32,152 nucleotides of DNA from an uncultured Gammaproteobacteria bacterium (GTDB taxonomy: Bacteria; Pseudomonadota; Gammaproteobacteria; GCA-001735895), in assembly GCA_947260025.1 (NCBI GenBank), contig CAMYON010000039.1, forward strand, positions 1 through 32,152, written 5' to 3'. This document shows, piece after piece, positions 1 through 32,152 of the stretch. How positions within the stretch are numbered: position 1 is the first letter of the stretch; the number at the start of each line of letters is the position of its first letter. Both the position numbers and the translations under genes were made by a program. The notes under the pieces were generated by a model. The model ran no database searches, was not told where the DNA came from, and saw only the letters and a program-made list of their open reading frames with translations.

Positions 1-5
1 TCAAG

Positions 6-1394
6 CTAGCCGCGACGCCAGCGCGTGCCGTCCGCACCGTCCTCGATGACGATACCAGCGGCGCTTAGCTCATCGCGAATGCGATCGGCATTGGCCCAGT
101 CTTTGGCGGCGCGCGCCTGCAGGCGCTGTTCGACGAGCTCGTCGATAGCGGTATCGCTGAGCCCGCTGCCGGCCTGTCCAGGACCCGATTTGAGATAGGC
201 TTCGGGATCTTCCTGCAGCAGACCGATCAGGCCACCGAGATAGCGCAGCAAGCTTGCAAGCTCGTGCTGCTGCTCACTGCCCTCCGCCCTGGCGCGGTTG
301 ATGTCGCGCACCAGGTCGAACAATACCGCGATTGCGCTGGCGGTATTAAAATCGTCGCACATCGCCTGAACAAAACGTTGCTGATAATCGCTTTGCTCCG
401 GAAATTCGACGGTTTCGGTATCCTGCAGTGCCGCATAAAGTCGCTGCAAGGCCGCACGCGCGTTATTGAGCTGGTCCTCGGAATAGTTCAGCTGGCTGCG
501 GTAGTGGCTGCCGAGAATGAAATAGCGGATTTCCTCGGCACGGTAGTTTTCCAGTACGTCTCGAACGATAAAAAAATTGCCCAGCGACTTGGACATCTTT
601 TCCTGGTTAACCTGGACGAAACCGTTGTGAATCCAGTAGTTGACAAATTTTTCACCGTTACAGGATTCGCTCTGTGCAATTTCGTTCTCGTGATGGGGAA
701 ATTGCAGATCATGTCCGCCGCCATGAATATCGAAATGATTGCCCAGCAGGCTGTTCGACATCGCCGAGCACTCGATATGCCAGCCGGGGCGTCCTTCCCC
801 ATACTTAGATGGCCATTTCGGCTCACCGGGCTTGGCAGATTTCCAGAGCACGAAATCGAGCGGATCGCGCTTCCCCTCGTCGATGTCCACGCGTTCGCCC
901 GCGCGCAACTCGGCGACCTTCTTGCCGGATAGCTTGCCGTAGTCATCGAACTTGGCTACCGCGAAATAAACGTCGCCGTTATCGGCCTGGTAGGCATAAC
1001 CCCGTTGCTCCAGTTTTTCGACCATTTCCAGAATCGGCCCGATAGTCTCGGTCGCGCATGGCTCCATATCGGGGCGCAATACGCCGAGCGCATCCGCATC
1101 TTCATGCATTGCGTCGATGAAACGACGGGTTAAATGAAAGTAGTCCTCATTGTTTTCGTGAGCGCGATTGATAATCTTGTCGTCGATGTCGGTGATGTTT
1201 CGCACATAGGTAACCTCGTATCCAAGGTGTTTCAGGAATCGGTAAACCACATCGAAGACGACCAGTACGCGCGCATGCCCGATATGACAATAATCGTAAA
1301 CCGTCATGCCACATACGTACATTCGAACCTGTCCCGGCACGATCGGTTCAAAGACTTCCTTTTTATTGCTAAGGCTGTTGTATATGGTCAGCAT
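6..1394 (-). CDS. cysS: Cysteinyl-tRNA synthetase
   Basis: Charges tRNA-Cys with cysteine in the cytoplasm. The 462-residue protein has the full class Ia layout. Cys28 in the CGMTVYD segment, Cys209, His234 and Glu238 match the usual zinc/cysteine-binding ligands. The HIGH motif is at residues 37-40 and KMSKS at 266-270, followed by the helical anticodon-binding part and a C-terminal domain ending in the basic GTRWRRG tail. Length matches the family (about 460). The ATG start begins MLTIYNSLS, typical of the family, although no good Shine-Dalgarno sequence precedes it. It is transcribed away from the cyclophilin gene, with a 133-base divergent region between them. Identification is secure from motifs and overall sequence. 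Confidence 0.97.
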
Positions 1395-1527
1395 TAATGT
1401 TTTTCGCGCTGGTGAAAACTGGGCCTAGAGTTTAAAAGAAGCACTCTACGAGTGAAACCGTTAATTGATGTCGGCTTCCCTAAGCGCATGCAAATCAGTA
1501 GAATCCGCAGGCCTGTAAAAAACTGGA

Positions 1528-2142
1528 ATGCTGATGAAAAAAACGCTACTACCGATCGCGGTCGTGCTCGCAGCTATCCTTTCTCTGGTATTTTACCCAC
1601 ACATTAAAGGTGACAAACCAATGACCGAAAATTCTGCTGCCAACCCGACCGTGCTGATCGAAACCACGATGGGCAATATTACGATCGAACTCGATATGGA
1701 GAACGCACCCAACACCAGCGAGAATTTTCTCGCTTACGTCGATGACGGCTACTATGTCGATACGACGTTCCACCGGGTTATCCCTGGCTTCATGATTCAG
1801 GGCGGAGGTATTACGGCCGACATGATGGACAAACCGAGTAAGCGTGCCCCGATTGAAAATGAAGCCAACAACGGCCTGAAAAACGACCGCGGCACGCTGG
1901 CGATGGCGCGCACTAGCGATCCGCATTCTGCTACCTCGCAGTTTTTCATCAACCATTCCGATAATGATTTTCTGAATTTCACCAGCGAGACCATGCAGGG
2001 CTGGGGTTACGCCGTGTTCGGCAAGGTAACCGAGGGTATGGACCTCGTCGACGAGATTGCCCAGGTATCTACCGGCAACAGGGGCGGTCACCAGAATGTA
2101 CCAAACGAGACCATTACGATTACCGCGGTTAGCCGACAGTAA
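1528..2142 (+). CDS. Membrane-anchored or exported cyclophilin-type peptidyl-prolyl isomerase
   Basis: Accelerates cis-trans isomerisation at prolyl bonds during protein folding. The N-terminus (MKK, then a hydrophobic stretch to about residue 25) is a signal peptide or uncleaved anchor without an obvious cleavage site. The cyclophilin domain follows, with [13 protein letters not shown], a SATSQFFIN-type segment and the closing [10 protein letters not shown]. Two starts lie close together: ATG at 1528 and ATG at 1534, the latter better spaced from GGA at 1525-1527. A third in-frame ATG at 1621 begins the cyclophilin domain exactly where cytosolic PpiB proteins begin and has its own AAGGTG eight bases upstream, so a cytosolic form may also be made. 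Only 15 bases separate it from lpxH, so the two probably share a transcript. Confidence 0.9.
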
Positions 2143-2157
2143 TATGTTTCCCGCCGC

Positions 2158-2877
2158 ATGAACGATGAGTACCTGTTCATTTCGGACTGCCATCTGGATC
2201 CAGAACGGCCAGGGGTAACAGCGACCCTGATTCGGTTTCTGCAGGAACGCGCGGCGACTGCCAGCCATCTTTACATACTGGGTGACCTGTTCGAAGTCTG
2301 GCTCGGTGACGACGATCCGGCCCTTGAGCATCAGCCGATTATCGATGCGCTGCAGCGTCTGGCAGCAACAGTTCCGGTGTATTTCATGGCCGGTAATCGT
2401 GATTTTCTGCTGGGTCGGGATTTTGCCGCCAGGATCGGCATGAGCCTGCTCGAGGAACCCCAGGTTTTACAGCTCGGTAATCGACGGACCCTATTGGTCC
2501 ATGGCGACACGCTGTGCACCGACGACCACGACTATCAGCACTTTCGCAGCATGGTGCGCAGCGCCGCGTGGCAATCCGAGTTTCTGGCCCAACCGCTGGC
2601 AGAGCGTCAGCGGATTGCGGCCGGGCTGCGCAGTGACAGCGCTGACGCCATGGCGCAAAAATCCGCCGATATCATGGACGTCAATCAGCAGGCGGTGCGG
2701 GATTGCTTCGATCAAAACCGGGTCGACACCATCATCCACGGGCACACGCATCGTCCGGCGGTTCACCGTTACGGGTCCGAACTGCAAAGACTGGTGCTGG
2801 GGGATTGGAATCCGGGACCCAGTTACCTGAGCTGGGATCATCAACAGGGCTTCAGGCTGGTGGACCCCAGGGTTTAA
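2158..2877 (+). CDS. lpxH: UDP-2,3-diacylglucosamine diphosphatase (lipid A synthesis)
   Basis: Hydrolyses UDP-2,3-diacylglucosamine to lipid X and UMP on the inner face of the inner membrane, the fourth step of lipid A synthesis. The 239-residue protein has the metallophosphoesterase signature: SDCHLD (Asp10, His12), GDLFEVWLGDDD (Asp43), GNRDFLLG (Asn80), HGDTLCTDD and the C-terminal HGHTHRPAVH. The GDLFE-W-GDDD and HGDTLCTDD segments are those of LpxH rather than of generic phosphoesterases. No clear Shine-Dalgarno sequence precedes the ATG, which fits coupling to the cyclophilin gene 15 bases upstream. Its stop codon overlaps, tail to tail, the stop codon of the DUF455 gene on the other strand (shared TTAA). 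Confidence 0.96.
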   Translation: MNDEYLFISDCHLDPERPGVTATLIRFLQERAATASHLYILGDLFEVWLGDDDPALEHQPIIDALQRLAATVPVYFMAGNRDFLLGRDFAARIGMSLLEEPQVLQLGNRRTLLVHGDTLCTDDHDYQHFRSMVRSAAWQSEFLAQPLAERQRIAAGLRSDSADAMAQKSADIMDVNQQAVRDCFDQNRVDTIIHGHTHRPAVHRYGSELQRLVLGDWNPGPSYLSWDHQQGFRLVDPRV

Positions 2878-3671
2878 CCGCCCCGCTCCAGCGCTTCCAG
2901 CTCGGAACTGGCAAAGCCAGCCTCGATCCGCGCGGGATAGTTAAAGGGCCCGCGCAGCTTACCTTCCATAAATCGCTCGACCAGCTCGCGAAAGGTAGCC
3001 GGTACGTCGAGGTTCTGTTGCTCGCAAATCCAGCAAAACCAGTCGTTACCGATGCGCACATGTCCGATCTCGTCGCGGTATATCGTCTCCAGCATGGCGG
3101 CCGCGGCTTCATCCCCGAATTGCCTGAACTTGGCGATCATGGCGGGGGTAACATCGAGACCCCGCGCCTCCATCACGCGAGGTACCAGTGCCATGCGGTG
3201 CAGCAGGTTGTCACGGGTTTTACAAACCATGTCCCACAGCCCTCGATGCGCCGGGTAAGCGCCGTAATAACTGCCGCGTCGCTTCAGTTCCGCGTCCAGC
3301 ATCTGAAAATGCCGCGCTTCCTCGCTTGCGACCAGCAGCCAGTCGCCGACGAAATCGGCTGGCACATCGCGAAAACGATAAACCGCGTCAAGCGCGATAT
3401 TGATGGCATTGAATTCGATATGCGCGAAGGCATGTAGTAATCGGATTCTCCCTGCTTCGGTGGCAAAGCTGCGCCGCTCCAACCGGCGCGGGTCGACCAG
3501 TTCCGGCTTTGACGGACGACCGGGATCTTCGATTGGCAGTATTTCCGAGTCCGCGCCGCTTATACCTGGCTGCCTTTCCCATGCCTGATGCAGTTGCGTA
3601 GTCATCTCGCATTTGTTGCGGGTATCAGGTTCGAGAATGGCGTCCTCGAGCTGGCGATAAAAATCAACCAC
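2874..3671 (-). CDS. DUF455 ferritin-like (diiron) protein
   Basis: Resembles the DUF455 family of ferritin-like four-helix proteins; no specific reaction can be assigned. Candidate diiron ligands are visible in order: the Glu in HAFAHIEFNAI, the Glu/His pair in ASEEARHFQML, and a third helix with IYRDEIGHVRIG. This is the E...ExxH...E...ExxH pattern of ferritin-like enzymes. The start is GTG, eight bases inside the end of metZ, so translation is probably coupled. The N-terminal segment AILEPDTRNKCE encoded from this GTG resembles the conserved family beginning, which argues against the later ATG at 3603-3605. The tRNA hydroxylase MiaE has a related fold, but the sequence fits DUF455 better. 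The role in a metZ operon is unknown. Confidence 0.85.
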   Translation of the reverse strand: MVDFYRQLEDAILEPDTRNKCEMTTQLHQAWERQPGISGADSEILPIEDPGRPSKPELVDPRRLERRSFATEAGRIRLLHAFAHIEFNAINIALDAVYRFRDVPADFVGDWLLVASEEARHFQMLDAELKRRGSYYGAYPAHRGLWDMVCKTRDNLLHRMALVPRVMEARGLDVTPAMIAKFRQFGDEAAAAMLETIYRDEIGHVRIGNDWFCWICEQQNLDVPATFRELVERFMEGKLRGPFNYPARIEAGFASSELEALERGG

Positions 3672-4842
3672 CGAGACCGCGCGCCAGGTCGTCGATGATA
3701 TCGTCGGGATCTTCGAGTCCCACTGCGACTCGAATCAGCCCCTCGCTGATCCCAACCTGCCGTTTTAGTTCGTCGCTGACACGGCCATGTGTGGTCGTCG
3801 CCGGATGCGTGATCGTGGTCTTTACGTCTCCGAGATTGGCGGTAATCGACAACATTCTGGTGGCATCTATTACGCGCCAGGCGCTTTCGCGCCCACCACC
3901 GACAACAAACGATACAACACCGCCAAATCCGTGCTGCTGTGTCTGCGCCAGCCGATGCTGCGGATGCGATTCGAGCCCGGGATAGTAGACCTGTTCGACC
4001 GCGGGATGATCGGCCAGGAAGCGCGCCACCTGCAGCGCCTGCTGCGAATGCGCTTTCATCCGCAGACCGAGCGTTTCCAGGCCCTTCAGGGCAACCCAGG
4101 CGTTGAACGGGCTCAGGCTCGGGCCGGTGGTCCGGATCACTCCGAACACCTCCTCTGCGACCAGTTGTTCTGGCCCCACCACCGCTCCGCCAACAATGCG
4201 GCCCTGGCCATCGAGATACTTGGTGGCCGAATGCACTACCAGGTCGGCGCCAAAATCGAGGGGGCGTTGCAGTGCCGGCGTACAGAAACAATTATCCACC
4301 ACCAGCAGGCAGTCATTTTCATGAGCCAGGTCAGCCAGCGCCCTGATATCAGCGATTTCGGTAAGCGGATTCGACGGTGTTTCTAGAAACAACAGGCGCG
4401 TATTGCCTTGAATCGCCTGCCTCCAGTCTTCCAGGTCGTTCATGCCGACAAAGCTGGTGTGGATACCGAACCTGTGGAGGTATTTGTCGAACAGGGTCGT
4501 AGTAGTGCCGAACACCGAACGCGAGCTGACGATATGATCTCCTGACTTCAGCAAAGCCACGCACAGGCTCATGATAGCCGCCATGCCCGACGCGGTCGCA
4601 ACACAGGCTTCCCCGCCTTCCATTGCCGCCAGGCGTCGTTCGAAAGCCTGTGTCGTCGGATTGGTAAAACGCGAGTAAATGTTGCCCGGCTCATCGCCGG
4701 CGAATCTCGCGGCGGCCTGGGCCGCATTCTCGAAAACGAAGCTCGAGGTCGCAAATATTGCTTCGCTGTGCTCGAGTTCGGCCGTACGCCGTTGACCGCT
4801 TCTGACGGCCAGCGTATCGAAACCAGGGTTGTCGTTATTCAC
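3664..4842 (-). CDS. metZ: O-succinylhomoserine sulfhydrylase
   Basis: A PLP enzyme that makes homocysteine directly from O-succinylhomoserine and sulfide in methionine synthesis. It belongs to the Cys/Met metabolism family: YSRFTNPT near residue 56, SGMAAI, ETPSNP, VVDNCFCTP, and the PLP lysine (Lys208) in SATKYLDGQGR. The DGQGR segment after the lysine is characteristic of MetZ as opposed to MetB or MetC. I chose the GTG at 4840-4842 because GGAG lies seven bases upstream and the product (392 residues) begins NNDNPGFDTLAVRSG like its relatives. An upstream in-frame extension to 4917 would run through the leader and is unlikely. It lies downstream of purF, as in Pseudomonas, and overlaps the DUF455 gene. 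A candidate SAM-responsive leader precedes it. Confidence 0.94.
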   Translation of the reverse strand: MNNDNPGFDTLAVRSGQRRTAELEHSEAIFATSSFVFENAAQAAARFAGDEPGNIYSRFTNPTTQAFERRLAAMEGGEACVATASGMAAIMSLCVALLKSGDHIVSSRSVFGTTTTLFDKYLHRFGIHTSFVGMNDLEDWRQAIQGNTRLLFLETPSNPLTEIADIRALADLAHENDCLLVVDNCFCTPALQRPLDFGADLVVHSATKYLDGQGRIVGGAVVGPEQLVAEEVFGVIRTTGPSLSPFNAWVALKGLETLGLRMKAHSQQALQVARFLADHPAVEQVYYPGLESHPQHRLAQTQQHGFGGVVSFVVGGGRESAWRVIDATRMLSITANLGDVKTTITHPATTTHGRVSDELKRQVGISEGLIRVAVGLEDPDDIIDDLARGLGG

Positions 4843-4843
4843 G

Positions 4844-4868
4844 GAGTTTCTCCAAAATCGAAAAACTC
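4844..4868 (-). promoter_or_regulatory. Hairpin hiding the metZ ribosome binding site
   Basis: On the minus strand, GAGTTTTTC (4868-4860) can pair with GAGAAACTC (4852-4844): nine base pairs with one G-U wobble and a seven-base loop. The metZ Shine-Dalgarno GGAG (4853-4850) lies almost wholly in the 3' arm, and the GTG start follows one base after the stem. This is the shape of a translational sequestering hairpin and would serve as the expression platform of the aptamer-like element upstream. Confidence 0.55.
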
Positions 4869-4903
4869 GGAAGGGGGGAACGGTACGGAAAGAATTCTGA
4901 ACC

Positions 4904-4980
4904 ACCCTCTTTAGCAAATTTATTTATGGAACCGACTGGCGGAACCCGGGCGCCTGCAAGCCGAGTAACAAATTAGCGCC
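4904..4980 (-). ncRNA. Candidate SAM-II-like riboswitch aptamer in the metZ leader
   Basis: Read on the minus strand, GGCGC (4980-4976) pairs with GCGCC (4953-4949) around a loop that starts UAAUUU and ends CGGCUUGCAG. The tail then carries AAAU, UUGCUAAAGAGGG (to 4905). This resembles the SAM-II aptamer as I recall it: GCGC stem, GAUUU, UUGCA just before the returning GCGC arm, then AAAU and GCUAAA-A-GGG. The region between the returning stem and the tail is about 20 bases longer than in the classic aptamer and can form a small hairpin. The element begins where the transcript from the promoter at 4989-5017 should begin, and the downstream gene is in methionine synthesis. SAM-II is known mainly from alphaproteobacteria, so SAM-V or a related variant is possible. 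Confidence 0.5.
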
Positions 4981-4988
4981 GCGCCGAA

Positions 4989-5017
4989 ACGATATGACGA
5001 AGGATCAGGCTTGTCAA
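4989..5017 (-). promoter_or_regulatory. Sigma-70-type promoter for metZ
   Basis: Minus strand: a perfect -35 TTGACA (5017-5012), a 17-base spacer and -10 TATCGT (4994-4989; four of six). Transcription would start near 4982, leaving a leader of about 140 bases before the metZ GTG. It lies downstream of the L,D-transpeptidase-like gene and makes metZ-DUF455 independently expressed from purF. Confidence 0.65.
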
Positions 5018-5099
5018 GCAGGTGCGTTTTTCTTCGTTACATAGATCCGAGCGGGCTTTCAGAGTTGTTGCGATAAATATAACCGGTCGGCCTGGTTCA

Positions 5100-5639
5100 T
5101 TACCTGATCAATACCAGGTCCCCAACCAGTATGTCTTCGAATATCTCGATCACATCATCGTTCTTCATGCGTATACATCCCGCCGAAACCGGTTCACCGA
5201 TGCGTTTTTCGTCTGACGTACCGTGGATATAGATGTAGCGGGAAAACGTGTCGCAGTCACCATCACGATTGACGCCCGGCTCCAATCCATCGAGCCATAA
5301 AATACGCGACGTGATTTCATCCTGGTCACGATTATCGAGGTTACCGACGATTCTGCCGGTGGGCTCGCGCGCTTCGAATACCATTCCCCTGGGTTGCCCG
5401 CCGCCTATTTTCTGGCGCACGCGATGAATTCCCAGCGGAGTCCTGTATGAATCGACCTGGTTGCCCATACCGTTGGCGGCGGTCGATATCGGGTAGCATC
5501 GATTATTTTCACTGTCGATATCGATCCAGTGCAGTTGTTGGCTGGTGGAATCGATCACGACGAAAGGGCGTTCGTCGGCCAGGGCAGGATTTCCGCTCAA
5601 ACAGGCGGCGAATTCCCGCTTGATATCCTGCCAGCGCAT
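5100..5639 (-). CDS. L,D-transpeptidase (YkuD-domain) family protein without a signal peptide
   Basis: YkuD-type L,D-transpeptidases form or attach peptidoglycan cross-links with a catalytic cysteine. The 179-residue protein shows FVVIDSTSQQLHWID at the domain start, YRTPLGIHRV, YIHGTSDEKRIGEP and the active-site segment VSAGCIRM with the catalytic Cys. The residue pair before Gly-Cys is Ser-Ala where most members have Ser-His or Thr-His. No signal peptide or membrane segment precedes the domain ([14 protein letters not shown]), odd for a periplasmic enzyme. Either the export signal is missing, it uses another route, or the protein acts in the cytoplasm. The ATG overlaps the purF stop by one base (TGATG), so translation is coupled to purF. 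Domain assignment is firm; activity and location are not. Confidence 0.82.
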   Translation of the reverse strand: MRWQDIKREFAACLSGNPALADERPFVVIDSTSQQLHWIDIDSENNRCYPISTAANGMGNQVDSYRTPLGIHRVRQKIGGGQPRGMVFEAREPTGRIVGNLDNRDQDEITSRILWLDGLEPGVNRDGDCDTFSRYIYIHGTSDEKRIGEPVSAGCIRMKNDDVIEIFEDILVGDLVLIR

Positions 5640-7153
5640 CAGGCGTTATTATGCAATTCCATGCCGACGACGGTAATTTGTTCATCGGTTGCTTCCTTGG
5701 CCGAATCGCTGCGCAGATTACTGATCTTATCGAGATAGTCGTTATCCACGGTCTTGGTTACGTACTTGCCATCGAAACAGGAACAGTCGAATTTCTTGAT
5801 CCTGCGGTTACCCTTCTGCACCGCATCGATGAGATCATCCAGATCCTGGTAAATCAGCCAGTCGGCGCCGATAAACGCCGCGATTTCGGCTTCGCTGCGA
5901 CCGTGGGCAACCAGTTCGTCAGCGGCCGGCATGTCGATACCGTAAACATTGGGATACCGCACCGGCGGCGCCGCGGAGGCGATATACACTTTCCTCGCGC
6001 CGGCTTCGCGCGCCATTTGTATAATCTGCTTGGAGGTGGTGCCACGCACGATCGAATCGTCCACCAGTAAAACATTCTTGCCCTTGAACTCGATATCTAT
6101 CGGGTTCAGCTTACGGCGCACCGATTTTTTACGCATGGTTTGACCCGGCATGATGAAGGTGCGCCCGATATAGCGGTTCTTGATGAATCCCTCGCGAAAC
6201 TTGACGCCCAGATGGAAGGCGAGCTCGATCGCCGAGGGACGGCTCGTATCGGGAATCGGGATGACAACGTCGATATCATGCTGCGGCATCTGCCGCAGTA
6301 TTTTGCGCGCCAGTTTAACGCCCATGCGCAGGCGCGCCTTGTAGACATAAATGTCATCGATGATCGAGTCGGGCCGCGCCAGGTAAACATATTCAAAGAT
6401 GCAGGGATTGAGCTTGGATGAAGCCACGCACATGCGCCGGTGGATGCTGCCGTCGCTATCGATGTAAATTGCTTCCCCGGGCTGCAGGTCGCCGATGAGC
6501 TCGAAGCCAGAGGTTTGCAGGGCCACGCTTTCAGAGGCGATCATGTATTCGGCGCCTGCACCGGTTTCTCGTTTGCCATAGACCATGGGACGAATACCGC
6601 GAGGATCGCGAAAACCGATAATACCCTTGCCGGTCAGCATCATTACCACCGCATAGGCACCTTCGATTCGCTTATGAGTTTCGGTAATCGCGGTGAATAT
6701 CTCGTCAGGGGTCAGGTTGAGGCTACCGCAACTCGCCAGTTCGTGGGCAAAGACATTAAGCAAAACCTCGGAGTCCGACTCGGTGTTGATGTGGCGTAAA
6801 TCCGACTGGTACAGCTCCGCCTTCAACTGATCAACGTTGGTCAGGTTACCGTTATGCGCCAGCGTTATGCCATAGGGAGAATTGACGTAAAACGGCTGCG
6901 CCTCGGCTGACGAGGAACAGCCCGCGGTCGGGTAGCGTACATGGCCAATACCCATGGTCCCTGTCAGATTTCGCATATGGCGGGTATGGAACACATCGCT
7001 AACCTGGCCGTTGCCCTTGCGCAGGTTTAGTTTGTTGCGGTCACAAACGACAATACCCGCCGAATCCTGCCCTCGATGCTGCAGTACCAGCAACGAATCG
7101 TAGATCGTCTGCGCTATCGCCTGGTGACTAACTATTCCGACTATTCCACACAT
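5639..7153 (-). CDS. purF: Amidophosphoribosyltransferase
   Basis: Catalyses the first committed step of purine synthesis: PRPP plus glutamine to phosphoribosylamine. The protein starts MCGIVGIV, so Cys2 is exposed after methionine removal as the N-terminal nucleophile of the glutaminase domain. [18 protein letters not shown] and SDSEVLL segments follow. The C-terminal half has the PRPP loop [16 protein letters not shown] and the preceding VIPIPDTSR. At 504 residues it matches the E. coli-type enzyme. It follows cvpA by 30 bases, as in E. coli and Pseudomonas, and its stop overlaps the next start. I do not see an obvious PurR operator upstream of cvpA. Confidence 0.97.
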
Positions 7154-7183
7154 ACCTTCGCTACCCGGAGCATTAAGCCCTGA

Positions 7184-7672
7184 TCAAAAACTGAATTTAT
7201 CCGCCGCATCCGCGGGAATGATTCCTTTCACCCATTCGGCCAGTTGCTGAAAAAAGCCAACCATGGCGGAGTCCTGCCACCAGCCCGCATCGGGCATCGG
7301 CGTCAGACTTGCGAGCAATACAACCATGGTGACGATCAGCACCCCGCGCGCGCCGCCAAAAACCACGCCCAGCGCCTTGTCGGTGCCGCTGAGGCCGGTT
7401 TTCGATACCAGTTGGCTCATGATGAAGTTGACGATAGCGCCAACCACCAGCGTGCTGACGAACAGTACGGCAAATCCGGCGACATTCCTGATCGTCGGCG
7501 CATCGACAAATGGTGCCAGCAAGTCGGCCATGGGCGCAAAATAACGAAAGGCAAGGACGCCAGCGACTATCCAGGTTACCAGCGAAATCGACTCCTTCAC
7601 GAATCCGCGAATCAGGCTGATTAATGCAGATAAAGCAATAATCCCGATAATCACGAGATCGAGCCAACTCAT
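7184..7672 (-). CDS. cvpA: CvpA family membrane protein
   Basis: A 162-residue inner-membrane protein with four hydrophobic segments (about residues 5-22, 28-48, 64-87 and 103-123). It has the family opening WLDLVIIGIIALSALISLIRGFVKE and a glycine-rich GFAVLFVSTLVVGAIV segment. In E. coli, CvpA is needed for colicin V production; its molecular function is unsettled. The Shine-Dalgarno sequence GAGG sits just before the ATG, and a promoter lies about 40 bases upstream. Position directly before purF is the classic arrangement. Confidence 0.93.
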   Translation of the reverse strand: MSWLDLVIIGIIALSALISLIRGFVKESISLVTWIVAGVLAFRYFAPMADLLAPFVDAPTIRNVAGFAVLFVSTLVVGAIVNFIMSQLVSKTGLSGTDKALGVVFGGARGVLIVTMVVLLASLTPMPDAGWWQDSAMVGFFQQLAEWVKGIIPADAADKFSF

Positions 7673-7715
7673 TGTTGCCCTCTTTTGACCGGCATTGGAT
7701 AAGGAAACTGCATTA

Positions 7716-7744
7716 GGTATAGATGTACATTAGCAGGGCGTCAA
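7716..7744 (-). promoter_or_regulatory. Promoter for cvpA-purF
   Basis: Minus strand: -35 TTGACG (7744-7739; five of six), 17-base spacer, -10 TATACC (7721-7716; four of six), giving a predicted start near 7709 and a leader of about 37 bases to the cvpA ATG. It lies in the 92-base gap after the SPOR-domain gene. Confidence 0.5.
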
Positions 7745-7764
7745 TCTATGCGCTGAAACGAGGA

Positions 7765-8370
7765 TTATCTTTCATACTTCATGATAATGCCATCGATGTC
7801 ATGCTTGGCCTTGATTTTGTTCTGCGCGACCCTGGTCTGTTCACGATTCAGAAACGGCCCCAGTCGGACACGATAACTGGCTTTACCATCATTTTTGAAC
7901 TGCTCGATGAAAACCGCGGCAATTTTCGATTTACGCAATTTATCGCGTACCGCCAGCGCCTTGCCGCGATCCTGAAAGCTGCCGACCTGCAGCACCCAGC
8001 TATCGCCTCCGGTTTTCGTTTCCGGCGCCGCTTCGTCTTTGGTTTCCGCTTTCGGTTCTGCCGCCTGTTTTACCACCGGTTCCGAGGACTTGTCCTTATC
8101 GGACTGATCGGAGCGCTGGATAGTATCGGCGGTCGATTTTTCATCGATGTAGCGCGGCTCCAGATCAGGTAACTCATCAACCTTTGCCTGCATTTCTACA
8201 ATCTTCTGTTCGAACTCGGGATTAGCCGTTACCAGCGGTTGCGGCGGAATCACGATCTCCTGCTGCTCCCGGCGCACGCCAGAGCCATCCAGGATCATGG
8301 GCAGGAATATAACCGCGAGCGCAAAAATAACGACAACGCCAACCAGACGATTTTTAATGTTCTGATCCAT
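7765..8370 (-). CDS. dedD: SPOR-domain cell-division protein (DedD-like)
   Basis: SPOR domains bind denuded glycan strands and place proteins at the septum. The 201-residue protein has a short cytoplasmic N-terminus, one transmembrane helix (about residues 8-28, RLVGVVVIFALAVIFLPMIL), a charged and Pro/Ala-rich periplasmic linker, and a C-terminal SPOR domain. That domain starts SWVLQVGSFQDRGKAL near residue 122 and continues YRVRLGPFLNREQTRV. The gene overlaps the end of folC by 17 bases. The order folC-dedD-cvpA-purF is that of E. coli, which supports the DedD name, though the linker is not conserved enough to prove orthology. Confidence 0.88.
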   Translation of the reverse strand: MDQNIKNRLVGVVVIFALAVIFLPMILDGSGVRREQQEIVIPPQPLVTANPEFEQKIVEMQAKVDELPDLEPRYIDEKSTADTIQRSDQSDKDKSSEPVVKQAAEPKAETKDEAAPETKTGGDSWVLQVGSFQDRGKALAVRDKLRKSKIAAVFIEQFKNDGKASYRVRLGPFLNREQTRVAQNKIKAKHDIDGIIMKYER

Positions 8371-9652
8371 ATTTGTTTAGTTTGCCGGAGTCGGGTAATG
8401 CTCGTAGAAGTTGTTCGACAGTAACGAAAGAGCCAGTTACCAGCATTATATCCTGATTACCTAAAGATGACAGCGCGTGATCGAGCGCCGCGGCGACATT
8501 ATCGAAACGCTCATCAATCTCGACCTGGGCCCCGATTCTCGACTGCAGGCGGTCGGCGCTGAGGCCTCGATCACAATCGAGGCCGGTTAGCCACCAGTTG
8601 TCTACGACCGGAGCGAGCGCCTCGACAAAAAGATCCGGCTGCTTGTCTTCGAGCATTCCGAGCAGCACGACGAGCCTGCCCTGCCCGGATATCAGGTTAC
8701 CCAGGGTGGCCGCCAAAGCCCGGGCCGCATCCGGATTGTGGCCCACATCCGCAAAAAGCCGGCAAGGCAGTGAACAGTCTACCTGCTGCAAGCGCCCCGC
8801 CAGGCCCGTGCCGCGAAAATTATTGCGCAGCTCATCCGGATCGCAGGCGCCGAGGTCCAGCAGCCGACTAAGACCGGCGACCACCCCGGCAAGGTTTAAT
8901 GCCTGATGCGCTCCCGGCATGATTTTATCCAGCGGAAACTTGAGGTCCCGAGACTGCCACAGCGGCTGGTCCGACTCGAGCCCGGTAAGCTGATAATCCC
9001 GGCCGAAGCGCATACAGCTGCAGTGATGCCGCTCGATTTCGTCGAGCACCGATTTTGGCGGGTCCGGGTCGTTTAACACTACCGGAATACCATCGCGCAG
9101 CACACCCGCCTTCTCGAAACCGATTTGCTCCCGATCGTCACCCAGCCAGGCCTGATGATCGATCCCTATGGGCGTCAGGTGGACCAGGTCTGCATCGATG
9201 ATATTCACCGCGTCGAGACGACCGCCCAGCCCCACCTCCAGAATGGCGTAGTCCGGTTGCCACTGCTGGAACAGGTGAAGCGCGGCAAGCGTGCCGTATT
9301 CAAAATAGGTCAAGGAGGTGTCGCCGCGCGCTGCTTCTACCGACTCGAAGGCGCCGCATAGCGCGGCATCGCTTACTGGCTCGAGGTTGTACTTGATCCG
9401 TTCGTTGTATTTCAACAGGTGCGGCGAGGTGTAACTTGCAACCGTGTAACCCGCACGCCGCAGCCAGTTTTCGTAGGCGGCAACCGTCGATCCCTTGCCA
9501 TTGGTACCGGCAACCGTGATCACCTGGCGCGCTATCCGGGCCAGACCCATGCGCCCGGCAACCTGCTGCACGCGTTCCAGCCCCAGGTCGATAGCACTGG
9601 CATGCAAAGCCGTTTGCCATTCGAGCCACTGGTCGAGGGTATCAAAGCGCAT
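8354..9652 (-). CDS. folC: Bifunctional dihydrofolate/folylpolyglutamate synthase
   Basis: Adds glutamate to dihydropteroate and further glutamates to folates, using ATP. The P-loop VAGTNGKGST is at residues 47-56. Mur-ligase-type features follow: TSPHLLKYNERI, the VGLGGRLDAVNIID segment, HTPIGIDHQ-like GIDHQ, and the C-terminal DVGHNPDAA. I chose the ATG at 9650-9652 because the product then opens MRFDTLDQWLEWQTALH like other FolC proteins. A longer GTG start at 9718 would overlap accD by 34 bases and adds an unrelated N-terminus. Product length is 432 residues. Co-directional with accD 32 bases upstream. Confidence 0.95.
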   Translation of the reverse strand: MRFDTLDQWLEWQTALHASAIDLGLERVQQVAGRMGLARIARQVITVAGTNGKGSTVAAYENWLRRAGYTVASYTSPHLLKYNERIKYNLEPVSDAALCGAFESVEAARGDTSLTYFEYGTLAALHLFQQWQPDYAILEVGLGGRLDAVNIIDADLVHLTPIGIDHQAWLGDDREQIGFEKAGVLRDGIPVVLNDPDPPKSVLDEIERHHCSCMRFGRDYQLTGLESDQPLWQSRDLKFPLDKIMPGAHQALNLAGVVAGLSRLLDLGACDPDELRNNFRGTGLAGRLQQVDCSLPCRLFADVGHNPDAARALAATLGNLISGQGRLVVLLGMLEDKQPDLFVEALAPVVDNWWLTGLDCDRGLSADRLQSRIGAQVEIDERFDNVAAALDHALSSLGNQDIMLVTGSFVTVEQLLRALPDSGKLNKYGSEH

Positions 9653-9684
9653 CAGAAATCTATGGAGGCGGTGCGGGTAATCCG

Positions 9685-10548
9685 TTAAGGGTTGGCTTGA
9701 CCCATCAGCATGGTGCACAGGGAGCTGATCTTGTCACGCATCTCACGTCGATCGACAATCATATCCAGCGCGCCGTGTTCGAGCAGAAACTCGCTGCGCT
9801 GAAATCCTTCCGGCAGGGTTTCTCGGACCGTCTGTTCGATCACGCGCGGCCCGGCGAAGCCGATCAATGCCCCGGGTTCGCCGATATGGATGTCGCCAAG
9901 CATGGCAAAACTGGCAGAAACGCCACCCATTGTCGGATCCGTAAGCACGCAGATGTAGGGCAAACCACGGCGCGACAATCTGGTCAGGGCGGCGCTGGTC
10001 TTCGCCATTTGCAGCAGCGAAAACAGGGCTTCCTGCATGCGCGCACCGCCACTGGCGGTAAAGCAAATCAGCGGCAGGCCATGCTCGACACAGGTATTGA
10101 CCGCGCGCACGAATTTTTCCCCGACCACGGACCCCATCGAACCACCCATAAACTGGAACTCGAACGCGACGGCTACCATATCGACTCCAACGACGGTGCC
10201 GCGCATGACCAATAGCGCATCCTTTTCTCCGGTCTGCTTTTGCGCCTGACCAAGGCGATCACGATAACGCTTGTCATCCTTGAACTTGAGCATGTCTTCG
10301 GCTTCGAGTTCCGCGGCGATCTCGGTGATGCTATCCTCGTCGAAAAACGATTCCAGGCGCCGACGAGCTCCGATTCGCATATGAAAATCACACTTGGTAC
10401 AAACTTCCTGGTTGCGCTCCAGTTCAGCACGATAAATGATCGCATCGCAGGCGCCACACTTCGCCCATAATCCCTCTGGCACGTTTTTCTTGCCATTGTC
10501 ACCCGAGGTCCTGATCTTGGACGGCAGCAGCTTTTCAAACCAGTTCAT
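9685..10548 (-). CDS. accD: Acetyl-CoA carboxylase carboxyltransferase subunit beta
   Basis: Forms the carboxyltransferase with AccA, moving the carboxyl group from biotin to acetyl-CoA to make malonyl-CoA for fatty acid synthesis. The N-terminal zinc ribbon is complete (Cys31, Cys34, Cys50, Cys53). The crotonase-like domain shows [30 protein letters not shown] and [18 protein letters not shown]. At 287 residues it fits the family. It lies between trpF and folC as in Pseudomonas. Confidence 0.97.
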
Positions 10549-10580
10549 TCAACACCCCGGTACTAAGCACAATCGTGTTT

Positions 10581-11225
10581 TCAAGCCTGTAAATCCTGGT
10601 CGTCACCACGTCGAACCTCGTTAAAAAATTGATCGATCAAGTCCGTATCTTTTACGCCCTTGGCAACTTCGACGCCACTGCTGACGTCGACCCCCCAGGG
10701 CTGTACCCTGGCAATCGCCTCGGCAACGTTCGACGGGTTTATACCACCTGCCAGAATCAGCGGAGCAGCGAAAGAAGTGGGAATCCTGGACCAGTCAAAT
10801 GTATCACCTGAGCCGCCCAGCCGTCCAGCGGCGTTACTGTCCAGCAGGAAGCCCTGAGCCGAGGCGAAGTTCGCCGCATACTCGCCGGGATTTTGCGTAC
10901 TACCCATCGGGATCGCCTTAATATATGGAACCGTCCAGGCCTCGCAAAAATCCGGCTGCTCCTGGCCGTGAAACTGGAGGCAATCAGGTCGCAGCCGCTC
11001 AACCACCTGGTTGATCCAGTCCTCGCTTTCGTTCAGTAACACGGCAGTTACGGTAACAAACGGCGGCAAGATCCGTCGAATTTCAACGGCCTGTTCGAGG
11101 GTGACCCTCTTCGGACTGGCCTGATGTAATACCAGGCCGATCGAATCGGCGCCCATGGCGGCGGCATAACGCGCGTCCTGCTCTCGCGTAATGCCACATA
11201 TCTTGACTCTGGTGCGGTGGCTCAT
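10581..11225 (-). CDS. trpF: Phosphoribosylanthranilate isomerase
   Basis: Third step of tryptophan synthesis: isomerises N-(5-phosphoribosyl)anthranilate. A TIM-barrel protein starting MSHRTRVKICGIT, with the catalytic Cys10 in KICGIT, the LQFHGQE strand, LLDSNAAGRLGGSG, LAGGINPSNV and the closing GVDVSSGVE with its catalytic Asp. I chose the ATG at 11223-11225, one base after the truA stop (TGATATG). An in-frame extension to 11399 is only the shadow of truA. Length 214 residues is normal. No other trp gene is in the window. Confidence 0.95.
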   Translation of the reverse strand: MSHRTRVKICGITREQDARYAAAMGADSIGLVLHQASPKRVTLEQAVEIRRILPPFVTVTAVLLNESEDWINQVVERLRPDCLQFHGQEQPDFCEAWTVPYIKAIPMGSTQNPGEYAANFASAQGFLLDSNAAGRLGGSGDTFDWSRIPTSFAAPLILAGGINPSNVAEAIARVQPWGVDVSSGVEVAKGVKDTDLIDQFFNEVRRGDDQDLQA

Positions 11226-11226
11226 A

Positions 11227-12006
11227 TCAGAATAATACGGGTTTTCTGGTGCTTGTGGGCAGCTTAAATTGCGGCTCGTACCAGACTTGCAGCAAGTATA
11301 ACCCGGCAGCAGGGGCGGTAACGTCTGCCAAATTACGATCCCGAGCCTCGAACACCTGCCGGAACCAGGCCAGATCCTGCTCTCCCTTGCCCACGGCAAT
11401 CAGGCTGCCGGCTATGTTGCGCACCATGTGGTACAGAAACGCATTCGCCTTGATATCCAGGTACAGCAACTGCTTCTCGCGAACAACCGAAATCTCCTGC
11501 AGGTCCCGCTGCGCCGATTTGGCCTGACAGCCGACCGCCCTGAAACTGCTGAAATCATGCTCACCGACCAGTATCTGGGCGCACTCGTGCATTGCCTCAT
11601 GATCCAGGGGACGAAACTCCCAACTCGCGCGGTCGTGAAAAATCGCGCTTGGCACTTCGGCGTTGAGGATAATGTAGCGGTAGGCGCGGGCCGTGGCGCT
11701 AAAGCGGGCATGAAAATCATCGGTGACCGGCGTTACCCATTGCAGCCGAATATCCCGAGGTAAACGGCAGTTGGTACCCAGTAGCCAGGCGCGCTGACTG
11801 CGCTCGGCGCTGGATTCGAAGTGTGCCACCTGTCCAAACGCATGCACGCCCGCATCGGTGCGCCCGGCGCATACCAGCTCTACCGGGTGATCGGCGACAA
11901 ATCCCAGCGCGGTTTCCAGATTCTGTTGAATCGATTCGCAGTGCGGCTGGCGCTGCCAGCCACAGTAGCCTGTTCCAGAATACTCGATGCCAAGTGCGTA
12001 CTTCAC
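11227..12006 (-). CDS. truA: tRNA pseudouridine(38-40) synthase
   Basis: Converts uridines 38-40 in the anticodon stem-loop of many tRNAs to pseudouridine. The 259-residue protein has the catalytic Asp51 in AGRTDAGVHAFGQ, the opening ALGIEYSGTGYCGWQRQ and the FLYHMVRNIAGSLIAVGKG motif. It starts with GTG at 12004-12006 and a weak Shine-Dalgarno sequence. It is the first gene after a near-consensus promoter and heads the truA-trpF-accD-folC-dedD series. Between fimV and trpF as in Pseudomonas. Confidence 0.96.
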   Translation of the reverse strand: MKYALGIEYSGTGYCGWQRQPHCESIQQNLETALGFVADHPVELVCAGRTDAGVHAFGQVAHFESSAERSQRAWLLGTNCRLPRDIRLQWVTPVTDDFHARFSATARAYRYIILNAEVPSAIFHDRASWEFRPLDHEAMHECAQILVGEHDFSSFRAVGCQAKSAQRDLQEISVVREKQLLYLDIKANAFLYHMVRNIAGSLIAVGKGEQDLAWFRQVFEARDRNLADVTAPAAGLYLLQVWYEPQFKLPTSTRKPVLF

Positions 12007-12066
12007 CGGTCTAAAACATCCTGGTAACGCACGGTCATACCTCGATCCAGTGCGATATCTGGATCG

Positions 12067-12094
12067 ATTGTATTTCGGGTTTGGAATTTGACAA
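12067..12094 (-). promoter_or_regulatory. Promoter for truA-trpF-accD-folC-dedD
   Basis: Minus strand: -35 TTGTCA (12094-12089; five of six), 16-base spacer, -10 TACAAT (12072-12067; five of six). Start near 12060, giving a leader of about 54 bases before the truA GTG. It lies in the 273-base gap between truA and fimV, downstream of the fimV terminator. Confidence 0.65.
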
Positions 12095-12159
12095 TGACAC
12101 GGGCGTAGCGGCGATTAGACAACGACTTAACAGGGTGGCGGAGTTTAACAAATTCAAAA

Positions 12160-12174
12160 AGCTCGTTACGAGCT
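12160..12174. repeat. 15-bp palindrome between fimV and truA
   Basis: AGCTCGT-T-ACGAGCT is a perfect inverted repeat with 7-base arms. Read on the minus strand it is followed by TTTTT, so it could be a weak second terminator after fimV. Equally it could be an operator about 65 bases upstream of the truA -35 box. Sequence alone does not decide. Confidence 0.4.
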
Positions 12175-12214
12175 AATTTAACGTTTTCCGAATCCGTGTC
12201 GACGCGGCCCGCAT

Positions 12215-12243
12215 AAAAAAGCCTGCCGTATCAACGGCAGGCT
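12215..12243 (-). terminator. Rho-independent terminator of fimV
   Basis: Minus strand: GCCTGCCGT and ACGGCAGGC form a nine-pair stem (12242-12234 with 12229-12221) with a four-base loop, followed by six T (12220-12215). It sits 37 bases past the fimV stop. Confidence 0.93.
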
Positions 12244-12279
12244 CTGATTCCACAGCGACGCGGCGCTAAAGACAAGTCG

Positions 12280-15200
12280 CTATATCTGGTCGAGCAGCGC
12301 CTTGGCTTCCGCTTTTTGCTCGTCGTTACCCTCAGACATGACTTCTTCGAGGCTGCCGCGCGCACCCTCGGTGTCGCCCATATCGATAAAGGCACGCGCC
12401 AGGTCGAGCTTGGTAGATACCTCGTCGACATCATCCGGCAGCATCAAGTCACCGATATCGTCGATATCGGACAGTGACTCGGTCGCCGCGGTCGGCTCTT
12501 CGAAATCTCCCGGCGCAAAGGTGCCGGTCTTAACATCTTCGGCTCCGACATCGAGCGCGTCGGCATCGTCATCGCCTTCGACAGATTCGATAATGTCGGT
12601 GGGCTCTACAAAATCCTCACCGCCAAAATCGATAATAGAGATATCCTCGTCGTCATCTATCTCTTCATCGGTAGGCAACTTCAATTCGCCGGTATCCAGG
12701 TTCAATTCGCTCGTAGCGAGCGAGGTTTCGTCACCGGCCAACATCGCGGTATCTTCCATACCGAGATCTATTTCAGAAGCATCCTCGTCATCCGTGGGGG
12801 CCAGGTCAGGCACTACCTCGGTGTCCTCGTAGTTCGGGGTAACAACCGCTGTTTCCTCGATAGCCGCATCGTCTTCATCCGGGATCCCGAGTTCGAGGGC
12901 ATCTTCGTCCGCATCGGCTTCGCCGAGGCCGACCGCGTTTTCTTCGAAGGCCGCCAGTTCGGAATTATCCAGGTCGAGATCATCGGCCTCTTCCAGCGCC
13001 GCGTCGAATTCTGCTCCGATATCGACTTCAGAAGCGTCGTCTATCGCAGCCGCCTCTTCTGCATCGATATCGAATTCCATCGCCATTTCGTCCAAATCGA
13101 CGCTCTCGGCGGCATCCACGGCGTCAAGATCGAGATCGTCGGGCAATTCCATTACGGCAGTTGGCGCATCATCAACGCCGGACTTGCTGTCGTCCATCGA
13201 GAATTCGAGTTCATCACCGATATCACCGGGAAGCTCGATCCCGGTATCTTCGTCGGTCGAGGCTGCTTCGGTACGCAGATTGGTATCGTCTTCATCCGAC
13301 AGTTCGGGCAATTCGTCGAGTTGCGGAATCTGCTGTGTGGCCGCGATCTGGCCGGCTTCACCCATGTTGGCGGTATCGCTGAAATCTCCGCCGGTATCTT
13401 CTTCACCCAGGTTAAAATCGGTAGTCGAAAAGTTGGTATCGTCATCTTCCGACGCGCCGAGGTCAAAATCCGCTTCCTGGGGTTTGGTAATCTCGAGGTC
13501 GGCGGCACTCAGATCGCTGTCCCGGGCATCGGAAAACAAAGCATTATCGGGCGCCAGCTCGTAACCCATAATCTGGACACGATCCCAGTATCCAGCAGCG
13601 GCATCGCCCATCGACTTAAGCTTCTCGGCTTCCTTGACAAACGAGTCGGTGTTCTTGGTTGCGAAATAGGTATCCAGCAACTTCGAGCGGTAGTCCGCTC
13701 GTTCGGGATGCTCCACGAGATTGCTAGTGAGCAGCTCTTCGGCGTTGTCATACAGGCCGTACGCGAGGTATACATCGACCTCGTTCAAAACATCGTCCTG
13801 ATCGGAGCTCGCCGCCGCAGGTGCCGGCGCCTCGGGCTCGGGCATCTCGGTCGACGAGATTACCGCAGTGGCGGAAAGATCTTCGTCAGGCGCCGCTGCA
13901 GACTTTTCGATAGTAGGCTCCTCGACAATGCTCTCTTCTTCAGCGGGGAGATTGATATCGGTTTCAGCCGCCGGTTCCACACCGTCGGCGAGATGTATCG
14001 GCGTCAGTTCCTCTTCTTCTTCTCCGGCAAAAAGGTCATCGTCACCGCTGACGGTAATCCCTGACTCGTCGTCAGAACTGCCTTTTCGACGCTTCAGAAC
14101 CACCAGGATCAGCAGCAGGATCACGACGCCACCGATGGCTGCCAGGATAATCGGATCGCCGAGCAAACCACTCATCGAGGGGATCATATCGATGATTTCG
14201 GGCGGCAGTATGCCGTCAAAGATCGAGGGTGCGCGGGTAACCGGCTCGGTGACGATTACCGGAGCGGGGGGTGGCACCGCCGCTTCGTCTTCAGCCATTG
14301 CTTCCTCGGTAGCCCCTTCGTCCGTGAAACCTTCATCGGCCATTGCTGGCTCGGTGGTGGCTTCCTCACTAACCATTTCGTCGCTGGCCATTTCGTCGCT
14401 GGCCATGCCATCGTCGGCGGCGCCTGCGATAGCAGTCTGTTCGTCGGCCTGGGCCGCCGCTTCTTCGGCGAGCAATTCTTCGAGCAAGGCTTCTTCGTCG
14501 GCCTGGATGGCATCACCGACCGCATCGGTCGCTTCTGTCTCGACTTCTTCGATAACTTCGACCGTTTCCTGTTCTGCCTGCTCGACCTGATCGGCCTGCA
14601 TCTGGGCGAGACTGTCGTCCTCGATCTCGACCATCTTCTGCAGTTCCTCGACCTTCGACAGGCGCGCCTGGAGTTCACTGATGCGAGACTCGAGTTCCTG
14701 GTTTTCGATACGCGACGCTTCCAGTTCTTCTTCCGCCAGCGCCAGCTTGGTACGCAGTTCGTCGACATCCCCGGTATCACCGGTGCCGGTAGATTCGCTG
14801 TCGCCCTCGCCGGGCAGGAGCAGGCTCAATTCTCCACTTTCCTCGGCAGCTTCCTGTTCTCCGGCGGCCATTTCAGCATCGGAATCTTCGGTGGCAACCG
14901 CGGGCGATACCCCGGTCACGCGAGCGACATAGTCATCCCACAGACCATTTTGGGTCAAAACCTCGGCATAGGCCTCTTGTTGGCCGATGGCGTCGAGTTC
15001 ATAGCTGTCGGGGACGCGCAGTATCGCGCCTTCCTTCATGTTATTGATATTGCCGTCGTTGAACGCATCGGGGTTAGTGCGCTGAAACGCAAGCATTACC
15101 TGCGCCATGGAATGCGCGTCATCCTTGTAACGCGACGCGATGCTCCACAGGGTGTCCCCCTTGGAAACTACAATATCATCATCGTCGACGATGCTTTGCA

Positions 15201-15873
15201 CCGGCTCGGGAGTGTAGGCTACGCTACTTTCCTCGGGTTCGGCGACATCCTCGGACAGGGGTTCCGCGTCTTCCTCGGATAACGCAATGGGCTCGTTTAC
15301 AATGGGCTCGGGAACAGCTTCTTCGCTGGCGACAGGCTCGCTGGTATCGGCTTCGGCCATTGTCGTGACACCGGCCTGCTCGACGATATCGGTGACGCTG
15401 GCTTCTTCGGTAATCGGTTGCTCAACAGGTTGCGCTGCGACCTCGGTAGACTCCACCGGAATCGGTTGATCGGCGAAGAAAGGCGGATCGAGCAGTACCG
15501 TAAACTCACGCAGCACGCGGCCCTTGGACCAGTCTGCTTCGATCAGAAAATTAAGAAAGGGTTCTTTGACCCCGGCTTTGGTAGTGACGATGATGACGGC
15601 TTCGTCACCTTCCTCGTTCTTCTTCACCGCGAATCGCAAGTCCAGTAAATATCGCGGCCGCGCCAGGCCGGCGCGTGCAAAGGCTTCTCGAGACGCCAGG
15701 CTAACCAGCAGGTCATCGATCTCACCGGGTCGGGCGGAAATGACTTCGATCTCAGCATTGAGGGGCTGATTCAGGAATGAATTGACTTCAATCTCGCCCA
15801 GGCCCAGGGCAAGACTGTTTGTCGGCAACAAAGCCGACAACCACAATGCAACAATTAGTCCCAGATTACGCAC
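12280..15873 (-). CDS. fimV: FimV, polar landmark / peptidoglycan-binding inner-membrane protein
   Basis: In Pseudomonas FimV is a pole-located hub required for type IV pilus assembly, twitching and cAMP signalling. The 1197-residue protein has a signal peptide (about 1-22), the conserved FimV N-domain (GLGEIEVNSFLNQPLNAEIEV), a LysM peptidoglycan-binding domain (about 233-288, SKGDTLWSIASRYKDD), a coiled coil (about 371-425), an acidic linker, and one transmembrane helix (about 574-594) followed by KRRKG. About 600 cytoplasmic residues follow, extremely rich in Asp/Glu. They contain a TPR-like part (VYLAYGLYDNAEELL) and the C-terminal FimV domain (TKLDLARAFIDMGDTEGARGSLEEV). The GTG start has GGGAG seven bases upstream. 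It lies between truA and usg as in Pseudomonas. No pilus genes are in the window. Confidence 0.95.
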   Translation of the reverse strand: MRNLGLIVALWLSALLPTNSLALGLGEIEVNSFLNQPLNAEIEVISARPGEIDDLLVSLASREAFARAGLARPRYLLDLRFAVKKNEEGDEAVIIVTTKAGVKEPFLNFLIEADWSKGRVLREFTVLLDPPFFADQPIPVESTEVAAQPVEQPITEEASVTDIVEQAGVTTMAEADTSEPVASEEAVPEPIVNEPIALSEEDAEPLSEDVAEPEESSVAYTPEPVQSIVDDDDIVVSKGDTLWSIASRYKDDAHSMAQVMLAFQRTNPDAFNDGNINNMKEGAILRVPDSYELDAIGQQEAYAEVLTQNGLWDDYVARVTGVSPAVATEDSDAEMAAGEQEAAEESGELSLLLPGEGDSESTGTGDTGDVDELRTKLALAEEELEASRIENQELESRISELQARLSKVEELQKMVEIEDDSLAQMQADQVEQAEQETVEVIEEVETEATDAVGDAIQADEEALLEELLAEEAAAQADEQTAIAGAADDGMASDEMASDEMVSEEATTEPAMADEGFTDEGATEEAMAEDEAAVPPPAPVIVTEPVTRAPSIFDGILPPEIIDMIPSMSGLLGDPIILAAIGGVVILLLILVVLKRRKGSSDDESGITVSGDDDLFAGEEEEELTPIHLADGVEPAAETDINLPAEEESIVEEPTIEKSAAAPDEDLSATAVISSTEMPEPEAPAPAAASSDQDDVLNEVDVYLAYGLYDNAEELLTSNLVEHPERADYRSKLLDTYFATKNTDSFVKEAEKLKSMGDAAAGYWDRVQIMGYELAPDNALFSDARDSDLSAADLEITKPQEADFDLGASEDDDTNFSTTDFNLGEEDTGGDFSDTANMGEAGQIAATQQIPQLDELPELSDEDDTNLRTEAASTDEDTGIELPGDIGDELEFSMDDSKSGVDDAPTAVMELPDDLDLDAVDAAESVDLDEMAMEFDIDAEEAAAIDDASEVDIGAEFDAALEEADDLDLDNSELAAFEENAVGLGEADADEDALELGIPDEDDAAIEETAVVTPNYEDTEVVPDLAPTDDEDASEIDLGMEDTAMLAGDETSLATSELNLDTGELKLPTDEEIDDDEDISIIDFGGEDFVEPTDIIESVEGDDDADALDVGAEDVKTGTFAPGDFEEPTAATESLSDIDDIGDLMLPDDVDEVSTKLDLARAFIDMGDTEGARGSLEEVMSEGNDEQKAEAKALLDQI
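14373..14402. repeat. 15-bp tandem repeat inside fimV
   Basis: Two perfect copies of CCATTTCGTCGCTGG lie head to tail, encoding repeated ASDEM residues in the acidic linker before the transmembrane helix. In-frame copy changes would alter only linker length. Confidence 0.7.
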
Positions 15874-15950
15874 GTTTAGTCTCCCAGCTCCCCAACCTAG
15901 TTTCTTATAAAAAGTGCCTTAAATCCATGCACCTAGGATTGCAGTCAGAG

Positions 15951-15979
15951 AATTTACTTTAAAGAAAACACTTTCACAA
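15951..15979 (-). promoter_or_regulatory. Possible fimV promoter
   Basis: Minus strand: TTGTGA (15979-15974), 17-base spacer, TAAATT (15956-15951), each four of six. It lies in the 123-base AT-rich gap between usg and fimV and would give a leader of about 70 bases. Moderate match only. Confidence 0.35.
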
Positions 15980-15996
15980 GCAGATGTAACTATAGA

Positions 15997-16947
15997 TTAC
16001 AAAAAAGATTTTAGCAAAAACTCTGTAACATTCACGAAATTATTCGCTAATCCATATCTCATCGGATCTGCAATCATCCAGAACTGCAGGCTTGCAGGCT
16101 GGTCCGGGGACTGTTCCAGCTGGCTTATAACACCGCTAAACGATTGATTACAATCGGAAATCGGGCTTGCCGGACCTTTCTTCAGGACCAGGTTATCCAT
16201 CGATTCGAGCAGCTTGCGGCAGTCCTCCAACGCAACCTCAGAGGCGAAGCGTAGCTGCACTGCGGCGGCAAATCCGTGAAAAATGGGTACATTAAGGGTT
16301 TGCAGCACCGGGGGATAGGAAATAGTTCCCAAAAATCGGGTCAAATCGGAGCTCAGCCGGCTATCGCTCGCTTCGGGTAAAACATTAAAAGCGATCTGCT
16401 CGGGAAACACCGAGGGGCTAACCTCGCGCGCGTTTAGCAGGTTGACGGTTTGGCTGGCCAATTCATCGACGCCGGGTTTGCCCTGGAACTCGGCGCTACG
16501 AATCAGCGTGATATTGAGCTGGGCAATTGGCTGCATGCGCTCGAGCCGCAATAGTGTCGGCAACAGGCAGGAAAGCTCTGCGCCGGCAAGGCGCAGGCTG
16601 GTTTCGGAGTAAGAAATGGCGGGCTCCACCGCTGCATCGGCCATGAACAGGACTTCGCTGTCGCGCTGGATTACGTGACTCAGCAACAGGCAACCCTGAT
16701 TCAGTGCCTCTGACTCGAGTTCGACATCAGTCTGAGTCAGCAATAACAGGGCACAGTTCGACAAATCAAATTTACCCTGGTCCTGGACCGTCAGCGAGCC
16801 ACCCGCATACGGCAGGCGTTTACCGGCGTTCGATTCATGATCCAGTAAAAACAAGGAATCCGGTTTAAAACCGGATTCCGATAGTTTTTCCAGAATCGCC
16901 TCGGCGACAATTCCGCAAGCATGCGATATCGCGATGCGATGTTCCAT
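15997..16947 (-). CDS. usg: Usg, catalytically dead paralogue of aspartate-semialdehyde dehydrogenase
   Basis: Homologous along its length to aspartate-semialdehyde dehydrogenase but lacking its machinery. The NADP-binding GxxGxxG loop is replaced by SHACGIVAEAIL (residues 8-19). The region where the catalytic Cys should stand reads AGAELSCLLPTLL, and by my alignment the catalytic position is not Cys (Cys127 lies four residues later). The segment QGKPGVDELASQTVNLLN and the ending QFWMIADPMRYGLANNFVNVTEFL match Usg proteins. The start lies one base past the asd stop (TGATATG), so the two are coupled. Usg is known beside asd or truA/fimV in gammaproteobacteria; its function is unknown. 316 residues. 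Confidence 0.88.
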   Translation of the reverse strand: MEHRIAISHACGIVAEAILEKLSESGFKPDSLFLLDHESNAGKRLPYAGGSLTVQDQGKFDLSNCALLLLTQTDVELESEALNQGCLLLSHVIQRDSEVLFMADAAVEPAISYSETSLRLAGAELSCLLPTLLRLERMQPIAQLNITLIRSAEFQGKPGVDELASQTVNLLNAREVSPSVFPEQIAFNVLPEASDSRLSSDLTRFLGTISYPPVLQTLNVPIFHGFAAAVQLRFASEVALEDCRKLLESMDNLVLKKGPASPISDCNQSFSGVISQLEQSPDQPASLQFWMIADPMRYGLANNFVNVTEFLLKSFL

Positions 16948-16948
16948 A

Positions 16949-18064
16949 TCAGGACTCGAGTAAAATGTTCAACATGCGCCGCAGCGGTTCGGCCGCGCCC
17001 CAAAGTAACTGATCGCCGACGGTAAAGGCAGCGAGATACTCGCCACCCATGTTCAGTTTACGCAGCCGGCCAACCGGGATATCGAGCTTACCGGTGACAG
17101 CAGTCGGTGACAGCTCCTGCATGGTTATCTCCCTCTCGTTCGGCAACACCTTCACCCAGTCATTGGCAGCCGCCAGCATTTGATGCACCTCGTCCAGCGG
17201 CACGTCATGCTTAAGCTTGACCGTCAGGGCCTGCGAATGACAGCGCATTGCGCCGACGCGCACACAAAGACCGTCGATCGCAATCAAGTCGTCCACGCGC
17301 CCGAGAATCTTGTTTGCCTCGACCCCCGCCTTCCACTCTTCTCGGCTCTGCCCATTGTCGAGCTTGCTATCGATCCACGGGATCAGGCTGCCGGCGAGCG
17401 GCACGCCAAACTGCTCGCTGGGAAAGTCGGCGGAGTTCAGACACTCGGTCACCTGCCGATCGATTTCCAGGATCGCCGACGCAGGGTCGTCGAGCAACCC
17501 GGCAACGCTATTATAGAGGCTACCCATGCCGCTGATGAGTTCACGCATATGGCGGGCGCCGCCACCCGAGGCCGCCTGGTAAGTCATGACGCTCATCCAG
17601 TCGACCAGGTCGTTGTCGAACAGGCCGCCCATCGCCATCATCATCAGGCTGACGGTGCAGTTGCCGCCAATAAAGTCCTTGCAGCCGGCCGCGAGTGCCT
17701 GGTCGATCACCTTGCGATTTACCGGATCGAGCACGATAACGCTGTCGTCCTGCATGCGCAGCGTGGAAGCCGCATCGATCCAGTAACCTCGCCAGCCGCT
17801 GCCGCGCAGGTCGGCATGTACCTGCCTGGTGTAGTCGCCACCCTGACAGCTAACGATGATATCCATCGATCTCAACTGCTCGAAATCGGTGGCATCCCGC
17901 AATGGCGGTACGTCCTTACCGATATCGGGCCCGGCCTGTCCCAGTTGCGAGGTGGTAAAGAACACCGGCTCGTCGATAGCGGCAAAATCCCGCTCTTCGA
18001 GCATGCGCTGCATCAACACCGAGCCAACCATCCCGCGCCAGCCGACAAATCCTACTCTCTTCAT
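16949..18064 (-). CDS. asd: Aspartate-semialdehyde dehydrogenase
   Basis: Reduces aspartyl phosphate to aspartate semialdehyde with NADPH, the branch point to lysine/diaminopimelate, threonine and methionine. Nucleotide loop [10 protein letters not shown] (residues 8-17), catalytic Cys136 in GGNCTVS, the [13 protein letters not shown] segment and a catalytic His in [11 protein letters not shown]. Length 371 and the GWRGMVGS opening mark the E. coli/gammaproteobacterial type. Leu and asd genes in this order, with usg downstream, match Pseudomonas. It follows leuB by 24 bases and probably shares its transcript. Confidence 0.97.
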
Positions 18065-18088
18065 CGCTCAATCTCCGTAAAAAGGATT

Positions 18089-19171
18089 TCAGGCAAGCTC
18101 GCGCAAGGCCGCGACTACCGCATCGCCCATCTCCGCGGTGCTGACGCTATGCTCTCCACCGGCGATATCCGCGGTACGAAATCCCTGGTTGAGCACGTTG
18201 CCCACCGCGGTATCGATCATACCGGCGAGTTCGGCCTGCCCCAGGCTATAGCGCAGCATCATGGCCAGCGACAAAATGGTTGCCAACGGATTAGCCAGTC
18301 CCTTGCCGACAATATCCGGAGCCGAACCATGAATCGGTTCATACATACCCTTGCCATCGGCGTCGAGCGAGGCCGAGGGCAACATTCCAATCGAACCGGT
18401 CAGCATCGCCGCGGTATCCGACAGAATATCGCCGAACAGGTTGCTGGTTACGATGACATCGAATTGCTTGGGCGCGCGCACCAGCTGCATCGAGGCGTTA
18501 TCCACGTACATGTGACTAAGCTCTACTTCCGGGTACTCGGCCGCGACGCGGATCACGACTTCGCGCCAGAGCTCCGAAGCCTCCAGTACATTGGCCTTGT
18601 CCACCGAGCACAGCTTGCGGTTACGCAGCATCGCGATATCGAAGGCCGAGCGCGCGATACGCTCGACTTCATGCTCGGCATAAACCAGGGTATTGAAACC
18701 TTCTCGCTCGCCGTTATCGAGTTCACGAATACCGCGTGGCTGGCCGAAATAAATACCACCGGTTAACTCGCGCACGATCATGATATCCAGCCCGGCAACC
18801 AGTTCGTTTTTTAAACTCGAGGCATCGGCCAACTGCGGATATAGCATCGCCGGTCGCAGGTTAGAAAACAGGGTCAGAGACGAGCGCAATCTAAGCAGTC
18901 CTTTCTCGGGGCGCAGATCGCGCTCGAGGTCGTCGTACTGAGGGCCGCCGATTGCCCCGAACAGTATCGCGTCCGCCTGGCGGCATAACGCCAGGGTTTG
19001 CTCGGGCAGCGGATCGCCCGCTTGATCGTAGCCGGCACCGCCGATCGCGGCAGCTTCAATTTCCGCGTCGAAACCGAAATCAGCCTGCAGGCAGGCCAAA
19101 ACTTTCAGGCCCTCATCAACAATCTCCGGGCCAATGCCGTCGCCGGCAAGCACCGCTAACTTATGCGTCAT
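18089..19171 (-). CDS. leuB: 3-isopropylmalate dehydrogenase
   Basis: Third enzyme of leucine synthesis: NAD-dependent oxidative decarboxylation of 3-isopropylmalate. The 360-residue protein opens [14 protein letters not shown] and shows [36 protein letters not shown], the [15 protein letters not shown] segment, [16 protein letters not shown] and [14 protein letters not shown]. All substrate-binding arginines and the catalytic Lys-Asp region are in place. Nine bases after leuD; ends before asd. Confidence 0.97.
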
Positions 19172-19180
19172 TTCTCAATC

Positions 19181-19816
19181 CTATTTTAACCAGGGCAAGC
19201 GTTCGTAGTACTGCTGCTCGAAGGCCTTGATACTGTCGGCATGCTGCATAGTCAGGCCGATATCATCGAACCCGTTCACCAGGCAATACTTGCGAAACTC
19301 ATCGATTTCGAAACTCATTTCAATACCGTCGGCTTTCACCACAACCTGGTTTTCGAGATCGATCGTGAGCCGATAGTCTTCGCTGTTTTCAAGTTCACTA
19401 AAAAGCTGGTCGACGAGCGCATCGTCCAGCACGATCGGCAACAGCCCGTTCTTGAACGAATTATTGTAAAAAATATCGGCGAAACTTGGCGCGATAACCA
19501 CCTTGATGCCGAAATCCATCAACGCCCAGACCGCATGTTCGCGCGACGATCCGCAGGCAAAATTCTCACGCGCCAGCAAAATCTGCGTCTGCTGATACGG
19601 TTCCTGGTTAAGCACGAATTCCGGATTTACGCGGCGCTGCGAGTGATCCTGCCCCGGCTCCCCGGGATCCAGGTAACGCCAGTCGTCGAACAGGTTGACA
19701 CCAAAACCCGAACGCTTGATCGATTTCAGATACTGCTTCGGAATAATCGCGTCGGTGTCGATGTTAGGGCGATCGATGGCGGCGACGATGCCGTTGAAAG
19801 TGGTAAATTTTTCCAT
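19181..19816 (-). CDS. leuD: 3-isopropylmalate dehydratase small subunit
   Basis: With LeuC isomerises 2-isopropylmalate to 3-isopropylmalate. The protein (211 residues) starts [30 protein letters not shown] and carries the swivel-domain motif [21 protein letters not shown], with [10 protein letters not shown] later. The chosen ATG (19814-19816) lies two bases after the leuC stop. A longer in-frame opening to 19996 is a shadow of leuC. Confidence 0.97.
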
Positions 19817-19818
19817 GA

Positions 19819-21228
19819 TTACTCCTGCAACTCGCGCACGTCGACAAAGTGTCCGGCAACCGCGGCCGCAGCCGCCATCGCCGGCGAAACCAGATGCGTC
19901 CTGCCGCCCTGGCCCTGACGCCCCTCGAAGTTGCGGTTCGACGTCGAGGCGCAGCGTTCTCCCGATTCGAGCCGGTCTGCATTCATCCCGAGGCACATCG
20001 AGCAGCCGGGTTCACGCCATTCGAAACCGGCATCGACAAAGATACGATCGAGCCCCTCGTCCTCGGCTTGCTGCTTGATCAGCCCGGAACCGGGCACGAC
20101 CATCGCGAGCTTGATATTGACAGCCAGCTTACGGCCCTTGAGCACGCTGGCCGCGGCGCGCAAATCCTCGATGCGCGAGTTGGTGCAGGAGCCGATAAAA
20201 ATCTTGTCTACCGCCACCTCGTCGAAAGCCGTATTGGCCTCGAGCCCCATGTAATCGAGCGCTTTTTGCATGCCGCCGGCCTTGATCGGGTCCGCTTCCC
20301 GCGCCGGGTCGGGAATCCTGCTGTTAACGCTGCAGACCATTTCGGGTGACGTACCCCAGGTAACCTGGGGCGCGATATCGGCGGCGTCAATAACCACTTC
20401 CCGATCGAACACGGCGTCGGCATCCGAGTGCAGATCGCGCCAGAATTCGACCGCCTGCTGCCAGATTTCACCGCGCGGCGCGAACGGGCGTCCTTCGATG
20501 TAGTCCAGCGTGGTCTGATCACAGGCGATCAACCCGGCGCGGGCGCCCGCCTCGATGGTCATGTTGCAAACCGTCATGCGACCTTCCATCGACAGGCTGG
20601 TAATCGCTTCGCCGGCAAATTCGATGGTACAACCAGTGCCGCCGGCGGTGCCAATCTCGCCGATGATATGCAACACGATATCCTTCGCGGTAATACCGTC
20701 GGCGACCGATCCCTGTACCGTAACGCGCATGTTTCTGGATTTCTTCTGGATCAGGCATTGCGTCGCCATCACGTGTTCGACTTCCGAGGTCCCGATGCCA
20801 AACGCCAGCGCGGCAAAGGCACCGTGGGTCGAGGTATGAGAGTCACCGCAAACCACGGTCATGCCCGGCAGGGTTGCACCCTGCTCCGGCCCGATCACGT
20901 GCACGATACCCTGACGCTGGTCTCCCATCTTGAATTCGGTTAGTGCGTACTTGTCGCAATTCGCGTTGAGGGTATCGACCTGCAGCTTCGCAACCGGGTC
21001 GGTGATACCGTATTCGAGCCCGGTAGTCGGTACGTTGTGATCCGGCACCGCCAGGATAGAACGCTTGCGCCACAGCGGACGCTGCGCGATTTCCAGGCCT
21101 TCGAATGCCTGCGGTGACGTCACCTCGTGCACCAGGTGACGATCGATGTAAAGCAGCGAGGTGCCAGCGTCGTCCTGACGTACCTGATGCAAATCCCAAA
21201 TCTTGTCGTATAAGGTCTTTCCGGCCAT
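19819..21228 (-). CDS. leuC: 3-isopropylmalate dehydratase large subunit
   Basis: Aconitase-type [4Fe-4S] subunit of isopropylmalate isomerase. Cluster ligands are visible in [14 protein letters not shown] and in [10 protein letters not shown] (two Cys). Other signatures are [26 protein letters not shown] and [10 protein letters not shown]. Two in-frame ATGs lie two codons apart. I chose the second (21228), because GGGA lies eight bases before it but only one or two bases before the first (21234), and because relatives begin [12 protein letters not shown]. 469 residues. First gene of leuC-leuD-leuB-asd-usg, divergent from a LysR regulator. Confidence 0.96.
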
Positions 21229-21307
21229 TTTCATTTCCCGCGTAAAAACTTGTGAGATTTTACGTGCAGAACTAGAATAACACTAATTCATAATTTTCAT
21301 GATTTTA

Positions 21308-21322
21308 ATTCCTATTTGGAAT
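21308..21322. promoter_or_regulatory. LysR-type operator candidate between leuC and lysR
   Basis: ATTCC-TATTT-GGAAT is a perfect dyad and contains the T-N11-A core usual for LysR-family sites (TTCC-N5-GGAA). It lies in the 102-base divergent region and overlaps the GGA that serves as ribosome binding site of the lysR gene, consistent with autorepression and control of leuC. The rest of this AT-rich region must hold the leuC promoter, but I see no convincing -35/-10 pair. Confidence 0.45.
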
Positions 21323-21330
21323 AGATATGC

Positions 21331-22215
21331 ATGCAGATCAACCAAATCACCGCATTTCTTGCCGTGGCCGAACTCGAATCGTTCTCGTTGGCAGCAGAAC
21401 GGCTGCATATCACCCAACCCGCGGTCAGCAAACGAATTCGCCAGCTCGAAAACAACATCCGGGTCGAACTGTTCGATCGGATCGGCAAACGCAGCATTCT
21501 GACGCCAAACGGTAAGGTCTTCAAACCTCACGCCGAACGCATTCTGCAGGAACTGCAATCCTATCGTTCAAGCCTGAGTCGTCAGCAGCAAACGCCTTCG
21601 GGCAGCCTGAGTTTCGCCACCAGCCACCACATCGGCCTGCATCGCCTGCCACAGGTGCTGCGGGATTTTAAAATTCGCTACCCGCAGGTCGATCTCGATT
21701 TACATTTCATGGATTCGGAAGACGCCTGTGCCGCAATCGCCAACAATGAACTGGAGCTGGCCATCGTAACGCTGCCGGAACTGGCCGATGACAAGCTCGA
21801 ATGCGAGGCGGTCTGGATCGATGACCTGGTAGTCGTGATGGCGGCCGACCACGAACTCGCGCCGCTGCGGGATATCGAGCCGGAGCAGCTAGTGGAACAT
21901 CCCTCGATACTGCCGTCACAGGGAACCTTTACCCGCAAGATCATCAACACCCTGTTTGCAGGCAGCAAGGACCGGCTCAACATCGTGCTGGAAACTAACT
22001 ATCTCGAAACGATAAAAGTCATGGTTTCGGCAAACCTGGGGTGGAGTATCCTGCCGCAAAGCATGGTCGACTCGAGCCTGACCAGTCATCGCCTGCACGG
22101 CCTGGATGCACATCGGCCACTCGGTATCGTAACGCGAAAGAAACGCACCCTTTCACTCAGCTCCAGCGCAATGATCGAACTGCTGCGAACTAGTCGCGCC
22201 GAGCGCCCGGTTTAA
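21331..22215 (+). CDS. LysR-family transcriptional regulator
   Basis: A 294-residue regulator with an N-terminal winged helix-turn-helix (residues 4-62: TAFLAVAELESFSLAAERLHITQPAVSKRIRQLE, then LFDRIGKRSILTPNG). A periplasmic-binding-like effector domain follows (from about 90: GSLSFATSHHIGLHRLPQVLRDFKIRYPQVDLDL). A LysR gene divergent from leuC is also found in Pseudomonas, so control of the leu genes is a reasonable guess by position only. The effector is unknown. The ATG is preceded by GGA about ten bases upstream. Confidence 0.93.
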   Translation: MQINQITAFLAVAELESFSLAAERLHITQPAVSKRIRQLENNIRVELFDRIGKRSILTPNGKVFKPHAERILQELQSYRSSLSRQQQTPSGSLSFATSHHIGLHRLPQVLRDFKIRYPQVDLDLHFMDSEDACAAIANNELELAIVTLPELADDKLECEAVWIDDLVVVMAADHELAPLRDIEPEQLVEHPSILPSQGTFTRKIINTLFAGSKDRLNIVLETNYLETIKVMVSANLGWSILPQSMVDSSLTSHRLHGLDAHRPLGIVTRKKRTLSLSSSAMIELLRTSRAERPV

Positions 22216-22297
22216 ACGCTGCAAAAACTCTTTCCCGAATCGGCATACCCCAGGGTTTATTGCTATAGTCATAACGAATGAATTCCAGGAGACCTCC

Positions 22298-22681
22298 ATG
22301 CGTCCCATTATGAAATCCCTACTTTTCGTAGCGACACTCGCCGTCAGTGCCAGCGCTTATGCCGGTGAAGTCACTCGAGCGATGTTCACCATCGGTATCG
22401 ATAACCGCGAGCCGGTCATCATGGTCGACAGTATAGACAGCAGTTCCTACACGTCGATTTCCTTTTTCACCGAGCTCCAGGATTTAAGTGGGCAAAACAT
22501 CACCCATCAATGGACTTTTAACGACGCTGTCATGTTCGAAAAGACCTTTGAAGTCAAAGGACCGCGCTGGCGCGTCTGGACCAGCAAGACCCTGATCCCT
22601 TCCTGGGTCGGCACCTGGACGGTGAACGTGCTCGACGACGACCGCTCGGTCCTGGGGACCAGGTCTTTCGAATACCAATAA
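22298..22681 (+). CDS. Exported DUF2914-like protein
   Basis: A 127-residue protein with a signal peptide (MKSLLFVATLAVSASAYAG, cleavage expected after AYA) and a single small beta-rich domain. The ITHQWTFND and VKGPRWRVWTSKTLIPSWVGTWTVNVLDDD segments resemble the DUF2914 family, whose function is unknown. The ATG has AGGAG six bases upstream; a second ATG four codons later is possible. It is followed by an intrinsic terminator and seems to be a single-gene unit. Confidence 0.8.
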   Translation: MRPIMKSLLFVATLAVSASAYAGEVTRAMFTIGIDNREPVIMVDSIDSSSYTSISFFTELQDLSGQNITHQWTFNDAVMFEKTFEVKGPRWRVWTSKTLIPSWVGTWTVNVLDDDRSVLGTRSFEYQ

Positions 22682-22702
22682 CCATCCCTGCTCCGTGACG
22701 AC

Positions 22703-22727
22703 CCCGCGCGCGGTCGCGGGATTTTAT
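22703..22727 (+). terminator. Intrinsic terminator after the DUF2914 gene
   Basis: CCCGCG (22703-22708) pairs with CGCGGG (22715-22720) over a six-base loop, followed by ATTTTAT. It is 22 bases past the stop. Confidence 0.75.
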
Positions 22728-22814
22728 ATGTCCAGGTCATGATGCCCGATCGATTCCCGGCGCAACCGAAGACGCTGCTGGACAGACCGTAGCTGGTGTT
22801 TTAGAGTTATTTTT

Positions 22815-23321
22815 TTGAAACAGCCGGTCATCATGAGCTGGTACAGAGGCATCTTCTACGCCCTGGTGGCCGTCGCTTTGATCCAGGTGACTTACTACTA
22901 CCCGAGAGTGCCCGATGTCGTTGCCTCGCATTTTGACGGACTCGGCGCCCCTAACGACTGGTCGAGCAGGAACGGTTTCTTCGGTATGTACCTCGCCATC
23001 CTGTCGCTGCTGGTCGCGGTATTCGATTTTGTTCCGCGTTGGTCAGGACTGCGCAGCAAGTTTGGTATGAGGATTCCCAACCGGGATTACTGGCTGGCAC
23101 CGCAAAGAGTCGACCAGACAAAGTTGTTTTTTCGCCGGCAAATGTTCATCATGGGCTGCGCCCACCTGCTGCTCAGCATTTATGCAATACAGCTGGCGAT
23201 CGAGGCCAATTTTTCCGAGCATCTGCGCCTGCATCCGAGTATCGGCTGGGCGCTGGTACTTTATTTCATATTTCTGGCCGGATGGCTGGTCCATTTTTTC
23301 CTGCATTTCAGAAAGCCATGA
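22815..23321 (+). CDS. DUF1648-like small membrane protein
   Basis: About 168 residues with roughly four transmembrane segments (near residues 10-27, 53-71, 111-130 and 140-160). The loop [25 protein letters not shown] resembles the DUF1648 pattern (P..H....G.P..W). Function is unknown; in some firmicutes DUF1648 proteins act with peptide or bacteriocin resistance. The TTG at 22815 has a weak GAG eight bases upstream; the ATG at 22833 (six residues shorter) is a real alternative but has no Shine-Dalgarno sequence. Its stop overlaps the start of the proline-racemase-family gene (ATGA), so the two are translated together. Confidence 0.72.
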
Positions 23322-24331
23322 GAAGCCAGAAACTTATCCACCTCGTTTCCTGCCACGCCGAAGGCGAGGTGGGCAACGTTATCGTTGGCGGCGTCAGCCC
23401 GCCACCCGGCGAAACCCTGTGGCAACAGGCGCGCTGGATAGCCGAAGACCAGGAATTGAGGCAATTCGTGCTGAACGAACCGCGCGGCGGGGTTTTCAAA
23501 CATATCAACCTGCTGGTACCGGCGAAACACCCCGACGCGGCGTTCGGATTTATCGTCATGGAACCGGAACACACCCCGCCAATGTCAGGATCGAATTCGA
23601 TCTGCGTCGCCACCGTGCTGCTCGACAGCGGCCTGGTGGCAATGCGAGAACCCGTTACCGAGTTTATCCTCGAGGCGCCGGGCGGGCTGGTACCGGTGAA
23701 GGCTTACTGCGAAAACGGCAAAGCGCAGAGTATCGAGATACATAACGTCGCCTCGTTTGCCGATCGGCTGGACGCGAACCTCGAGGTACCGGGCGTCGGC
23801 ACTCTTAGCGTGGATACCGCCTACGGTGGTGACAGCTTCGTCATTGTCGATGCCAGCGCCCTGGATTTTGCGATTCGCCCCGACGAGGCCGGCGACCTTG
23901 CTCGAATGGGCGCCTCGATTACCCGCGCCGCCAACGAGCAGCTGGGATTCAGTCACCCCGACAATCCCGACTGGGCCCATATTTCATTTTGTGAATTCGC
24001 ACTGCCGCTGACCGAGGAAAACGGGGTCAAGGTCAGCCGTAATACGGTCGCCATCGATCCGGGGAAACTCGATCGCTCACCCTGTGGTACCGGCTGCTCG
24101 GCGCGCATGGCGAGCCTGCAGGCCAGGGGACTGATGCAGGTGGGAGAGCGCCTGATTGGCAAATCGATCATCGACTCGCGCTTCGATTGCAGTATCGTCA
24201 GCGCAACAAAGGTTGGCCCTTCGGTTCGGGGGCGCGCCTGGATAACCGGAACCCACCAGATTATGCTCGACCCGGACGATCCCTGGCCCGGCGGTTACCG
24301 CCTGAGCGATACATGGCCGTTGAAAAACTAA
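23318..24331 (+). CDS. Proline racemase family enzyme, likely trans-3-hydroxyproline dehydratase or hydroxyproline epimerase
   Basis: The proline racemase family uses two facing catalytic residues. Here the first site is Ser90 (MSGSNS, where racemases and epimerases have MCGH) and the second is Cys256 ([13 protein letters not shown]). The Ser/Cys pair is, as I recall, found in bacterial trans-3-hydroxy-L-proline dehydratases, so dehydratase is the better guess over proline or 4-hydroxyproline epimerase. Other family segments are [16 protein letters not shown] near residue 11, [11 protein letters not shown] and [20 protein letters not shown] at the C-terminus. Start ATG at 23318 overlaps the previous stop; 337 residues. 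An in-frame opening back to 23039 would lie wholly inside the upstream gene and is rejected. No other hydroxyproline genes are nearby. Confidence 0.85.
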
Positions 24332-24414
24332 CGCCAGGCGACGGCAATATCGATTGATTCTGGAGACCGGCGCCGTTTTGATTACTGTCAAATAGCAAGC
24401 GACGCCGATGCAGC

Positions 24415-24436
24415 TATAATCCCCACTCAATAGTGG
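24415..24436 (+). promoter_or_regulatory. Consensus -10 box and start-site hairpin before the 470-residue gene
   Basis: TATAAT (24415-24420) is a perfect -10 box, though no good -35 stands 16-18 bases before it. The expected start (about 24427) falls in a small hairpin: CCACT (24423-24427), loop CAAT, AGTGG (24432-24436). The leader to the GTG is about 60 bases. Confidence 0.4.
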
Positions 24437-24487
24437 TGGGTAATTCAAACCGCGTAGAATACTAATTTTCAGGGGAAGGCTAACAAA

Positions 24488-25900
24488 GTGGATAAAGACA
24501 TTAGCAGTCGCAGCACGCTGGATAAGGCGCTCAGAATAAATCTCGACGAAAAAAAGTATGGCACCATCGTCGAAATCGGCGCCGGCCAGGAAGTAGCGCG
24601 CCAGTTTTTCAAATCCGGAGCGGCCGCCGGCACCATCGCCAAAACCATGTCCGCCTACGACATGAAATTTTCGGATGCGATTTACGGGGTGCAGGAGGAT
24701 GGTCGCTACGTCAGCAGGGCCCGGGTGCAGGCGATGCTGGAGAAGGAATTCGACCTGGTTATCGACCGGGTCGGTACCTCGCGCTCGGTCGCTTCGCGCT
24801 ATTTCGCCTACGGCGCGACGGTGGCGGCAAAAAGCTTCAAAACCGATAACGAGTGCCATGCCTGGTGCGGTATCAGGGCGCAAATGTACCCCGCCGCCGA
24901 GCCTTCCGACATCATCGTTCACGTTCGCATGCGCGACGAAGACGCGGATCGGCAACAGCAGGCCCTGGGCATCTTTGGCGTCAACCTGATTTACGCCGCT
25001 TACTATTACTTCGAAAACGCGAAAACCATTATCGATTCCCTGACCGACAATCTCGAACAGGGCCGCATCGAGATCGATTCGATCGAGTTTTACGGGCCTT
25101 ATTTCGAGGAAGTCGACAACCGCGCGATCAACCTGCACCTGATCCGCAGCTGGAAGACGCGCGCGATCATGTTCAAGCCCGACGGCTCGGTCGTGATACC
25201 GGCCGAAATGCTATACAAGAAAAACGTGCTGACCATTCGAGGTACGTTCCGGCCGGTCACCAACCTCAACGTCGACATGATGGACCAGGGCCTGAAATTC
25301 TTTTGCCAGACCCAGGGAGTAACCGCTGACAATTGTGTCGCGCTAGCGGAGATCTCGCTCAATGACATTCATGGCAACGACCTGATGGTGCCGGAGAAAG
25401 ACCTGATCGACAGCGTGCACCTGCTGAACTCGCTAGGCTACAGCGTGATGATTACCGACTACACGCGCTATTTTTCGCTACGCGCTTATTTCAGACAGTT
25501 CACCAAGCTGCAGATCGGCATCGTGGTCGGCATTATGAATATCAGGCAAATCTTCGACGAAAGCAGCTACCGGGGCGTAGAAGGCGGCATCCTGGAGGGC
25601 TTCGGCAAACTGTTTCCCGACCATACGCGCCTGCTGGTTTACCCCGAGATCGACAAGTCCGGCGAGTACCGCGATTACAGCAATGTCGATCTGCCGGAAA
25701 ACCTGCTGTTTCTGTATCGGTACCTGGTGGAAAACAATTTTATTTTCGGGATCGAATCGAGCGATCATGAATTATTCAAGATTTTTTCGCGCAACGTCCT
25801 AAAGCAACTGCAAAACGGCCGCGGCGCCTGGGAACAGTGCGTGCCGCAGGGCGTCGCCGAGCAAATCATCGACAACCGTCTGTTCGGCTACCGCGACTAA
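24488..25900 (+). CDS. Conserved protein of unknown function (470 residues)
   Basis: I recognise the sequence pattern but not a function. It opens DKALRINLDEKKYGTIVEIGAGQEVARQFF. Further segments are TIAKTMSAYDMKFSDAIYG (near 52), IIVHVRMRDED (near 140), LGIFGVNLIYAAYYYF, a central FRPVTNLNVDMMDQ, and a C-terminal GGILEGFGKLFPDHTRLLVYPEID and AEQIIDNRLFGYRD. Very similar proteins, from memory, are common in Bacteroidetes and are labelled nicotinate-nucleotide adenylyltransferase or TonB-dependent receptor. Neither fits: no HxGH nucleotidyltransferase motif, signal peptide or plug is present. It seems soluble. GTG start with GGGGAAGG eight bases upstream. It is a single gene converging on the CoA-transferase gene 38 bases away. 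Confidence 0.85.
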   Translation: MDKDISSRSTLDKALRINLDEKKYGTIVEIGAGQEVARQFFKSGAAAGTIAKTMSAYDMKFSDAIYGVQEDGRYVSRARVQAMLEKEFDLVIDRVGTSRSVASRYFAYGATVAAKSFKTDNECHAWCGIRAQMYPAAEPSDIIVHVRMRDEDADRQQQALGIFGVNLIYAAYYYFENAKTIIDSLTDNLEQGRIEIDSIEFYGPYFEEVDNRAINLHLIRSWKTRAIMFKPDGSVVIPAEMLYKKNVLTIRGTFRPVTNLNVDMMDQGLKFFCQTQGVTADNCVALAEISLNDIHGNDLMVPEKDLIDSVHLLNSLGYSVMITDYTRYFSLRAYFRQFTKLQIGIVVGIMNIRQIFDESSYRGVEGGILEGFGKLFPDHTRLLVYPEIDKSGEYRDYSNVDLPENLLFLYRYLVENNFIFGIESSDHELFKIFSRNVLKQLQNGRGAWEQCVPQGVAEQIIDNRLFGYRD

Positions 25901-25938
25901 GCCCCGTTTCTCGAAGCGTTCGGACAAACAGCAAACCT

Positions 25939-27153
25939 TCAGGCGATGGTGCCCTCTGCGCGCAGCTGCGCAAGCGCCATCGCATCCAGCGACAGCAGCC
26001 GACCCAGAACCTCGTCGGTATGCTGACCGAGTAGTGGCGGTGCCTGCCGGTATTCGATAGGGGTTTGCGACAATCGAATCGGGTTGGCGACACTCGCGAC
26101 CGAGCCCGCAAGCGGATGCTCGAGTTCGAGCCGCAGGCCGCGAGACTCAACCTGTGGATCGTCGAACACCTCGCCGATATTGTTGATCGGCCCGCAGGGA
26201 ATACCTTTCGCGTTTAACGCCTCCAGCCACTGCGCGCTCGATTTCTGCAGCATGATATCGGCGATCTGCGGAATCAATTCCAGCCGATGCTTGACGCGAT
26301 CGCTATTTTTACGAAAGCGTTCGTCCGCGGCCAGGTCCTGCCTGCCGGCAAGTTCGCAAAAACGTTCGAACTGCGCATCGTTACCGACCGCCAGGATTAT
26401 ATGACCGTCACCTGTCTGAAACGCCTGGTAGGGCACGATATTGGGATGCGCATTGCCCAGCCGCCCGGGATTGTTGCCGCTCGCAAGATAATTCATCGCC
26501 TGGTTGGCAAGCGTGGCCACCTGCACGTCGAGCAGCGCCATATCGATATATTGCCCTTCCCCGCTGGCGCGCTGATGAATCAACGCCGCCTGGATCGCGT
26601 TAGCCGCGTAGAGACCGGTCAACACGTCGGCCAGCGCCACGCCGATCTTCATCGGCTGCCCGTCGGCCTCGCCGGTCACGCTCATCATTCCGCCCATTGC
26701 CTGGATCATGAAATCGTAACCGGCGCGCGCGGCATAGGGGCCGGTCTGACCAAAACCGGTGATCGAACAGTAGACGAGGGCCGGATTAATCGCCTTCAGG
26801 CTGTCGTAATCGAGACCATATTTTTTTAGCCCCCCAACCTTGAAGTTTTCTATCAGCACGTCGCAATGACAGGCCAGCTCCTGTATCAGTGATTGCCCCT
26901 CGGTCTGGGACATATTGATACAAACCGAGCGCTTGCCGCGATTGGCACCGTGAAAATAGGCTGATTCGCTGGTCGGTCTGCCCTCCTCGTCCGGCATGTA
27001 GGGCGGCCCCCAGCCGCGGGTATCGTCACCGCTGCCCGGGCGTTCGATCTTGATAACTTCGGCGCCCAGATCGGCCAGCATCTGGCTGGCCCAGGGCCCG
27101 GCCAGGATGCGGCTCAGATCGAGAACCCTGAAACCGGCTAACGGTCCCGCCAT
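25939..27153 (-). CDS. Class III CoA-transferase (CaiB/BaiF), probably glutarate CoA-transferase
   Basis: Moves CoA between carboxylic acids through an aspartyl-CoA thioester. The 404-residue protein has the family opening AGPLAGFRVLDLSRILAGPWASQMLADLGAEVIKIERPG, then GDDTRGWGPP, NRGKRSVCINM, the ENFKVGGLKKYGLD segment and GYDFMIQAMGGMMSVTG, which carries the expected catalytic Asp. Its ATG directly abuts the gcdH stop (TAGATG). The pair gcdH plus CaiB-type transferase is the known glutarate activation-oxidation pair (as PA0446-PA0447 in Pseudomonas), so glutarate with succinyl-CoA as donor is the likely substrate. Confidence 0.9.
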   Translation of the reverse strand: MAGPLAGFRVLDLSRILAGPWASQMLADLGAEVIKIERPGSGDDTRGWGPPYMPDEEGRPTSESAYFHGANRGKRSVCINMSQTEGQSLIQELACHCDVLIENFKVGGLKKYGLDYDSLKAINPALVYCSITGFGQTGPYAARAGYDFMIQAMGGMMSVTGEADGQPMKIGVALADVLTGLYAANAIQAALIHQRASGEGQYIDMALLDVQVATLANQAMNYLASGNNPGRLGNAHPNIVPYQAFQTGDGHIILAVGNDAQFERFCELAGRQDLAADERFRKNSDRVKHRLELIPQIADIMLQKSSAQWLEALNAKGIPCGPINNIGEVFDDPQVESRGLRLELEHPLAGSVASVANPIRLSQTPIEYRQAPPLLGQHTDEVLGRLLSLDAMALAQLRAEGTIA

Positions 27154-28338
27154 CTAGAAAAATGCCTGGATGCCGGTCTGCGCCCGCCCGAGAATCAGGG
27201 CGTGAATGTCGTGCGTGCCCTCGTAGGTATTGACGGCTTCGAGATTCATCAGGTGACGAATGACGTGGTATTCATCTGACACGCCGTTACCGCCGTGCAT
27301 ATCGCGCGCAACGCGGGCGACGTCCAGCGCCTTGCCGCAGTTGTTGCGTTTCATCAACGACACCAGTTCGACCGGGCAGCGTTCGCTATCCATCAGGCGG
27401 CCCATTTGCAGGCAGCCCTGCAATCCGAGCGTGATTTCGGTTTGCATATCGGCAAGTTTCTTCTGCACCAGCTGGGTGGCCGCCAGCGGCCGCCCAAACT
27501 GGGTTCGATCCAGCGTATACTGCCGTGCCGCGTGCCAGCAAAACTCGGCGGCACCCATCGCACCCCAGGCGATGCCGTAACGCGCGCGGTTGAGACAACC
27601 GAACGGGCCTTTCAAACCTTCGACGTTCGGCAACAGGTTATCCTCCGGGACGAAGACATCCTGCATCACGATTTCACCGGTTACCGAGGCGCGCAACGAA
27701 AACTTGCCTTCGATCTTGGGCGTTGACAAGCCTTCCATGCCTCGTTCCAGGATAAAACCCCGGATCACGTCATTGAGCTTGGCCCACACCACCATCACGT
27801 CTGCAATCGGTGAATTGGTGATCCACATCTTCGCGCCCTTGAGCAGATACCCACCATCGGTGGCGGTCGCCGCGGTTTTCATGCTGGCGGGATCGGAGCC
27901 GGCATCGGGTTCGGTCAGACCAAAACAGCCTACCAGTTCCCCGGTCGCCAACCGGGGCAGGAACTTCTGTCGCTGCGCCTCGTTGCCGTAAGCAAAAATC
28001 GGGTGCATCACCAGCGAGGATTGAACGCTCATCGCCGAGCGATAACCGCTGTCGACGCGCTCGACTTCTCGCGCCACCAGGCCATAGGAGACGTAGTTGG
28101 CGCCGGCACAGCCGTAGTCTTCGGGGATGGTCGCGCCGAGCAATCCGAGCTCACCGAATTCGTTCATGATCTCGCGGTCGAAACTTTCTTCGCGGTTGGC
28201 CATCTGCACCCGCGTCATAAGCCGATCCTGGCAGTAGTCGCGTGCCGCGTCGCGAATCATGCGTTCCTCCTCGCTCAATTGCTGCTCGAGAAACATCGGG
28301 TCCTGCCAGTCGAAAGAAACTCGTTTTGTCTGCGTCAT
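27154..28338 (-). CDS. gcdH: Glutaryl-CoA dehydrogenase
   Basis: An FAD enzyme that oxidises and decarboxylates glutaryl-CoA to crotonyl-CoA in lysine, tryptophan and cadaverine breakdown. At 394 residues it has the acyl-CoA dehydrogenase layout: [14 protein letters not shown] (139-150), [16 protein letters not shown] (172-187), and the catalytic Glu373 in [33 protein letters not shown] near residue 98 contains the arginine that distinguishes glutaryl-CoA from other acyl-CoA dehydrogenases. It is transcribed from its own promoter with a palindromic operator, followed without a gap by the CoA-transferase. Confidence 0.95.
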
Positions 28339-28356
28339 TGCTTTAGTTACCTGATT

Positions 28357-28370
28357 AATGTGATCACATT
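28357..28370. promoter_or_regulatory. 14-bp palindromic operator at the gcdH start site
   Basis: AATGTGATCACATT is a perfect 14-bp palindrome overlapping the downstream edge of the -10 box and the expected transcription start, 19 bases before the gcdH ATG. This is a typical place for a repressor of the GntR, TetR or MarR type. It is not a CRP site, since TGTGA and TCACA share the centre rather than being six bases apart. No matching regulator gene is in the window. Confidence 0.6.
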
Positions 28371-28396
28371 TTATCGACGACGGCGACTAATGTCAG
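28368..28396 (-). promoter_or_regulatory. Promoter for gcdH and CoA-transferase
   Basis: Minus strand: -35 CTGACA (28396-28391; five of six), 17-base spacer, -10 TAAAAT (28373-28368; five of six). Start near 28361, inside the palindrome. Confidence 0.7.
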
Positions 28397-28432
28397 CCAG
28401 AATCAGCGCTCATTAAACTATTAAAAACTTGC

Positions 28433-29725
28433 CTAACGCCGGCCCAGCAACTGCATCGCCAGGGTGCCGTAGCTGTAGTACCCCGCTCGAGCGGCACGCG
28501 ATTTTTCAAGGTAAAGCGCCTCGATCGGAAATGGAAAATCGTCCCGGTTGCCGCTGACGATAGTTTGCGCCAGGTGCTTGCCGATGACGCTGCCCGGACC
28601 GATGCCGCGCCCATTGTAGCCGGCCGGGGCCAACACACCCGGGGCCAGCAATTGAACGCGCAAAATCCTGCTCCGGGTTACACCGACCTGCCCGCTCCAC
28701 TGGTATTCCCACTCGACGCCCCGGGTTTGCGGAAACAGCCAGTCGCGGGTGCGCGTCATCCAGTTCGCGCGGATATTGCGCTGGAATCCCCGCAACCGGC
28801 CGGCGCTGCTCATGATGAGCCGCCCGTCCCCGTCGACGCGTGACGAGGTCAACATGAGCTGCGTGTCCCACAGGCCATGACGTTCGGGGATTATGCCGGA
28901 AGCGACGTCATCCGGCAGCGGCCGGGTAGCGCATTGAAAGATAAACACGGGCACCGTCGATTCGCGAACCTGCTGGCTGTTGCCGTCGGCGTAGGCATTG
29001 GTGGCAATGATCACCTGCTCGGCCGAAACCTCCCCCTGTGCGGTGGTCGCCAGCCAGCGATCATTCTTCCGCACCAGATCCTCGATTGCGGATTCCTGAA
29101 ACAGCTGCGCACCCTGGTCCATTGCCGCTCGTGCCAGCGAGCGGGCGTAATTCAGCGGCTGAATAGTAGCCGCCCCCGGATCATGGATTCCACCGTGCCG
29201 ATACACCGGTGAAGCCGAGATAGCCTGGGCCGACTCGCCGTCGATCATCTCGACCGCCGCGCCGATCTCCTGTAACTGTCGACAGCGTTCCTCCAGGGAT
29301 TTCAATGCGGCTGCATTGTGCGCGACATTGACGGTGCCGACCGGCTGCAGGTTACACTTCATCTGGTAACGGTTGACGAGCTCGGATACCAGCGCGGGTG
29401 AATCCCGCAGCGCCTGGTTGAAGCGCTCACCGGCTTCCTCGCCGAGTTCGCGGCGCACGTGATCCGGATTTTGCCAGACACTGGCGTTAACCAGGCCTGC
29501 GTTGCGCCCGGAGCCACCGAAACCGATACTTTTTGCCTCCAGCAAAACCACCGATACGCCCTGCTCTGCCAGATGCAGCGCGCTCGACAGGCCGGTGTAA
29601 CCACCGCCGACCACGAGCACGTCGGCCTGCAGCGACTGCTGCAACCGCTGTTCGACCGGATTCGCGATCGCGGTCGCACTCCAGAGCGATTGCTCCCCGG
29701 TATCCTGTGGCAAGTAATCTGACAT
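28433..29725 (-). CDS. FAD-dependent amine oxidase/oxidoreductase (PuuB-like, DAO family)
   Basis: A 430-residue flavoprotein with the dinucleotide-binding motif VLVVGGGYTGLSSALHLAEQG near residue 35, SIGFGGSGRNAGLVN, and the C-terminal APAGYNGRGIGPGSVIGKHLA of the D-amino-acid-oxidase/glycine-oxidase fold. The closest named relative by pattern is gamma-glutamylputrescine oxidase PuuB, but similar proteins oxidise other amines and amino acids. The neighbourhood (AguB, acetylpolyamine-deacetylase-like protein) favours a polyamine-derived substrate. I chose ATG 29723-29725 (MSDYLPQDTG) over a TTG six codons earlier; neither has a clear Shine-Dalgarno sequence. It is divergent from aguB. Confidence 0.85.
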   Translation of the reverse strand: MSDYLPQDTGEQSLWSATAIANPVEQRLQQSLQADVLVVGGGYTGLSSALHLAEQGVSVVLLEAKSIGFGGSGRNAGLVNASVWQNPDHVRRELGEEAGERFNQALRDSPALVSELVNRYQMKCNLQPVGTVNVAHNAAALKSLEERCRQLQEIGAAVEMIDGESAQAISASPVYRHGGIHDPGAATIQPLNYARSLARAAMDQGAQLFQESAIEDLVRKNDRWLATTAQGEVSAEQVIIATNAYADGNSQQVRESTVPVFIFQCATRPLPDDVASGIIPERHGLWDTQLMLTSSRVDGDGRLIMSSAGRLRGFQRNIRANWMTRTRDWLFPQTRGVEWEYQWSGQVGVTRSRILRVQLLAPGVLAPAGYNGRGIGPGSVIGKHLAQTIVSGNRDDFPFPIEALYLEKSRAARAGYYSYGTLAMQLLGRR

Positions 29726-29843
29726 ACGATGGCTTTGACCCAATGACAGCGGAATTGTGCTCGATAGCCGGTTTTATTGCTAGCCAAGGGGCGAAAAATC
29801 GATAAAAATCCCTGTTGTAAACCAGCAGTACGGAGTACCGACA

Positions 29844-30728
29844 ATGCCGATTTTAAGCGTTGCAGCCACGCAAATGACCTGCAGCTGGGATCTTCCCGCA
29901 AATCTCGAACGCGCCGAAAAACTGGTCCGCGAGGCGGCCGCCCGGGGTGCGCAGGTCATCCTGATCCAGGAGCTTTTCGAAGCGCCCTACTTTTGCATCG
30001 AGCAGGATGCCAGGCATTTCGAGCTGGCGACCACGGTCGAAGATAACCCGGCGATCAGGAAATTTCGGGCGCTGGCGCAGGAGCTCGGCGTGGTGCTCCC
30101 ATGCAGCTGGTTCGAACGCGCCAACCGCGCGTTCTACAATTCCCTGGCGATGATCGATGCCGACGGTTCGCTGCTCGGTGTTTATCGCAAGTCGCATATA
30201 CCCAACGGGCCGGGGTACCAGGAAAAGACCTATTTCAATCCGGGCGACACCGGGTTCCGGGTGTGGGACACCCGCTACGGCAGGCTTGGCGCCGGCGTTT
30301 GCTGGGATCAATGGTTCCCGGAAGCGGCTCGCAGCATGGCGTTGATGGGCGCGGAGTTACTGCTCTATCCGACCGCGATCGGATCCGAACCGCCGCCCGC
30401 GATCGCCCTCGATTCGAGCGGCCACTGGCAGCGCACGATGCAGGGCCACGCCGCGGCTAACATGGTCCCGGTGATCGCTTCCAACCGCATCGGCACCGAG
30501 CATGCCACCCAGGATCCGTCGCTGGAAATAACCTTCTACGGCCACTCGTTTATCGCCGACCACACCGGCGCCATTCTGTGCGAGGCCGACGATCACAGCG
30601 AGACCGTGCTGGTGCACGAGTTCGATATGCAGGCGATAAGCGAGTATCGCACCGCCTGGGGACTTTACCGCGACCGCCGACCGGATCTCTACCAAACGCT
30701 GGCAACCCTCGATGGCCGGGTCAGCTAG
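29844..30728 (+). CDS. aguB: N-carbamoylputrescine amidase
   Basis: A nitrilase-superfamily enzyme that hydrolyses N-carbamoylputrescine to putrescine, CO2 and ammonia, the last step of the agmatine route. The triad is complete: Glu43 (IQELFEAPYFC), Lys116 (YRKSHIPNGPGYQEK) and Cys153 (GVCWDQWFPEAAR). The QELFEAPYFC and SHIPNGPGYQEKTYF segments are those of AguB rather than of other nitrilases. 294 residues; GGAG lies eight bases before the ATG. The agmatine deiminase partner AguA is not in the window. It is followed 122 bases later by the acetylpolyamine-deacetylase-like gene on the same strand. Confidence 0.95.
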   Translation: MPILSVAATQMTCSWDLPANLERAEKLVREAAARGAQVILIQELFEAPYFCIEQDARHFELATTVEDNPAIRKFRALAQELGVVLPCSWFERANRAFYNSLAMIDADGSLLGVYRKSHIPNGPGYQEKTYFNPGDTGFRVWDTRYGRLGAGVCWDQWFPEAARSMALMGAELLLYPTAIGSEPPPAIALDSSGHWQRTMQGHAAANMVPVIASNRIGTEHATQDPSLEITFYGHSFIADHTGAILCEADDHSETVLVHEFDMQAISEYRTAWGLYRDRRPDLYQTLATLDGRVS

Positions 30729-30850
30729 GTACGGGCAATATCGGCTGCCCACCGGGCAACGAGCCAGCGGCGCCGTGCCACCACGCCTGCGCGCTCATTC
30801 GACATACCGGCTCATCAACCTGAACTACGAATCACTACCGGAGACTAGCG

Positions 30851-31882
30851 ATGCTGACTGTATTTACTGAACACCACGCACTGCGCGACGCCAAAACCGA
30901 GCTCTATGGCGGACTGCTGGTACCCCCCTTCGAATGCCCGGTGCGTGCCGAGCACGTCATCGAGCGCGTGCGCGAAGTCAAGCTGGGGGCAATCATCGCG
31001 CCGCAAAAATTCGACCTCGAGGCGATAACGCGTATTCACGACGCCGATTTCATCCGGTTTCTCGAAACCTGCTGGCAACAATGGAGCGCATCGGGCTACG
31101 AGGGCGAGGCAATCCCGACCTGCTGGCCGGCACGCGGGATGCAGCAGGAACGAGTGCCACAGCACATCGATGGCAAACTCGGGCATTATGCAATGGCCGC
31201 CGAAACCTCGATCTCCAATGGCACCTGGGAGGCGGCGCGCGCCAGCGTCGACGTTGCCTTGACCGCGCAGGCAGCAATGCGCGATGGCGCCCACGAAGCC
31301 TTCGCGCTATGCCGCCCGCCGGGTCATCATGCCGCGTCAGACATGTTCGGCGGCTACTGTTTCATCAATAACGCCTCGGTCGCCGCCCAGGCCTTTCTCG
31401 ATCAGGGCGCGGCGCGGGTGGCGCTGCTGGATGTCGACTTCCATCATGGCAACGGCAGCCAGGCGATTTTCTACGACCGCGACGACGTCATGTTCCTCTC
31501 GCTCCATGGGGATCCGAGCGACGCCTTTCCGCATTTTCTCGGATACGCCGACGAAACCGGCCAGGGCACGGGCGAGGGTTATAATCACAACTATCCAATG
31601 GGTCCGGGCACCAGTTTCGCCACCTGGGGCGCGGCGCTCGCAGACGCCTGCCAGAAAATCAGGAACTATGCGCCGGATGCGCTCGTGGTCTCGCTCGGCG
31701 TCGATACCTTCGAGCACGATCCGATTTCCTTTTTCAAGCTGTCGAGCGACGACTTCAAAAGATATGGCGCAACCATCGCACAGCTAAACCTGCCGACGCT
31801 TTTTATCATGGAGGGCGGCTACGCGGTCGAGGAAATCGGGCTCAACGCGGTCAATGTGCTCGAGGGCTACGAGGGCCGCTAA
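30851..31882 (+). CDS. Histone-deacetylase-superfamily amidohydrolase, probably acetylpolyamine deacetylase
   Basis: A zinc enzyme of the arginase/deacetylase fold. Catalytic residues are visible: the His pair 159-160 (RPPGHHA), zinc ligands Asp196 and His198 (DVDFHHGNG), Asp285 (GVDTFEHDP) and Tyr324 (EGGYAVEEIG). In bacteria such proteins act on acetylputrescine or acetylcadaverine (AphA/AphB of Pseudomonas) or other acetylamides. The N-terminal TEHHALRDAKTELYGG and the insert CWPARGMQQE near residue 91 resemble the acetylpolyamine group. GGAG lies seven bases before the ATG. 343 residues. Adjacency to aguB supports a polyamine substrate; the exact one is not shown by sequence. Confidence 0.88.
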   Translation: MLTVFTEHHALRDAKTELYGGLLVPPFECPVRAEHVIERVREVKLGAIIAPQKFDLEAITRIHDADFIRFLETCWQQWSASGYEGEAIPTCWPARGMQQERVPQHIDGKLGHYAMAAETSISNGTWEAARASVDVALTAQAAMRDGAHEAFALCRPPGHHAASDMFGGYCFINNASVAAQAFLDQGAARVALLDVDFHHGNGSQAIFYDRDDVMFLSLHGDPSDAFPHFLGYADETGQGTGEGYNHNYPMGPGTSFATWGAALADACQKIRNYAPDALVVSLGVDTFEHDPISFFKLSSDDFKRYGATIAQLNLPTLFIMEGGYAVEEIGLNAVNVLEGYEGR

Positions 31883-31883
31883 T

Positions 31884-31914
31884 ATCCGGGTCATTCCGGC
31901 GCAGTTGCCCGGAT
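31884..31914 (+). other. Inverted repeat just past the deacetylase-like gene
   Basis: ATCCGGG (31884-31890) and CCCGGAT (31908-31914) form a perfect seven-base stem with a 17-base loop two bases past the stop. There is no T-run, so it may be an mRNA 3'-end protecting hairpin rather than an intrinsic terminator. Confidence 0.4.
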
Positions 31915-32057
31915 GATGCCAGTAAGTTCCGTTCAACAGATCTGCCGTAAAATTGCCCCATATCAAGGTTTTCTGACGCTAGTTATCGATACTTCAAAAA
32001 ATAACGTGTAGGCTAACGGCCTTGGCAGAAAGTAGTAATCATCTGGAGTTTAAAACG

Positions 32058-32152
32058 TTGGACACGAATGACTACAAGCAGGTCCTGCTGGATATGAAAC
32101 AGGACATCACCAATCGCATCAATGCGATTGATCGGGATATCAGGCATGAAGG
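32058..32152 (+). CDS. 5' end of a small gene, possibly DksA/TraR-type zinc-finger protein
   Basis: Only 31 full codons are inside the window. The reading frame starts with TTG at 32058, preceded by GGAG nine bases upstream, and encodes DTNDYKQVLLDMKQDITNRI followed by NAIDRDIRHEG, a charged helical N-terminus. This resembles the opening coiled-coil helix of small DksA/TraR C4 zinc-finger proteins, which alter RNA polymerase or act as stress regulators, but the zinc finger that would confirm it lies beyond the end. The 175 bases before it hold the inverted repeat above and AT-rich sequence in which I see no convincing promoter. Confidence 0.5.
   Translation, partial: MDTNDYKQVLLDMKQDITNRINAIDRDIRHE

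Follow-up and report, generated by a model that had tools for sequence, protein, structure and literature searches.

A SAM-II-class riboswitch with an inserted hairpin very probably precedes metZ in a gammaproteobacterial genus

Introduction

The SAM-II riboswitch has been described as a compact RNA made of one stem and a pseudoknot, with a mention of its occurrence in other proteobacterial lineages (PMC1273637), and SAM-II elements from gamma- and beta-proteobacteria have already been published (PMC2258182, PMC2704228). Tandem copies are known from 44 examples (PMC9481103). In the solved SAM-II RNA, the adenines of the joint L3 contact the minor groove of the stem P1, and simulations describe the formation of this P1-L3 contact as the rate-limiting folding step (PMC12434664). 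Many riboswitches carry variable stem-loop insertions (PMC2258182).

Several named RNAs lie close to this class. The Rfam family SAM-II long loops (RF01726) shares the SAM-II core, and its printed consensus shows no stem at the joint between P1 and L3. SAM-V is a pseudoknot with related ligand-contact bases (PMC2704228). The metXZ element, published as novel from an alignment of 34 leaders, is a pseudoknot in beta-proteobacterial metX and metZ leaders in which regions 1-4 and 2-6 pair; the text of the same study reports SAM_alpha, the Rfam model of SAM-II (RF00521), only from Rhizobiales and Rhodobacterales among its genomes (PMC4239095). Finally, RF02424 (Bp2_287) is filed as a Burkholderia sRNA; its source paper suggests a cis-acting element connected with methionine metabolism, and nowhere in its main text uses the term "SAM-II" (PMC3521395).

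Here we analyse the leader of a metZ gene in a stretch of 32,152 nucleotides from an uncultured gammaproteobacterium (hereafter the window), and compare it with leaders from the same genus, from sister genera and from more distant proteobacteria.

Results

Architecture of the metZ leader

The gene in question encodes an O-succinylhomoserine sulfhydrylase (MetZ; NF006003, 683 bits against a cut-off of 522) and runs on the minus strand from a GTG start at 4842 to 3664. Its leader contains the SAM-II core in the usual order at 4980-4904 (minus strand): P1, AAUUUG, UUGC, an A-rich L3 and GCUAAAGAGGG. The GGCGC/GCGCC stem, UAAUUU, UUGCA and AAAU-containing tail listed by the initial annotation were all found on this strand and in that order, and its placement of the element near a predicted transcript start, ahead of a methionine-synthesis gene, also holds. 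The promoter-like hexamers (5017-4989, minus strand) consist of a -35 TTGACA at 5017-5012 and a -10 TATCGT at 4994-4989, separated by a 17-base spacer; eight bases lie between their end and P1, and from the hexamers we would place the transcript start near 4983-4982.

For comparison, we collected the 31 genomes of the genus, all of which encode some MetZ-like gene. Close orthologues are present in 28, and 27 of these have a readable leader; in the remaining one (G024) the contig begins within the gene. G012, G022 and G023 have distant homologues only. TTGAC lies 36-39 bases 5' of P1 in all 27 leaders.

All elements described here lie on the minus strand. The 5' strand of P1, GGCGC (4980-4976), is partnered by GCGCC (4953-4949), as judged from the sequence and the genus alignment. 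The four inner pairs are constant, and the outer pair varies, being GC in 17, AU in six and unpaired in three of the 26 distinct genus rows. L1, UAAUUUG (4975-4969), forms the ligand-site strand of SAM-II, and its AUUUG is invariant in 27/27 leaders. The P2b 5' strand ACUC (4966-4963) overlaps an invariant CUCGG (4965-4961, 27/27) that is also complementary to 4870-4866; of the P2b pairs three are constant, and A4966-U4904, the fourth, fails to form in 12 of the 26 distinct rows. The P2a 5' strand is UUGC (4959-4956, within UUGCA 4959-4955), with UGC invariant and CUGC in one leader of 27 (L044). The 3' strand of P2 together with pocket bases forms GCUAAAGAGGGU (4915-4904), of which GCUAAAGAGGG (4915-4905) is invariant in all 27. 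Overall, the pocket bases AUUU, UUGC and GCUAAA do not vary across the 27 leaders except for a single U to C change in one. The L3 core AUAAAUUU (4923-4916, including AUAAAU at 4923-4918) has four A columns that are invariant in 27/27, and these we take, from a mapping of residues in structure 2QWY, to be the four adenines that line the P1 minor groove.

Between P1 and L3 lies a predicted 19-base hairpin, GG[UU]CCG - loop - CGG[UU]CC (P3, 4946-4928), recognised from its fold and from covariation in the genus. Thus, the leader shares with SAM-II (RF00521) the P1 stem, P2 pseudoknot, pocket bases, A-rich L3, a promoter a few bases before P1 and a downstream methionine gene, and differs in adding P3, with 22 extra bases, between P1 and L3. 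The usual SAM-II has an L3 of about 11-12 bases directly behind P1, whereas 34 bases separate GCGC from GCUAAA in the window; because this joint is longer than usual, we call the element a SAM-II variant. Among 175 distinct SAM-II-like elements in the loci that we fetched, the joint between P1 and GCUAAA has 11-12 bases in 114, at least 20 in 49, and another length in 12.

Two features lie further downstream. CCCCCCUUCCGAG (4878-4866) shows complementarity to the aptamer segments GAGGG and CUCGG; its CCGAG is invariant in 27/27 genus leaders and occurs in six of seven sister-genus leaders, the seventh having CCGACGAG. In the minimum-energy fold, GAGUUUUUC (4868-4860) pairs with GAGAAACUC (4852-4844) to form a hairpin (4868-4844) that covers the ribosome-binding site GGAG (4853-4850). 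Behind metZ, the window contains a DUF455 gene (2874-3671; PF04305, 319 bits), which also resembles the tRNA hydroxylase MiaE weakly, below cut-off; a DUF455-like reading frame was also seen by eye behind metZ in one sister-genus locus (L021).

Conservation and class assignment

Of the covariance models that the initial annotation had in view, SAM_alpha gives a full-length match to the leader that scores 19.8 bits, short of the 36-bit cut-off (E 0.032, 4227 families searched on 451 bases). In this alignment the returning P1 strand is set beyond the insert, and the score falls under the cut-off because the extra hairpin, a 22-base insert, splits P1 from L3. In a search of the whole genome, the leader ranks second of ten SAM_alpha matches (E 0.061), and at E<=10 the model gives matches in 14/14 control genomes, none above cut-off; this score lies within the noise and is not decisive. 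The best match in the genome (L001, 25.6 bits) was rejected as a chance hit: by eye, it looks like part of a terminator hairpin where an aminotransferase-like gene ends. The SAM-V model (RF01826) gave no match in the metZ leader at E<=10, and SAM-II long loops (RF01726) none in the leader or the whole genome at the same limit, and we discarded both as identities. From the earlier suggestion of a SAM-II or SAM-V relative, SAM-II therefore remains, given the end-to-end match and the conserved core, and SAM-V falls away.

We regard the conservation of the leader as decisive for the reality of the predicted element. Core and insert are kept in 27/27 readable genus leaders, with 41 invariant columns. 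Seven of the eight P2 pairs form in 25 or 26 of the 26 distinct rows, and the outermost in 14. No covariation of P2 was found within the genus (26 distinct rows); across lineages, P2b covaries at the two middle of its four positions (98 distinct strand pairs, with none of 2000 shuffles reaching the observed total).

A covariance model built from the genus leaders matched 28 of the 31 genus genomes at 78.9-97.7 bits, 27 of these being the training set; the sole untrained match, in G012, also has the insert. In the sister genus g3, the same model found elements lacking the insert in 7/8 genomes at 54-60 bits, and in g2 it matched neither of two genomes. These g3 elements have 12 bases between GCGC and GCUAAA, compared with 34 in the window, and precede metZ in six of seven cases, the seventh lying at a contig end. 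SAM_alpha scores them at 34.3-45.6 bits in 7/8 genomes, above cut-off in 6/8. Since the genus-built model and SAM_alpha converge on the g3 elements, we conclude that the window element is homologous to plain SAM-II. Taken together with the anatomy, this makes it very probable that the metZ mRNA carries a riboswitch of the SAM-II class at its 5' end. Comparison shows a predicted H-type pseudoknot core whose pocket bases are conserved and, between the P1 3' strand and L3, an additional stem-loop, P3.

Two other explanations bear on this assignment. A protein-bound leader or a plain attenuator could resemble SAM-II by chance, as the Rfam score within the genome noise would allow; the homology to sister-genus SAM-II elements above the cut-off and the covariation of P1, P2b and P3 speak against this, and we give it almost no credence. 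Alternatively, the same fold could bind S-adenosylhomocysteine or another SAM derivative, and an inserted stem could in principle alter selectivity. The pocket bases are, however, the same as in the sister element that scores above the SAM_alpha cut-off, SAM OFF switches usually act on methionine-synthesis genes such as this one, and P3 would sit at the P1 end that is farther from the pocket, as far as the geometry described in PMC12434664 indicates. A different ligand is thus very unlikely, and SAM-II proper is the reading that we follow.

The initial annotation had called this an expanded architecture in an unusual lineage. The expansion is borne out, the extra bases being a covarying hairpin. 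The lineage is not unusual: among the 95 genomes that we searched, which include that of the window, 12 (six of them from g3) have a SAM_alpha match above cut-off, and the text of two papers already places SAM-II in gamma- and beta-proteobacteria (PMC2258182, PMC2704228). A scan of viral contigs returned no MetZ relatives. Further SAM-II elements were seen in same-genus genomes at L014 1501-1573 (41.8 bits) and L025 1501-1578 (33.8 bits, A+U-rich); the proteins encoded next have 240 and 156 residues, respectively, and no Pfam match.

The inserted hairpin P3

The roughly 20 extra bases first noted after the returning stem and ahead of the pseudoknot tail correspond to a 22-base insert, retained in 27/27 leaders. 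Across the genus the insert measures 21-40 bases and always sits immediately 3' of P1 and 5' of the four invariant adenines. A hairpin is predicted in all 27, and P3 is present in each of the 28 metZ-type leaders seen in the genus. Against mononucleotide shuffles, which are milder than dinucleotide shuffles, the inserts fold with a mean z of -2.68, and 23/27 fall below -1.5. The weak folds are those of the window (-0.49, with two U.U mismatches), L040 (-0.76), L062 (-0.99) and L058 (-1.09).

The covariation expected among relatives' metZ leaders was found alongside the 41 invariant columns: all seven P3 pairs show two-sided changes. Within P3, 78% of cells are paired, and the outermost pair fails in 16 of the 26 distinct rows; the loop sequences vary freely. 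Taken over the entire structure, four measures (paired cells, changed cells, pair types and covariation score) exceed 500/500 shuffles, which ignore the relatedness of the genus leaders; a fifth measure, the number of pairs with two-sided changes, was equalled by 67 of the 500. When the pairing partners were slid by 1-3 columns, pairing dropped from 87.5% to 39-50%.

P3-type hairpins in other lineages

Outside the genus, a pattern scan found a hairpin at the same joint in three of 60 named MetZ loci (L088-L147; 60 of 80), from a betaproteobacterium (L113), Salinisphaera sp. Q1T1-3 (L115) and Salinisphaera hydrothermalis (L127). A loose pattern matched 153/369 genomes of the class and 97/398 of the phylum, false positives included. 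This pattern misses the window's own element with its AAUUUG, and false positives without P1 were removed by eye before families were named. A real P1 followed by a hairpin was present, among the matches listed, in at least seven families (f42, f108, f134, f162, f166, f171 and f189) besides the window's f1. In f108 the hairpin occurs in 2/7 of the matches listed, and within a single genus of f162 (g169) one genome, G317 (L303), has P3 and another, G210 (L309), does not. Against mononucleotide shuffles, the inserts of L304 (z -1.08) and L300 (z -1.44) fold weakly.

The most extensive set comes from f189, where a strict pattern requiring the insert matched 102 of 249 genomes. The MetX model TIGR01392 found one gene in each of six genomes at 456-466 bits; because these scores lie under the curated cut-off of 500, we call the genes metX-like. 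All six of their leaders (five f189, one f108) contain SAM-II with the hairpin insert. Downstream genes of f189 were checked in five genomes, and all five are metX-like. For 35 f189 leaders (30 of the 102 strict-pattern matches and the five metX-like leaders), 94% of five stem pairs form in the best of seven registers, compared with a mean of 71% after mononucleotide shuffling, and none of 2000 shuffles was as high.

SAM_alpha was above cut-off in none of 36 further P3-bearing loci (16 and 20 of f189). The search of the 16 loci covered 45 kb at E<=1, and under this limit even a match of 19.8 bits would go unseen. With short f189 elements and E<=10, SAM_alpha matched 19/20 at 13.2-20.5 bits, all under cut-off, and the matches reach roughly as far as the insert, ending at model position 42-46 of 79 in 18 and at 54 in L334; L115 and L294 scored 14.4 and 11.9 bits, also under cut-off. 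To call SAM_alpha blind to P3-bearing RNAs would thus be too strong, as short stretches give partial sub-cut-off matches.

The genes behind elements with or without P3 include metZ, metX-like, metK-like and metF-like genes and an ABC transporter ATPase with a NIL domain, which we read as metN; for P3-bearing elements they include metZ, metX-like genes and NIL-domain ABC transporter ATPases. In genomes of the class, P3-less SAM-II was seen, by eye from protein starts, ahead of metK-like (L210, L219, L227, L228), metF-like (L180, L188) and ABC transporter-like genes (L036, L181). Some elements elsewhere in the class precede genes without a known methionine link, as in L198. Tandem copies occur in L026, L189, L190, L191 and L198 (L218 being the same place as L198), the second copy often being a distinct subtype, GAUUUAA..ACAACUUGC. 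The tandem in L198 precedes a MoxR-like AAA ATPase, and those in L026, L189 and L191 precede proteins without a Pfam match.

Whether P3 matters to the switch can be judged from these comparisons. P3 might be a passive, neutral insertion: its length ranges from 21 to 40 bases, its loop is free to vary, relatives lack it even inside one genus (G317 with, G210 without), and the general occurrence of variable stem-loop insertions in riboswitches (PMC2258182) would accommodate such an origin. On the other hand, its pairing is kept despite sequence change both in the genus and in f189, and it is present in 28/28 metZ-type leaders seen in the genus. A P3 without effect is therefore possible, though we tentatively prefer a hairpin that contributes to the switch.

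Relation to the metXZ element and RF02424

The f189 metX-like leaders resemble the published metXZ element (PMC4239095) in leader type and in having a pseudoknot, and are SAM-II with P3. Compared by its text description, and with f189 taken as beta-proteobacterial, the metXZ element is probably a P3-bearing SAM-II. RF02424 matches four of the 16 P3-bearing loci at the metZ leader, each on the opposite strand, and is above cut-off in three of them (L294, L295 and L297; 107.5-203.9 bits). A fifth match is weak (L312, 25.5 bits) and lies away from the metZ leader. In the class, RF02424 matched 63/369 genomes, none above cut-off, and it matched one of 14 control genomes. At each of the 30 RF02424 loci inspected (L202-L231), the opposite strand carries a SAM-II-like sequence; the leaders concerned are those of metZ and of other genes. 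The RF02424 family may be strand-swapped. The text passages of open-access papers that we consulted describe neither a hairpin inserted into SAM-II nor an identification of metXZ with that class; the revised SAM-II drawing in PMC2258182 may mark an insertion site.

A model for regulation of metZ

The aptamer tail GAGGG and the loop CUCGG are both complementary to a downstream stretch of the CCCYYCCGAG type. GAGGG, CUCGG and CCGAG are invariant in all 27 leaders, including four in which the ribosome-binding site pairs differently. This site is mostly paired in every genus leader (unpaired share at most 0.43), its partners being GAGUUU:AAACUC in 20/27, GAGUUA:UAACUC in two (L057, L063), GAGUU:AACUC in L056 and CUCCC:GGGAG in four. 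The complementarity and the paired ribosome-binding site together suggest a translational OFF switch, a reading that we favour slightly. When S-adenosylmethionine is abundant, it would fit the P2 groove and lock the tail GAGGG to the loop CUC, and the freed downstream CCCUUCCGAG would help to close the hairpin over the ribosome-binding site, turning metZ off. When the ligand is scarce, tail and loop would pair with CCCUUCCGAG and the site would open. P3 would occupy the open end of P1, the point from which L3 runs along that stem, probably stacking on P1 and probably aiding the formation of the P1-L3 contact without touching the pocket.

Nested folding showed no opening of the ribosome-binding site, with a mean unpaired share of 0.14 free and 0.13 bound and the bound value lower in 15/27 leaders. 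Forcing CUCGG:CCGAG raised the energy by 4-14 kcal/mol in 27/27 genus leaders, and opened the site in four, closed it further in 10 and left it unchanged in 13, by a method that excludes pseudoknots. Because the site stays closed in both states by these calculations, the translational step is one that we infer.

The energies, in giving the translational model no support, leave room for a switch that acts on transcription. Terminators are reported in many SAM-II leaders (PMC1273637, PMC2258182), a hairpin with a U-run was seen by eye in L020, L312 and L314, and in the window a U-run (4865-4861) follows CCGAG. Within the genus, however, no local stem stands directly ahead of the U-run, and a conserved hairpin covers the ribosome-binding site. 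A terminator in the metZ leader is thus less likely, and we consider control of transcription unlikely compared with the translational OFF switch.

Discussion

With modest confidence, we propose that SAM-II elements bearing P3 are widespread but have been overlooked, and that this form was gained or lost on several occasions among gamma- and beta-proteobacteria. It would take in the orphan metXZ element as well as the RNA underlying RF02424, and P3 may tune the switch by seeding, at the mRNA 5' end, the P1-L3 contact that limits the folding rate. The carriers of this form probably include leaders so far known only as unexplained RNA elements. What is new is a structural variant of SAM-II and a lead that ties two orphan names, metXZ and RF02424, to a known class.

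The SAM-II fold tolerates a third helix at one fixed joint, where it is kept by compensating changes in two lineages. Natural pairs with and without P3, such as G317 and G210 in the same genus, make its role in the P1-L3 contact testable. Because the current Rfam model leaves the P3 forms under its cut-off, methionine genes of some gamma- and beta-proteobacteria look unregulated or appear to have an unexplained RNA; a revised model including P3 would name these RNAs.
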